A stretch of DNA of 64,000 nt, taken from NCBI GenBank assembly GCA_016874675.1, contig VGTL01000001.1:31191-95190 (forward strand), in the 5' to 3' direction. Below the pieces are notes generated by a model. The model was not told the DNA's origin. It was given only the letters and a program-made list of their open reading frames with translations, and did no database searches. Source of the stretch: Methanobacteriota archaeon. GTDB lineage: Archaea; Thermoplasmatota; DTKX01; VGTL01. The translations under genes and the position numbers were made by a program. Within the stretch, counting starts at the first letter, position 1, and each line of letters begins with the position of its first letter. Of the stretch, positions 1-64,000 are shown one piece after another.

Positions 1-2769
1 GCTGGTGTTGGGGGGCGCCCTCGCTGAGGCCGACATCCGCAGGTTGGCCGGGCTCACGCCCAGATCGACGTCGCCGGCGGGAGCGATGGTGCCGTCGGGG
101 AAATGGCCGGCCCGGGCGGAGCCGATGCGCCACACCGTGCCGTTGAGCGCCGAGTAGTACATCGAGTAGTTGCCGGCAGCGGGGTCCTCCGGCGGGACAC
201 TGTCCAGGCCGCGGAACACCACCGCCGGGAAGCCCGCGCCCGACCGGTCGAATGCGTTACCGGCCCCGTTGACGATCAGCGGGTTCTGGCCGGTCCTCTG
301 CCAGCCCGTGCCACCGTCGGATACAGCCAGGCCCACCCCTGTGACGGTGGCGTTGAAGCCGGTGTACCACATCCGGTCGCGGCCGTCGGCGGACAGGCGG
401 GACACTCCCCCAGGCAGGACCCCGGCCGAGTCCCAGCTCCCGGCCTGGGGCCCGAGAACGGGGTTGTCCGGGAACGGCGTCCAGGCGATCCCGTCGTCGG
501 AAGTGGCATGACCGATGCTCGTCGCGGTGGAGTTTCGCCCGGCGAACCACATTGAGAGGCCATCCTCCGAGAGCCGGGGGGCGAAGACCCCGCCGGCGCA
601 CCAGGTCCCCGGGCCCCCGCCGGCCAGCACCGGGTTGCCCTGGTGCTTGGTCCAGGTGACGCCATCGTCCGACCAGGCATAGCCTATGGCGAACGTGGCC
701 CCGTTGTCGGCCGAGCCGGCGTACCACATCCGGAAGCCGACGGCGTCCCTGACGACATAGGGCCAGTCGACCTGCGATGATTCCCACCCGGTGCCGGCGA
801 TCAGAACGGGATTGTCAGGGTGGCGGGTCCAGAGGTTGCCGTCCGGGGAGGTGGCGAGGCCTATCCTCCAGCGCGCGCCGTCGTAGCCGGCGTAGTACAT
901 CCAGTACTTCCCGTCGACGAAGAGCACGCACGGGTGGCTGACGCCGGCGTCGTCGAACGTGGAGGCGACGCCGAGGTTGAGGGCCGGGGAGGGCGACTTG
1001 GTCCATCTCTCCGGCGAGCGGGCAAGGAGAAGACCGTCCGCACCGGCAGCCAGGTTGGAGCCCGAGCCGGCCCGGTACTCCGAAACGAGGCCGGCGGTCC
1101 AGAGGTCCCCGATTCCCCAGCCGGAAAGGCGCGGTGTGGAGGCCGGGTCCGGGGATTCCAGCACGGCCCGGAGCCTCACGGCGGGATGGTCGTCCGGGGA
1201 GAGGTTGACGGCCTCGCCGCTCCGGAGGGGGCCGGCCAGCGTCCCGTTGTCGGGCCCCAGGATGTCGAGCCTGATGTCGTCCCCCGCCCCCTGCTCCAGC
1301 CAGACCGTCCCGTAGGGCAGCCGCTTGGCGTTCTCGATGAGCGGCGAGGTCAGGGTGGCGCTCCCGCCGAAACCCGCCGTCTCCCGGGCTCCGGGCTGCA
1401 CCGCCGGGACAGGGTCCAGGAAGGAGACCTGCGAATAACCGGTGGAGGCCAGGACCAGGTCGAACGAAACATCCATCGAGTCGCCAATCGCCCTGGTGGC
1501 CGCCGATAGGCGTATGCGCGGGTCGCTCAGGGAGATGTCCACTGCGCCCAGGAGGTTTCCGTCGACATACGCCGTGAATGTGCCCGATGAGTAGACCCCC
1601 CTGAACAGTCGCGGCGCCCCCGGGAGATGGGCACTGGTGACGTTGTCCACCGTGGTGCTCCCGGAGACCGTCCTGCCCAGAATGTACTTTGCCGGGTCAA
1701 GGAGCGGGACGGCGGCGTCGTACTCTATCCCGAAGTTGACGGCGGTCCGGGCGTCCTGGAACACCGACACGAGGGCCAGATACCCCGTCCCGCTCGCGCC
1801 CGAGAGGTTGAGCTCGGCCTGGACCTCGAAGGACCCCGGCAGGGCCTGCGAGTGCTCGAATGACACCCCCTTCCAGAACTCGGAGGTGGAGGTCCCCTGG
1901 ACCCGGAGGCGCCCTCCGGCGGAGTAGGTCAGGCCGTCGAGGTTGGAGACCGTCCAGCCCGGCGGCAGGCCGCCCGAGCCGAACGTCTCGGCCACGAGGA
2001 CCTGCTGACCGTACGAGGGAGGGGTGGCCTTCGGGTTGTCGAAGTAGACGTGGAAAGTGGCGCTCGACAGGGCCGAAAGCGCCGGCACCACGAAGATGAG
2101 GTCGGCGCCGGTGCACTGCCGGCCGGTGTAGGAGGCGTTCCACACGAACGCCGTGACCTCGGAGCCTGCCTGGTCCGTCACCCGGAGCTCCCGTTTCGGG
2201 TCGGAGACGGAGCCGGCCGGAAAATCGATGTGGGCGCACACGGACTCGTTGGTGCGGTCCAGCCCGCCGGTTTCCTGCACGGTCAGCGGGATGCGGTAGG
2301 CCCACACACCGCCGCCGGCGGCGGAGAGCGCCGGGTTGGAGTGGGCGATGCGGAAGCCGCCGTCCAGCTCGCCGCCCTGGACAGTGCAGTCGGTCCCGAG
2401 GTCCGGGCCGGCCTGGCTGAAGTTCCAGCTCCCGCGGGCAAGCTGCAGTCCGTTGCCGGAGAGCGTCAGGTTCTCGTTTTGGAGGGAAAAGAGGTCCAGG
2501 GCGGTGTAGCTCGAGGTGTGGGTGACGCGGCGGTCGGCCGGCGCTATGTCCATGTAGGCTTCCTGGACGGTGGCGTTCCAGGGCAGCGCGAGCGACAGCG
2601 AGCGGTTGAAGGAAGGCCTGGGCTCGAGGTGGACCTCGGCTCTGGCGCGGCCGTCCGAGAACGTGGTGAGGGTGCCGTCGGCGCGGCCCTCCGAGGCGGC
2701 CAGCGGCACGGTCGGCAGCGATATCATCAGCGCGCACGCGAACACAATCAGGGGAAGGGACCGTGGCAT
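1..2769 (-). CDS. Large secreted protein with WYAG-type beta-propeller repeats (glycosidase-like fold); runs off the left edge
   Basis: Hand translation from ATG at 2769 (MPRSLPLIVFACALMISLPTVPLAASEG, signal peptide) stays open to base 1; repeats such as KYWMYYAGYDGARWRIGLATSPD, FRMWYAGSA, SMWFAGRN, MWYTGFN. Not listed in the ORF track because no stop lies in the window. Confidence 0.85.
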   Translation of the reverse strand, partial: MPRSLPLIVFACALMISLPTVPLAASEGRADGTLTTFSDGRARAEVHLEPRPSFNRSLSLALPWNATVQEAYMDIAPADRRVTHTSSYTALDLFSLQNENLTLSGNGLQLARGSWNFSQAGPDLGTDCTVQGGELDGGFRIAHSNPALSAAGGGVWAYRIPLTVQETGGLDRTNESVCAHIDFPAGSVSDPKRELRVTDQAGSEVTAFVWNASYTGRQCTGADLIFVVPALSALSSATFHVYFDNPKATPPSYGQQVLVAETFGSGGLPPGWTVSNLDGLTYSAGGRLRVQGTSTSEFWKGVSFEHSQALPGSFEVQAELNLSGASGTGYLALVSVFQDARTAVNFGIEYDAAVPLLDPAKYILGRTVSGSTTVDNVTSAHLPGAPRLFRGVYSSGTFTAYVDGNLLGAVDISLSDPRIRLSAATRAIGDSMDVSFDLVLASTGYSQVSFLDPVPAVQPGARETAGFGGSATLTSPLIENAKRLPYGTVWLEQGAGDDIRLDILGPDNGTLAGPLRSGEAVNLSPDDHPAVRLRAVLESPDPASTPRLSGWGIGDLWTAGLVSEYRAGSGSNLAAGADGLLLARSPERWTKSPSPALNLGVASTFDDAGVSHPCVLFVDGKYWMYYAGYDGARWRIGLATSPDGNLWTRHPDNPVLIAGTGWESSQVDWPYVVRDAVGFRMWYAGSADNGATFAIGYAWSDDGVTWTKHQGNPVLAGGGPGTWCAGGVFAPRLSEDGLSMWFAGRNSTATSIGHATSDDGIAWTPFPDNPVLGPQAGSWDSAGVLPGGVSRLSADGRDRMWYTGFNATVTGVGLAVSDGGTGWQRTGQNPLIVNGAGNAFDRSGAGFPAVVFRGLDSVPPEDPAAGNYSMYYSALNGTVWRIGSARAGHFPDGTIAPAGDVDLGVSPANLRMSASARAPPNTS

Positions 2770-2851
2770 CTTCCTGCACCTGCTTTCAGATAGTTATTGA
2801 CGTGTTGTATATAAAACGTGTCTGTCGGAACTCGACAGTACAATAATGGAA

Positions 2852-2980
2852 GGGGAGCGGGCAGCGGGCAGCGGGGGCAACTGGGAGCAGGGAGCGGGGA
2901 GCGGGGGGCGACTGGATCCGTTTCGTCACCAGTGCCCGCTGCCCGTTGCCCGCTGCCCCCCGCTGCCCGCTGCCCCTGGC
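2852..2980. repeat. Tandem-arm intergenic hairpin 1
   Basis: Arm ggggagcgggcagcgggcagcggggg...; opposite arm gtgcccgctgcccgttgcccgctgccccccgctgcccgctgcccc; apex cgactggatccgtttcgtcacc. Confidence 0.85.
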
Positions 2981-3493
2981 CTATAGCAATGCGAGCGCCA
3001 ACAACGCCACCAGCAGCGCCGCCATCAGTGAGAGCGCCATGTAGAACATCGTCCGGGAGATGCCCGGGTCGGAGCCGAAGACGATGGGGACTGGGCCTAT
3101 CAGGACGACCCCGCCGGCGCGGGCGCGAGGGGCTGGGGCCCTCGCGCTGTGGGCAATGGCGCTGGCGGAGCCCTCCGGCGGGCCGCCGGGGCTCTCAGGA
3201 GCGGCGTCGGTGCCGTCCGGAGCGCCGCCGGACCCCGGGGCGGGCCCGGTTCCGTCCGGTCCCGCAAGCTCCCAGGGGCCCCGCAGAAGCCCCAGGAAGA
3301 GCAGGACCATCCCCCCGAAGAAGCACAGCACGCCCAGCGATGAGAAAAGCCCCGTCCCCCAGAAGAACGGGACGCATATCGCGATGCCGGCGCTACCCTC
3401 GCCGCGCAGGACGCTCAGGGCGACCAGGGCGAGGCCCAGGGCGAACAGGCCGGCGGCGGCGGCCGTGAAACGGTTGAGCACGGTCATTATCAA
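2981..3493 (-). CDS. DUF131-type (TIGR00304-like) archaeal membrane protein
   Basis: 170 aa with TM helices; C-terminal GGVVLIGPVPIVFGSDPGISRTMFYMAL signature. Confidence 0.8.
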   Translation of the reverse strand: MIMTVLNRFTAAAAGLFALGLALVALSVLRGEGSAGIAICVPFFWGTGLFSSLGVLCFFGGMVLLFLGLLRGPWELAGPDGTGPAPGSGGAPDGTDAAPESPGGPPEGSASAIAHSARAPAPRARAGGVVLIGPVPIVFGSDPGISRTMFYMALSLMAALLVALLALALL

Positions 3494-3606
3494 GCACCTC
3501 CGGGCTCAAAACCCTTTTGCCCGCCCCCCGGGCGCCCCTCGCCTGCCCGGGCGCTCCCCGGCAGTTCCAAATAGCCCGGAGGGCATCATCGGACCGGAGG
3601 ACCGCC

Positions 3607-4197
3607 ATGCCCACGCCCCCGGCGCCCGAACCCAGGCTCCGCCGATTGTACATCGAGAACTGCGAGAGGTACTCGGAGTGGCTCATGCTCGAATACCGGC
3701 ACTGCATCCAGAGCTGGCCGGGCGCGGTGTTCACGAACGTGGGGGACCGGCGTCTCTTCGAGGCCCTCTCGCCGCTGGCCGAGACCCGCCGGTCCAGCCT
3801 GTCGCGGCTGGCCTCGTTCGCGCCGCGCAGCACCATCGTCCTGGACCCGGCCGCCAGCGCGCCTCTCACCACGGGAGACCTGGACCGGGCGGGCGCGCTC
3901 GTAGTCGGCGGCATCCTGGGCAGCGAGGGATTCACCGGCAAGACCGGCCGGCTGCTCACCGGCCGGCTGGGGTGCCGGGCCAGGAATCTGGGCCCGACCC
4001 AGCTTTCCATCGACAGCGCCGTGGTGGTGTGCCGGCTCGTGGCGCTGGGATTGGGGCTGGGCAGGATACGGCTCTCCACCGAGCTCGAGATAGAGCACGG
4101 AGACGGCCACAGCACGGTGCTGCCCTACGGGTATCCGGTCCTGGACGGCAAGGTCATATTCACGCCGGGGCTCCGGGAGTACCTGAGGAAGCGCTGA
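3607..4197 (+). CDS. SFM1/DUF431-like SPOUT methyltransferase
   Basis: LRRLYIENCERYSEWLMLEYRHC, VVVGGILGSEGFTGKTGRLLT, RNLGPTQLSIDSAVVVCRLV, TELEIEHGDGHSTVLPYGYPVLDGKVIFTPGLREYL; start placed at internal ATG 3607. Confidence 0.75.
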   Translation: MPTPPAPEPRLRRLYIENCERYSEWLMLEYRHCIQSWPGAVFTNVGDRRLFEALSPLAETRRSSLSRLASFAPRSTIVLDPAASAPLTTGDLDRAGALVVGGILGSEGFTGKTGRLLTGRLGCRARNLGPTQLSIDSAVVVCRLVALGLGLGRIRLSTELEIEHGDGHSTVLPYGYPVLDGKVIFTPGLREYLRKR

Positions 4198-4206
4198 GGC
4201 GGCAGG

Positions 4207-5118
4207 ATGCGGGACCGGGGGCGGGTGCAGCGGGTGGAGAACGGGGACCGCGGGAGGCTGGCGATCGCCGTGGCCGTCGTCGCGGTCGGCACCTCGGCCA
4301 TCCTCATAATGTACGCCTCCTCCGGCCCCCTGACGATCTCGTTCTACCGCCTGCTGTTCACCACCCTGATGCTGGTCCCGTGGGTTCTCCTGTTCGAGCG
4401 GGAGGCCCTCGCCAGGCTGCAGCGGGCCGACCTGCTGCGCCTGGCGGCGGTGGGGCTCGTGCTCGCGTTGCATTTCTCGCTCTGGATAGCCTCGGTGAAG
4501 CTCACCTCGGTCGCCAACAGCGTGGTGCTCGTCACGACCCACCCGCTCTTCGTGGCCGCGATCTCGGCTACGTTCCTGGGGGAGCGCTCGCCCCGGTACG
4601 CCCTGCTGGGCGGCGTGGTGGCCGGGACGGGCGTGCTGGTCATGTTCGCCGGGGACCTCTCCACGGGCGGGCTCCTCGGGGGCGTCCTGGGCGACCTGCT
4701 GGCCTTCGGGGGCGCCATCGCCGCCGGGATCTACATCGTCGCCGGACGCTCCGAGCGGAGGAAGCTGCCGACGGGCACATACTGCGTCGTGGTGTACGCC
4801 TTCACCGCGCTCTTCCTGCTCCCGGGGGCGTTTTGGGAGTCGCACCTGGTCCCGGCGGCCGCGCTCGACTGGCCGCTCTTCCTGGCGATGGCGGCGGTGC
4901 CCGGGATACTGGGGCACACGCTCTACAACTACGCGCTGGGGCACGTCTCCGCATTCGTGGTCTCCGCATCGCTGCTAGGCGAGCCGGTGCTCTCGTCGCT
5001 CCTGGCGGCCGTTCTCTTCGTACAGCTGCCGCCGGCATTGAGCATCGTGGGGATCCCGCTCGTCCTCGGCGGGATAGTGCTTGCGGCCTGGGCGTCGGGG
5101 AACCGGGCTGCGGGCTGA
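4207..5118 (+). CDS. EamA/DMT-superfamily transporter
   Basis: 303 aa, about 10 TM helices in two EamA halves. Confidence 0.85.
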   Translation: MRDRGRVQRVENGDRGRLAIAVAVVAVGTSAILIMYASSGPLTISFYRLLFTTLMLVPWVLLFEREALARLQRADLLRLAAVGLVLALHFSLWIASVKLTSVANSVVLVTTHPLFVAAISATFLGERSPRYALLGGVVAGTGVLVMFAGDLSTGGLLGGVLGDLLAFGGAIAAGIYIVAGRSERRKLPTGTYCVVVYAFTALFLLPGAFWESHLVPAAALDWPLFLAMAAVPGILGHTLYNYALGHVSAFVVSASLLGEPVLSSLLAAVLFVQLPPALSIVGIPLVLGGIVLAAWASGNRAAG

Positions 5119-5168
5119 GCGGCGCCACTGGCCCCGGAGCGCCCGGCGGCGGCAGGGCCGGCGCGCCC

Positions 5169-8100
5169 TCAGGCCTGGGGCGGCGGCTGGGTGGGCGGCG
5201 GCGCCTGGGAGCCGGGAGGCGGCGGCACGGGGGCGGGCAAGGGAGGTGGGGGCGGCGCCTGGGAACCGGGCGGCGGAGGAGGCCCGCCCGCCTGGCCGGG
5301 CAAGGGCGGGGCGGGTGGCGGAGGGGCCGGCCGCGGCACCCTGGGCATGTCGGGACGGGGCGGCGGGTTCTCGTACACCGGCGGGGGCACCTTCGCCGAT
5401 ACGGCCGAGGGGGCGGCCGGGGGCTTGCGCCGCATCGCCAGGGCCGCTCCGGCCACGACCAGTATCATCACCACCACGATGGCCGCGACGAGCCATATAG
5501 GGATGCCGCCCTCCGCCGGCGTCCCCTTCCTGGGAACGGTCGCCGCCAGGGCCTCCGTGGCGTTGCTCCCTCCCACCGAGTTGCGCGCCAAGACGGCGTA
5601 GTAGTACTTCGTGCCGGCCTTGACGGCGGTGTCGACGTACGAGGTGACGTTCCCAAGCGTCGCGAGGGGCGACAGGTTGGCCGCGCTGTCGCCGCGCATC
5701 ACCACATAGGCCGTCACCGGGCTCCCGCCGTCGTCCAGCGGCGGGCTCCAGGTCACCCTGACCCTGTCATGCGAGGCCGCCACGTTGATGTTTATCGGGG
5801 AGCGGGGCTCCCTCGCCACCGTCTCTCCCTCGATCAACACGGTGGAGTTCCAGAGGTTGAGCCAGTCGGTGGGCCGGATCACCATCTTCTGGTACGGGCC
5901 GATGGTTATCCCCTTGCGGGTGACGTTGGGCAGCCCCGTGGGCCGGAGGCTCGAGTTCCACACCTCCTCCGATACGACGTTGCCCTGGAACTCCACGTCG
6001 AACTGGAAGCCGTGCGGGCCGTTGTTGAAGAACACGAGCGAGTTGAGATCGGCGGAGGCGTTGACCACCGCCTCCGAATCGCCGTACAGGTCGGCGTTCT
6101 GTATCTTGTAAACGCGCGTGCGCGGCCGGTCCGGCTCGGTGCCCATCTTCTTGGCCATCGAGAGGTTGTAGACCTTGGTGGCGTCCGAGGTCTTGTACGA
6201 CATTTGGCCCTGCAGGGGGTTGCCGCCGTCGTAGGTGATGCTGACCGTGTCACGTGTCCCGTCCCTCACGCCGGCGTTCTCGAGGAAGAAGGTGGCGTTG
6301 CCGTCGGAGAACTGGGTCCAGTTGTAGGAGCCTTCGGCGATGCCCCTCATCCGGGTGGTGTAGTTGCCCTGCGGAAGGAAATAGCCCATGCCCTGGTAGT
6401 CTGGTCCCTCCGACACCGGGATCATCGTGGCGTCGGGTATCTCGGCGGTCCAGGTGCCGTTGTCCTCGATGGCCAGCCGGCGGCCGGCCCCGTCCTCGAC
6501 GGCCGTGGTCGCCGAGCCCGTTATCCAGTCGAATATGCCCTCTATAGAGAGGGGCAGGCTGCGGTCGCCGTTGACCTTGTCGAACGGGATGAAGACCATG
6601 CCCTGGGTGCCGCCCCACCTCGTGCCGCCCTCGTGGACGAACTCCCAGTCCCAGTAGCCGCTCCCCTTCGTGATGAGGATGTAGGGCGGGTGGTTGTCCT
6701 CGCCCCCGTGGTTGAGCAGGGCGTACGTGGCGCAGGCCGGGGTCGAGAAGTAGGGACGGTTGCAGTCGTAGACGTAGACCCTTGTATGGGTGGTGTCGAT
6801 GTCCTCGATGAGGTAGGGGACCATGGCGTGGCCCTCGGCGCCGTCCATTATCGAGACGATTCCATACTCCCCGCGCGCTATTGAATCCCGCATGGAGTCC
6901 AGGCAGTTCCTCATGCCGTCCGTGCCCCAGTTGCCGATGTGGTGCGTTATGAAGTAGCCCAGCTGGAGCGACGACATCTGCGAGCCGTGCATGAAGTCTA
7001 TGCGCCTCTCCGTCCCCCCGGTCAGGGTGAGGTTGGCGGTATGATAGACCCCGGATTGGAGTTCCTGGGGCGCCACGACCCCGTTCTCGAGCTGCAGGCA
7101 GGTGGCGCTGTAGCCGTAGCAGCGGCCGTTGCGCGCCAGCCACCAGTAGCCTGCCCCGTAGATTATCGCGGCGAACGGGTCCGGCGCGAAGGGCTGGTCG
7201 ATCTCGTAGCCCAGGCACTCCCAGCCGTCCCAGGGGGTCCAGTAGGGGATGCCGATGCATATCCAGATGCTGATGGTCACCGCGTCCTCCCCGAAGCAGT
7301 CCTTGTAGCAACCGTCGTTCCAGAAGTCCCACGGGTAGGACAGCGAGCTCTTGCCCCGGTTGTCGAATGAAAAGCCCCACCGGTAGCAGAACTCCGGCAC
7401 CGGGTAGACGGCTATCTCGTCGGCGGTCGAGCACTGGCCGGCGGTGGTCCGGACGGTGATGCGGCCGCTCTTGTGCGGGGGGATGTCGGGCAGCGTGAAG
7501 TTGAACCATTGGTCCGGGTCCGGGTTGTCCGGCGTGGGCGCGGTGAGCACCGTGCCGTGGCGGACGTCCCCTATGAGGATCTCCGCCCCCCGGAGGTTGG
7601 TGCCCCGTATGCTCAGGTTCATGCCGGGCATTATCCTCGGCGGCCAGAACGAGGTGATGACGGGCGGGCCCGGATTGACCTTCACGGTGACAATGGAGAT
7701 GTTCTGCAGCATGTCATCCGTGGGCTCCATCCCGTCCCACACCGAAAGCTCGAACATGAAGTACACGACGTAGTCCCGGATGTCGGGGACGAAGGTCGCA
7801 CGCGCGGTGGTGTCGCCGGACAGGCTGACCAGGAAGCCGGGCGGCCCGGTCTGCCTCCATTTGTAGGTTATTCTGTCCCCGTCCGGGTCGGAGCTCCGGC
7901 TGCCGTCCAGGGTGACCCTTGCGCCCTCCATCACCTCCTGGTCCGGCCCGGCGTCGGCCACCGGGCCGCGGTTGAAGGGGATGGTGGTGTAGATGCAGAA
8001 CGGGTTGACGCTCTGCGAGTACTTCTTGGAGGTGTCGGTCTTGACGAGCTCGATGCGTATCCGGGCCTCCTCGGTGTCGATGAGCGGGGCCGTCCAGGCC

Positions 8101-9323
8101 TTCGTCGTGGCGGTGTTGGTGGCGTTGAGGATGTTGGCCCAGGTGGAGCCGTTGTCGATGGAGAGGTGGATTTTAAAGGTCGAGATCTCCGAGACGGAGC
8201 CGGTGATGCTCCACCGGATGGTGTGGCTCTCCCCCCCTCCGATGATCTGCCCCCGGGGCTCGTCGGGATTGGGGTCCTCGAGGGTCACGGTCTCTATGCT
8301 CGGGTCGGGGATGATGGTGCAGAAGCCGTCCGAGATGTCCTCCGCCAGGATGGACCATTCTATGTACGTGACGGAAACGTTGACCAGCACCCTCGTGGAA
8401 TCGATTCCGGGCGGGACGTTCCATACGTAGCTGAAGCTGTTGGGGGCGCCGGCCGTTATCATCTGCCAGCTGGACCCGCCGTTGGCGGAATAGGCTATCT
8501 CCACGCCGGTGAGGACGCCCTCGGGGTCGGGGGCGACCCACTCGATGGTGTAGGGCCTGCCCGCGACCAGCGTCTCCCCGCCGTTGGGTTTCGTCAGCCG
8601 CACGATGGGGGACTTGATGTGGATCTCGATGCTGTCGTTGTAGGCGAGCACCGTCCCGGTCTGCGAAAGCGCCCGGACGCGCAACTGGAGGTGGGCCTCC
8701 TCGTAGTACGGTGGGTTCCACCAGAGCCCGCCGAGCCTGGGCGAGATGCCGTCGTACCTGCCCCCCAGGTCCTGCCAGGTCGTCCAGGTGGTGTTCTGCT
8801 TCGCCCGGAGCTGGAGGTCGACCGACCGGACGGACTGTGTGCCGTCGTAGAGGAACCAGTTCAGCGGATAAAAGCGCGCAGAGCTAACGGAGTCCGGCAC
8901 CTTGGTGAAGTGGAGCACCACGGCGGGCCGGACGGTGAAGTTGCGGTCGCTCTCGTCGGACGCCTGGAGCAGCGAGAACATGCCCGCGCTCCACCACTCG
9001 AGCCTGATGCGCACGGTGGTCGAGTTGAGCGGGAGCGGAACGGTCCAGGTGCGGTCGCCCTTGGCGCCGTTGTCGAACGAGCCGATGTAATTGGGGTAGG
9101 TCTCGCCCCCGTTCGTGGAGTAGTAGGCCTTGACGCGCCCGGTGTTCTCCGTGGTGGTCCATTCCAGCGTGACCCGCCTCCCGCCGGAGAATGTCTCCCC
9201 GCCGTTGGGGGCGTCCACGGTTATGGTCTCGCCCTTGGCATCGACCGGGAGGACCGGAAGGGTCAGGAGCAGTCCCAGTGCCAGCGCCGCCAGCCGCGCG
9301 AAAGAAGCTTTGCGCAATCCCAT
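5169..9323 (-). CDS. Secreted multidomain protein: Ig/PKD-like modules, papain-like cysteine peptidase-like domain, FN3, TM helix, polyproline tail
   Basis: Signal peptide MGLRKASFARLAALALGLLLTLPVLPVDA; repeated PNGGETFSGGRRVTLEW; GRCYGYSATC, EGHAMVPYLIED and VYDCNRP suggest a Cys/His/Asn triad; TM WLVAAIVVVMILVVAGAALAMRRKPP, then a proline-rich tail. Confidence 0.85.
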   Translation of the reverse strand: MGLRKASFARLAALALGLLLTLPVLPVDAKGETITVDAPNGGETFSGGRRVTLEWTTTENTGRVKAYYSTNGGETYPNYIGSFDNGAKGDRTWTVPLPLNSTTVRIRLEWWSAGMFSLLQASDESDRNFTVRPAVVLHFTKVPDSVSSARFYPLNWFLYDGTQSVRSVDLQLRAKQNTTWTTWQDLGGRYDGISPRLGGLWWNPPYYEEAHLQLRVRALSQTGTVLAYNDSIEIHIKSPIVRLTKPNGGETLVAGRPYTIEWVAPDPEGVLTGVEIAYSANGGSSWQMITAGAPNSFSYVWNVPPGIDSTRVLVNVSVTYIEWSILAEDISDGFCTIIPDPSIETVTLEDPNPDEPRGQIIGGGESHTIRWSITGSVSEISTFKIHLSIDNGSTWANILNATNTATTKAWTAPLIDTEEARIRIELVKTDTSKKYSQSVNPFCIYTTIPFNRGPVADAGPDQEVMEGARVTLDGSRSSDPDGDRITYKWRQTGPPGFLVSLSGDTTARATFVPDIRDYVVYFMFELSVWDGMEPTDDMLQNISIVTVKVNPGPPVITSFWPPRIMPGMNLSIRGTNLRGAEILIGDVRHGTVLTAPTPDNPDPDQWFNFTLPDIPPHKSGRITVRTTAGQCSTADEIAVYPVPEFCYRWGFSFDNRGKSSLSYPWDFWNDGCYKDCFGEDAVTISIWICIGIPYWTPWDGWECLGYEIDQPFAPDPFAAIIYGAGYWWLARNGRCYGYSATCLQLENGVVAPQELQSGVYHTANLTLTGGTERRIDFMHGSQMSSLQLGYFITHHIGNWGTDGMRNCLDSMRDSIARGEYGIVSIMDGAEGHAMVPYLIEDIDTTHTRVYVYDCNRPYFSTPACATYALLNHGGEDNHPPYILITKGSGYWDWEFVHEGGTRWGGTQGMVFIPFDKVNGDRSLPLSIEGIFDWITGSATTAVEDGAGRRLAIEDNGTWTAEIPDATMIPVSEGPDYQGMGYFLPQGNYTTRMRGIAEGSYNWTQFSDGNATFFLENAGVRDGTRDTVSITYDGGNPLQGQMSYKTSDATKVYNLSMAKKMGTEPDRPRTRVYKIQNADLYGDSEAVVNASADLNSLVFFNNGPHGFQFDVEFQGNVVSEEVWNSSLRPTGLPNVTRKGITIGPYQKMVIRPTDWLNLWNSTVLIEGETVAREPRSPININVAASHDRVRVTWSPPLDDGGSPVTAYVVMRGDSAANLSPLATLGNVTSYVDTAVKAGTKYYYAVLARNSVGGSNATEALAATVPRKGTPAEGGIPIWLVAAIVVVMILVVAGAALAMRRKPPAAPSAVSAKVPPPVYENPPPRPDMPRVPRPAPPPPAPPLPGQAGGPPPPPGSQAPPPPPLPAPVPPPPGSQAPPPTQPPPQA

Positions 9324-9440
9324 CCATCTCACCCCGCCGCGCGCCGTATCCACCCGGGGACGGTTACCCGGTGGCCGACGATGCGGCACCCGGTAGATAC
9401 CCGACCGGCATATTAAGGTTTTACGGGGCCGGCTTGACAA

Positions 9441-9448
9441 TATTTAAG
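9441..9448 (+). promoter_or_regulatory. TATA box (leaderless spacing)
   Basis: TATTTAAG, about 28 nt before ATG 9473. Confidence 0.65.
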
Positions 9449-9472
9449 TGTGCGGACGGAATTTCCTCTCGC

Positions 9473-10132
9473 ATGAGATCCGGCTGGACGCTGGCCCTCT
9501 GGTTGCTCTTCGTGTCGGCGTCGGCCCTGCCGGCCTCCGCCGAGCTATTCACCGCCGACGTGCACACCACCGTGACCGTCTATGACACCCACTACTGGAG
9601 CGGCATAGAGGTGGAGGACGGCGGGTCTGTGACGTACACGGTCAGGCTGCTGAGCGGCGACCTCGTGAACGTGCACCTCATGGACGACGCCCGGGTGGCC
9701 CCGTTCCTTTCGGGCTCGGTGGTGCCGACCGTCAACTCGGAGGAGGACACCTCGAGCTCATCGTACACACACTCCTCGGCGGGCAGGTATGCCCTGATGA
9801 TCGACAACGGGTACGGCGAGAGCGTGTGCAAGGTGGACATCGTCGTTCGCTCTCCCGACTCCTCGTGGGTCGTTTGGGTCTTCGTCGCCCTGGTGATCGT
9901 GGTGATCGCGGCGGTGGCGGTCGTGGTGGTCATGCAGCGCCGGAGGCCGGCCGCCCGGCCGCAGGACCAGCCAGGCGGTCCCCAGCAGTACCCGGCACAG
10001 CCGGCCCAGTACCCCGCCCAGCCACCCGCGGGGCCGCCCTCTGCCCCCGCGCAACCGGCCCAGTGCAGGTACTGCGACTTCCTGATGCCCGCCGGGACGC
10101 AGATTTGTCCGCGGTGCGGTGGGTTCAATTGA
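9473..10132 (+). CDS. Membrane-anchored small extracellular-domain protein with cytoplasmic zinc ribbon
   Basis: Signal peptide, TM WVVWVFVALVIVVIAAVAVVVVMQRRR, Pro/Gln-rich linker, C-terminal CRYCDFLMPAGTQICPRCGG; paralog of the next gene. Confidence 0.8.
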   Translation: MRSGWTLALWLLFVSASALPASAELFTADVHTTVTVYDTHYWSGIEVEDGGSVTYTVRLLSGDLVNVHLMDDARVAPFLSGSVVPTVNSEEDTSSSSYTHSSAGRYALMIDNGYGESVCKVDIVVRSPDSSWVVWVFVALVIVVIAAVAVVVVMQRRRPAARPQDQPGGPQQYPAQPAQYPAQPPAGPPSAPAQPAQCRYCDFLMPAGTQICPRCGGFN

Positions 10133-10208
10133 GGGCAGGGGGCAGGGTCAAGGGGCAAGGGGACGAACGACGGTCGTCGTCCCCTGACCCTTGCCCCTTG
10201 CCCCTTGT
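10133..10208. repeat. Tandem-arm intergenic hairpin 2
   Basis: gggcagggggcagggtcaaggggcaaggggacgaacgacggtcgtcgtcccctgacccttgccccttgccccttg. Confidence 0.88.
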
Positions 10209-10278
10209 ATTCGTCGCATTTCGCGCCGCCCGCTCGAACGACGAAACGCTTATGCCGGGCTACGGCGTATCGGCCAGC

Positions 10279-10854
10279 ATGAAATCCACCTGCCTGCCAG
10301 CGCTCATCATCATCGGTCTGGCCATGTCCGCGGTCCCAGCCCCCGCCGAGACCTTCGTCAACGAGGTCCACAAGACCGTCCACGTGAGCGGGTACCATTA
10401 CTTCACCGACATTAAGGTCGGGGCCGGCCAGATGGTCGAGTACAAGGTCAAGGTGAATGACGGCGACGAGGTCTGCGTCAACCTCATAGCCAATTCCTCG
10501 CTGAACTCGTTTTTCGGCGGCAGCAGCGTCACGACCTACTGTTCGAACAAGGACGTCAGGGAGGCGGGCAACAGCCATCGGGAGGCGGGCAACTACGCCC
10601 TGGTCATCGACAACTATCCGGGCTACAGCACCTGCAAGGTCGACATCTCCGTGCGCGGCGCCGGGTTCCAGTTCACGGACCCGGGCTGCTGCACCGTGGG
10701 CGTCATAGTCGGCATCCTGCTGGGAGTATCGGGGGCCCTGTTCTACCGGGGGATGAGGACCCGGCCCATGACCATGCAGCCGCCCATCCAGCCGCGGCCC
10801 CTGCAGGCCCAGCCCCCGCCTCCGCCGCCCCAACGGCCCCCGCCCGGCCACTGA
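10279..10854 (+). CDS. Membrane-anchored paralog of the preceding gene with polyproline tail
   Basis: Signal peptide MKSTCLPALIIIGLAMSAVPAPA; VHKTVHVSGYHYFTDIKVGAGQMVEYKVKVNDGDEVCVNL parallels VHTTVTVYDTHYWSGIEVEDGGSVTYTVRLLSGDLVNVHL; TM; tail QPPPPPPQRPPPGH. Confidence 0.8.
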   Translation: MKSTCLPALIIIGLAMSAVPAPAETFVNEVHKTVHVSGYHYFTDIKVGAGQMVEYKVKVNDGDEVCVNLIANSSLNSFFGGSSVTTYCSNKDVREAGNSHREAGNYALVIDNYPGYSTCKVDISVRGAGFQFTDPGCCTVGVIVGILLGVSGALFYRGMRTRPMTMQPPIQPRPLQAQPPPPPPQRPPPGH

Positions 10855-10891
10855 GGCCGGGGGGTTTTGGAAAGCGCTCCGGGCCGGGGCC

Positions 10892-11794
10892 TCAGCGCAC
10901 GTACCCTTCCTTCTCCGCCATCCTCTGGAGGCGCCTGATGCGCTCCTTCACCGGCGGGTGGGTGGAGAAGAGGCTCACGAACGTGCCGCCGGAAAGGGGC
11001 TTGACGATGAACAGCGAGGAGTGCGCCGGGCTGGAGTGGCCGAAGCGCATGGGCCGGCGCTCGTTGGCCGACTCGAGCCGGGAAAGCGCCCGGGCGAGCG
11101 CCAGGGGCTTCATCGTGGTCCGGGCGCCGACCCGGTCGGCCTTGTACTCCCGGTTGCGCGAGATCGCGAACTGGACCAGCATGGCGGCGATTGGCGCCGT
11201 TATGGCCGCCCCCAGGAGCACCAGCGGGTTGACGTTCTGGCGCCGGCCCCCGAACATCGCCTGGTAGATGACCACCCGCGCTATGATGGAGATTATCGCC
11301 GCGGCCGAGGACACCACGGTCATGACCAGTATGTCGCGGTTTTGGACGTGGGCCATCTCGTGGCCTATCACGCCCTCCATCTCCTCGTCGTCAAGGGTGT
11401 TCAGGAGGCCCTCGGTGACCGCCACCACGGCGTGCTCCGGGTCGCGGCCGGTGGCGAAGGCGTTGGGCGTCTGGGAGGGCACTATCGCCAGCCGGGGCAT
11501 GGGGAGGTTGGCCTGGGTCGCGATACGCTGGACTGTCCGGGCCAGCCTCGGCGCGGACCGCTCGTCGACGATGCGGGCCTCGTAGGCCGAAAGCACCATC
11601 CGGTCCGAGAAGAAGTAGGTGATGATGTTGAAGAGCAGGAGGACGGGCACCATTATCGCCAGGACCCAGTAGTAGCCGCTCCCCGGCGGTATGTACCCGG
11701 CCCAGAGCAGCGCGTAGAAGATGCCGTAGGCTATGCCGATGAACACGAACCACAGCAGGGCGAAGACGAGGAATACCTTGAGCCTGGCTCCCAT
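10892..11794 (-). CDS. htpX: HtpX family M48 zinc metalloprotease
   Basis: GHEMAHVQNRD zinc motif, RNREYKADRVGA, FSTHPPVKERIRRL. Confidence 0.95.
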   Translation of the reverse strand: MGARLKVFLVFALLWFVFIGIAYGIFYALLWAGYIPPGSGYYWVLAIMVPVLLLFNIITYFFSDRMVLSAYEARIVDERSAPRLARTVQRIATQANLPMPRLAIVPSQTPNAFATGRDPEHAVVAVTEGLLNTLDDEEMEGVIGHEMAHVQNRDILVMTVVSSAAAIISIIARVVIYQAMFGGRRQNVNPLVLLGAAITAPIAAMLVQFAISRNREYKADRVGARTTMKPLALARALSRLESANERRPMRFGHSSPAHSSLFIVKPLSGGTFVSLFSTHPPVKERIRRLQRMAEKEGYVR

Positions 11795-11814
11795 CGGACA
11801 TACCTATTCAGGTA

Positions 11815-11824
11815 ACGTATATAA
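11815..11824 (-). promoter_or_regulatory. TATA box of htpX
   Basis: CTTATATACG on the minus strand, about 25 nt before ATG 11794. Confidence 0.65.
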
Positions 11825-11900
11825 GGATTTTGAGTAATCCCGCCCGATTCCGTACGGCCAAGATATATCTTTCCCCACCCGCATGGAGGGCGGGGGAGCC

Positions 11901-12329
11901 ATGCCGAAGGGTCCATCGAGGCGGGTCCGGGAGATGCTGATGACCGCCGCCCGGCGGGCCGCCGGCAACGCCCACTCGCCCTGCTCGGGCATCCGGGTCG
12001 GGGCGGCGGTGCTGACGGGCCACGAGCGCGTCTTCGTGGGCTGCAACGTGGAGAACGCCTCGCTGGGGCTCACCACCTGCGCCGAGCGCGTGGCCATCCA
12101 GAGCGCGGTGGCCGCTGGCGAGAAGGAGCTCGTGGCGGTGGCGGTGTTCTCCCCGGAAATCGAGGGCATCACGCCCTGCGGCGCCTGCCGGCAGGTGATG
12201 GCCGAGTTCCGGGCCCCGGCCCCGCCGGGGCTTCTGGTACTGGTGCAGGGGAAGAGGGGGACGGAGGCGATACCGCTCTCGAAGCTCCTTCCGAGGGCGT
12301 TCACCGGGAGCAAGGGGGGTGGGGGCTGA
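11901..12329 (+). CDS. cdd: Cytidine deaminase
   Basis: [17 protein letters not shown] and [16 protein letters not shown] 11901 chosen over 11883 from TATA spacing. Confidence 0.9.
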
Positions 12330-12394
12330 TTTGTAGCCCCCACGACAACAAAACCCTTATTATACCCCGATTCTTTGGGGCCCACGAAGGTAGG

Positions 12395-13555
12395 ATGATG
12401 AAGCGCTTCGTTACCAGCGAGTCCGTCACCGAGGGGCACCCCGACAAGATCTGCGACCAGATATCCGATGCAGTCCTCGACGCGATCATCAAAGACGACC
12501 CGGACGCCCGCGTGGCCTGCGAGACCATGACGACCACGGGCCTCGTGACCATCGTGGGCGAGATAACCACCAGGACCTACGTCGACTTCCAAAAGCTCGT
12601 CCGCGACACCATCCGGGAGATCGGCTACACCAAGTCCGACTACGGCCTTTCGTGGGAATACTGCTCCGTCCTGGTCTCCATCCACGAGCAGAGCCATGAC
12701 ATCGCCCTGGGCGTGGACGAGGCCAAGGGGCACGAGCAGGGCGCCGGCGACCAGGGCATGATGTACGGCTACGCCTGCAACGAGACCCCCCAGCTCATGC
12801 CGCTTCCGATAATGCTCGCCCACGGCCTGACGCGGAGGCTCTCCGAGGTGCGCAAGCGCAGGGTGCTCCCCTACATCCGGCCCGACGGGAAGTCCCAGGT
12901 CACGGTGGAGTACGACAGCGGCAAGCCCAAGCGGGTGGACGTCATCGTCATCGCCGCCCAGCACGACCCGGACATCCCCCGGGAGCAGATAATCAAGGAC
13001 CTGCGCCACGAGGTCATCGAGCCCGTCTGCGGCAAGTGGATGGACGAGAAGACCAAGGTGCACATAAACTCCACCGGCCGCTTCGTGGTCGGGGGCCCGC
13101 AGGGCGACTCGGGCGTCACCGGGCGCAAGATAATCGTGGACACCTACGGCTCGGTCGGCCGCCACGGCGGGGGAGCGTTCTCCGGGAAGGACCCGAGCAA
13201 GGTGGACCGCTCGGCCGCCTACTACGCCCGCTACATGGCCAAAAACATCGTGGCCGCGGGAATCGCCGACCGCGTCGAGATCCAGCTCTCGTACACGATC
13301 GGCGTGGCGGAGCCCACGAGCATCTACGTCGACACCTTCGGGACCGGCAAGATCCCCGACGAGAAGATAGAGCAGCTCCTGCGCAAGCACTTCAAGGCCT
13401 CCCCCAAGAACATGATAGAGGAGCTCAAGCTCAAGCGGCCCATATTCCGCAAGACCGCCTCCGGCGGCCACTTCGGGCGCGAGGACGACCCGGACTTCAC
13501 CTGGGAGCGCACGGACAAGGCGAAGCTCCTGCGCCGGGACGCCGGGCTCAAGTGA
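12395..13555 (+). CDS. metK: S-adenosylmethionine synthetase, bacterial-type
   Basis: [87 protein letters not shown]. Confidence 0.95.
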
Positions 13556-13652
13556 AGCGGCCCTTCGCGATTGGCAAGGCCGTTTCACCCATCGGTCAGA
13601 GGGCCCGTCCGGGAAATAGCTTTATTACGGGCCAGGCAAATGCATTTCCCGG

Positions 13653-14168
13653 TTGACCGAGGCGCCCGGGAAAGTGATATTCGTATCGAAGCCGCCGAGG
13701 CTCATCCAGGGCATGTTATTGGGCATATTGGGCATGATGATGATCGCACTCGGCATTCTGGGCGCGGTCTTTCAAAGACCGGATGCGCCACCCGAGATCA
13801 GGTCGCTCATCCTGGTCGCCGTCCCTTTGGCCATATTGAGCGCCACTCTGAACATATTCGCCTTTCTGGTGTTCCGGCGGGCGGTCATCCATGAAAAAGG
13901 ACGGTGCAGGTCAAATTGCTGCCCTTCGATGAAGGGGTCCGGCCCAGGGACCTGCCGGGGCTTTGGAAAAAGATGCAGCTTGAATCTTGAATGCGCTCAG
14001 CGCTCGGCCTGGTCGGCCTCCGCCTGCTCCCGGACGGCCCGGCCGCCGCGCTTAGCCATGAGACGCGACGTGACCACCGCCGCCAAGACCGCCGCGGCGG
14101 CGCCCACGGCGATGAGGGCCACCGGGGGCTCCTCCCCCGCAGGCGCCGGCGGCCCCGCCTCCTTGTAG
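13653..14168 (+). CDS. Small membrane protein, hypothetical; 3' end uncertain
   Basis: TTG start; two hydrophobic segments (GMLLGILGMMMIALGILGAVF, LILVAVPLAILSATLNIFAFLVF); overlaps the 3' end of the convergent gene at 13997. Confidence 0.4.
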   Translation: MTEAPGKVIFVSKPPRLIQGMLLGILGMMMIALGILGAVFQRPDAPPEIRSLILVAVPLAILSATLNIFAFLVFRRAVIHEKGRCRSNCCPSMKGSGPGTCRGFGKRCSLNLECAQRSAWSASACSRTARPPRLAMRRDVTTAAKTAAAAPTAMRATGGSSPAGAGGPASL

Positions 14169-17100
14169 ACCTCGACCGTCAGGCTGGCCTCGGCCGAGGC
14201 GCCCTCGTCGTCCGTGACCTTGACGCTCACCGTGTAGTTGCCGGGCGCCTCGTACACCCGGCTCGTGTTCTGGCCGGTCCCGGTGGAGAGGTCCCCGAAT
14301 CTCCACTCGTACTTCATCGTCCGGATGTCGCTTTCCGTGTCCCGGGCCTCGGCGCTGAAGTTGAAGCGCGTCCCGACCGGCCCGCGCGCGCGGTCCGCCG
14401 AGACGTTGACGGTCGGCGCCACGTTGGAGGCCCTGACCGTCAGCTCAGCGGTGGAGGTCGCCCCGTCGTTGTCGGTCACGGTGAGGACCACCGAATAGGT
14501 CCTCTGCTTGGTGTAGGAGTGCTCCGCCGCCGGCCCCCGGCCGGCCTTCCCGTCCCCGAAGTCCCAGGAGAACGACAGCGAGCCCAGGTCCGAGGGGGTG
14601 TCCGAGCTGCCGGAGGCGTTGAACACCACGGGCGTGTCCTCGTCCACCGTGGTCCTGGAGGCCTTCGCCCTCGCCACCGGCGGGAGGTTGTCGACAGTCA
14701 CCTCGAAACCCGCCCGGGACTCGGCCCCGTCGTCGTCGCGGACTACCAGGGCGCCCCGGTACAGGCCCTGCTGCGCGTAGGAGTGCGAGGCCGGCGCCTC
14801 CGGTGACCAGCCGGACTGGTTCCCGTCGCCGAAGTCCCAGCGGTAGAGCAGCGAGCGCGCGTCCGTGGGGGTGTCCCGGCCGGTGCCGTCGAAGAGCACC
14901 TCGGCGTCCTCGTCGGCCCGCTGGTCGCCGGTGGTGGCGGTGCACGTGGGCGGCAGGTTGCGCACCGACACGTCCATGGTCGCGTTGGCGGTGGCGCCGT
15001 CGTTGTCACGGACGAAGAGCACCGCGGTGTAGTTGCCGGACCTCGTGTAGGTGTGGACCGTCGTCGGGTCGGGCATCCAGTCCGTGGTGTTGCCGTCGCC
15101 GAGGTCCCAGCGGAAGGCGAGTGTCCCGATGTCCGAGGGGGTGTCGGTCCCCGTCCCCGTCAGGGTGAGCGGCGAGTCCTCGTCCGTCCTCACCGACGGG
15201 AACTCGACGGTCCCGGAAGGCGGGAGGTTGGCGACCGTGATGTCTATCGAGGCGGAGGCGGTGGCCTTGTCGTCGTCCGTCACGGTCAGGGTCGCCCCGT
15301 AGACGCCAGACCTCGTGTAGGTGTGCTTCCACCCGGGCCCGACCAGGACGGGGGACCGTTCCGTCCCGTCGCCGAAGTCCCACTGGTAGCGCAGGAACGG
15401 CCGGTCGGGCCCGGTGTCGCTCCCGGAGCCGTCGAACTGGAGCGGGGTGTCCTCGACGGCGAGGTCGCCCATCGAGATCGCAACGGTGGGCGGCAGGTTG
15501 AGCACCGTTACCGCTATCGTGTCGTTGGAGGTGCCGTTCTCGTCGTCTCGGACGGAGAGGGTGGCGCTGTAGGCGCCGCTCTGGTTGAAGGAGCGGACGG
15601 CGAGCGGGGACGGCTGCCAGCCCGTGGTCCAGCCGTCGTTGAAGGTCCATTTGTAGGTGAGGTTTGGGACGTCGCAGGCCGCCCCCGTGCTGGCGCTCCC
15701 GTCGAATGTGGTGGGTTCCGTCTCGTTGGCTGTCCGGTCGCCGCCGGCGTTCGCGGTCGGGGGCACATCGGTGGCGACGATGTAAAGGCTCTCCCAGTCG
15801 CCCAGCTTTCCGGCGGCGTCCATCACCTTGAGCGACGGGTAGAAGCGGCCGGGCCGGGGCATCGATACCGTCACCGGCTGGTAGCTGTTCCGGACGAGGT
15901 CGAACCTCCCGTCGCCCTCGAGGTCCCAAAGGAACCTCGAGGGGGAGCCGGTGAAAGTGGCGGCCAGGGTGACCTCCTCCCCCTCCGCCGGCGTCTGGCC
16001 GGTGGAGGTGAGCGAGAGGATCTTGGGGCCCGAGCCGTCCTCGACGACATTTATCGTCTGGTCCAGCAAGACCCCGGTGATGTTCTGGACGATGCCGCTG
16101 GGCCAGCGTATCTCGACCGTCACGGTCCCGGTGTAGGCCCCGAACCCGAACATCTGCGTGAGGGAGTTCTGGTGGGCGTGCCCGCCCGTGCCGCCCTCGA
16201 CCTCGCGTATCTGGGCGCGGGCGCCGTCCGTGACGGTGACGCGGGCCCCGATTCCCGCCCGGTTGCTCACCGTGCCGGAAAGATGCACCTTGAGCCAGTG
16301 GTTCTTCGTCCCCTCGTTTTTGAAAAGGTGGCACTCGCGCGGGCCCTGGTACGGGTAGGTGCCCTCGGTGATGTGGTCCGGCTGGCCGTCGTTGTTGTAG
16401 TCGGCCCAGGCGCAGCCGATGCCCGCCCAGACGCGAATGCCGGCGTCCAGGCCGACGTCGGTGAATGTGCCGTCCCCGTCGTTGCGCCATAGGTGCGAGT
16501 AAGCCCACGAGTGGTAGCCCTTGACCTCCGGGACGTAGAGGTCCAGCCAGCCGTCGTTGTCGAAGTCGCACCAGGCCCCGCCGAAGGTGTCGTCGTCGCG
16601 CCACTGGCTCTCCTGGACGGTGCCGTCGGGGATGTTGGGCATGCCGGCGCGCTCCTTGTAGTCCTCGAAGACATAGGGGAACCCGAGGTTCCGGAGGAGC
16701 ATCGGGTTGTCGCAGATGACGGCGCGCTGGGTGCTGCCGGTGTCCTTGTGGGCGAGGTTTCCCACCCACAGATCGAGCAGGCCGTCGTTGTCGTAGTCGC
16801 CCCAGCAGGAGCCGGCCGTGTGCCCGTAGTACGGCCCGGAGCCGTCGAGCGGGTAGTGGTCCGGGTCCCCGGATGTGTTGGTCTCGTCGCCCAGGTTGGT
16901 GAACGTGCCGTCGTGGTCGTTGTGCCAAAGATCGTTTTGGCCCAAAAGGTAGTTCCCGGCGTAGATGTCGGGCCAGCCGTCGTTGTTGTAGTCGGCGCAG
17001 CCCACCCCCATGCCGGCGTTGGGCCGGCCGGTGACCGGGTTGCGGTCGACGATGCCCGCCGCGGCGGTGGTCTGGGCGAAGGTGCCGTCGCGGTTGTTTC

Positions 17101-17686
17101 GCCACAGCACGTCGGCGTAGCAGGTGCCGGCGGCGTCGCGCCAGTTCATCACGTAGATGTCAAGGAAGCCGTCGCGGTCGTAGTCCGTCCAGGCCGGCGC
17201 GAGAGAGGGCCTCAGGCCGTCGTCCATGCCGCCCGCCGCCACCGAGACGTTGGTGAAGTTCCATCCCGGGGGGCCGTTGTTGCGCCAAAGCGAGTCGCGC
17301 TGGCTCTCGTCCTGGCCGCAGCAGAAGAAGTCGAGGTAGCCGTCGTTGTTGTAGTCGCCCCAGACCGAGTAGCCGTAGGCGCTGCCGAGGCCGGCGGCCT
17401 TGCTCACGTCCGAGAAGGTGTACCCGGGCGGTCCGCTGTTGCGGAAGAGCCTCCGGCCCTTGACGAGCAGGTCCTCGCAGCCGTCGTTGTCGTAGTCGCC
17501 CCAGGCGTAGGAGTCCGCAAGCAGGCCTCCCAGGCCGGCGGAGACCGTGACGTTGGTGAAGACGGCGGGGGAGGGACGGGAAACCGCCGGCGGCGGTACC
17601 GCGGGCGCGCCGGCCTCTAGCGCCGGGAGGGGCACGGCGGGCAGGCAGACCAGCAGGGCGAAAGAGACGGCGAGCAGGCGGTTCAT
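13997..17686 (-). CDS. Secreted VCBS/FG-GAP-repeat protein with ASPIC/UnbV-like domain, PKD-like array and C-terminal TM
   Basis: Repeats WGDYDNDGCEDL, WADYNNDGQPDH; NHWLKVHLSGTVSNRAGIGARVTV; about 7 WDFGDG-type PKD motifs; C-terminal TM. Confidence 0.88.
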   Translation of the reverse strand: MNRLLAVSFALLVCLPAVPLPALEAGAPAVPPPAVSRPSPAVFTNVTVSAGLGGLLADSYAWGDYDNDGCEDLLVKGRRLFRNSGPPGYTFSDVSKAAGLGSAYGYSVWGDYNNDGYLDFFCCGQDESQRDSLWRNNGPPGWNFTNVSVAAGGMDDGLRPSLAPAWTDYDRDGFLDIYVMNWRDAAGTCYADVLWRNNRDGTFAQTTAAAGIVDRNPVTGRPNAGMGVGCADYNNDGWPDIYAGNYLLGQNDLWHNDHDGTFTNLGDETNTSGDPDHYPLDGSGPYYGHTAGSCWGDYDNDGLLDLWVGNLAHKDTGSTQRAVICDNPMLLRNLGFPYVFEDYKERAGMPNIPDGTVQESQWRDDDTFGGAWCDFDNDGWLDLYVPEVKGYHSWAYSHLWRNDGDGTFTDVGLDAGIRVWAGIGCAWADYNNDGQPDHITEGTYPYQGPRECHLFKNEGTKNHWLKVHLSGTVSNRAGIGARVTVTDGARAQIREVEGGTGGHAHQNSLTQMFGFGAYTGTVTVEIRWPSGIVQNITGVLLDQTINVVEDGSGPKILSLTSTGQTPAEGEEVTLAATFTGSPSRFLWDLEGDGRFDLVRNSYQPVTVSMPRPGRFYPSLKVMDAAGKLGDWESLYIVATDVPPTANAGGDRTANETEPTTFDGSASTGAACDVPNLTYKWTFNDGWTTGWQPSPLAVRSFNQSGAYSATLSVRDDENGTSNDTIAVTVLNLPPTVAISMGDLAVEDTPLQFDGSGSDTGPDRPFLRYQWDFGDGTERSPVLVGPGWKHTYTRSGVYGATLTVTDDDKATASASIDITVANLPPSGTVEFPSVRTDEDSPLTLTGTGTDTPSDIGTLAFRWDLGDGNTTDWMPDPTTVHTYTRSGNYTAVLFVRDNDGATANATMDVSVRNLPPTCTATTGDQRADEDAEVLFDGTGRDTPTDARSLLYRWDFGDGNQSGWSPEAPASHSYAQQGLYRGALVVRDDDGAESRAGFEVTVDNLPPVARAKASRTTVDEDTPVVFNASGSSDTPSDLGSLSFSWDFGDGKAGRGPAAEHSYTKQRTYSVVLTVTDNDGATSTAELTVRASNVAPTVNVSADRARGPVGTRFNFSAEARDTESDIRTMKYEWRFGDLSTGTGQNTSRVYEAPGNYTVSVKVTDDEGASAEASLTVEVYKEAGPPAPAGEEPPVALIAVGAAAAVLAAVVTSRLMAKRGGRAVREQAEADQAER

Positions 17687-17792
17687 CGGCATCCCCGCGA
17701 TGCTATCGATTGCGGGATGATATATGTTTTGGAGAAGGGGGGTCCCGGATGGAAGCAAAGGATTATTAATCCCTGTCGCCCTGTGGGGCTGG

Positions 17793-19538
17793 ATGATTCA
17801 TCCAGCCCATTGGGGAAGCCGCCCGAGAACGCATTGCAACGCCCGCCTGGCGACATTCCTGACCGCGCTCCTCCTCCTGGCGGGGATTCCTCCGGCGTCT
17901 GCGGCCACCGGCGGCGACCCCCAGGCGAGGGCCGCCGTGCTGATCTTTCTGGACGATTCGGACTACCACTGGGCCGATGTCGGTCTGGGAACGGACCCCT
18001 CCGCCCTGTGCGCCACGGTCTCGGCCTGCGGGCAGCTGGGCATCGCCCTGAACTACTCGATGAGCCAGTGGGGCGCGTTCGTGACCGGGATAGGCGGGCT
18101 GAAGGCGCCGGAGGACTTCTCGTGGTGGTGGTACCTGCTTCTCTGGAACGGCACGAAGGGCGCCTGGCAGGAGGCGCCGGTCGGGGCGGGCGACCTCCGG
18201 CTCTCGGCGGGTGACAGCATCTGCTGGTGCCCCAACTCGTCGGCGCCGCCGGTGCCCAACCCGGTGACGAGGTACCCGTGGCCGTGCTTCCGGGGGAACC
18301 TCAAAAACAGCGGCATCGCCCCCGGGAACACCACCGTTTTGGACGACCTGAAATGGACCGCCGACCTGGCCAACGGGCCCGTGGACACCACGCCTGCGAT
18401 CGCCGGCGGCCGCGTCTTCGTCTCGACGGGCGGGATATACAACTGGACCACGATGAGCTACGACCAGCCTCCGCACCTCTACGCGCTGAACGCCACGACG
18501 GGGGAACGGCTCTGGTCCGCCCAGACCTCGGCGGCCGGCTGGCAGGTCTCCTCGCCGGCGGTGCGCAACGGCCGTGTTATAGTAGGCACATCGGACGGGA
18601 AGGTGCTGGCGTTCTCGGTTGAGACGGGAACGCCCCTTTGGTCGTTCTCGACCGGGCCCAGCCCCACGGGCGTCACCGCCTCGCCGGTGGTTACGGCGGG
18701 CGCCATCCATATCGCCGCCGGCGACGGCAACCTCTATGCAATATCGCATGACGGCAAGCAGATGTGGAGCTTTCCGCTGGGCGGGCCGGCCTACATGTCG
18801 ACGCCCGCGTTGTGGGACGGGAAACTGTTCGCGGGCACGGACAACGGGACGTTCTGGTGCCTGGGGCTCAACGGGACGCCGGTCTGGAATCTGACGGTGG
18901 ACGGGAAGATCCGCTGTTCCCCCGTGATAGCTTCGGGCAAGGTCTACATCATCGCCACCATCTATGAAGGCTGGAATGCCAAACGGAGTCTCTTGCACCT
19001 GCGCTACTGCACCAACGGGAGCCAGTCGTCGGCCCCGGTAGTTCTTCCCGCGACCACTTCGAGCCCGGTGGTCTTTGGTGGCCAGATATATGTCGGGGAC
19101 AATTCCGGGCTCCGGGTGTACATGGCGGACGGTGCTCAGATCCGGGTGACCCCCACAGAGGGGCCGGTCCAGGCATCCCCCGTCATACATGGAGGCGAGC
19201 TATTCTTTTTGGAGAATTCATGCAACGGTACGCTTCATGTCATTGGCGCTGACACGCGAGGGGAAAACAGTGGAAGAGCTTTCTGGAACTTCACGCCTGA
19301 ACCGCGCCAGTATATCCTCGGCTCTCCGGCAATAACGGACGGCTTCCTGTTCTTCGGCTCGGACAACGGGAGGGTCTACTGCCTCGGCGGCCCCGGGGCG
19401 GACGCCACCGGGCCGTCCGGGGAGAGACAGCCATTCCAGGCGTCGGCGGCCTTCATCGCGACCGGTCTTTTGATGGTGGCGGTGCTGGCCGTCGCGGTCG
19501 TCGCCCGCCGGCGCAGGGGCGCCAGGGGGCCCCGATGA
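17793..19538 (+). CDS. Secreted PQQ-like beta-propeller with N-terminal DUF4430-like domain and C-terminal TM
   Basis: Signal-like N-terminus, DYHWADVGLG...WWWYLLLWNGTKGAW domain, repeated propeller motifs GRVFVSTGGIYNW / GRVIVGTSDGKVLAFSVETG / GNLYAISHDGKQMWSF. Confidence 0.8.
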   Translation: MIHPAHWGSRPRTHCNARLATFLTALLLLAGIPPASAATGGDPQARAAVLIFLDDSDYHWADVGLGTDPSALCATVSACGQLGIALNYSMSQWGAFVTGIGGLKAPEDFSWWWYLLLWNGTKGAWQEAPVGAGDLRLSAGDSICWCPNSSAPPVPNPVTRYPWPCFRGNLKNSGIAPGNTTVLDDLKWTADLANGPVDTTPAIAGGRVFVSTGGIYNWTTMSYDQPPHLYALNATTGERLWSAQTSAAGWQVSSPAVRNGRVIVGTSDGKVLAFSVETGTPLWSFSTGPSPTGVTASPVVTAGAIHIAAGDGNLYAISHDGKQMWSFPLGGPAYMSTPALWDGKLFAGTDNGTFWCLGLNGTPVWNLTVDGKIRCSPVIASGKVYIIATIYEGWNAKRSLLHLRYCTNGSQSSAPVVLPATTSSPVVFGGQIYVGDNSGLRVYMADGAQIRVTPTEGPVQASPVIHGGELFFLENSCNGTLHVIGADTRGENSGRAFWNFTPEPRQYILGSPAITDGFLFFGSDNGRVYCLGGPGADATGPSGERQPFQASAAFIATGLLMVAVLAVAVVARRRRGARGPR

Positions 19539-19981
19539 ACCGGAGCGCCCTCGCCCTCGCCGCCGTCGTCGCCGGCTCCGTGCTTGTGGCGGCCCTGCTC
19601 GTCCTGGCGGTGCCCTGGAGCCCGCCGGAGAAGAAGGGCCCGGCGGTCGTGTCGGTGGTCATAGACTTCGGCGGCCGGGCGCCCGCCGAGAGCGGGCCCG
19701 GGACGGCCGCGCCCTGGAACGTCTCGGTCCGTTTGAACAACGGGACGGTGTTCTCCGCCCTCGAGAAGGCCGCCTCCTCGGCGAACTTCACATTCAAGTC
19801 CGACTGGTACCCCAACTTCCGCTCCCACCGCGTGACCGAGATAGCGGGCGTGCGCGACGGGACGGACAACCGCTTCTGGCAGTTCCACGTCAACGGCGTC
19901 TACGTCGGCACCGGGGCCGACAACACGGCGCTCTCGGACGGCGACACGGTGCGATGGGAGTTCAGGAGCGCTTTGCAATGA
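19535..19981 (+). CDS. DUF4430-domain membrane or exported protein
   Basis: N-terminal TM, VFSALEKAA...VTEIAGVRDGTDNRFWQFHVNGVYVGTGADNTALSDGDTVRWEF; ATGA overlap with the upstream stop. Confidence 0.75.
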   Translation: MNRSALALAAVVAGSVLVAALLVLAVPWSPPEKKGPAVVSVVIDFGGRAPAESGPGTAAPWNVSVRLNNGTVFSALEKAASSANFTFKSDWYPNFRSHRVTEIAGVRDGTDNRFWQFHVNGVYVGTGADNTALSDGDTVRWEFRSALQ

Positions 19982-19985
19982 TACG

Positions 19986-20050
19986 AATGGGCAGCGGGCA
20001 GCGGGGAACGGCAGGGTGCAGGGGGCGGGGTGCAGGGGGCGGGGAAGAGG
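19986..20050. repeat. One-armed purine-rich tandem element 3
   Basis: gggcagcgggcagcggggaacggcagggtgcagggggcggggtgcagggggcgggg without an evident opposite arm. Confidence 0.6.
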
Positions 20051-20088
20051 ATGCATGGGTTGAGGGGGGAAAGGGGTCTGAAAGCTAG

Positions 20089-20157
20089 ATACCCCGGACT
20101 TCAGTCCGGGGTATTTCACCATAGGGAAGCGTGGAAGCCCCGCACTCCAGTGCGGGG
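20089..20157. repeat. Pair of IS200/IS605-end-like hairpins
   Basis: ATACCCCGGACT-TC-AGTCCGGGGTAT (20089-20114) and CCCCGCACT-CC-AGTGCGGGG (20138-20157). Confidence 0.7.
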
Positions 20158-20178
20158 ATGAGGAAAAAACGGATAAAT

Positions 20179-20802
20179 ATGGAAAAGGATACGGAGGCGG
20201 TAGATATGTCTGAGAAGTACTGGAAGATGCTGGGTGCGGTGGCTCTGATCGTCCTGGGCGTGGTGGGAAGGCTGGCCCTGAAGCCCTTCGTCCCCGCCGG
20301 GAACGCCCTAATCGCGTTCGACCTGTTCGCGGTGATAGGCATCCTGGCGGTCCTCTCGGGGCTGCTCCTGGGCGGGTACTACTCGCTCGCGGTCCCGCTC
20401 TCGGCGATGGCGGTGTCCGATGCTATACTGGGCAACGGCCTGATTCTCGTTTTCACCTGGTCCGGGTTCGCCCTGATGGGCTATCTCGGGCTCCGGGCGC
20501 GCCAGTCCCGGGCCCCGACCGCGACCTTCGGCCTCCGGCTCACCGGCATCGGCGTCGCCGGCATCCTGGCGTTCGATGTCTGGACGAACGTGGGTTGGTG
20601 GCTTGTCAGCCCCATGTACCCCCACACGCTGGCGGGGCTGGGGGCCTGCTTCGCCATGGCGACGCCCTTCATCGTCGGGCACCTTCTCACCACCGCGGCG
20701 CTGCTCCCGACGGTCTCCCTGGCGGCCCTGTACACCGTCGAGAACCGGGCGCGGCTCGTGGCGGCCGTCCGGGCCCGGCTGGGAATGCCCGTTACGGCCT
20801 GA
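20179..20802 (+). CDS. DUF6580/ECF S-component-like membrane protein
   Basis: About 208 aa, about 6 TM helices; start uncertain (20131, 20179 or 20206). Confidence 0.65.
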   Translation: MEKDTEAVDMSEKYWKMLGAVALIVLGVVGRLALKPFVPAGNALIAFDLFAVIGILAVLSGLLLGGYYSLAVPLSAMAVSDAILGNGLILVFTWSGFALMGYLGLRARQSRAPTATFGLRLTGIGVAGILAFDVWTNVGWWLVSPMYPHTLAGLGACFAMATPFIVGHLLTTAALLPTVSLAALYTVENRARLVAAVRARLGMPVTA

Positions 20803-20821
20803 GCGCCCGTGCGGGTGACCG

Positions 20822-21853
20822 ATGGGCGTCGACCTCTCCGAGCTGGTCCCGAAGCAGCCCAAGCTCATCCGGGACTTTTCGGGGCAGACGGTGGCGGTCG
20901 ACGCCTACAACACCATCTACCAGTTCCTGGCGATAATCCGCCAGCCCGACGGGTCGCCCCTGATGGATTCCCGAAAGAGGGTGACCTCCCACCTCTCCGG
21001 CCTGCTCTACCGCAACTTGAACCTGCTCGAGGCCGGCATCCGGCCGGTGTACGTCTTCGACGGGAAGCCCCACGAGCTCAAGAAGGGCACCATAGAGGAG
21101 CGGGCGGCGATAAAGGAGAAGGCGCAGGCGGAGTACGAGGCGGCGCTGGCCGAGGGCGACCTGGAGAGGGCGCGCTCGAAGGCCCAGCAGACCTCCCGCA
21201 TCACGAAGGACATGGTGGAGGAGGCAAAGAGGCTCCTTGGGCTCATCGGGATACCGGTCGTGCAGGCGCCCATGGACGGCGAGGGCGAGGCGGCCTTCCT
21301 CGTGCAGAGGGGGCACGCCTCGGCGGTGGCGTCGCAGGACTTCGATTCGCTTCTCTTCGGCTCGCCCGTCCTGGTGCGCAACCTGACCGTAACGGGAAGG
21401 CGCAAGCTCCCGCGCAAGCAGGTCTACATCAACGTCGAGCCCGAGAGGATGGAGCTTCCGGCCGTGCTGTCGGCGCTCTCCCTCACCCGGGAGCAGCTCG
21501 TGGAGATGTGCATCCTGATGGGCACGGACTTCAACGAGGGCATCCGGGGCATCGGCCCGAAGAAGGCCCAAAAGCTCATGTCGGAGCACGGGACCCTCGA
21601 GAGGGTCATCGCCGCGAAGAACTACGACATCCCTCAGTGGCAGGAGGTCCGGCGGATATTCCTGGAGCCGGCCGTGGAGGACCCGGGGCCGCCCGCGTTC
21701 GGCGAGCCTCAGGTGGAAAGGATCGTCGACCTCCTCGTCGGCGAGCACGATTTTTCCAAGGAGCGGGTGGAGAGCCCGCTCAGGCGCCTGGTCGAAATGC
21801 GCAAGGAGCAGAAGAGGCAGGGCTCCCAGCTCCGGCTGGACAAGTGGTTCTAG
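20822..21853 (+). CDS. fen: Flap endonuclease FEN-1
   Basis: MGVDLSELVPKQPKLIRDFSGQTVAVDAYNTIYQFL, PMDGEGEAAFLVQRG, LMGTDFNEGIRGIGPKKAQKL, C-terminal PIP-like SQLRLDKWF. Confidence 0.97.
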   Translation: MGVDLSELVPKQPKLIRDFSGQTVAVDAYNTIYQFLAIIRQPDGSPLMDSRKRVTSHLSGLLYRNLNLLEAGIRPVYVFDGKPHELKKGTIEERAAIKEKAQAEYEAALAEGDLERARSKAQQTSRITKDMVEEAKRLLGLIGIPVVQAPMDGEGEAAFLVQRGHASAVASQDFDSLLFGSPVLVRNLTVTGRRKLPRKQVYINVEPERMELPAVLSALSLTREQLVEMCILMGTDFNEGIRGIGPKKAQKLMSEHGTLERVIAAKNYDIPQWQEVRRIFLEPAVEDPGPPAFGEPQVERIVDLLVGEHDFSKERVESPLRRLVEMRKEQKRQGSQLRLDKWF

Positions 21854-22100
21854 AAGGCGCAAGGCGCGAGGCGCAGGGCGCAAGGCGCAGGGCGCAAGGC
21901 TTGACCGCAGGCGAGCAACGCTCGCCTAGGCAAGGACGACCGAAGGTCGTCCGGGGGCGCAAGGGTGAAGGCGCACGGGACAAGGGGATTTGCGGGCCGG
22001 ATGGCTTCCCTTCCCCCGAACCCTTGACACCTGATCCTCGACCCTTGTGCCCTGTCCCTTCGCCCCTTGCGCCTTGCGCCCTGCGCCTTGCGCCTTCCCC
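21854..22100. repeat. Tandem-arm intergenic hairpin 4 with nested perfect hairpins
   Basis: Arms aaggcgcaaggcgcgaggcgcagggcgcaagg / ccttgcgccttgcgccctgcgccttgcgcctt; inner AGGCGAGC-AAC-GCTCGCCT (21909-21927) and GGACGACC-GAA-GGTCGTCC (21934-21952). Confidence 0.9.
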
Positions 22101-23831
22101 TCATTTCTTCTTCTTCTTGTCCAGGCTCTCGGCGAAGAGGCTGTCGAGGATCGCCTTGACGTCCAGGAGGCGCTGGGTGGTGCCGTCCCAGCTGACCAAG
22201 ACGTTCTCGAAGCCCTCGGTGATGTCCTCCAGGGCCTGGCGCATGCGCCCCCGGAGGTCGGGGGGCTCCGGCCCTGAGACGAGCACCGCCAGGTAGCACA
22301 CCGGGCCGTACTCGAGAAGGATCTTCCAGTTCCCGTACGGGATCTCCGAGATGGACGCCGTCTGGAGGGAGGAGGTGCTCTCGCCCACCCGGCGCCGGAC
22401 CTCCTCGAGGTACTGGGCGAGCAGGGTGTCGTCGACGTCGGGCTGGCCCCTCTGGGACAGGTGCATCATGAAGCGGTTGTCCCGGTAGAGGAGCAATATC
22501 TCCTCGATCACCCCGCGGAGCCTCTGCTTCTCCTCGGGGATGAGCATCCCCACGTGCCTCTTGAGGACCCGGAGGGTGCCGGTGTCGCCGTCCCAGTCGT
22601 CGAGGATGTGCATGTACCTGTCGTGTATGCCGGAAAGGAGGGTCCTCATGTTGTGCCGCAGGGTCGGCGGCTCCACGCCCGACAGGACGACCGCGAGGTT
22701 CGCGCGCGGCCCGTTCTCCATGAGTATCTTGAGGTTGCCGTACTTGAGCTCGTTGAGGTGCCCGCTCTCCTCCGAAAACGAGTCCTTGACGAAGTTCTGG
22801 ACCGCGGTGAGCATGCCGGTGAGCACGTCCTTGTCCATGTCGGGCTTCAGGCGCCGGGTGTTGTGCACGATGAGCCGCCCGTCCTTGTAGATGAGGAAGA
22901 CCTCCTCTATCGTGTAGTTCCTCATGAGCCGCAGCTGCTCCCGCTTCACGAAGTCGGAGACGTAGCGCCGCTTCAGTATGACGAGGGTCAGGGCCCAGGC
23001 CAGGTTGTAGGCGAAGAAGAGGAGGCTGAAGAAGACCAGGTTCCCGAACATGGCGCGCGAGAGCTCGTTTCTCACCTCGTAGTGGACCGACGCCGAGGTG
23101 TTCCCCGGGTTGAAGATGACCAGCGCCAGCTGCTCGCGGTACATCCGGGGGGAGTCCAGGGTGATCGCGGCGGAGCGGGTGTATTCCGACAGCCAGATGA
23201 GCGTCCGGTTGGCCTCCGGGTCGGTGACGCAGAAGCCGGCGTCCTCGAGCCTCTGGAAGTCGCGCTCCCGAACGACCATCACCGTGACCTCGCGGTCGCT
23301 TTGGACGCTCACCGGGCCGACGAAGGAGAACTCCAGCGGGTCCGACGGGGCGAAGTTGACGCGATAGGAGGAGTTGTCCTCCACCCTCTCGTCGCCGGCG
23401 GAGGTGCCCAGGTCCTCGAGGACCCCGACCACCACCGGGTTGACGAAGAGTATCCCGATGATGAGCGCCACTGCCGCGATGGGCCGGGCGTTCGACAGGA
23501 AGTCCTCGCAGCGCCAGACGCGAATCTTGGGGTCGGGCTGCCAGAGGAGCTCCAGGGCGTCCATCGCAACGATGGCGATGTTGAATATCACGAGGAAATA
23601 GAGCAGCGGCAGGAGCACGGCCGAGAAGTCGAGATGGAAGGGGGCTCCCGTGGGCCCGGACTCCCGCACGGACTGGAGGATCCCTATCAGCATGAACACG
23701 AATAAGATGATATTGACGTACCTGGAGTAGGTGCGAAGGCGGAAGACTCGGTCCTCGCGCTCCAGCCCCGCCTGAAAGCCCCCGGCCATGGTCTTTGACC
23801 CCGCCCCCATCTCCCCGCGCGACCCCGGCAT
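22101..23831 (-). CDS. Membrane protein with tandem cytoplasmic sensor-like modules
   Basis: N-terminal TM region, then two copies of EE(V/I)(F/L)L(I/L)Y(K/R)D...YGN(L/W)KIL(M/L)E(N/Y)GP...LAV(V/L)(L/V)SG.EPP.LR. Confidence 0.7.
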   Translation of the reverse strand: MPGSRGEMGAGSKTMAGGFQAGLEREDRVFRLRTYSRYVNIILFVFMLIGILQSVRESGPTGAPFHLDFSAVLLPLLYFLVIFNIAIVAMDALELLWQPDPKIRVWRCEDFLSNARPIAAVALIIGILFVNPVVVGVLEDLGTSAGDERVEDNSSYRVNFAPSDPLEFSFVGPVSVQSDREVTVMVVRERDFQRLEDAGFCVTDPEANRTLIWLSEYTRSAAITLDSPRMYREQLALVIFNPGNTSASVHYEVRNELSRAMFGNLVFFSLLFFAYNLAWALTLVILKRRYVSDFVKREQLRLMRNYTIEEVFLIYKDGRLIVHNTRRLKPDMDKDVLTGMLTAVQNFVKDSFSEESGHLNELKYGNLKILMENGPRANLAVVLSGVEPPTLRHNMRTLLSGIHDRYMHILDDWDGDTGTLRVLKRHVGMLIPEEKQRLRGVIEEILLLYRDNRFMMHLSQRGQPDVDDTLLAQYLEEVRRRVGESTSSLQTASISEIPYGNWKILLEYGPVCYLAVLVSGPEPPDLRGRMRQALEDITEGFENVLVSWDGTTQRLLDVKAILDSLFAESLDKKKKK

Positions 23832-23944
23832 ATGTAAAGGAAGTGAAGTCTAATAATAGTGACGGTGACCGGCCGGTGCGGTTTGCGCGCCGGGCGAAAT
23901 CTAATTATCCGCAAAGGTCGTTCCCGTGCCGGCGGTAGGGGCCC

Positions 23945-24697
23945 ATGGCGCGCATCCTCTTCGACGATTCCCACGGCGAGAACCTGGTAATGGAGGAGGG
24001 CTCTGGCTCGGCGCTCTCCAAGCTCTCCGGAGCGCTGCGCGCCGCGGGCCACGCCCTCAACCTCATACACCGGGAGCAGGACTTCTGCCCCCCGACGCTC
24101 CAGGGGGCCGACATCCTGGTGATAGCGTTCCCCTCCCGGCGCTTCTCCGACCGCGACGTCGGGGCGATCCTCGGCTTCGTGGAGAAGGGCGGCGGCCTTC
24201 TCCTGACGGGCGAGTGGGGCAACCTCCACGGAAGCGCCGACATCCTCAACACGGTCTCCCAGTGCTTCAAGGTGGTGTTCAACAAGGACCGCATAACCGA
24301 CCAGCGCAACATCCACGAGGAGGAGGTGCGCGTCATGGGCCAGAGGGTCGGGATGCGCAAGGAGCCCACCTACGCCATGATTCGCCGGTTCCGCTCCCAC
24401 CCGATAACCCGGGACATAAGCGAGGTGGGCCACATCTCCGGCTGCTCCCTGAGCGCCCCCAAGCATTCGGTGCTGGCCTGGTCCGACGAGCAGTCGTTCT
24501 CCGACCTGGACGGCGACGGCGAGCTGGACCCCGACGAGCTGGTGGGCTCTTTCGCCACGGCCGTGACGCCCGAGCTCAAGCGCGGACGGGTGGTGTGCAT
24601 CGGCGACACGAGCATCCTCACCGACCGCTACTTCGACCAGGCCGACAACCGGGCGTTCCTGCTCAACACCGTCCACTGGCTCGCCGGAAGGCTCTGA
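23945..24697 (+). CDS. DUF4350/GATase-like domain protein
   Basis: ILFDDSHGENL, ADILVIAFPSRRFSDRDVGAILGFVEKGGGLLLTGEWG. Confidence 0.6.
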   Translation: MARILFDDSHGENLVMEEGSGSALSKLSGALRAAGHALNLIHREQDFCPPTLQGADILVIAFPSRRFSDRDVGAILGFVEKGGGLLLTGEWGNLHGSADILNTVSQCFKVVFNKDRITDQRNIHEEEVRVMGQRVGMRKEPTYAMIRRFRSHPITRDISEVGHISGCSLSAPKHSVLAWSDEQSFSDLDGDGELDPDELVGSFATAVTPELKRGRVVCIGDTSILTDRYFDQADNRAFLLNTVHWLAGRL

Positions 24698-24718
24698 GGT
24701 GGGCCCCCGGCCCCGCCG

Positions 24719-24877
24719 ATGGACGAGACGGACCCCTTCCGCAACGACTTCGCGACGATGCTCCACGTGCTCGGCGCCCAGGCCACTGACTCCTTCCTGG
24801 AGCTCAAGCGCAAGGAGTGGCGCAGCTTCAGCGGCTCAGTCACCACTTGGGAGCACGCGATGTACTTCCATGTCTGA
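24719..24877 (+). CDS. Short hypothetical ORF (52 aa)
   Basis: MDETDPFRNDFATMLHVLGAQATDSFLELKRKEWRSFSGSVTTWEHAMYFHV, next to a repeat element; may be a remnant. Confidence 0.3.
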   Translation: MDETDPFRNDFATMLHVLGAQATDSFLELKRKEWRSFSGSVTTWEHAMYFHV

Positions 24878-24890
24878 CGACGCCGCGCGG

Positions 24891-25146
24891 TTGATTGGGG
24901 GGACGTGTTGGTGCTGTTGGTTAGGGGGACGTGTTGGTCCTGTTGGTCAAGGGGGACGACGATGGGAAGCGGAAGCCCTTTTGAGTATCATGTCCCTTGC
25001 CAATTCCATCAAATTCAGTCAAGAAATATCAACAGTACGTCATCCTACTCAATCGTATTGATACACCCCCGTACCAATTTCATCAATACGTCCCCCCAAC
25101 CAATCGCACCAACACGTCCCCCGAACCGATATGACCAACCGTCCCG
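24891..25146. repeat. Tandem-arm intergenic inverted repeat 5
   Basis: Left ggggggacgtgttggtgctgttggttagggggacgtgttggtcctgttggtcaagggggacgacga; right cgtccccccaaccaatcgcaccaacacgtcccccgaaccgatatgaccaaccgtccc. Confidence 0.82.
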
Positions 25147-25214
25147 GACCTGCGGTTTAAGGTTTTCCAAGAACCCCCATATACTGATTACGCATATGGT
25201 ATGGGGAACAGCAA

Positions 25215-26459
25215 ATGGTCAGCGCCACCCAGCGGAAGAACCTAGAGAAGATAAAGTGGGCCAGGATATCGATTTGGTCCAACACTGCCCTTACAGTGCT
25301 CAAGCTCGTGGTGGGGCTGGCGATGTTCTCGGTCTCGGTGCTCTCCGAGGCCATCCACTCGGGGATGGACCTTCTGGCGGCGGTCATCGCCAATGTGGCG
25401 GTCATGATCAGCGCCCGACCCCCGGACAAGGAGCACGCCTACGGGCACGGCAAGTACGAGAACCTCTCGGCGGTCGCCGAGGCCATCCTGATATTCATCG
25501 CGGCGGCCATTATTATTATAGAATCGATTCGCAAGATCCTGGACCCGGCCGAGATAGGCTATCTCAACGCCGGCATCGCCGTGATGGGCATATCGGCCCT
25601 GGTCAACATCGCCGTCTCCCGCAAGCTGTGGAAGGTGGCAAGGGCAACTGAGTCGGCCGCCCTGGAGGCGGACGCCCTGCACCTCAGCACGGACGTCTGG
25701 ACATCGGTGGGGGTGATGCTCGGGCTCGTGCTCATCCGGTTCACCGGCCTGCAGATACTCGACCCCCTCATCGCGATAGTGGTCGCCCTGGCCATCATCC
25801 ACGCCGGGTGGGAGCTCGTGCGCAGGAGCGCCCGGGACCTGGCCGACACCAGCCTGCCGGAGCCCGAGCTCGAAAAGATACGGTTGGTCGTCGCCCGGCA
25901 CCGGGACAGGTACGTCGAGTTCCACGGCCTGCGGGCCAGGCGGGCGGGGGCCCAGCGCCATATCGACCTCCACCTGGTGCTCGCCCGCGACACCCATGTC
26001 GAGGACGCCCATGACCTGTGCGACCTCGTCGAGAAGGAGATCGAAAAAGATATCGACGGCTCGGAGGTCATGGTCCACATCGAGCCCTGCGCCCGCCGCT
26101 GCGAACTGTGCGCCACCCGGCCGGGCTGCAAGGCGGCGATGGAGGACTCCCTCTCGGGCGGGCTGGCCGAGGGGGACTGGAAGGTCATAAGCCGCGCGCT
26201 GGAGCGCCACCGCGGGAGCTTCGCCGGCTACGGGAACCTCAGGATGCGCCGCGAAGGCAAGCTCCGGCGCCTCAAGCTCGAGCTCGAGGTGGCCCGCCAC
26301 GCCAGCATCGACCGGCTCCACGAGCTCACGGGGAGGCTGACCTCCGAGCTCCAGGAGGGACTGGACGGCACGGTGGTGAACCTGCAGCTCAAGCCGTGCA
26401 AGGTGCCCTGTTCCGACTGCGAGCGGCAGGAGAGCTGCGACGCGCGCGGCCCGGACTGA
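25215..26459 (+). CDS. Cation diffusion facilitator with duplicated cysteine-bearing C-terminal domain
   Basis: SVLSEAIHSGMDLLAAVIANVAVMISARPPDKEHAYGHGKYENLSA; two cytoplasmic domain copies ending CARRCELCATRPGC and CKVPCSDCERQESC. Confidence 0.92.
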   Translation: MVSATQRKNLEKIKWARISIWSNTALTVLKLVVGLAMFSVSVLSEAIHSGMDLLAAVIANVAVMISARPPDKEHAYGHGKYENLSAVAEAILIFIAAAIIIIESIRKILDPAEIGYLNAGIAVMGISALVNIAVSRKLWKVARATESAALEADALHLSTDVWTSVGVMLGLVLIRFTGLQILDPLIAIVVALAIIHAGWELVRRSARDLADTSLPEPELEKIRLVVARHRDRYVEFHGLRARRAGAQRHIDLHLVLARDTHVEDAHDLCDLVEKEIEKDIDGSEVMVHIEPCARRCELCATRPGCKAAMEDSLSGGLAEGDWKVISRALERHRGSFAGYGNLRMRREGKLRRLKLELEVARHASIDRLHELTGRLTSELQEGLDGTVVNLQLKPCKVPCSDCERQESCDARGPD

Positions 26460-26578
26460 GGCCGCGCCCGCGCCGTATGCCGTCCGCGCTGTTAGCATTT
26501 TCGCAGGGGGGTCGTCCCCGAGAGCAAAAAGCTATAAGACAGTAACTGAATCGGAAGGCGTATTTCGGGCGGCCTTGC

Positions 26579-27931
26579 ATGGTCGATGTGAAGGAGGTCT
26601 GGAAGCACAAGCTGGCCGGGGGCGTGCAGGCGCTCGCCCTCTCCATAGACGGGCAGGTCATCGTCGCCGCGGACGCCGGCGGCACCCTCCATGTCTTCCA
26701 CCAGGACGGCACCCTGGCCTGGAGCCGGCCGCTGGGCGGCCCGCTGGCGGCCCTGGACATAAGCTCCGCCGGGGACCTCGTGGCGGCCGGTCTGCGCTCC
26801 GGGACGGTCATCCTGCTGGACCGCACCGGTCGGACCCTCTGGACGCGGGAGTCCGGCTGCGCGCTCCATGGCATCTCCCTTTCCCGCAACGGGAAGTACC
26901 TGATGACCGGTACGGCCGACGGGGGCATCCACCTGCTCAACATCCGCGGGGAGCCCATCTGGGAGCGCAAGGCGAGGGGCCCGGTGCCTGCCGTGGCCGT
27001 CTCATCCTCCGCCAACTTCGCCGCGGCCGGTTCCGAGGACGGGAGCATCTACTTTTTGGACAACTACAGCACCAACATGGGAGGCAAGATAACCTGGAGC
27101 CTCCCCACCCGAGGGAAGGTCCGGGAGGTCGTCATCTCGAGCGACGGGTTCTACACAGCGGCCTCCACGAGCGATTCCAACGTGCACTTCCTCGACAAGC
27201 TCGGAAAGCTCTACTGGAGCAACCGGGTGGACAACACCCCCGCCTCCATGGCGATGTCCTCCTCCGGCGACCTCGTGGCGGTCGGCATTGAGGGCGGGGC
27301 GCACCCGGGCGCGGTGAGCCTTTTCCACCGAAACGAGGGGCTGCTCTGGCGCTACCACACGGGCGACGCCACGGTGGGAGCGCTGGATATGACGGCCAAC
27401 GGGGCCTTCCTTGCCGCGGGCTCCCAGAACGGGGAGATCTACCTCTTCCACCGGGAGCAAAAGCTACTCTGGAAGCGGCCCGTCGACGGCTGGGTGGACG
27501 CCCTGGCCCTGAGCTCGGACGGGAACTACACGGTCGCCGGGACCCGAAAGGGCAACGTGTACCTTTTCGACAACCGGGCGGCCGTCGGGGAGTTCCGGCC
27601 CAAGACCCGCGACGAGCTCGAGCTCGAGGTCAGCCTCTTCAGGCCGATGAGGACCGCCCCGGCCGCCGCGCCGGAGGGGCCCGCCCCCGCGGCCGCCCGG
27701 CCGGAGGGCGCATCGCGCACGGCAATGGAGATCGTGGTCGCCATCTGCCTGCTCGTGGTGCTGGGCCTGCTCGCAACGGTGTACATTCTCATGGTCATGG
27801 GCACCATAGGCCAGGTGATGGGAGTGGCCCTCCTGATATTCCTTCTGGTCGTGATGGTGATCCTGATCGGGGTATTCTACAGGTTCGTGCTGAGCCGGGG
27901 CGGGCAATCCAAGAACAGGTCCTTCTACTGA
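26579..27931 (+). CDS. WD40/PQQ-like beta-propeller protein (DUF5711-like) with two C-terminal TM helices
   Basis: Repeats G.....AVSSSANFAAAGSEDGSIYFLD, ALSSDGNYTVAGTRKGNVYLFD; C-terminal IVVAICLLVVLGLLATVYILM and VALLIFLLVVMVILIGVFY. Confidence 0.8.
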   Translation: MVDVKEVWKHKLAGGVQALALSIDGQVIVAADAGGTLHVFHQDGTLAWSRPLGGPLAALDISSAGDLVAAGLRSGTVILLDRTGRTLWTRESGCALHGISLSRNGKYLMTGTADGGIHLLNIRGEPIWERKARGPVPAVAVSSSANFAAAGSEDGSIYFLDNYSTNMGGKITWSLPTRGKVREVVISSDGFYTAASTSDSNVHFLDKLGKLYWSNRVDNTPASMAMSSSGDLVAVGIEGGAHPGAVSLFHRNEGLLWRYHTGDATVGALDMTANGAFLAAGSQNGEIYLFHREQKLLWKRPVDGWVDALALSSDGNYTVAGTRKGNVYLFDNRAAVGEFRPKTRDELELEVSLFRPMRTAPAAAPEGPAPAAARPEGASRTAMEIVVAICLLVVLGLLATVYILMVMGTIGQVMGVALLIFLLVVMVILIGVFYRFVLSRGGQSKNRSFY

Positions 27932-27941
27932 GGCCGGCGCC

Positions 27942-29015
27942 TCAGCGTGGCTTCAGGGCGTCCTGCATGATCTCGGCAAACGCGCCGGCGTCCAGCACCT
28001 GCCGCCAGTGGGGCATGCAGGAGCAACCGGCCGACAGGACCTTCTCGAGGTGCAAGACGTCTTGGGAGACGGAGAACTCCTCCAGGGCCGAAAGCACGGA
28101 GGCGTCGCACCCGCCGCAGTTTTGCGGCCCCCTGCGCCTGCCCGCTCCCGAGGGAGCGCAGACCAGCCGGGCCCCGGGCGCCGCCTCCCCGAGCCCCCGG
28201 CGCACGCGCAGCAGCGCCTCGGCGGCGCTCCAGAGCCAGGGGGGCCGGTAGAGACCGCGCCTCCAGAGCCGGTCCACCAGCGTGCCCCGCTGGACGTTCA
28301 CCGGGTTCAGGGACACCGTGTCGCTGAGCGGCGCCGCCCGGAGCGCGCTGGCCACCGCGTCCTCGACAGCCTCGCGCTCGGTGAGGAAGGGGGGCTTGAG
28401 CAAAAGGTAGGTCCGGACGCGGCCGCCCAGCCTGCGGACGAGGGTGGCCCCGTCGGCATAATCCGAGAACGTGAAGCCCTTCCTCACGGACCTCTCCAGC
28501 ACGCGGGGGGAGGCGCTCTCGAGGCCCAAAGCGACCTCCAGGCCCGGGCAGGAGGAGAGCGCGTCGCTGACGGCGCCCTCGGTCAGGAAGACTGGGCGGG
28601 ACTCGATCACCACCCGTCCGAACGCGCCGGAGAGCTCCCCCAGGATGCGCGCCCGGATGCCGGGAGGGACCTCGCCGTCGTCGAAGAAGGAGCCGGAGGT
28701 GTAGACCTTCGCGATCCGCTCGCCCCGGCGCCTTTGCAGGGCCTCTCCGAACTGGTGCAGGAGGTCCTCCCCGGACGCCGGGGCGGCCTCGTCGTGGTAG
28801 CCGCACATCGCGCAGCGCGCCCAGGAGCATCCCCGGGTCCGCAGGACGAGCACCCAGGCGCGGCATTCGTTCCCATCGAGCGAATCCCTCTCGGACCAGC
28901 AGGCGACGAAGTGGCGCCGGTCCCTCTCCGCCCTCCCGGGTCGCCCTGCCTCCGGTTCCTCGTCCTCCTGCGCCGGACCGTCCTCGTCCCCCGGGGGCCC
29001 GCTCCCGCCGCTCAG
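27942..29015 (-). CDS. Archaeosine synthase radical-SAM subunit (RaSEA/TIGR01210-like)
   Basis: WSERDSLDGNECRAWVLVLRTRGCSWARCAMCGYHDEAAP, LGLESASPRVLERSVRKGFTF, KPPFLTEREAVED; start inferred as CTG at 29015 (the track start at 28853 cuts off the conserved N-terminus). Confidence 0.85.
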   Translation of the reverse strand: MSGGSGPPGDEDGPAQEDEEPEAGRPGRAERDRRHFVACWSERDSLDGNECRAWVLVLRTRGCSWARCAMCGYHDEAAPASGEDLLHQFGEALQRRRGERIAKVYTSGSFFDDGEVPPGIRARILGELSGAFGRVVIESRPVFLTEGAVSDALSSCPGLEVALGLESASPRVLERSVRKGFTFSDYADGATLVRRLGGRVRTYLLLKPPFLTEREAVEDAVASALRAAPLSDTVSLNPVNVQRGTLVDRLWRRGLYRPPWLWSAAEALLRVRRGLGEAAPGARLVCAPSGAGRRRGPQNCGGCDASVLSALEEFSVSQDVLHLEKVLSAGCSCMPHWRQVLDAGAFAEIMQDALKPR

Positions 29016-30850
29016 CCCCCTCCCCCCCTGGTGGAGACATGGTGCCTCATCCGGACCGCCCCGCCCCTCCCGGCGCGCTCCATCTCCGCCGCCGACATCA
29101 GCGCCACCCCCACGCCCCGCAACTCGCCCCCGCGGGTCACCAGCACCTCGTCCCCCGGCCGGATGTCGGCTCCGGCCCGGACGACGCCCGGCGCGAACAC
29201 CGTCCCCGACGGACGGAAGTCGCCTATCTCCACCTCGTAGGCCGTGCGGCCCAGAAGCCTCCGTGCCCCCTCCATCGTCAGGGAGAGCAGCCCGCGCTCG
29301 CGGCCGAGCAGGGCGAGCTGGGTCCTCTGCCCGTCGGTGACGCGCAGGTCAATCCCGCGCCTGCGCACCTCGCAGCGTTCGGCCAGCGCCTCTCCGCCGG
29401 GGCCGAACTGGAACCGGGCCAGGGAGGCGAACCGCTCGCGGGATGCCTCGCGCCGGCCGACGCGCCCGTTCTCGTTCGACAGCGGCCGGAGCGCCCGGGA
29501 GAGCGCCGAGAGCGAGGCGGGCGAGGTGGCCCTCCGCCCTGCCGTGAAGACCGTGCCCGGCGGAAGGGCGCCGGCCAAAAAGTCCATGCCCGGAAGGTGG
29601 CACACCACCGCCGAGTACCCGCCCCGCCGGACGAAGTGCTCGAGCTGCCCCGAGACCATCCGCCTCTCGGTCTCGTCCCAGTCGCCGGTGACGGGGACGT
29701 CGTAGCTTCCGGCGGGATAGATGCTATCGAGCTCCAGGGGCACGATGCCCAGTGGCGAGGTCACCACCGCCTCGTGCACCGCGCCCGGGTTGCCGGCCCG
29801 GTCGGTGGCGGCCCGGAAGGCCCTGTGGGAGAGCGAATCCGAGTAGGGCTTCCGGGCGGAGCAGGGCAGAAGCAGCAGCACCGGCGAAGAGGGTGGCCGG
29901 CGGTAGCGCTCGAGCACCCGCCGCCGGAAGCGGACCACCTCCGGCCGGGAGAGCGAGGCGAGACCCAGCGCGTCCAGGCCGGCCGCCGCGGGCCGGGCGA
30001 CCGGGAAATAGCGCTCGCAGAAGTCGTGGTGGTGCAGGTCGAGGTGGCGAAGCAGCGAGACCTGCCAGGCCTCGGAGAGGCGGCCCTCCACGAGCTCCCT
30101 CAGCCGCCCGCGGCGGACGGCGGCCCGGACGGTGCGGACCTCGGAGAGGGCCGCAAAGCAATTGTGAAGGTAGACCGCCTCCGGCCCCAGGGCGCCGCCC
30201 TCGCAGGCGGGGCAGTGGCAGAGCCCCTCCTCGGCGGCGTGGGCCTTCCATCCCGGAAAGAGCCGGACCCCCAGCCGGGCCGCCGCGAGAAGGGGAGCCG
30301 AGTCGAGAAGGTCCACGCCGCAGTAGGCCAGCAGGGCGATGTGGGCCGGGTCCCCCAGCCCCGGGGCGTAGACTAGCCGGCCGAATCCGGCGGCCTGCTT
30401 GAGCCGGACCAGGTCCGCCGCCAGCCCTCGCGGGCGCAGAGTCCCCCCCAGCGCGCCCGGGAAGAGCAGGAGTTCGGAGAGGGCCTCCTCGATGCGCTCC
30501 GGGAACTCGCCCGGGACCGGGAGCACCGGGCCGCCCGACCGGCGGAAGCCCTCCAGGGCCGCCTCGAAGGATTCGCCCGGGCGCGCCTCCAGCCCGGAGG
30601 GGACGTTGGGAAAGGCCGGGATGGCCGGGGCCGGCCCGCTGGCCTCCCGTTCCAGGAACCACGACCCGCCGGAGGAGAGCGTGAACCTTCCCCCGACCGG
30701 CCCCCCGGCCGAAAGATAACACTCCCCGCGCTCGAAGAGGGGCAGTCCCCCGGACCGCAGGAAGAGGATGTTGGGCGTGACGGCGGAGAGCCCGTCGCAG
30801 GTCCACCTCGCCTCCCGGGCGAGGCCGTCCCGGGCCAGTATCTCTATCAT
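29012..30850 (-). CDS. arcS: Archaeosine synthase ArcS (TGT-like plus PUA)
   Basis: VLLLLPCSARKPYSDSLSHRAF, ELDSIYPAGSYDVPVTGDWDE, C-terminal PUA-like domain. Confidence 0.88.
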   Translation of the reverse strand: MIEILARDGLAREARWTCDGLSAVTPNILFLRSGGLPLFERGECYLSAGGPVGGRFTLSSGGSWFLEREASGPAPAIPAFPNVPSGLEARPGESFEAALEGFRRSGGPVLPVPGEFPERIEEALSELLLFPGALGGTLRPRGLAADLVRLKQAAGFGRLVYAPGLGDPAHIALLAYCGVDLLDSAPLLAAARLGVRLFPGWKAHAAEEGLCHCPACEGGALGPEAVYLHNCFAALSEVRTVRAAVRRGRLRELVEGRLSEAWQVSLLRHLDLHHHDFCERYFPVARPAAAGLDALGLASLSRPEVVRFRRRVLERYRRPPSSPVLLLLPCSARKPYSDSLSHRAFRAATDRAGNPGAVHEAVVTSPLGIVPLELDSIYPAGSYDVPVTGDWDETERRMVSGQLEHFVRRGGYSAVVCHLPGMDFLAGALPPGTVFTAGRRATSPASLSALSRALRPLSNENGRVGRREASRERFASLARFQFGPGGEALAERCEVRRRGIDLRVTDGQRTQLALLGRERGLLSLTMEGARRLLGRTAYEVEIGDFRPSGTVFAPGVVRAGADIRPGDEVLVTRGGELRGVGVALMSAAEMERAGRGGAVRMRHHVSTRGGGG

Positions 30851-30862
30851 GGGACCGCGCGC

Positions 30863-31573
30863 CTACTCTTCCTCGCCCTCGCCGTCTGTCGGACCTTCCC
30901 CGCCGGTGGACGCGGCCCCGGGCGCGCCCGCTCCGGCGGCCCGTCCCTTGCCCTCGCCTGGCCGTTCCGGCCCGGCCCAGTCGCTCCCGCCGGCCCCGGG
31001 GGCCTCCTCGAGGGTCCTCTGGGTGGACAGTATCTCGGGCGCGATCGTGGCCCCCGAGGAGCTCCCGTCGACCTTGATGCCGATCTTGTCGGCCATCCAT
31101 TTCTTGATGTCCTCGCGGCGGGTGGTCTTTATGCCGAAGTACTCCGGGAAGCGGCCGGAGGTGCTCAGTATCTTGGTCTGGCCCTGGGGGCTCTCGAGGA
31201 TCATGCCCAGCCGGTGCAGCTCCTTGACGTGGTCGTAGATTTTGGGCCCCACCATGTCCAGCAGGGCGCTCTGCTTGACCGGCTGGTGGTAGGCGATCAG
31301 GGCCAGGGTCTTGAGCAGCCGGCGGGGGATGTCCATCTGCGCGAGCTTCGCCGCGGCGCTCACGAGCTCCGACTTGAGCCGCATCGCGTACTTGGCCCCG
31401 GCCTTGGTCACCTCGAGCGAGGTGTCGCGCTTTTTGGACGAACGGATGAGCTTGCGCAGTGTCTGCCGTATCACCTCCGCATCCAGTCCGGTGGCCTCCT
31501 GAAGCTCCTCCACGCTTATCGGCCTCCCGGCCGAGAAGAGCGCCGCCTCCACCACTCGCTCGGGTTTGGGCAT
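30863..31573 (-). CDS. scpB: Segregation and condensation protein B
   Basis: VEAALFSAGRPISVEELQEATGL, RRLLKTLALIAYHQPVKQSALLDMVGPKIYDHVKEL; ATG 31573 (MPKPERVVEAA) preferred over 31606 from TATA spacing. Confidence 0.88.
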   Translation of the reverse strand: MPKPERVVEAALFSAGRPISVEELQEATGLDAEVIRQTLRKLIRSSKKRDTSLEVTKAGAKYAMRLKSELVSAAAKLAQMDIPRRLLKTLALIAYHQPVKQSALLDMVGPKIYDHVKELHRLGMILESPQGQTKILSTSGRFPEYFGIKTTRREDIKKWMADKIGIKVDGSSSGATIAPEILSTQRTLEEAPGAGGSDWAGPERPGEGKGRAAGAGAPGAASTGGEGPTDGEGEEE

Positions 31574-31645
31574 CGTGTCCAGTCTCCTTGCGGCACCGTA
31601 TGTCATACCTGGATTTTAAATTTCATTTTCGGCAGATATACCACA

Positions 31646-31658
31646 ATATATATATATG
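31646..31658 (+). promoter_or_regulatory. TATA box
   Basis: AATATATATATAT about 23 nt before ATG 31675. Confidence 0.65.
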
Positions 31659-31674
31659 ATCGGCCCCCAACCCG

Positions 31675-33570
31675 ATGGTGATGAAGGTCCTGGTGGCGGC
31701 CGCGGCCATCATCATGCTGTCCTCCGTCGGCATGGGGGTCATCCTCTCCTCGGGCCCGCACATACGTTCCGTGCAGTGGACCGGCATCGAGGCCAGCTCC
31801 TCCGACCTCTGGTCACCCGACACCAGGCTGACGATGTCGCCCCTTCCGTCCGAGTGGCCGGCCGTCGCCACCGGTCCCGACGGAAACCTCAACATCGTGT
31901 GGACGGACTTCCGGGCCGGGGAGCCGGACATCCACTACATGAAGGTCGACCCCCGGGGAGAGCGGCTCGTGCCCGAGACGCGGATCTCCTCGAGCCTGTC
32001 CCAGTCCAAGTACCCCGCGATCGCCACCGACGGGGCGGGCTTCGTCCACGTCGCCTGGCTCGATGACCGCGGCGGCGTCTGGAACGTCTACTATGCGCGC
32101 CTCGACGGCAACGGGGCGGTGGTGGTCACCGACCTCCAGCTTACGGACATCGGGCCGGGCCTTCAGGACGCGGGCGGGCGGCTGCCCGTCCCCGGGGTCC
32201 AGCGCGTGGACCATTTGTCGACGTTCCTGGACATCGAGGGGCGCCGGCCCTCGGTCGCCGTGGACGAGCGAATGAACGCCCACATCGCCTGGTGCGACTT
32301 CCGGGACGGGGAGTCCAACGTGAGGTACACCGTTCTGGGCGCCGGCGGGAGCATCCTGACCGACCAGGCGCGTATCTCGGAAGGCCCGAACGACGCCACC
32401 AACGCCGTAGTGCGCGTCCGGGGGCAGGAGACGGCTGTCTTCTGGGCCGAGCGGTCGGGCGAGACCTCGAGCTTATACTACACCCGGGTGGACTATTCGG
32501 GGAACATCCTGGTCGAGCCGATGGCGGTCGCTTCCGAGCGCTCGAGCGGCCTTGCGCTGGACGCGGCGCTCGACGCCGACGGGAACGCCCGGCTGGCCTG
32601 GTCATTGTCCGACGGCTTGAACTGCCACGTCCGCTACGCCCGGGTCGACGCCTACGGCTCCCTCATGGGCCCCGTCACGGACGTCGCTTCAACGCGGCTC
32701 GAGTCGGGCCACCCCTCCATAGCGGTCGAGCCCACTGGCGCTATCCACCTGGCCTGGACCACCGAGCCCGAGAGGCTCCAGCGCGTGGACCTTTCGGGGA
32801 TATTCTACACGCGGCTCACCGCCGAGGGCGAGGAGCTCGTCTCCCCGGTCCCGATATCCTCGGCCCCCCTCCGGTCCCAAGGCCCGGCACTGGCGGTCTC
32901 CGACGAGGGGCTCCCCACGGTCGTTTGGAGCGACGGACGGGACGGGCCCCCCAACAGCGAGCTCTACCTCAAGACCCGGGTCAAGGTCGAGACGGTCTCC
33001 GAGACCTCGGGCACCCTGCCTGTGACGGTCCCCGGCAACGACTACGTTCCCGCGGCGGTGGCCGCCGGGGGCCTGGGCGTGCTTGTCGCGGCGGCGCTCA
33101 CGGAGGCCGGGCGATGGAAGCTCGCCTTCCTGGCAGTGCCGCTCTACTCGCGCCTTCGCAAGGAGGGGCTCCTCAACCACGCCATCCGGGAGCAGATATT
33201 TGGATACGTGAACGAGCACCCCGGGGCCAACTTCAGCACCATGATGAGGGACCTGAACCTCAAAAACGGCGTGCTCGCCTACCACCTCACGACCCTCGAG
33301 CGGGAGGACATGATAAGGTCCATGCGCGACGGAACACTCCGGCGGTACTACCCGCGCTCCGGCCGCGCCGTCCCGTTCGAGACGCGCAAGGCGATACTCG
33401 GGGTCATCGAGCAAAACCCCGGCCTGACCGAGGCGGCCCTCGCCGGCAGGACCGGTCTGAGCCGCCAGGTCCTGGACTACCACCTCGCCTCGCTCATCGA
33501 CAGCGGCCACGTCCGCCTGGAGCGCCGGGGCAAGCGGAACCTCGCGTTCGTGACGCAGGTGGCGGCGTAG
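31675..33570 (+). CDS. Membrane-tethered regulator: extracellular BNR/sialidase-like propeller, TM, two wHTH domains
   Basis: Repeats IVWTDFRAGEPDIHYMK, VAWLDDRGGVWNVYYAR, IAWCDFRDGESNVRYT; TM VPAAVAAGGLGVLVAAALTEAG; LNLKNGVLAYHLTTLEREDMI and AGRTGLSRQVLDYHLASLIDSGHV. Confidence 0.88.
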   Translation: MVMKVLVAAAAIIMLSSVGMGVILSSGPHIRSVQWTGIEASSSDLWSPDTRLTMSPLPSEWPAVATGPDGNLNIVWTDFRAGEPDIHYMKVDPRGERLVPETRISSSLSQSKYPAIATDGAGFVHVAWLDDRGGVWNVYYARLDGNGAVVVTDLQLTDIGPGLQDAGGRLPVPGVQRVDHLSTFLDIEGRRPSVAVDERMNAHIAWCDFRDGESNVRYTVLGAGGSILTDQARISEGPNDATNAVVRVRGQETAVFWAERSGETSSLYYTRVDYSGNILVEPMAVASERSSGLALDAALDADGNARLAWSLSDGLNCHVRYARVDAYGSLMGPVTDVASTRLESGHPSIAVEPTGAIHLAWTTEPERLQRVDLSGIFYTRLTAEGEELVSPVPISSAPLRSQGPALAVSDEGLPTVVWSDGRDGPPNSELYLKTRVKVETVSETSGTLPVTVPGNDYVPAAVAAGGLGVLVAAALTEAGRWKLAFLAVPLYSRLRKEGLLNHAIREQIFGYVNEHPGANFSTMMRDLNLKNGVLAYHLTTLEREDMIRSMRDGTLRRYYPRSGRAVPFETRKAILGVIEQNPGLTEAALAGRTGLSRQVLDYHLASLIDSGHVRLERRGKRNLAFVTQVAA

Positions 33571-33579
33571 ACGCCATGC

Positions 33580-33742
33580 TATTGGTCAAGGGGACACGTT
33601 GGTCCTATCGGTCAAGGGGGACGACGACGGGGAACTGGTGCCCGGATTCACTGCTGCCCCCCGAGGAATTGTTCCAACACGCCCCTTGACCAATTGCACC
33701 AACAAGTCCCCTTACCCAACCGCACCGATACGTCCCCACAAA
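33580..33742. repeat. Tandem-arm intergenic inverted repeat 6 (same subfamily as 5)
   Basis: Left attggtcaaggggacacgttggtcctatcggtcaagggggacgacgacgggg; right ccaacacgccccttgaccaattgcaccaacaagtccccttacccaaccgcaccgatacgtcccc. Confidence 0.85.
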
Positions 33743-33757
33743 CGATTGCGAAGAATT

Positions 33758-35731
33758 TCAATTCGCATCAACCATCATTATCGTCTGTCCGGGCGCCACC
33801 TGGTCGCCCTTCCTGACGCGTATCTCGCGGACGGTGCCGGCGGAGGGCGCCGGGATGTCGTTTTCCATCTTCATCGCCTCGAGGACGGCGAGCACCTGGC
33901 CGGCCGAGACCTTGTCCCCCACCGCGCAGGAGATCTTGAGGATCGTGCCCTGCATGGGGGAGGTCACGGCGCCCCTCTCGGACCGGACCGCCCGGGCCGG
34001 CGGCAATCCCCCGGCCGGCGCCGGCTCCGCCCGGCGCGCCGCCGGCGGTGCCTCGCGCGGGGAAGCGGCCGCGGACGGGCCCGCCGGTGCCGCGGCGGCC
34101 TGGGCCGGGGCGCGGGAGACCGTCACCAGGCCCCCGGCCTTGTGCCCCGGCTGGGGCTCCCGGCCCGACCGGCTGGTGCCGAATGGGAACCAGACCGCCG
34201 GCCGGGGCTCCTCGGCGCCCGGCTCCTCCACCGCGACCTCGAAGAGCTTCTCGCCGACGCGGACCCTGAACTGCCTCTGCGGCTGGGAGGCCCTCGGACG
34301 GACGTCGCCGGCCGGCTGGGCCGGCGCGGCCGCTGCCGAGGGGGGCTGCGCCTGCGACGGCTCCGCCGGTGCGGGGGGCCCGCAGACCAGCTCCTCCTCC
34401 CTGCACTCGCCCCTGAGGAACTTGGGGGCTATCTGGGGGTAGATCGCCAAAAGCAGCAGCTTCTCCTCGTCGTCGCCCAGTCCCAGCTTCCTGCCCTCCT
34501 CGACGACCCCGGGCCACTCCGGCTTGAGCAGGTCGGCCGGACGGGCGGTGATGGGCTCCTCGTCTCCGATGATCTTGCGGCGGACCTCCCCGTCGATGGG
34601 GGCCGGCGTCCGGCCGTAGTAGCCCTTGGCGTACTCCCTGACCTCCTTGGAGACCATCTTGTATCGCTCGCCCGAAAGGACGTTGAACACCGCCTGCGTG
34701 CCGACTATCTGGCTCGTCGGGGTGACGAGGGGAGGGTAGCCGAGGTCCCTGCGCACGAGCGGGGTCTCCTTGAGGACTGCGTCGTATTTGTCCAGGGCGT
34801 TCTGCTGCTTGAGCTGGGAGACGAGGTTCGAGAGCATCCCGCCGGGGATCTGGTAGTAGAGGACGGCGGTGTCCACCCTCTCGGAGATCGGGTCGAGGAG
34901 GGAGCGGTACTTCTCGCGGAGCTTGGCGAAGTACTCCTTTATCTCGAGTAGCAGGGCCATGTCCAGCCCGGTGGACCACTCCGTGCCCTCCAGGGCGGCC
35001 ACCATGGTCTCGGTCGCCGGCTGGGAGGTGCCGCCGCTGATGGGCGACATGGCGGTGTCGAGGACGTCGCAGCCCGCCTGCACGGCCGAAAGGTAGCTCA
35101 CCGGGGCGAGCCCTGCGGTGGAGTGGCTGTGGAGGTCGACGGGCAGCCCGATCTCCTTCTTCGTGGCCGACACAAGTTCGCTCGCGGCCGCCGGGGTTAT
35201 CAGGCCCGCCATGTCCTTTATACAAAGGGAGTCGCAGCCCAGCTCGGCGAGCCGCTTGAAGGCGTCCACAAAGGTCCGGGTGGTGTGGACCGGGCTCACG
35301 GTGTACGAGACCGCGCCCTGGACGTGCTTGCCCTCGCGCTTGGCCACCCGGATGGTCTGCTCCATGTTGCGCACGTCGTTGAGCGCGTCGAAGATGCGGA
35401 AGATGTCCACGCCGTTTCGGGCCGCCCTCACGACGAACTTCTCGGCGACGTCGTCGGAGTAGTGCCTGTAGCCCACCAGGTTCTGGCCCCGCAGGAGCAT
35501 CTGGAGCCTCGTGTTGGGCATCGCCTTGCGCAGGGTGCGCAGGCGCTCCCAGGGGTCCTCGTTGAGGAAGCGCAGGCAGGAGTCGAAGGTGGCGCCGCCC
35601 CAGATTTCGAGCGAGAAGAACCCCACCCGGTCCATCCTCTCGCACACCGGAAGCATGTCACGGGTGCGCAGCCGGGTGGCAAGCAGAGACTGGTGGGCGT
35701 CTCGGAAGGAGGTGTCGGTGAGCTTCACCAT
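33758..35731 (-). CDS. Carboxyltransferase plus biotinyl domain (PycB/OadA-like alpha subunit)
   Basis: VKLTDTSFRDAHQSLLATR, DIFRIFDALND, DLHSHSTAGLA, biotin motif VLEAMKMEN. Confidence 0.93.
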   Translation of the reverse strand: MVKLTDTSFRDAHQSLLATRLRTRDMLPVCERMDRVGFFSLEIWGGATFDSCLRFLNEDPWERLRTLRKAMPNTRLQMLLRGQNLVGYRHYSDDVAEKFVVRAARNGVDIFRIFDALNDVRNMEQTIRVAKREGKHVQGAVSYTVSPVHTTRTFVDAFKRLAELGCDSLCIKDMAGLITPAAASELVSATKKEIGLPVDLHSHSTAGLAPVSYLSAVQAGCDVLDTAMSPISGGTSQPATETMVAALEGTEWSTGLDMALLLEIKEYFAKLREKYRSLLDPISERVDTAVLYYQIPGGMLSNLVSQLKQQNALDKYDAVLKETPLVRRDLGYPPLVTPTSQIVGTQAVFNVLSGERYKMVSKEVREYAKGYYGRTPAPIDGEVRRKIIGDEEPITARPADLLKPEWPGVVEEGRKLGLGDDEEKLLLLAIYPQIAPKFLRGECREEELVCGPPAPAEPSQAQPPSAAAAPAQPAGDVRPRASQPQRQFRVRVGEKLFEVAVEEPGAEEPRPAVWFPFGTSRSGREPQPGHKAGGLVTVSRAPAQAAAAPAGPSAAASPREAPPAARRAEPAPAGGLPPARAVRSERGAVTSPMQGTILKISCAVGDKVSAGQVLAVLEAMKMENDIPAPSAGTVREIRVRKGDQVAPGQTIMMVDAN

Positions 35732-35916
35732 CAAGGTACTCTCCCGGTTGAGTTCGGAGGGAGCGTCCGGGTCGGGCCGGACCCGTCCGCCGGCGGGCCG
35801 GAACTGGGAGCGGCGCCGGGCTTTCCGTTCCCGACGAGGGCGGCTATGGCGGCCGCGGCGGCCGCGACCTCCTCGGCAGTGCATTCTTGGACCGGCGGAA
35901 TCGCAGGCGCGGACAT
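35731..35916 (-). CDS. Small carboxylase-associated subunit candidate (OadG tail/PccX-like)
   Basis: 61 aa MSAPAIPPVQECTAEEVAAAAAAIAALVGNGKPG...; stop overlaps the ATG of the biotin subunit gene (TTGATGG). Confidence 0.6.
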   Translation of the reverse strand: MSAPAIPPVQECTAEEVAAAAAAIAALVGNGKPGAAPSSGPPADGSGPTRTLPPNSTGRVP

Positions 35917-36009
35917 GCTCGGGAAGGATAGAGCCCAGCCCGTTAATATAGATTGCCGTTTCGCCGGCGGTCGGGTACGGCACGCGCCAAAATCGCTACC
36001 GGGCGAAAG

Positions 36010-37212
36010 CTATGCCAGCCCGGCCAGCCTGATGACCGCGAACGCGACGAACGACAGGAGGGCCGACATCGGTATCGTCAGTATCCAGGCCCAGATGACC
36101 GAGCGGGCCACCCCCCAGCGAACGGCCGAAAGCCGCCTCGTTGCGCCCACGCCCATGATGGAGGACGAGATCACATGGGTGGTCGACACCGGGATGCCGA
36201 AGACGGCGTTCATGACGAGCACGAGGCCGCCGCCGGTCTCGGCGCAGAAGCCCTGGTAGGGCTGGAGGCTCGTTATCCTGGAGGCCATGGTCTTCACTAT
36301 CCTCCATCCGCCGAAGAAGGTGCCCAGCGAGATGGAGGCGTGGCAGGCGAACACCACCCAGAACGGGACCTCGAACGTTGAGAGGGTGCCGTCGAAGACC
36401 AGCACCATCGTGATGATGCCCATGACCTTCTGGGCGTCGCTCGTCCCGTGCATCACCGAGTAGAAGAACGACGAGACCAGCTGGAGCTTGCGGAACCACC
36501 AGTTCACGACGCGGGCCTTCCTCCTGCGCAGGGCCCGCATCGTGGCCGAGGTTATGAGGAAGGCAAAGCCCAGGCCGATGAGAGGCGAGAAGACCATGAA
36601 GATGACCGTGGTCACCAGGCCGAGCAGGTGCTTTTGGAAGTACCAGCCCGCCGCCGCGCCGGCGATGACCGCCCCGCCGGCGAAGCCGAGCGCCGCCCCC
36701 CTCGCCAGCCTGCGCAGCCCGCCCCGGGCGGAGAGGGCGCCGCCGACGAGCGCGCCGGCCGCCCCGCCGATCGCCGTGTAGAACAGGAAATCCAAAACGT
36801 ACACTGGATCCGGGCCCAGTATCGCGTTGGTGCCCGCCAGCGCCAGGCCGGCCCCGACGAGACCGCCCACGAGCGCGTGGCTGCTAGAGGTGGGGAGCCC
36901 CAGCCACCAGGTTATCAGGTCCCAGCCGATCGCGCCGATGAGCACGGCCATGATGAGCCACACGCCGGTCCAGCCGTCAGTCAGGTTGGTGTCGATTATC
37001 CCCTTGCCTATGGTCTTGGCGATGAGCACCCCGATGACCGTGCCGAAGAGCATGCCGGTGAAGTTCCCCGCGGCCGACATGGTCACGGCCTGCAGCGGGG
37101 TGAGCACCTTGGTGGCCACGATGGTGGCGATGGCGTTGGCGGCGTCGTGGAAGCCGTTGACGAAATCGAACGATAGGGCCAGCGCAACTACGACCATCGT
37201 GAGCCCTTCCAT
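36010..37212 (-). CDS. pit: Inorganic phosphate transporter, PiT family
   Basis: FVNGFHDAANAIATIVATKVLTP and NAVFGIPVSTTHVISSSIMGVGA. Confidence 0.95.
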   Translation of the reverse strand: MEGLTMVVVALALSFDFVNGFHDAANAIATIVATKVLTPLQAVTMSAAGNFTGMLFGTVIGVLIAKTIGKGIIDTNLTDGWTGVWLIMAVLIGAIGWDLITWWLGLPTSSSHALVGGLVGAGLALAGTNAILGPDPVYVLDFLFYTAIGGAAGALVGGALSARGGLRRLARGAALGFAGGAVIAGAAAGWYFQKHLLGLVTTVIFMVFSPLIGLGFAFLITSATMRALRRRKARVVNWWFRKLQLVSSFFYSVMHGTSDAQKVMGIITMVLVFDGTLSTFEVPFWVVFACHASISLGTFFGGWRIVKTMASRITSLQPYQGFCAETGGGLVLVMNAVFGIPVSTTHVISSSIMGVGATRRLSAVRWGVARSVIWAWILTIPMSALLSFVAFAVIRLAGLA

Positions 37213-37264
37213 CTCAGCTCACCTCGCCATGCGAGGGCAGTGCGGCCTTTTGCATGACAAGACC

Positions 37265-37942
37265 TCAGGCGTGCTTCACGACGATGTCACCGATGACGTT
37301 GGCGACGTCCTCGCACATGTCGGTGGCTGCCTCCAGCATGTCGTATATCTCCTTGAGCTTCATGACCGTCACCGGGTCCAGCCTCTTGCCGTTGAAGAGC
37401 CCGCCCAGCGCGTCCAGGTGGACGTCGTCGGCGTCGTTCTCGAGCTGGTGTAGGTGTCGGATGTGCCGGTCCGTCTCCTCGCCGGCGGGGAGGTGGCGGA
37501 TGGTCCGCAGGGCCCTCGTCATGTCCTCGGCACTGTCGCACAGGATGCGGGACAGGCGCCGGATGACCTCGTCTTGGCGCGGGTCGACGCCGTAGATTAC
37601 CATGCGCCGGGTGGCGTCGTTGATGTGGTCGAGCACGTCGTCCATGGCGGATGTGAGGGCGATTATGTCCTCCCGGTCGATGGGGGTGATGAAGGTCTGG
37701 TTGAGGGCGTGGTAGATCTCGTGAACAAGGTTGTCGCCCCGGTGCTCCACCTCCTCGAGCCGTTGCTGGTAGTGGGCCGGCCCCATCCTCTCCCTATCCT
37801 CGACCATCTTGCGCAGTACGGCCGTGCCCTCCTTGACGATCGACATCTGCTTCTCGAGCAGGTCGAAGAACTGTTTCTCCTGCGGGATCAGCCACGCCTT
37901 GAGCCCCATAGACCGCCGAAGGCTAAATAGAGGTCTATTCAC
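37265..37942 (-). CDS. DUF47 (PhoU-like) phosphate transport accessory protein
   Basis: EVEHRGDNLVHEIYHALNQTFITPIDREDIIALTSAMDDVLDHI. Confidence 0.93.
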   Translation of the reverse strand: MNRPLFSLRRSMGLKAWLIPQEKQFFDLLEKQMSIVKEGTAVLRKMVEDRERMGPAHYQQRLEEVEHRGDNLVHEIYHALNQTFITPIDREDIIALTSAMDDVLDHINDATRRMVIYGVDPRQDEVIRRLSRILCDSAEDMTRALRTIRHLPAGEETDRHIRHLHQLENDADDVHLDALGGLFNGKRLDPVTVMKLKEIYDMLEAATDMCEDVANVIGDIVVKHA

Positions 37943-37984
37943 TTATAGATGCTCGATTGAGAATATATATTAATATATAGAATA

Positions 37985-38022
37985 TAGAAAAGGGGAAAGG
38001 GAACAGGCCGGGAGCCCCGGCC
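37985..38022 (-). terminator. Hairpin terminator after rubrerythrin
   Basis: GGCCGGG-AGC-CCCGGCC (38006-38022) followed on the minus strand by a pyrimidine/T-rich run (tgttccctttccccttttct). Confidence 0.55.
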
Positions 38023-38037
38023 CGTCCCCCTGCCGGC

Positions 38038-38631
38038 TCAGTATCCCTCGCCTGGCACCTCGAAGTAGGCCTGGGGGTGGGCGCAGGCGGGGCAGGTCCT
38101 GGGCGCCTCCCTGCCCTCGTGGATGAAGCCGCAGTTGCGGCAGCGCCACCTGACCTTCGTGTCCCGCTTGAACACGCAGCCCTTCTCGAGGTTGGCAAGC
38201 AGGGCGAGGTAGCGCGCCTCGTGGCCCATCTCGACCTTGGCGATGTTGCGCCAGAGCAGCGCCGCCTCGGGGAAGCCCTCCTTGTCGGCGGCCTCGGCAA
38301 AACCGGGGTAGAGCCTGGTGTGCTCCATGTTCTCGCCGGCCGCGGACGCCTTGAGGTTCTCGGCGGTCGTGCCGATGACCCCGGCCGGGTAGGCGGCGCT
38401 TATCATGACCTCGCCGCCCTGCAGCAGGCCGAAGAAGCGCTTGGCGTGCTCCTTCTCGTTGTCCGCGGTGTCGGCGAATATCGCCGAGATCTGCTCGTAG
38501 CCCTCCTTCCTCGCAACCGACGAGAAATAGGTGTAGCGGTTCCTCGCCTGGGACTCCCCGGCGAAGGAGGCCAGCAGATTGTGCTCCGTCTTGGTACCCT
38601 TCAGGCTCTTCAAACCGGTCCCCCCGGTCAT
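38038..38631 (-). CDS. Rubrerythrin
   Basis: Ferritin-like [22 protein letters not shown]...EKEHAKRF plus rubredoxin-like [20 protein letters not shown]. Confidence 0.95.
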
Positions 38632-38786
38632 TTCGGCGCCATCGGCGAGCCGCAGCAGGTCGGGACGCACCCGCACCCGCACTGGTCCTCGACGACGACG
38701 ACCATGCCGCAGTCGTTGCACACTAGCTCGTTGTTCTTCTGCGTCCTCGCAGGCTTCTTCGCTCCCTTCGCCTTCTTGGCTGCCAT
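38628..38786 (-). CDS. Desulforedoxin-like mini-protein (52 aa)
   Basis: [56 protein letters not shown] overlap with rubrerythrin; below the ORF-track length cutoff. Confidence 0.75.
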
Positions 38787-38894
38787 GTCCGTACCTCCGA
38801 TGCGTCCCCATCCTCCATTGGATGAGCATCCCGGGCTATCGGGTCGGGTTATTTAAAGATATCAACAATTCTTGCCAGATTCAACCGGGCGGGC

Positions 38895-39644
38895 TCAGGT
38901 GGGCAGGGCGGTGAAGCGGTCCTTCCGGGCGCCGCAAACCGGACACCTCCAGTCCCCCGGAAGTGCCTCGAAAGGCGTCCCGGGCTTTATGCCCGCATCT
39001 GGTATTCCGACGGCCGGGTCGTAGATGTACCCGCAGGCGTTGCACCGGTAGCGCGCCGGCGCCACGAGCGGCGGCACCTCCACCCTTCCTCCCCCGTCCC
39101 CCGCTGCCCCCGGCTTCCTGCCCGCCGCCCCTTCCTTCGCCTGATAGGTGGCCGCCAGCTTCGAGGTGAGGCCTTTTTTAATATCGCGGTAGAAGGCGTA
39201 GCTCATGGGCTCGACGTCGCTAAGGACCTCGGCCTCGGTCACCTTGCCGATGAGAAGCAGGTGGGTGTCCAGGTCCAGGGTGGAGGTCACCTCGGCCTCG
39301 AAGAAGGCGAGGGCGTGGTCGAGCACTATCGGGGCGCCGTTGCGGCCAAGACGGTGGTTGACGCCCTCGAACTTGTCCAGGTCCCGGCCGGACTTGAAGC
39401 CGAACCGGCCCAGGAAGGTCATCGGGGCGTCCTGGTCCAGGACGGAGACGGTGAACACCCCGCTCCTTGCGCACAGCTGGCAGGTGAGGTTCTGCTTGTT
39501 CAGGCTCACCGCTATCTTGGGCGGGGTCGCGGTCACCTGGACGATGGCGTTCACCACCTGCCCGTTGAGCTTGCCCCCGTGGGCGGTGCTCACTATGTAC
39601 ATCCCGCACGGGATCTTGTAGAAGGCGTCCATGTTCATTCTCAT
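38895..39644 (-). CDS. Flavin reductase-rubredoxin fusion (high-molecular-weight-rubredoxin-like)
   Basis: [44 protein letters not shown]-terminal rubredoxin [46 protein letters not shown]. Confidence 0.9.
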
Positions 39645-39654
39645 CCCTCGCTGC

Positions 39655-39803
39655 ATTTCCGGGTGCCGGGTGCAGGGTGCCGGGTACGGAGACTGCAGCA
39701 CGCTGCACCCAACACCCGACACCCTGCACCCGGCACCCTGCACCCGGCACCCCGCACCCGGCACCCCGCACCCGGCACCTCACACCCGGCACCCCGCACC
39801 CTG
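39655..39803. repeat. Tandem-arm intergenic hairpin 7, asymmetric
   Basis: Short arm gggtgccgggtgcagggtgccgggta; long arm of CACCCGGCACCCTG/CACCCGGCACCCCG units. Confidence 0.85.
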
Positions 39804-39810
39804 TTCCTAG

Positions 39811-40815
39811 CTAGTCAAGCCTCTTTTCGCCCTTGAGCTTCCGCAGCGGCGCGATGTCCTGCGAGACCTCGACGGTTCCCAGGAACCTGCCGTCGCGCCT
39901 CAAGGCGAAGTAGCGGATGTGGACCAGCCTCTCCCCGACGTTGAGCCAGAACTCGGCGATGTCGCGCTTTTCGGCGCGAAAGTCGTCGAGTATCCTCTGG
40001 ACGGCGGCGTAGCTCTTCTGGGGGTGGCATTTTTGGACCTTCCGGCCCAGAATCGCCTTCGTTCGGGGGAAGATGCGCTCCTTGGAGTTGGAGAAGAAGC
40101 GCACCTCATCATTGGCGTCGACGAAGGTCAGGTCGAAGGGGACCGTGTCCAGCAGGGTCTCCAGCTCCTGCCGGGTGAAGCTCCCGGTCTCGAAGACGAT
40201 GCGGTCGCCCGAGACCTCCAGGGCGGCCGGCCGGCCCGCCTTGCCCTTGGGCCTCTCAGTGCCACGGGCGCCGACCGGGAGGAACACTCCGTACCCGATG
40301 TCGTCGAAACCCTCGGAGATCTCCTCCCACCCGGCGGCCCCGATGGCCTGGAGGGCCATCGGGAAGAGGACGGAGTTCTCCTTGTTGAAGTGCATCGCCA
40401 GCAGGTCCGAGAGCCCGACTGCGCCCTCCAGCATCTCCCGGCGGAATCTTGCCGGGTCCTTCGGGCGTTCCTCCGCCGACAGGGCGTAGAGCCTCTTTTT
40501 GACCTCGCGTATCTGGTTGTGCTCGTTCCACATCTGGGCCGGAGGGCCCTCGATGCCGTGCTTCTCCATGTGCGGGAACAGGACGTTCTCCTCGCGCACA
40601 TAATGGTTCTCGGACTCGCGGAAGTGGTCGAGGAGGTGGCCGATGTTCTCCATTATCTTCTCGGCCGTGCCCCCGCCCCTGGCCTTCTGCAGGTTCTCCG
40701 CGGCGAGCCGCAGCTTCGCCGCAAAATCGAGTATGATGGCGTGCTCCTCCATGAGCGTGTGTATCGGATGACCCTCGGGCGGAAGCCCGATTCCCCCCTT
40801 GCCAGCCCCGGACAT
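39811..40815 (-). CDS. Hemerythrin-like HHE domain plus PAS domain (DUF438-like)
   Basis: HTLMEEHAIILDF, HYVREENVLFPHMEKHGIEGPPAQMWNEHNQIREVK, C-terminal LTFVDANDEVRFFSNSKERIFPRTKAILGRKVQKCHP. Confidence 0.88.
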   Translation of the reverse strand: MSGAGKGGIGLPPEGHPIHTLMEEHAIILDFAAKLRLAAENLQKARGGGTAEKIMENIGHLLDHFRESENHYVREENVLFPHMEKHGIEGPPAQMWNEHNQIREVKKRLYALSAEERPKDPARFRREMLEGAVGLSDLLAMHFNKENSVLFPMALQAIGAAGWEEISEGFDDIGYGVFLPVGARGTERPKGKAGRPAALEVSGDRIVFETGSFTRQELETLLDTVPFDLTFVDANDEVRFFSNSKERIFPRTKAILGRKVQKCHPQKSYAAVQRILDDFRAEKRDIAEFWLNVGERLVHIRYFALRRDGRFLGTVEVSQDIAPLRKLKGEKRLD

Positions 40816-41027
40816 GATCTTGCCCCCGATTCGCCTTGGCGGTCCGCAAAAGGTGTAGGCGTATATATTATTTGGCCAAAACCAGGGGCGCGCCGGTCAT
40901 CGGCCGGCGGCCTTGCGGGTCTTCTCCCGCAGCCGCGCTTCCACCGCGCCCGACTGAAGCTCGCGCAGAGCGTCAGAGGCGATCCACCGGCCGCTCCTGG
41001 TGCCCGAGGCCGCGATCCTCCGGGCCC

Positions 41028-41075
41028 AGCTGCCCGCTGCCCCCCTGCTGCCCGCTGCCCGCTGCCCGCCGCCCC
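41028..41075. repeat. One-armed tandem element 8
   Basis: agctgcccgctgcccccctgctgcccgctgcccgctgcccgccgcccc directly 3' of the ribH stop. Confidence 0.65.
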
Positions 41076-41489
41076 TTATTTCCGCGCTCCCTGCTGCGCC
41101 TTGTACATCTTGAAGACCGCCTCGACCGCGGACTTCGCCTTCTCTATGCGGTCCTGGGCCTGGAGGCGGGTCATGCCCGGGCCGGATATTCCCAGCGCCA
41201 CGGGCTTGTCGTACTCCACGGCGAGGTCGGTTATCTTGCGGCTGGTCTGCTGGATCACTATCTGGTCGTGCTCGGTCTCGCCCTCGATGACCGCGCCCAG
41301 CGTGACCACGCCGTCGATGTCCTTTCGCCTTACGAGCTCCTTGATCGCCAGGGGCATGTCGAACACCCCGGGCACGAAGACCTCCTTGGAGACCTCGAGC
41401 CCGAGGAAGCGCGCGTGCTGGCGCGCCTGCTCCAGCATCATCTGCGTTATGTCGAAGTTGAACTCAGACACGACTATCCCTATCTTCAT
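41076..41489 (-). CDS. ribH: 6,7-dimethyl-8-ribityllumazine synthase
   Basis: [51 protein letters not shown]. Confidence 0.92.
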
Positions 41490-41570
41490 GGTCTTCCACC
41501 TCCCTTTACATTTCATCCGATTCGGAAACCCCGGACTCAAGCATGGGGCATCCAGCCTTCAATACTTGCA

Positions 41571-41668
41571 TCCTCGCTCCCTTGCTCCCTTGCTCCCTTG
41601 CTCCCTTGCTCCCTTGCTCCCTTGCTCCCTTGCTCCCTTTCGTCCCCGCACCCCGCACCCTGTGTTCT
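41571..41668. repeat. One-armed tandem element 9: near-perfect TTGCTCCC octamer array
   Basis: About 8 uninterrupted copies of an 8-bp unit between ribC and ribH. Confidence 0.9.
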
Positions 41669-42591
<923 letters not shown>

Positions 42592-42646
42592 GGGGCGTCG
42601 GGCGGCGGGCCGCTTCCGGTCCTCCGCCGGGGCGCCTCCCTTTCCC

Positions 42647-43360
42647 CTACTTGCCGTTCTGGACCACCCCCGCGCTGCCCCTCTTGCGGCCCGGGACCGG
42701 TCCCGTTCCCGTCCGGCTCTCCCAAAACGCCCTCACCTGGGAGCCCTCGAGGAAGACCAGCCCGGCCTCCCGGGCGTACCGGGAGGCCTGGGCCTTGGGG
42801 AGCGCCCGGCCGTCGTCGCCCATCATCTCGCAGATCGTGGCGGTTGGCACGAGGCCGGCGAACGACACCAGGGCGGTCGCCATCTCCGTGTGGCCGTTGC
42901 GGGTGGAGAGCAATCCCTCGGCGGCGTTGAGGAGCTGGACGTGGCCCGGCGCCCGGAAGAGCTTGCCGAAGGTCCGGCGCACCTCCTCGTCGGGCCCGCG
43001 GTACTCCAGGGCCTCCCGGACCATCCCGGCGAAGTGGGAGATAGTCAGGGCCCGGTCGCGGTCGGTGACGCCGGTGAACGTCTTGCGGTGGTTGATGGTT
43101 ATCGCGAAGGCCGACTTGGCGTCGTAGGGAATGTCGTCGGGGACCAGCTCGCCCAGAAGGGGGTGCCTTTGGCGCGCCTCGGAGAAAAGGTCGGCCAGGA
43201 ACGGGATGCCGAGCCTCTGCCAGGCGCGGGAGGGGACGGTCGTGCATATCAGCCCGCCGCCGTCGCGCCTCATCCGGCGGACCGAATCGTGCGTCACGTG
43301 CTGCGAGGCCGCCACCAGGTCGGTCTCGCGCTCCCGGCTGTCCGAGTCGTAGAGCAGCAC
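42647..43360 (-). CDS. ribB: 3,4-dihydroxy-2-butanone 4-phosphate synthase; N-terminus probably extends upstream
   Basis: LLYDSDSRERETDLVAASQHVT, AITINHRKTFTGVTDRDRALTI, RNGHTEMATAL; the GTG start at 43360 trims the N-terminus, the upstream frame reads AERALDSLAGGDF without ATG/GTG/TTG. Confidence 0.9.
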   Translation of the reverse strand: MLLYDSDSRERETDLVAASQHVTHDSVRRMRRDGGGLICTTVPSRAWQRLGIPFLADLFSEARQRHPLLGELVPDDIPYDAKSAFAITINHRKTFTGVTDRDRALTISHFAGMVREALEYRGPDEEVRRTFGKLFRAPGHVQLLNAAEGLLSTRNGHTEMATALVSFAGLVPTATICEMMGDDGRALPKAQASRYAREAGLVFLEGSQVRAFWESRTGTGPVPGRKRGSAGVVQNGK

Positions 43361-43492
43361 GAAATCCCCCCCGGCCAGCGAGTCCAGGGCCCGCTCCGCG
43401 CCGTCTTCCGTCTTCCCTCCCCCGGTGGTTAATATGGGGAGGTATTGATATTTTTTTTGTAGTTACTAAATATTTGGTATGATTGAAAAAAC

Positions 43493-43690
43493 GAGGGCGC
43501 AAGGCGCAGGGCGCGGGGCACGAGGCTTGAGGCGGAAGGGTCGAGGGACGATGGGATGGATATTATTGAGCGGGTGGCAAGAAAGCGACAGCACCTTCCA
43601 CCAACCTCGCGCCTTGTCCCTTGCCCCTTGCGCATTTTCCTTTTAGCCCTGTGCCTTGCGCCTCGCGCCCTGCGCCCTGCGCCTTTGTAT
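43493..43690. repeat. Tandem-arm intergenic hairpin 10
   Basis: Left gggcgcaaggcgcagggcgcggggcacgaggcttgagg; right cctcgcgccttgtcccttgccccttgcgc...gccttgcgcctcgcgccctgcgccctgcgcc. Confidence 0.85.
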
Positions 43691-43705
43691 GCAAAGTACC
43701 GATTA

Positions 43706-43717
43706 TTTTATATAAAA
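43706..43717 (+). promoter_or_regulatory. TATA box of the M6 protease gene
   Basis: TTTTATATAAAA about 28 nt before ATG 43740. Confidence 0.7.
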
Positions 43718-43739
43718 ATGAAAATATCCACATTGTCTG

Positions 43740-46700
43740 ATGATGATGATGTATAACAAGGTGCTGGCCCTGGCGGCGGTCGTGATGGTGGCGTTCCCGG
43801 GAGCCGTGCCGGCCGGGCCGGGGGACGGCGTCCCCTCCGGGGAGCCGGGGGTCTTCCCCTGGCGCGACAAGCCACTGCGCCCCATGCCCTCATCGCCCCT
43901 TGCCGAGGTCGCGCCCCGGGTGACCGGCACGGCCAAGGTGCTCCTGCTCTGCATCGAGTTCTCCAACGTCAAGCACAACGGCGCCCACACCCCGGCCTAC
44001 TTCGACGCGCTCGCCGACGGCCCGGGCAACAGCATGGCGGCCTACTTCCACGAGGCGTCGGGGGGAAGGTTCACCATCGCCGCGGACTGCCAGGGCTGGT
44101 ACACATCCACCCAGACGATGGAGCACTACGGCGCCCCCAGCGGGGGCCAGAAGGACAATCCCCTGCTCTACGAGCTAGTCACCGAGGCGGTCCGGGCGGC
44201 CGACGCCCAGGTCAACTTCGCAGACTACGACTTGGACCGCGACGGCTGGGTGGACTACCTCCAGGTGGTGCACGCCGGAAGGGACGAGGCGATGTCGGGC
44301 AGCCCAAACGACATCTGGTCGGAGATGTACTACGACTTCGACACCCCCGTGGTCGACGGAAAGCGGGTGGGCATCTACAGCATGGTCTCCGAGTACGACC
44401 CGATGGGTGTGTTCGCCCACGAGTTAGGCCACCAGATCGGGCTGCCCGACCTCTACGACACGGACGGCCCCGGCAACGGGGGCGACACGGACGGGGCGGG
44501 CCTCTGGGACATCATGGCGGCCGGCGCGTTCCTCGGGAACGGCGACGTCCCCTCCCTGCCCTCGGCGTGGAGCCGCACCCTCCTGGGCTGGACGAACCTC
44601 CTGACCGTGACCTCCAACACGAACGGCCTCCAGCTGGCCTCCGCGGCGCGGAACGGCACTGTCCTTCGCATCAACGTCCCCGGCATCCCCAACGAGTACT
44701 ACCTCGTGGAGTGCCGCGTCCAGACCGGGTTCGACTCCCACCTTCCGGGAAGCGGCCTGCTCATCTGGCATATCGACGACTCGCGGGGCAACCTCAACCT
44801 CAACGACCTGGAGACCCGGCCGGGCAAAAAGCGCGTCACCCTCGAGGAGGCCCACGGGGGCGTCCAGCACCTCGACCGCGCCGGGCTCAAGCTCTACGAC
44901 CCCCAGGACCCCTGGTCCAACAGCGCCGGCGGGTTCTCGCCCACGTCAGACCCCAACACCACCGCCAACCTCGACGGCCGCCACACATTCATCTCGGTGA
45001 GAAACATCGGGCCGGCTAGCTACACCATGAGCTGCGATGTGGTCCTGAACACCCCAGTCTACGACCTTCGCCTGACGCCCTCCGGGACCCGGTTCGACAT
45101 CGACCCCGGGGTGACCAGCCACTTCACGGTGGATGCCTACAATGTCGGCTCGGACGAGGAGTACTCGTTCTCGGTCGAGGGAAAGTTCACTGAATGGTTC
45201 AATGCGGACCCGGCCCGGACCGTTCTCACCACCCGGAACGCCATCGGCCTGACCGTCTTCATGCGGCCGCCGGTGACCGCCCCCGCCGGCACGGCGTTCG
45301 AGGACACGCTCCGCGCCACCGCCTCCTCGGACCGCACGAGGTCGTTCACGATCAAGTTCAGCGTCAGGGTGAACGCCAAGCTCCACAGCGCCTTCTCGCC
45401 GTCCATGGATATCGGGCTTTTGCCCGGCGCGCCCCGGACCGTGGAGCTTGCCGTCGAGAACCGCGGGAACCTGGCCGACACGATAACCCTCTCCATCCAG
45501 GGCCCGGGCGCAGGGTGGGTATCGTACGAGGGCCCCGAGACCTTCCAGCTTGCGGCCGGCTCCAACGACACGTTGCGGCTCACCGCCTCCATCCCGTTCG
45601 GGACCGAGCAGAACGCCCGCACGACCGTCGAGGTGGGCGGCCGCTCCCGGGACGGCTCCCGCTCCGACCCGGCGACGCTCTCGCTCTGGGCGGGGCCGTC
45701 GCCCTACATCGTGTTCGGCGCGCTGGAGGAGGTCCGCGTGAGGCCCGGCGTTCCCTCGGCGGTCCGGGTCCACCTCGACAACCTGGGCACAGCGGACGCC
45801 GTGCTCTCGCTTGCGACCGAGGCCCCGCCGGGCTGGTTCGCCAACCTCTCCCGCGAAAGCATCCTGATTCCGGCCTGGGGCTCCGAGGATGTCCCGCTCT
45901 CGGTCACGGCGCCCGAGGGCGCGCCGGCGGGCACCGTGGCGCCCGTCAACCTCACCGCGGCGGCCGGGGCGTACCTGAACTCCACCTCCATCCCGGTGAC
46001 GGTGGAGCAGGTCTACGGCGTGGCCCTTTTCGACTGCAGCACCTCCGCCGAGGTCCTGCCCGGCGTTCCCCACGAGTACCGTTTCACGGTCGGAAACACC
46101 GGCAACGGCCGCGACGACCTGGTGCTCGACATCATCGAGGGCCCGACGGACGGTCAGTGGACCCAGAGCCTGGACACCCGGGCGCTCCGGCTGGGGCCGG
46201 GGGAGAACGCCACCGTGGCCGTCACCGTCACCGCGCCGGCCGGGGCGCTGGCAGGGGCCCGCTGGGAGGTCACCCTCGGGTTCGGCCACACTGGGGGCGA
46301 GACCACCGAGTTCGAGCTGGTCTCCACGGTGGCCCGGCTGCGAACGGTCTCGGTGGCGGCGGCCCAGAGGGCGAAATCGGGGGACCCGGGAGAGACGGTC
46401 AGCTTCCAGTTCTCGGCGACCAACACGGGGAACGCTGCCGATTCGGTCCTCTTCTCCGCGCCCAAGCAGGCCGGGCTCGTCTTGGAGTTCTCCGAGCCGG
46501 ACTACTCGCTGGACCCCTCAGAGAGGGTCGACCTCCGGCTCTCCTGCCGCATCCTCGCCGGCGCCCAGGCGGGCCTCCGCTCCATCATCCTGACCGCCTC
46601 GGCCCGAGACGACCCCTCGGTGAACGCCACAGTGGATCTCCGCCTGACGGTCAATGCGATCCACGCCGTCGAGTTGCAGTTCCAGAGGACCCAGGCCGAA

Positions 46701-47099
46701 GCCCCCGCCGGGGGAAGCGTGGTGTTCCCCTGCACGCTCCAAAACACCGGCAACACGAGGGACACCTTCACCCTCTCGAGGGTCTCGGGAACGCTGGAGG
46801 TCCTCTTCGACCGCTCGACGGTCACCCTTGAGCCAGGCGAGAAGGTATCCATCAACATCACCGCCACGGTCCCGTCCGGGGAGCCCGGGGGGCCGTCGGC
46901 CTTCAAGGTCTCGGTTCGCTCCCAGGGAAAGGCCGGCGAGGTGTTCCTCAAGGAGCTCGCGGTCGACGTCTCCGCGGCGCCGGGCGGCGGTGGCAACGCC
47001 CTCCTAGTCCCCATCGCCGCGGCCGGAGCGCTCGGCGCCGTGGCCGTCGCGGCGGCACTGCTCGTTCTGCGCCGGCGCAAGAAGAAATCCGCGCAATAG
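43740..47099 (+). CDS. Secreted M6-family metalloprotease with NEW3/CARDB-like repeats and C-terminal TM
   Basis: FAHELGHQIGLPDLYD; repeated GNTGN/ENRGN Ig-like modules; C-terminal ALLVPIAAAGALGAVAVAAALLVLRRRKKK. Confidence 0.9.
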   Translation: MMMMYNKVLALAAVVMVAFPGAVPAGPGDGVPSGEPGVFPWRDKPLRPMPSSPLAEVAPRVTGTAKVLLLCIEFSNVKHNGAHTPAYFDALADGPGNSMAAYFHEASGGRFTIAADCQGWYTSTQTMEHYGAPSGGQKDNPLLYELVTEAVRAADAQVNFADYDLDRDGWVDYLQVVHAGRDEAMSGSPNDIWSEMYYDFDTPVVDGKRVGIYSMVSEYDPMGVFAHELGHQIGLPDLYDTDGPGNGGDTDGAGLWDIMAAGAFLGNGDVPSLPSAWSRTLLGWTNLLTVTSNTNGLQLASAARNGTVLRINVPGIPNEYYLVECRVQTGFDSHLPGSGLLIWHIDDSRGNLNLNDLETRPGKKRVTLEEAHGGVQHLDRAGLKLYDPQDPWSNSAGGFSPTSDPNTTANLDGRHTFISVRNIGPASYTMSCDVVLNTPVYDLRLTPSGTRFDIDPGVTSHFTVDAYNVGSDEEYSFSVEGKFTEWFNADPARTVLTTRNAIGLTVFMRPPVTAPAGTAFEDTLRATASSDRTRSFTIKFSVRVNAKLHSAFSPSMDIGLLPGAPRTVELAVENRGNLADTITLSIQGPGAGWVSYEGPETFQLAAGSNDTLRLTASIPFGTEQNARTTVEVGGRSRDGSRSDPATLSLWAGPSPYIVFGALEEVRVRPGVPSAVRVHLDNLGTADAVLSLATEAPPGWFANLSRESILIPAWGSEDVPLSVTAPEGAPAGTVAPVNLTAAAGAYLNSTSIPVTVEQVYGVALFDCSTSAEVLPGVPHEYRFTVGNTGNGRDDLVLDIIEGPTDGQWTQSLDTRALRLGPGENATVAVTVTAPAGALAGARWEVTLGFGHTGGETTEFELVSTVARLRTVSVAAAQRAKSGDPGETVSFQFSATNTGNAADSVLFSAPKQAGLVLEFSEPDYSLDPSERVDLRLSCRILAGAQAGLRSIILTASARDDPSVNATVDLRLTVNAIHAVELQFQRTQAEAPAGGSVVFPCTLQNTGNTRDTFTLSRVSGTLEVLFDRSTVTLEPGEKVSINITATVPSGEPGGPSAFKVSVRSQGKAGEVFLKELAVDVSAAPGGGGNALLVPIAAAGALGAVAVAAALLVLRRRKKKSAQ

Positions 47100-47410
47100 G
47101 GGAAGGGCAGCAAGGCAGCAAGGCAGCAAGGCAGCAGGGGAAGGCAGAAAGGCAGCAAGGCAGCAAGGCAGCAAGGGTGGGCAGGAAGGCAGAAAGGCAG
47201 AAAGGGAGAAAGGGCCTGGTCGTCGTCCCTTGCTGCCTTTCTGCCTTGCTGCCTTGCTCCCTTGCCCCCTTGCTCCCTTGCTGCCTTGCTGCCTTGCTCC
47301 CTTGCCCCCTTGCTCCCTTGCCCCCTTGCTCCCTTGCCCCCTTGCTCCCTTGCTGCCTTCCTGCCCACCCTTGCTGCCTTGCTGCCTTGCTGCCCGCTGC
47401 CTTTGCCCGA
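47100..47410. repeat. Tandem-arm intergenic hairpin 11
   Basis: Left (aa)ggcagcaaggcagcaaggcagcaaggcagc...; apex gggcctggtcgtcgtccc; right ttgctgcctttctgccttgctgccttgctccc... Confidence 0.92.
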
Positions 47411-47419
47411 TCGCCCTGC

Positions 47420-47998
47420 CTAGATGAGCTTCACCTGCTTGGTCTCCAGGCGCAGGGACCTAAGGTTGGAGCGCTCCAGGAGCTCGTCGGAGAGAAGGTC
47501 GTATAGGTCTGCGCTGAAGTCCTCGCTCACTCGGTAGCAGGGGTCCTGGGCCGGGACGGCTATCCCGGCGCTCTCCAAAAGCCTCCTGGCCTCGGCGCGC
47601 TCCTCGGCCGCGACCGAGCGGTACCGCTTGGGCGCGGAGAGGCCCATCCGCCGCAGCTCCTCGTAGAACACCGGGCGCCGGAACAGGCGCTGGAGGAGGA
47701 ACACACCCATGCGGGACCGGCGGTCCCGGCGCTTCTCGGCGGCGCGCAGCCTCTCGCCCAGCGACTCGTAGATGTCCGAAAGGGGCGTCGCCGAAAGCGA
47801 GTAGACCTTGGAGGGAGGGATGTCTTTTTCGCGAAGAAGGCCCGACTCGGCCAGGGCCTGGAGGTAGCCGGCGAGCACCAGCCGGTGCAGCCGCATCCCC
47901 TCCTTCTCCAGGTCCCTTGCCAGCCGGCTTATGGACTTGTCCTGCTCCCCGAGCTGCCGCAGCACCGCCGCCCTGAGGGTCCTGTCGCCGATGAACAT
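47420..47998 (-). CDS. Winged-helix DNA-binding regulator
   Basis: DRTLRAAVLRQLGEQDKSISRLARDLEKEGMRLHRLVLAGYLQALAESGLLREKDIPPSKVYSLS; ATG 47998. Confidence 0.7.
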   Translation of the reverse strand: MFIGDRTLRAAVLRQLGEQDKSISRLARDLEKEGMRLHRLVLAGYLQALAESGLLREKDIPPSKVYSLSATPLSDIYESLGERLRAAEKRRDRRSRMGVFLLQRLFRRPVFYEELRRMGLSAPKRYRSVAAEERAEARRLLESAGIAVPAQDPCYRVSEDFSADLYDLLSDELLERSNLRSLRLETKQVKLI

Positions 47999-48493
47999 GT
48001 GCTCTCCCCCGGAAATTGATAAGCGAACAGATAACAGAGCTGGTAACAAATAAACCTTTTGAATGGCCCGATTTCGCCGTTTTACTTTTTTTTGTAAATC
48101 TTTCAATAATAATCGGAAGTGCGACTCCCGACGCGGTGCGCGATGAACAAAATAGATAAGCACCAACGTGCATGTGGCAAAAGCAGCACCAAAAAACAAG
48201 GCCGCTTGCGGTGTGCTGCACACGCGCTAGGCGGAGGCACGGGGGGGAAAGCTCCATGATATACCGGCGGGACACCCGCAACAGGAGCCTGGACGACTTC
48301 AGCGAGGCGAGGCCCAGGGCCACCGTCAGGGCAGGCAGGCGGAACGAGTGCGCCGCGCACCCCGAGGGGGCGGGCCCCCTCAAGGCAAAACCGCCGGCAC
48401 TGGCGGCCGCGCCGGCGCTCAAGTAGGCCCGTCCTGGCCTGAACTCAATACTTTTAAGACCCGGGAGGTGGATTCCCGACCGGGTGCTGCCCG

Positions 48494-51400
48494 ATGCGGA
48501 TACGCACAGCCGTCCTATCGTTGCTCCTGGTCGCAGGCTCCCTGCTCCTGCCCGTCCCGCCCGGGGAAGTTGGCGCGGTCCCCATCGATTTCTCAGGGGA
48601 CATCATCACGACAGTGAGCTGGTCGCTTGCGACCTCGCCCGTCCACGTCGTGGGCAACATCTCCGTGCGGGTGGGCGGGACGCTCAACATCAAGGAGGGC
48701 ACGGAGGTGCTCTTCGACGAGGGGACCTGGATCGCCGTCGAGGGCGGGGCGCTCGTCATCGAGGGCACGAGCACCGCGCCCGTGCGCTTCCTGCCCAACA
48801 CCTCCGCCCCGTACAGCGGCTACTACCAGTGGATCCACGTCAGGAGCCAGCTCGACAAGCCCTCCAGCCTCAGCGCCCGGTGGGCCGAGTTCTCCCGGGG
48901 CGCGAAGGGGTTCTACCTCGAGGGCGTGCAGGGCGCCGTCATCCAGGACTGCCGGTTCGACGGCGTCGGCGAGGCCGGCATGTACCTCTCCGGGTGCTCC
49001 GGGGTGATGGTCCAAAACTGCGTCTTCAACGGGAGCGGCGGGTGGGGCGTCCGGGCCGAGCTCTCGGACAACGTCTCCATCCTCGCCGGCACCTTCTCGG
49101 GCTGCGCGGCGTCGTCGGTCTCCTTCTCGGACTGCGTGTACAGCTCGGTGTCGTCGGTGCAGGTCACGGCCGACGTGTCCGAATCCGGCTTGGAGCTCCA
49201 AGGCTGCAGCAACATCCACATCGACCGGCTGACCGTCGCGGACGCCCCCAGGGGACTGGAGCTCGTCAACTCGGGCCAAAACACCGTCTACGGCTGCGCG
49301 TTCCAGCGGGACGGCATCGGTCTCGTCCTGAACTCCTCCACCGAAAACGTCTTCCGCGGCAACAACTTCACGGACTGCCCCCTGCCCCTCTCGTTCTCCG
49401 GCGGCCCGGAGCTCGCCTCCAACACGTTCGAGACCAGCAACACCGTCGGCGGCCTGCCGGTCCGTTTCCTCAACTCGGGCGACCTGGACGGCGTCGCCGC
49501 CGGCGCGGTGGTGCTCGCCGGGTGCACCGGCTCCACCGTGAGCAACATCACGTTCCCCAACACCGGCGGGGCGATCTTCGTGCTCTACGGAAGCGACTGC
49601 GTGCTTCGGGACCTCGTGCTGGACCGCTCCCCGAGCGGGACGGTGGTCATCGGCAGCCCGGGCCTTCGGCTCCATAACGTCACGCTGACCAACTCGCCCA
49701 AGACCGGCCTTTCGGTCCTCGAATCCGACGGGACGGAGGTCCGAAACTGCACCATCACCGGGTGCGACACCGGAGCGGCCTTCGGCGGCCGGATGGACAT
49801 CACCCTCCACGGCTCGAATCTGCGGGGGAACAGCCGGGACCTGTCGACGGCAAGCGAGGTCCGGACGACCGCGATCGACTGCTCCGTGGGCAGCATCGAG
49901 ACCGGCGAAGAATCGCAGGTGGAGGAGGACTACACCCTCTCCGTCAAGGTGACGGACAGGGCCTCCGCGCCCGTCTCCGGGGCCCAGATGCGGGTCCTCT
50001 CCGGGGGCGAGCCCCGCTACGCCACGCCTCGTTTCGGCGGGACCGACCCCGTGTCGGACGCCGCGGGTGCCTTCGCGCCGCTGGTGCTGCCCGGGGCCAT
50101 CCACCGGTACGGGGCCCGCACGGACATCAACACCACCGCCGAGGTGTGGGACGGGGTCAACGCGTTCGAGTGGAACCCGAGGACCTTCCAGCTCCGCGCC
50201 CCGACGGGAGCGGCGTTCATTGCGACCGAGGTGGGCTTCCTCTCGGGGGTGGTGCTCGATCCGGTCGGCGACCCGATAGGGGGCGTCGACCTCCTGCTCG
50301 ACGGGGGCATGAGCGCCACCACCGGCACCGACGGGAGCTACCTGTTCCCTCCCCTGGCGCCGGGCAACTACTCGATGGACGTATCGCTCCCGGGATGGGA
50401 GCCGCTGCACCTGCCGGTCGTGCCCGTGACCGCCGGGGTGACCAAACATGTCAACCTGACCATGCAGGCGGCAGCCGGCTCCACGGGGGAGCTCAGGGGC
50501 ACCGTGCTGGATGACCGGGGCGGCCCCGTCGCCGGGGCGTTCGTCCAGGTGGCCGGCGGTCCCGGGGCCCTCTCGGACACGGCAGGCCTCTTCTCCGTCA
50601 GCGGAGCGCCCGGGGGCTTTGTCAACTTCTCGGCCTCCAAGGCGGGCCATCTGGGCGCGGCCGGGCAGGCGTTCGTGCCACCCGGGGGCCGGTCGCGCTG
50701 GACCAACATCACCCTGGTGGCGTCGGCCGCCAACGCCACCGGCGCCATATCGGTCCAGGTGGTCGATGCCTTCTCCGGGCCGCTCCAGGGCGCCCGGGTG
50801 GTGCTGGACGGTAACACCGAGGCGCCCCAGTTGACGCCCGCCAACGGCACCTGCCTGTTCTCCGGAGTGCCGGCCGGGTTCCACCTGGTTGCCGCATCCC
50901 TGGCCGGCTACGCGCCGGCGAGCGCGAACGTCACGGTGATCGCGGGGAGCGTGGCCGGCCTGACGCTGGTTCTCAACCTGGAGCCGTCGGGCAACGGGTC
51001 GGTCGCCGGCACAGTGAGGGGCCTGACCGGGGCGGCCATTGCCGGTGCTTCCGTGGTCTTGGAGGAGCTCAACCTCTCGGCCACCACCGACGCCGCCGGC
51101 AACTACAGCATCGGGCCGGTGCCGGCGGGCCTGCACAACATAACGGCCTCCGCCGAAGGATTCGCCCCCGAAACGGTGATCGGCGTGGTGGTCCTGGGCA
51201 ACTCGATAACGTTCCAGGACTTCGTGCTGCGCCCCGAACGGGTGTTCACCAACCGGACCCTGGGTGTGCGGGTGTTAGGCGATTTCACCGGTGCCGGCCG
51301 GCTGGATATCCGGAGGGCCCCGGCGCTTCCCGAGCCCCCGCCGGGCGGCTTCGACCGCTTCTTCGAGGTGACCGCCACCGGGTTCACCTGCATGACCGGC

Positions 51401-51808
51401 CTGCGCATCGAGGTCCGGGGCCAGCTCTTCCGCGACTCGCTTTCGGGGAGGGACCTCGGAAGGTACGATGTCAGGCTCTACACACGCCCAAGCGGCATGT
51501 GGGACCCGGGCGAGCGCTGGGAGGCCATCGCCGAATCCGGCTACGACGCCGAGGGCGGCCTCTTCTGGGCCAACGTCTCCCACTTCTCCGTGTTCGGGAT
51601 AGGTTTCACGGCGAAGGGCACCGGCCCCACCGGGACGACGATTGTCGCCCTCCCGCCGTGGCTTTCGCCCCTGGCGGTCGTGGCGATCGTGCTGCTCGTC
51701 GGCGTGCCCATCGGGATAATCGTGATACGGGTCCGCCAGCCGCCGTCGGGGGGCGGCGGTCGGCAGGGGCCCGTTTTGCCGCCGCGTCAGTCCGGCACGA
51801 ACTTGTAG
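48494..51808 (+). CDS. Secreted parallel beta-helix (NosD-like) protein with carboxypeptidase-regulatory-like domains and TM
   Basis: Signal peptide; PbH1-like repeats (CSGVMVQNCVFNGSGGWGV, NTVYGCAFQRDGIGLVLNSSTENVFRGNNF); SGVVLDPVGDPIGGVDLLLDGG, GTVLDDRGGPVAGAFVQV; TM LAVVAIVLLVGVPIGIIVI. Confidence 0.88.
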   Translation: MRIRTAVLSLLLVAGSLLLPVPPGEVGAVPIDFSGDIITTVSWSLATSPVHVVGNISVRVGGTLNIKEGTEVLFDEGTWIAVEGGALVIEGTSTAPVRFLPNTSAPYSGYYQWIHVRSQLDKPSSLSARWAEFSRGAKGFYLEGVQGAVIQDCRFDGVGEAGMYLSGCSGVMVQNCVFNGSGGWGVRAELSDNVSILAGTFSGCAASSVSFSDCVYSSVSSVQVTADVSESGLELQGCSNIHIDRLTVADAPRGLELVNSGQNTVYGCAFQRDGIGLVLNSSTENVFRGNNFTDCPLPLSFSGGPELASNTFETSNTVGGLPVRFLNSGDLDGVAAGAVVLAGCTGSTVSNITFPNTGGAIFVLYGSDCVLRDLVLDRSPSGTVVIGSPGLRLHNVTLTNSPKTGLSVLESDGTEVRNCTITGCDTGAAFGGRMDITLHGSNLRGNSRDLSTASEVRTTAIDCSVGSIETGEESQVEEDYTLSVKVTDRASAPVSGAQMRVLSGGEPRYATPRFGGTDPVSDAAGAFAPLVLPGAIHRYGARTDINTTAEVWDGVNAFEWNPRTFQLRAPTGAAFIATEVGFLSGVVLDPVGDPIGGVDLLLDGGMSATTGTDGSYLFPPLAPGNYSMDVSLPGWEPLHLPVVPVTAGVTKHVNLTMQAAAGSTGELRGTVLDDRGGPVAGAFVQVAGGPGALSDTAGLFSVSGAPGGFVNFSASKAGHLGAAGQAFVPPGGRSRWTNITLVASAANATGAISVQVVDAFSGPLQGARVVLDGNTEAPQLTPANGTCLFSGVPAGFHLVAASLAGYAPASANVTVIAGSVAGLTLVLNLEPSGNGSVAGTVRGLTGAAIAGASVVLEELNLSATTDAAGNYSIGPVPAGLHNITASAEGFAPETVIGVVVLGNSITFQDFVLRPERVFTNRTLGVRVLGDFTGAGRLDIRRAPALPEPPPGGFDRFFEVTATGFTCMTGLRIEVRGQLFRDSLSGRDLGRYDVRLYTRPSGMWDPGERWEAIAESGYDAEGGLFWANVSHFSVFGIGFTAKGTGPTGTTIVALPPWLSPLAVVAIVLLVGVPIGIIVIRVRQPPSGGGGRQGPVLPPRQSGTNL

Positions 51809-52194
51809 CCGTAGTAGATGACCCCGGACTTGCCCTCCTCGCCGATCTTGCGGAACACGGAGTGGACCCGGGTGCCTATCCGGACCTCGCCGGGCCCGCA
51901 GTCCACCATCTGCGCCAGGAGGGCGGGGCCCTCGTCGAGCCTCACCATGGCCAGGATGTAGGGGACCTGTATCTCGAAGCCGGGACGCGGCTCGTGGACA
52001 AAGGTCCAGGTGAGCACCTCGCCCGTGCCCTTGAGCTTGTGTTCCTCCATCCGCCCGATGCTCTCGCGGTGGCACCGGGTGCACACCGGCCGGGGCGGGA
52101 AGAACACCGTCCCGCACACGCCGCACCTGTTCCCGGTGAGGTTGTAGCGGCTTTTGGTCTCGCGCCAGAACCGCACGCCCGCAAGTCCCGACAT
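51787..52194 (-). CDS. DUF35 Zn-ribbon/OB-fold acyl-CoA-associated protein
   Basis: NRCGVCGTVFFPPRPVCTRCHRES; OB-like C-terminus. Confidence 0.9.
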   Translation of the reverse strand: MSGLAGVRFWRETKSRYNLTGNRCGVCGTVFFPPRPVCTRCHRESIGRMEEHKLKGTGEVLTWTFVHEPRPGFEIQVPYILAMVRLDEGPALLAQMVDCGPGEVRIGTRVHSVFRKIGEEGKSGVIYYGYKFVPD

Positions 52195-53361
52195 TCAGGC
52201 CACCTCCAGTATGTGGACGAAGGCGGTCGCCCCGCAGCCGCCGACGTTGTGGGCGAGCCCCACCCGGGCTTCGGGAACCTGCCTCTCTTCGGCCTTGCCC
52301 TGGAGCTGGAGCACGAGCTCGATGATCTGCGCGATGCCGGTCGCCCCCAGGGGGTGGCCCCGGGCCTTGAGCCCGCCGGAGGTGTTCACCGGCAGCTCGC
52401 CGCCCGGGGCGGTCATCCCGGACGCCGTCGCGGGCCCGCCCGCGCCCTTCTTCACGAACCCCAGGTCCTCGATGGCCATTATCTCCGAGATCGTGGTCAC
52501 GTCGTGGACCTCCGCGAAGTCCACCTCCTTGCGCGACCGGCCGGCGAGCTTGAGCGCCCTCTCCATCGCCACCGACGTGGCGTCGAACCCCACGAGCGAG
52601 CGGCGGCTCGAGAGCGAGAGGGTGTCCCCCGCCTGGGCGGAGGCGGCTATCCGGACCTGGGGGCCGGGGAGCCTGCGGGCGCGCTCGGCCGAGCAGAGCA
52701 CCACCGCCGCCGCGCCGTCCGAGATGGGGGCGCAGTCCAGCATCCCCAGCGGGTCGGCGACCTCGGCCGCCTCGAGCACGGACTCGGGCCGGACGGGCCG
52801 GCGGAACTGGGCCGCGGGGTTGAGCGCCCCGTTCCGGTGGTTCTTCACGGCCACCCGGGCGAGCTGCTCCCGGGTGGTCCCGAACTCGTGCATGTGGCGC
52901 CGGGCCATCATCGCGTACATCGAAAAGAGCGTGGCGCCGAAGAAGCTCTCCCACTGCTGGTCCAGGGCGGTCGCGGTTATCTCGGTGACCTCCGGGTCCG
53001 GAAGGTCGGTCATCTTCTCGGCCCCGCCCACCACCACGCAGTCGTGCAGGCCGGAGGCGACCGAGAGGTAGGCGTGGTGGAGGGCCGCCGCGCCCGAGGC
53101 GTCGGCGCCCTCGATGGTGACGGTGGGCAGGTTCCGGCCCGCAAGGCCCGCGAAGTCGGCTATCAGGGCGCCGATGTGGGTCTGGTCGATGAGCCTCCCG
53201 GCGGCCATGTTGCCCACGAAGAGCGCGTCTATGTCGGAGCTCGTGATGCCGGCGTCGCGGATGGCCTCCATGCCGGCGCGTATGCCCAGGTCCCGCAGGG
53301 AGTGCTCCCAGAGCTCCCCGAAGGGCGTGATGCCCGTTCCGACAACCATCACGTCCCTCAT
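52195..53361 (-). CDS. Thiolase (acetoacetyl-CoA thiolase, archaeal type)
   Basis: [32 protein letters not shown]-type region ([20 protein letters not shown]), [18 protein letters not shown]. Confidence 0.92.
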
Positions 53362-54416
53362 CGGGAGGCACCCCCCATGGTGATCTTGCCGCGCAGCTTC
53401 GCGTAGGTGGCGTAGTCTATCATGACCTTGCGCTCGATCATGGAGCGCACGGCCGACGGCCCCGTCCGGTCCATGGAGTTGATCGCCTCCACCACAGTGA
53501 TATCGAATGCGTCCGAGCCGGCGCCCGAGCCGTAGGCCGTGACGAATATGCGGTCGCCGGGGACGGCGATGTCCAGCACCGCCGCAAGCCCCAGCGGGAC
53601 CGCCGCCGAGTAGGTGTTGCCTATCTCGGGCGCTAGCAGGCCCGGCCTCACCTGCTCGGGCTTGAAGCCCAGCTCCTCCGCCACCCTCAGCGGGAACTTC
53701 CCGTTGGGCTGGTGGAATATGGCGTACTTGTAGTCGCCCGGCCCCGTGGAGACCGCCTTCATGAGGTCCCGGCCGCAGGCCAGGATGTGCTTGAAGTAGG
53801 CCGGGGCGCCCGTGAAGCGCCCGCCGTGCTGCGGGTAGATCTGTCCCTCGCGGCGCCAGAAGTCCGGCGTGTCCGTGGTGTAGGAGCAGGTGTGCTCGAT
53901 GGTGGCGATGAGGTTCTTCTTGCCGACGAGGATGGCGGCGGCCCCGGCCGACGCGGAGTACTCGAGCGCGTCCCCGGGCGCGCCCTGGGAGGTGTCGGCC
54001 CCGATGGCCATCCCGTAGTCCATCATGCCCGAGCCCACGAGGCCCATGCAGCTCTGCATCGCCGCGGTGCCGGCCTTGCAGGCGAACTCGAAGTCCGCCG
54101 CGGTCAGGTTGGGGGTGGCGCCGATGGCCTCGGCGACTATGCCGGCGGTGGGCTTCACCGCGTAGGGGTGGGACTCGGAGCCGACGTAGACCGCATTCAC
54201 CATGTCCCCCGCGACGGGCGAGCGCCTCATCGCGGTGCGCGCCGCCTCGACCGCCAGCGTGACCACGTCCTCGTCGGAGGAGGGCACGCTCTTCGAGAAC
54301 ACGCCCAGCTGCTTTCCGATGAGCGGGGGGTTCTGGCCCCACACGCGGGCGATGTCCTCGCTCGATATCCTGTACCTGGGGATGCATGCGCCGTAGCTCA
54401 CAATGCCGACAACCAT
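53358..54416 (-). CDS. Hydroxymethylglutaryl-CoA synthase, archaeal type
   Basis: [47 protein letters not shown]. Confidence 0.92.
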
Positions 54417-54427
54417 CGCAGACACCT

Positions 54428-55108
54428 TCAGAGGGACTTCAACCTGTCTATCAGAACATCCATGTGGAGACCGGTGGTGACCAGCGGTATCCTCTCTATC
54501 TCGGCCAGCCGGACCGCGAGCTCGTCGATTCGCTCGGGCCTGTGGAACACGACAATGGCGGGCTTCATCGGGTGGGAGCGGATGGCCACCATGGGCGAGC
54601 GGCCGTAGCGGACCCCCGTGAATATGATGGCCCTCTCCGAGGTCCAGCCGTACACCCGCAGGTAGTCGAACGCGCTCAAGGAGGTGATGGCCTTGAGCGA
54701 GTCGAGCACCGTGTAGCCGTAGATGTCCCGGTCGGCCCGGTCGGAGCAGGCGACCACCTTGCCCTCGATGGTCTTTATGAACCGGGAGGCCGCGATGCCT
54801 ATCGGGTACTCCTGGATGGCGAAGATGGCCTCGGCGGGGCCCATCTTGCTGAAGCGCTTGAGCACCGGCCCGCCGCGCCGCCGGTCTATCTCGAGTATCG
54901 CGCCCACGATGCGCCGGAGCGTCCTTATGCCCGGGGAGCGCCGCCTGCCTTTCTCGTAGTCGGAGATTATCGAGGGGGAGCGGCCCAGGGCCTGCGCGAG
55001 CTCGTTTTGGGAGATGTTGAACGCGTCCCTCCACTTGCGCAGGGTCTTCCCGGGCTCGGCCGAGAGCACGATCTCGCCGGCCATCTTCTCGGCCAGGTCC
55101 TGGCTCAT
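54428..55108 (-). CDS. XRE-type HTH transcriptional regulator with C-terminal sensor-like domain
   Basis: [39 protein letters not shown]. Confidence 0.88.
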
Positions 55109-55130
55109 CGGCCGAACATGCCGGAGGCAG

Positions 55131-55139
55131 TATAAAAAA
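55131..55139 (-). promoter_or_regulatory. TATA box of the HTH regulator
   Basis: TTTTTTATA on the minus strand, about 27 nt before ATG 55108. Confidence 0.65.
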
Positions 55140-55162
55140 GTGTCGTAGTCGTAGTACGGCAA

Positions 55163-55555
55163 ATGGCGAACTGGGGGCAGCGGGCAGCAAGGCAGCAGGG
55201 CAGCAGGGGAAGGCAGAAAGGCAGCAAGGCAGCAGGGCAGCAGGGGAAGGCAGAAAGGCAGCAAGGCAGCAAGGCAGCAGGGCAGCAGGGCAGCAAGGGA
55301 AGGCAGAAAGGCAGCAAGGCAGCAGGGCAGCAGGGCAGCATGGGAAGGCAGGAAGGAGGAAACGTAGTCCATCCCTTGCTGCCTTGCTCCCTTGCTCCCT
55401 TTCTCCCTTTCCCCCTTGCTGCCTTGCTCCCTTGCTCCCTTTCTCCCTTTCCCCCTTGCTGCCTTGCTCCCTTGCTCCCTTTCTCCCTTTCCCCCTTGCT
55501 GCCTTGCTCCCTTGCTGCCTTGCTCCCTTGCTGCCTTGCTCCCTTGCTGCCCTTT
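55163..55555. repeat. Tandem-arm intergenic hairpin 12 (longest)
   Basis: Left units GGCAGCAA/GGCAGCAGG; right arm holds repeated blocks cttgctgccttgctcccttgctccctttctccctttcccc. Confidence 0.92.
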
Positions 55556-55594
55556 ACAAATTAGTATAATAAGCACCAATCCTCTTCCCCGTCC

Positions 55595-56596
55595 GTGGAG
55601 CTTTCCGATTTCGACTACGACCTGCCCCGGGAGCTCATCGCCCAGGAGCCGCTGGACGACCGGGGGGGCTCCCGCCTCATGGTCCTTGACGGTGACCGGG
55701 TGCGCCATCGGGCCTTTTCGGACCTTTCGGGGTTCCTCCGGCCCGATGACGTGCTCGTGCTCAACGACTCGCGCGTCGTCCCGGCGCGCCTTCTCGGCAA
55801 GCGAGCCACCGGGGGGAAGGTGGAGCTTTTGGTGCTGGGCACGCGAGGGCCGGTGGCCGAGGCCCTGGTCCGGGCGAAGCCCCTCCGGCCCGGAGAGCGC
55901 CTCTCGCTCGGGGAGGGCCGGTGCGCCGTCGAGGAGCGGGTGGCCGGCGCCCGGTACAGGCTGCGCTTCGAGGTCCCCGGGGGCCTGGCCCGCTTCCTCC
56001 GAAGGCGCGGCGAGATGCCCACGCCGCCCTACATCCGCAGGAAGCTCGGGCGCCCGGAGCGCTACCAGACGGTGTTCGCCCGGGACGCGGGCTCGGTGGC
56101 GGCCCCCACCGCCGGACTGCACTTCACTCCCGCGATGCTCGACTGCATGCGGGCCTCCGGAGTGACCGTGGCGTTCGTCACCCTCCACATCGGCCCGGCC
56201 ACCTTCCAGCCCGTCAGGGCCCGCGACGTCATGGACCACCGCATGGAGCCGGAGCACTACCGCATCGGCGGCGAGGCGGCGGCCGCGGTCAACGGGCGCC
56301 GGGGCAGGCTGGTGGCGGTCGGGACCACGGTGGTGAAGGCCCTGGAGAGCGCCGCCCGGCCCGACGGGACCGTGCCCGAATCCGAGGGCTGGAGCGACCT
56401 GTTCATCCGCCCCGGCCACGAGTTCCGGGCGCGGCCGGACGCGCTGCTCACCAACTTCCACCTCCCCCGCTCGACGCTCATCATGCTGGTCAGCGCGCTG
56501 GTCGGCCGGGAGAGGCTCCTGGCGGCCTACGCCGAGGCCGTGAGGGAAAGATACAGGTTCTACAGTTTCGGGGACGCGATGCTGTGCCTGCTCTGA
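55595..56596 (+). CDS. queA: S-adenosylmethionine:tRNA ribosyltransferase-isomerase
   Basis: DFDYDLPRELIAQEP, LNDSRVVPARL, MPTPPYIRRKLG...YQTVFA, AAPTAGLHFT, LTNFHLPRSTLIMLVSAL; GTG start. Confidence 0.96.
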   Translation: MELSDFDYDLPRELIAQEPLDDRGGSRLMVLDGDRVRHRAFSDLSGFLRPDDVLVLNDSRVVPARLLGKRATGGKVELLVLGTRGPVAEALVRAKPLRPGERLSLGEGRCAVEERVAGARYRLRFEVPGGLARFLRRRGEMPTPPYIRRKLGRPERYQTVFARDAGSVAAPTAGLHFTPAMLDCMRASGVTVAFVTLHIGPATFQPVRARDVMDHRMEPEHYRIGGEAAAAVNGRRGRLVAVGTTVVKALESAARPDGTVPESEGWSDLFIRPGHEFRARPDALLTNFHLPRSTLIMLVSALVGRERLLAAYAEAVRERYRFYSFGDAMLCLL

Positions 56597-56607
56597 GGGT
56601 CGGTTGA

Positions 56608-57729
56608 ATGTACAGCCTGGAGGCGGTGGACGGGAAGGCGCGCGCCGGGGTGCTGGCGACGGCCCACGGCAGGGTCCCGACGCCGGCGTTCATGCCCGTG
56701 GCGACCCGGGCGGTCGTGAAGACCCTCACGCCCGAGGAGGTCTACGAGCTGGGGGCGCGGGCGCTGATCTGCAACGCCTTCCACCTCCACCTGCGTCCCG
56801 GTATCCCGCTCGTGCGCCAGATGGGCGGTGTCCACGAGTTCATGGGCTGGGGCGGTACGGTGTTCTCCGACAGCGGGGGGTTCCAGCTGATCCGGAGCGG
56901 CTTCGACCTTCGGGTCCGCGACAGCGGGATACGCTACCGCAACCCCCAGACGGGCTCCGTGGAGGAGCTTGCGCCCGAACTGAGCGTCCGGATGCAGCGC
57001 GAGCTGGGCTCGGACGTGGCGATGGTGCTGGACCAGTGCCCCCGCTACGGGACCTCCCCGGAGGGAATCCGGGAGGCGGCCCGGCGAACGATCGACTGGG
57101 CCCGGCGGGCGGTGGACGTCGGGCCGGACCCGGACGGCCAGGGCCTCTTCGGGATAGTGCAGGGCGGGTGGGACGAGAGGCTTCGAAAGGAGTGCGCCGA
57201 CGCCCTGGTCTCGCTGGGCCTGGACGGTTTCGGCATCGGCGGTCTCTCCATCGGCGAGCCCCGCGAGAGGATGCTCCAGGCGATGGGCTGGGCGCTGGAG
57301 GCCCTGCCCGCCTCCAAGCCCCGCTACCTGATGGGCGTGGGCTCGGCCGCCGAGCTCCTGGAGGCCGTTTCCGGCGGCGTCGACCTCTTCGACAGCGCCT
57401 TCCCCACGCGCAACGCGCGCCACTGGACCGTGATGACCGCCTCGGGCAACTTCGCCCTGGGGAGGGCTGACCACTCCTCGGCCGGCGGGCCCCTCGAGGA
57501 GGGCTGCGCCTGCCCGACCTGCCGGCGGTTCACCCGGGCGTACCTGCATCACCTGTGCCGGGACAACGACCTGCTCGGAATGCGCCTCGTCTCGGTCCAC
57601 AACCTGTTCTTCGTCCAGGAGCTCATGCGCGACATGCGGGAGGCCGTCCGGCACCGGCGGTTCGGGGCGTTCCGGGAGGCCTTCCTGGCCGGCCACCGAA
57701 CGGCTGGCGCGACGCAAGAGGAAGAATAA
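56608..57729 (+). CDS. tgt: tRNA-guanine transglycosylase, bacterial-type
   Basis: TPAFMPVATRAVVKTLTPEEVYELGARALICNAFHLHLRPG, VFSDSGGFQ, GIVQGG, zinc site CACPTCRRFTRAYLHHL. Confidence 0.95.
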   Translation: MYSLEAVDGKARAGVLATAHGRVPTPAFMPVATRAVVKTLTPEEVYELGARALICNAFHLHLRPGIPLVRQMGGVHEFMGWGGTVFSDSGGFQLIRSGFDLRVRDSGIRYRNPQTGSVEELAPELSVRMQRELGSDVAMVLDQCPRYGTSPEGIREAARRTIDWARRAVDVGPDPDGQGLFGIVQGGWDERLRKECADALVSLGLDGFGIGGLSIGEPRERMLQAMGWALEALPASKPRYLMGVGSAAELLEAVSGGVDLFDSAFPTRNARHWTVMTASGNFALGRADHSSAGGPLEEGCACPTCRRFTRAYLHHLCRDNDLLGMRLVSVHNLFFVQELMRDMREAVRHRRFGAFREAFLAGHRTAGATQEEE

Positions 57730-57730
57730 G

Positions 57731-57820
57731 GGGCGCAAGGGACGATTGGAGAGGAAAAAAGAGCAAAGGTCAAAAGCGGAAGAATGTTTCCCGCCCACCT
57801 TGCGCCTTCGGCGGCCCAGA
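57731..57820. repeat. Weak or eroded hairpin element 13
   Basis: ggggcgcaagggacgattgg ... ccaccttgcgccttcgg. Confidence 0.5.
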
Positions 57821-59422
57821 AGGATCCCCGTGGCGGCCGCCGCCGCCAGGAGGGCCGCCCCGGGGCCGTCTATGAAATCCCTCGGCGCGGGCGCCGGCGA
57901 GAACTTGATGCTGATGTTGAACGTGGCGGTGCCGTTCACCCCGGCGTCGTCGGTCAGGTTGAGGGTCACGGTGTACTGGCTCCGGGCCTTCGCGTAGACG
58001 CGGGTGACGTTGACGCCCTCCGCGGTGGTCCCGTCGCCGAAGTCCCAGGAATAGCGCGTGATGACCCCGTCCGGGTCCGACGAGCGGGCGCCGCTGAACG
58101 AGACGCTCTTGCCGCGCATGGCGCTCACCGGGCCGTCTATCTGCGCTATCGGCGCCAGGGAGGGGCCCACTTCGATGTATATGTACTGGCGGGTGACGCC
58201 GCCCCTGCCGTCGTTCACCTCGAGCACGACTATGTGATGCCTGCCGCCCGGGAGGGTCTTTTGGAACGTCGGGGAGGTCTCGTTGTAGGCGGGGGGCCGG
58301 TTGGGATGGGAAACCTCCGGCCCTTCGAAGCTTCCGCTCGCCGGCAGTGCCACGCTCCCGGTGAGGTCGCTATACAGGAACCTGAAACCGTGCGTCCCGG
58401 CGGGCAGTCTGGCCTCGTAGCTGTAATCCGTCCCGTTGCGGAGGTCGTCGCCGCCGGCCGACAGGTCGAAGGAGGTGCCGTCGATGTAGACCTTTCTCAT
58501 TATCGGGGCGTCGCCGTTGGAGTCGTTGGAGCGGACGCTGTAGCGGAAGAGGGTGTCTGGGGTCCCGACCGGGGGGTCGACGGTCCCGCCGGACAGCGTC
58601 GGTGGGGCCGGGAGCTCCACCTCGGGGCCGGAGAGGGAGCCGGAGGCCGGCAGCAGCACGGACACCCGCCCGTCGGAGAAATTGAACGAGAAGGCGTGGG
58701 AGCCCCCGGCCAGCCTCGTGGAGTAGGTGAAGCGGGACCCGTCCGCGTAGCCGGTGTCGTCGGTGTGCATGGGGAAGGCCCTGCCGTCGATGACCACCGA
58801 GGCGCAGGCGGGCGTGTTGTTGTCGGTGTCTGCTTAGGTCACCGAATAGATGAAGGCTGTCGAGGTGTTGCCAAAGGCCGGGGAAACGCCCCCGTCCGAG
58901 AGGGCGGGGGCGGCGTTGGGGGAGTCGGCCAGCACGAGGTCCATCCAGGCCGACATCTCGTCGCCCAGGTTGCCGTTGAAGTTCAGGTCGTGGTCCACCG
59001 TGTTTTGGGGAAAGCGGTAGTAGTCGTTCCCGGAGTAGGTCTCTATCCTGAACCCGATCGTGGAGCCGGGAACGGCGGAGAAGTCCCGCTGGTCCCCCGA
59101 CGAGAGCGGCTTCCTGGCCTCGTACACCGTGGTGTCGGAGCTGCGCTTGCCGGAGCCGTCCGTGGTGCCGCCGCCGCCGGTGTCCGCCAGCCAGTCCCCG
59201 GCCCCCTGGCTCCAGTAGCGGTCGGAGTACCCGGCGTCCAGCCGCCGACCACTCCCCGGAAGAGAGGGTGCCGTCGATGGTGGGGAGGGGCTGGGCGGCC
59301 AGGTTGTTCCGGAAGGTGCCCCCGCCGTCGCGTCCGGCCGCGGCCGGCGTTGCAGCCGGCAGGGCGGAAAGCAGCACGATCGCCACGGCAAGAATGGACA
59401 GGCCGTCTCTTGCTTCCGTCAT
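57780..59422 (-). pseudogene. Degraded secreted CBM9-like/PKD/TM protein gene
   Basis: N-terminus MTEARDGLSILAVAIVLLSALPAATPAAAGRDGG...PTIDGTLSSGEWS breaks frame near 59232-59250; continuation AGYSDRYWS...STAFIYSVT meets in-frame TAA at 58834-58836; same frame resumes ADTDNNTPACASVVIDGRAFPM...PKD...GRRRRK with no stop before the antisense of tgt. Confidence 0.75.
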
Positions 59423-59518
59423 AAGAATCACCGGCCCTATCAATCGGTCGGCGGCGCCATAAAGGTATCGGCCGGGATGAGGGAATGGAGAAGGCGCAAG
59501 GCGCACCCTGCACCCTGA

Positions 59519-62500
59519 TTATCCGGCGCGGCCCTCCTCCACCTCTTCCACGAAGCACTGGGTCTCCCGGCCGACGCGCCTGACGTTGATCACCCGGGCG
59601 CTCATCATGATGTTGATGTGGTAGTGCACGGTCGGGGTGCTCAGGCCTATCCGCCGGGCGATCTCCTTCTGGGAGATGCCGGGGTTCTCCCGGATTATCT
59701 TGAGTATCTCGTGCTGGATGTGGTTCATGCGCAGCACGAGCTCCTCGGAGGGCTCGGGGACCTTCATCTCCCGCGGGTAGAAGCGCTTGAAGCGCCCGTC
59801 GGCCACGGACTTGATGAACTCCTCGCGCTCGAGGGTCTTGAGGTGGTAGACCAGCGTGCCGTTCTTCAGGGAGAGCGCCTTCTTTATCGAGTTGTAGTGC
59901 TCGCCGGGATTGGCCTTTATGTAGCCGTAGACCTGGCCGCGGACGAAGTGGTCCAGTATGTCGTCCTTTTTTATCTTCGTGTACAGGGGCACGAAGAGGA
60001 ACGACAGGAGCCAGTACTTCCCGTACTCGGTGCCGCCGCCCAGCGCGCCGGCGACCATGAGGAGGGCCGAGCCGCCGGCCACGGCGACCACGAGCGGGGC
60101 CAATGGCGCGGCCGCGGGGGCCTCCTTTCCGCCGATAATGACGCGCTCGAGGAAGATGTTGTTCCCCTCATCGCGCTCGAGCACGGAGTGCTCCGTGTCC
60201 GCCTCGAAGCGGAGCAGGTGGTCGCCCGGCGTGGGCGTCCAGCCGAACGTGGCGGTCTTGGAGGAGCCGGCCGGTATGAGCAGTATGCGCTCGGACCGCG
60301 CCGCGGCCCCGTCGACCGCGAACCCGACCACGACATTGCGCGCCGGGGCCTCCCCGGTGTTGGTGACGGTGACCGTGGCCAGGACGGCGTTCCCGGCCTG
60401 GAATCCCCTCGGTGCGTAGGACACCCCGAGCGAGAGGTCGGGAAGCAGGAGCCCCGCCCTGAACGCCAGCCTCTCCCGGAGGCCGCTGGGGGATGCCGCC
60501 ACGACCTGGATGTCCGACCAGCTCTCCGCCGCCGCGAACGGGACCCCGACCTCCAAGACCAGGTCGGCGATTCGGCCGGGCCGGACCTCCAGGGGCCCAG
60601 TCGAGCCGGTGGCGGGGTCGACGACGGAGGCGGTCCATCCAGGAGGGGCCTCCGTCCCGAGGGTGACGATGTCGGCGCCGTTGCCCAGGTTGCGCAGGTG
60701 GAGCACGGCCACGGCCAGGTCCCCCGGGGCACCCCGGACTGTGGTCGACGGGGCGGTCAGGGCCAGGCCGAACGTGCGCTCGACGACCGCGGTGATGTCC
60801 GCCTTGGCCCGCGCGCCCGACCGGCCGGTCAGGATCGCCGCGACCTTGTATTCTCCCGCCTGTGCATCCGGCGGCGGGGAGACCACCAGGGTCCATTGCA
60901 CCGTGCCGCCCGGAAGGACCGTCCTTTGGTCGGAATAGGCCCCGTCCATCTGCGAGATGCCGCTCCATCCGGAAGGGAGCTCGAGCCCGAGCCCGATGTC
61001 GTCGGGCTCGTTCCCGGTGTTGGTGACGGTGAGCAGGGCGCTCATCCGGCCCCCCGGCAGGCCGCTTACTGTCCGCTGGAGCACGGAGGCCTCCAGCCCC
61101 GGTGCCGGCAGCGCCAGCGCCGTGACCGTCGTCGAGTCGCTTGAGCTTCCATCCAGGGATGCGGCGACCACCCGGACCACGAACCGTCCGCTGGCCGTCG
61201 GCGGCGCGGAGACCGAGAGGGTCGCTTTCGCCGTCTCGCCGGCGCCGAGCTCCAGGAACGAGGGGTCCACCGAGGCCCTCCAGCCCGCAAAGCCCGCGAT
61301 GACCTCGACCACCACACCGGCCGGTCCGGGAGAGGTCCCGCCGTTTTGAATCTCGATTTCGAAATCGGTCGTGCCGCCGGGCGGCACCGGTTTCGCCGGC
61401 TCGGACGTCCGGACCGAAAGTTCCACGCCGGGAGAGACCAGCACCGATCCGCTTGCGGCGACCACCGCCCCGGTCTCGAGCGAACGGGCGATAACCGTGA
61501 AGTCCAGCGTCTGCCCGGCGGTTGCCGCGGGCAAGACCTGCGCGCTCACCGGCACGGTGGCGCTGCCCGACCACGGGACGGTCGCTAGCTCGGCCCCCGG
61601 CAGGACGGAGAGCGGTCCCCCGGAGGTGGCTGTCAGCCGGACCCGCTCGGCGCTGTCGCCGAGGTTGCGCAGATTCAGCTCGAAGTGCACGCTGGTGCCG
61701 GGCGCCGCCTGGAGGGCCGGCGGGCCCATCGAGGGTTCGATGCCCCGGCGCACCTTGAGCTCCAGCGGTATGACCAGCTCGGATGAGAAGCGCGGGTTGT
61801 TGAGGGAGGTCACGAGGACCCGCAGGAAGCCCGTCGGGGGCCCGGAGCCGTCCTCCGGCCCCGAGAGCCTCACCAGTAGCTCCGCTGTGCCGTCACCGGC
61901 CGGGAGCTCCGCCTCGCCCGACGTGAGGGACGCACCCCACCCCGCCGGAAGGCCGGCGGTCTCGAGCCCCAGGGAGAGCGTGTCCGGCAGTCCGCCGGTG
62001 TTTGAAAGCCGAATGGAGATCGAGGAGGTCCCGTGGGGCCGGACCACGACCGGACCCGCCGGTTCCCGGGCCTCGAAACCGAAGGTGTGGACGCGGGAGA
62101 GCCTCAGGGACCCGCCCGACGGCCAGGCGGCCCAGGTCCTCCCGGAGGACTGGACGGTCGAGGGCGCCGACGAGGCGGAGGCGGCCACCGCCACTCTGGA
62201 GACGGGTGGGTAGGCCTCCCAGGCCGCCGTGTCCACCGCGGCGAGGAAGGTCTCGGGAAGCCCGTTGCGTAGCTCGACCCAGCACAGCAGGGCCGCGCCG
62301 TCGGCCTGGACGGAGATGGATGGGCCCTGCACGGCGTCCTCCCCGGAGCTGACATGGATGGAATCCGCCATACCGCCGGATATCCTGCAGGCCACGATGC
62401 GTCCGGGCCGCCCGGCCTCCCCGCCCTTCCAGGCGAGCACCGTCGACCCCAGGGGGCCCGCGGCGACCACCGGCATCGCTCCCGCCGGCATCAGAGGGAT

Positions 62501-63244
62501 CGGGGTGCGGTGGAGCACGGCCCCGGCGGGGTCGAGCTCGATGTGCAGGCCGCCCGTCGTGGTGGACAGGACGACGAGGCAGCGGCCGTCGGGCGCCACT
62601 TGGACCGTCCCGTCGAGGAGGGCGCCATGGCCGGTGGATTCCAGCACCGTTTCCGAGACCACCGCGCCCTCGCCGTCGACGGCCGCCAGCACGAAGGCAT
62701 AGCCGCCGGCTGGGGGTTCCCGTGAGGTGTATCCGACGGCCAGCCCGTCGGGGCCGGCCGCAATTGTCGGTCCGTGGGCCCCGTCGGGATTGGAGCGAAG
62801 GACCCTGTCCACGAGCACCGTTCCGCCCCGGGCCGAGGTCTTGCGAAGGTGGATGTCCGTGCCGGAGGAATCCCAGACTGTCCAGAGGTTGCCCGCACCG
62901 TCGATCGCAAAGGAGCTGGCCGCTCCCGGAGAGGTCCAGAAGGTCGGGGTTTCCCGCCCGAGGAGCCTCGGCGCGGTGAGCGGCCGGCCGGCGGCGTCCA
63001 GCCACGATTGCCAGAGCCCGTCGGCGTCGTAGAAGAGCGCCAGCGAGCCGTCGGGCGCGGCAAGAAGGGTGGCCCGGGAGGGGGCTTTGGACGAGGAGGC
63101 GACCTCGACCGGAGTGCCCCATTCCAGGCCGGCACGGGGGTCGATGTGCGCCGGGCCCTCTGCGGGAGCGGCGGGCAGGCTCACCAGTAGCAGCCAGCCG
63201 ACGACCAGCAGTGCTGCTGGCATCCGGAATGCCCGACCGCGCAT
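59519..63244 (-). CDS. Membrane-tethered regulator: extracellular propeller plus NEW3/CARDB-like repeats, TM, two wHTH domains
   Basis: Signal peptide MRGRAFRMPAALLVVGWLLLVSLPAAPAEG; Ig-like repeats; TM LAPLVVAVAGGSALLMVAGALGGG; LSLKNGTLVYHLKTLEREEFIKSV and IARRIGLSTPTVHYHINIMMSARVI. Confidence 0.88.
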   Translation of the reverse strand: MRGRAFRMPAALLVVGWLLLVSLPAAPAEGPAHIDPRAGLEWGTPVEVASSSKAPSRATLLAAPDGSLALFYDADGLWQSWLDAAGRPLTAPRLLGRETPTFWTSPGAASSFAIDGAGNLWTVWDSSGTDIHLRKTSARGGTVLVDRVLRSNPDGAHGPTIAAGPDGLAVGYTSREPPAGGYAFVLAAVDGEGAVVSETVLESTGHGALLDGTVQVAPDGRCLVVLSTTTGGLHIELDPAGAVLHRTPIPLMPAGAMPVVAAGPLGSTVLAWKGGEAGRPGRIVACRISGGMADSIHVSSGEDAVQGPSISVQADGAALLCWVELRNGLPETFLAAVDTAAWEAYPPVSRVAVAASASSAPSTVQSSGRTWAAWPSGGSLRLSRVHTFGFEAREPAGPVVVRPHGTSSISIRLSNTGGLPDTLSLGLETAGLPAGWGASLTSGEAELPAGDGTAELLVRLSGPEDGSGPPTGFLRVLVTSLNNPRFSSELVIPLELKVRRGIEPSMGPPALQAAPGTSVHFELNLRNLGDSAERVRLTATSGGPLSVLPGAELATVPWSGSATVPVSAQVLPAATAGQTLDFTVIARSLETGAVVAASGSVLVSPGVELSVRTSEPAKPVPPGGTTDFEIEIQNGGTSPGPAGVVVEVIAGFAGWRASVDPSFLELGAGETAKATLSVSAPPTASGRFVVRVVAASLDGSSSDSTTVTALALPAPGLEASVLQRTVSGLPGGRMSALLTVTNTGNEPDDIGLGLELPSGWSGISQMDGAYSDQRTVLPGGTVQWTLVVSPPPDAQAGEYKVAAILTGRSGARAKADITAVVERTFGLALTAPSTTVRGAPGDLAVAVLHLRNLGNGADIVTLGTEAPPGWTASVVDPATGSTGPLEVRPGRIADLVLEVGVPFAAAESWSDIQVVAASPSGLRERLAFRAGLLLPDLSLGVSYAPRGFQAGNAVLATVTVTNTGEAPARNVVVGFAVDGAAARSERILLIPAGSSKTATFGWTPTPGDHLLRFEADTEHSVLERDEGNNIFLERVIIGGKEAPAAAPLAPLVVAVAGGSALLMVAGALGGGTEYGKYWLLSFLFVPLYTKIKKDDILDHFVRGQVYGYIKANPGEHYNSIKKALSLKNGTLVYHLKTLEREEFIKSVADGRFKRFYPREMKVPEPSEELVLRMNHIQHEILKIIRENPGISQKEIARRIGLSTPTVHYHINIMMSARVINVRRVGRETQCFVEEVEEGRAG

Positions 63245-63288
63245 CACGGCTACCCTCTGTCCCTTTAATCTAATAAACATGCTGGAGG

Positions 63289-63297
63289 TTATATACT
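63289..63297 (-). promoter_or_regulatory. TATA box of the wHTH membrane regulator
   Basis: AGTATATAA on the minus strand; supports ATG 63244 rather than 63280. Confidence 0.55.
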
Positions 63298-63344
63298 CTG
63301 ATTGGTACGCTTATCTAATTAATATATAATATTTGTGAAATAGG

Positions 63345-63496
63345 AGGAAAGGGGGGAAGAGGAGCAGCAGGCAGCGGGGAGGGAAGGGGAGCGGGGAGCA
63401 GGGAGCGGGGAGCAGGGGACGACGGGTTCCGTTCCGTCACCACTCCCCGCTCCCTGCTCCCCGCTCCCCTTCCCTCCCCGGTGCCCCTCTTTCCCG
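63345..63496. repeat. Tandem-arm intergenic hairpin 15
   Basis: Left ggggagcggggagcagggagcggggagcagggga; apex cgacgggttccgttccgtcacc; right actccccgctccctgctccccgctccccttccctccccgg. Confidence 0.9.
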
Positions 63497-63507
63497 ATTG
63501 CGCAGTT

Positions 63508-63822
63508 TCATTTGTTGCACTCGGGCATCTGCCCGCCGGAGGTGGCCTTGTGGACAACCATGTGGTTGTTCAGGGCGGGCTCCCACTTGTCAATATATTC
63601 CCAGCGGAAGTGAGTGGCTCCCCGCAGGCACGGCTTGGCCGAAAAGCCGCTGTTGTAGTAGTTCTGGAGCGTCTCGCGGATGTTGTTCGACCCGCCGATG
63701 AAGATGATGAACTCGAGGCTGTCGTAGAACTCGTAGACGCCCGGCCGGGGCTCGACCTTGTTTATCGACTCCTGTCTCCACTCCGCCAATGGTCTCTGAA
63801 ATCCCGAAATAGGCAAGGACAT
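63508..63822 (-). CDS. Small GIY-YIG-like domain protein
   Basis: PGVYEFYDSLEFIIFIGGSNNIRETLQNYYN resembles the GVY...YIG.S.N...R core. Confidence 0.65.
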   Translation of the reverse strand: MSLPISGFQRPLAEWRQESINKVEPRPGVYEFYDSLEFIIFIGGSNNIRETLQNYYNSGFSAKPCLRGATHFRWEYIDKWEPALNNHMVVHKATSGGQMPECNK

Positions 63823-64000
63823 ACCTCCGCATCACCCAACCATCTATCCTATTATATATCTTCGCACGCCGGGGGCTTTGGGACAAAACTCACAAACCGG
63901 CAAGTAGGCCAAGGCAGCCCTGATCCTCCCTTGTGAGAATCACCTGCCTGCTGACCACCCGAGCTCCATTTTGTCTCAAGAATGTCTTAACTCGAGGAGC

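Follow-up and report, generated by a model that had tools for sequence, protein, structure and literature searches.

Late queuosine genes of probable long standing beside the archaeosine pathway in a Thermoplasmatota archaeon

In a Thermoplasmatota archaeon, adjacent queA and tgt genes probably represent, on the basis of sequence comparisons, a long-established copy of the late queuosine pathway that belongs to this phylum and stands beside the archaeosine pathway. The 7-deazaguanine modifications of tRNA are usually split by domain, queuosine being made in bacteria and eukaryotes and archaeosine in archaea. The window, i.e. the whole stretch of 64,000 nucleotides analyzed here, covers the final 64 kb of a contig of 95 kb from a metagenome-assembled genome (G000) which is 94% complete and 0.9% contaminated, for an assembly of 3.36 Mb.

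The first gene, queA (55595..56596, + strand, 333 aa, GTG start), encodes a tRNA preQ1(34) S-adenosylmethionine ribosyltransferase-isomerase and is followed, 11 nt 3', by tgt (56608..57729, + strand, 373 aa), which encodes a bacterial-type tRNA-guanine(34) transglycosylase; the two genes are likely co-transcribed. Family membership was judged by the NCBIfam equivalog cut-offs, which both products pass. Over residues 1-331, QueA scores 393.6 bits against NF001140 (cut-off 324, E=6.4e-118) and 337.9 bits against TIGR00113 (cut-off 267.45). It also matches Pfam PF02547 (E=8.5e-115) and aligns over its full length with the solved QueA of Bacillus subtilis and others in the PDB. Its predicted activity is the SAM-dependent formation of epoxyqueuosine on preQ1-tRNA. 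Tgt scores 395.6 bits against the G34-specific family TIGR00430 (cut-off 306.75) and merely 125.9 bits against the archaeal TgtA family TIGR00432, far under its cut-off of 350. The adjacency of queA and a bacterial-type tgt in an archaeal context, which had been read from the sequence in a preliminary description, is thus confirmed. Compared with the bacterial queuosine pathway (QueA, bTGT and QueG or QueH), the enzyme families and active-site motifs are identical in kind, and the two genes are adjacent as in many bacteria; in contrast, the host is an archaeon and QueF, QueG and QueH were not found in its genome.

Alignment of Tgt with PDB entries extends nearly end to end, both with the Thermotoga maritima enzyme (2ash) and with E. 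coli-type Tgt. The motifs SDSGGFQ (residue 87), LDQC (141) and GGLSIGEP (211) are kept, as are LFDSAFPTRNAR (260) and CxCxxC (300) ... SVHN (329), and the catalytic Asp residues, the CxCxxC...His zinc site and the preQ1-type pocket residues are all present in these alignments. In bacterial Tgt, the residues numbered Cys158 and Val233 in the Zymomonas mobilis enzyme favour preQ1 over queuine (PMC3660597). The archaeal protein has Cys (in LDQC) and Ile (in GGLSIGE) at these positions, the aligned T. maritima enzyme supporting the correspondence of the GGLSIGE motif to the Val233 site. These two residues suggest that Tgt would insert preQ1 in preference to queuine.

Upstream of the pair, Tandem Repeats Finder detected an 8-bp repeat in two arrays that face each other directly before queA (55183..55554); before these comes a divergent gene for an HTH_3 regulator (54428..55108, - strand; Pfam HTH_3 E=8.9e-11). 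As far as can be told, the arrays lie outside the queuosine pathway. Like facing arrays are found at positions 47106-47391 of the window, the repeat in both places being GGCAGCAA, then TTGCTCCC/TTGCTGCC. The 8-bp repeat recurs on contigs C41 and C124 of the same genome, close to the contig ends, where it may break the assembly. A scan for sigma-70 promoters and terminators near queA returned nothing beyond chance, archaeal promoters being outside its scope. Downstream, positions 59519-63280 (- strand) encode a secreted protein of 1253 aa in which NPCBM_assoc and CARDB domains are combined with winged-helix domains at the C terminus; in another genome of the class (G005), a homologue is encoded beside tgt.

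G005, which is 99% complete and belongs to a different genus of the family, shows the same gene order, i.e. queA, tgt, the gene for a 1250-aa secreted protein on the strand opposite to the pair and a short conserved ORF; upstream of queA-tgt it also has a related regulatory gene. The QueA proteins of the two genomes share 58% identity by tblastn and 65% over tree columns. In a tree of 86 QueA sequences, 47 canonical archaeal rows, including Thermoplasmatota, Methanoperedens, Hydrothermarchaeota and others, split from the bacterial rows with an SH-aLRT support of 95 under LG and of 77 under a mixture model with the divergent paralogs left out. Since support falls with the better model, a single archaeal QueA branch is favoured rather than firmly shown. 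The Tgt tree sets 34 archaeal rows apart from the rest at an SH-aLRT of 99. In both trees the bacterial rows are the closest relatives of the query only, so that the trees point to no donor and give no direction for an ancient transfer. GC at the third codon position is 0.93 in queA and tgt, equal to that of arcS and RaSEA (0.92-0.93). A recent transfer from bacteria is not favoured, because QueA and Tgt group with archaea and their composition matches that of neighbouring genes.

QueA and Tgt being families best known from bacteria, contamination or a chimeric contig was considered as their source, and the preliminary description had named a chimera as one finding which would overturn its reading. 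This explanation is extremely improbable. The same contig carries archaeal FEN1, HMG-CoA synthase, riboflavin synthase, ArcS and RaSEA, contamination of the genome is estimated at 0.9%, and synteny with G005, composition and the archaeal placement of both proteins all contradict it. Genes, neighbourhood, conservation and archaeal grouping are observed here, and queA-tgt looks like an old and widespread archaeal possession.

Two archaeosine genes lie in the same window, as the preliminary description had stated. The RaSEA gene (27942..28853, - strand), encoding the archaeosine radical-SAM protein, has a start codon that may be slightly upstream, and its product scores 298 bits against TIGR01210 (cut-off 212). 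The adjoining arcS (29012..30850, - strand) encodes the alpha subunit of archaeosine synthase, which matches NF040592 over its full length with 408 bits, just below the 440-bit cut-off, and whose TGT-like domain gives a weak match to PF01702. A TgtA-type TGT is also present in the genome, on a separate contig (G000:C6:66404, a 694-aa open frame). With a TgtA-type enzyme, ArcS and RaSEA all found, as in the euryarchaeal archaeosine pathway, that pathway is represented by its known late enzymes, here alongside genes of the G34 pathway. Synthesis of preQ0 is represented by QueC (G000:C4:49408; TIGR00364, 205.8 bits) and by QueE, assigned by reading the ORF which adjoins queC on contig C4. The earlier proposal of two 7-deazaguanine tRNA modifications fed by a shared preQ0 pool holds for the gene complement, since QueA, Tgt, ArcS, RaSEA, a TgtA-type enzyme, QueC and QueE occur in one genome; the modifications themselves are predicted.

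Of 390 genomes from the phylum, 81 have a match to PF02547, a minority of these matches being a divergent paralog. Co-occurrence was counted by hand in 80 chosen genomes of the phylum, of which 39 have a canonical QueA, 16 a divergent QueA-like protein and 25 no QueA. QueH or QueG was found in 36/39, 0/16 and 1/25 of these groups, respectively, and a G34-type Tgt in 37/39, 0/16 and 1/25. For canonical QueA versus none, the Fisher test gives p ~1e-13 for QueH/QueG and likewise for G34-type Tgt, values which overstate independence because the genomes are related and no kinship correction was applied. The last enzyme is usually QueH in this phylum; QueG was found in only two genomes, both from one family.

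The divergent QueA-like gene is found in families f7, f15 and f27 (L181:9372-10394, - strand; L194:9606-10625; L195:9000-10055), where it adjoins a short-chain dehydrogenase gene, accompanied in f7 and f15 by an HTH regulator. None of the 16 genomes carrying it has a G34-type Tgt or QueH, and it probably has a different function. One further genome (G014:C13:37417-39296; L145, L210) encodes, beside a PF02592 transporter gene, a bacterial-type Tgt without QueA; this Tgt groups with bacterial Tgt and looks like a separate acquisition for the salvage of a queuosine precursor.

The preliminary description had included a preQ1-type branch, which the data do not support. In the genome studied and the four further class members searched, no QueF was found with either Pfam PF14489 or a phylum-specific profile (A1), built from nine sequences of the phylum, which recovered the weak known positives included; the same five genomes gave no match to the QPTR transporter family (PF02592). 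In this class, no known enzyme or searched transporter provides the preQ1 needed by Tgt, so that the preQ1 branch is a requirement of the chemistry rather than something shown by the genome. The gap extends beyond the class: among the genomes with canonical QueA, QueF is present in 25/39 and missing in 14/39, across several families and including near-complete genomes, while QueC is found in nearly all of them.

The first explanation for this gap, plausible though somewhat short of an even prospect, is that queuosine formation depends on salvage, preQ1 being imported via an unrecognised transporter, after which Tgt and QueA (and QueH in the relatives) would finish the modification. In two other QueF-less families (G293 and G360), a PF02592 (QPTR/YhhQ) gene lies near queA-tgt, which suggests salvage of a precursor there. 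In the QueF-less genome G112, the gene directly 3' of queH (L178:10017-11932) encodes an MFS-like protein, the family being read from sequence, which is a candidate precursor transporter. It has been shown that an MFS protein moves preQ0/preQ1, and many predicted salvagers, even bacterial ones, are without known transporters (PMC11130926). Against such import stand the lack of any PF02592 match in the five genomes of the class and the organism's own synthesis of preQ0, as indicated by QueC, so that import would cover only the next intermediate.

Alternatively, a reductase unrelated to QueF might convert preQ0 to preQ1. This would account for QueF-less genomes in several families which retain QueC, and the pathway has known non-homologous replacements, such as QueF-like for ArcS (PMC5485725). 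However, in the QueF-less families the neighbourhoods of queA, tgt, queH and queC held no conserved candidate for such a substitute, and a highly divergent QueF could have escaped detection. A new reductase is rather unlikely, less likely than import.

A second gap concerns the last step. In the genome studied, neither QueG nor a convincing QueH was found, the latter having been sought with Pfam as well as by using the G005 protein as query (E up to 10). QueH is present in three relatives from the class (G005, G026 and G035), each of which keeps the queA-tgt pair. The peptidase gene preceding queH in G005 corresponds to one near the start of contig C41 in G000, where it is followed by a repeat array and an apparent transposase start at the contig end, and the genes from the other side of G005 queH are on a 7-kb G000 contig with different further neighbours. 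As relatives have QueH and the syntenic region is broken or rearranged, loss of QueH and an assembly gap are both possible. In G005, queH (L164:8993-10598, - strand) comes after the gene for a DsbD-like membrane protein, 4 nt apart, and its product carries a low-complexity insert of ~60 aa.

The failure to find QueF, QueG and QueH together in one genome would fit a decaying pathway, in which QueF and QueH have been lost and QueA-Tgt is a remnant, or in which Tgt inserts preQ0 only, a base that bacterial TGT is able to use (PMC5485725). Such decay is improbable, more so than a new reductase: both genes are intact and their products retain the conserved motifs, three relatives have the pair together with QueH, and there is no known use of preQ0 for QueA.

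For a long-established queuosine pathway, we infer the chemistry and the target tRNAs from the enzyme families. The preQ0 made with QueC and QueE would feed both branches. Tgt would swap G34 for preQ1 in tRNAs with GUN anticodons, and QueA would move the ribosyl part of SAM onto preQ1 and rearrange it, leading to epoxyqueuosine-34. In the class relatives, QueH would then reduce epoxyqueuosine to queuosine, this enzyme not being seen in G000. In the same cell, TgtA would place preQ0 at G15 and ArcS with RaSEA would convert it to archaeosine. Dual Q34/G+15 modification is accordingly a prediction from gene content. The full proposal, that one Thermoplasmatota class draws on a single preQ0 pool for both queuosine-34 and archaeosine-15 and obtains preQ1 via an undescribed enzyme or importer, is put forward tentatively, as somewhat doubtful when taken as a whole.

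The core idea of a bacterial queuosine pathway in archaea is not new: a 2021 paper described QueA, QueH-like proteins and Tgt from 34 genomes of archaea, of which 12 belong to DPANN, and its figure names Methanosarcinales (PMC8204110). A search of a limited literature collection yielded neither a report on Thermoplasmatota nor one of a tRNA analysis. The Thermoplasmatota genes resemble those of DPANN and Methanosarcinales in being of bacterial type, and likewise QueH rather than QueG is the usual last enzyme; they differ in that their genomes also carry the archaeosine pathway and in that QueH was not found in G000. Queuosine genes had been regarded at the outset as unusual for archaea. Their coexistence with archaeosine genes stands, but given these reports and their spread across Thermoplasmatota, the genes themselves are not exceptional. 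The advance over the known archaeal cases is a better-defined pathway gap: the repeated absence of QueF provides a precise missing step and indicates the genomes where the reductase or transporter might be sought. If tRNA analysis confirms both modifications in one cell, the division between domains would no longer hold in many members of this archaeal phylum, and the position-15 and position-34 transglycosylases would have to keep their bases and targets apart in one cytoplasm.
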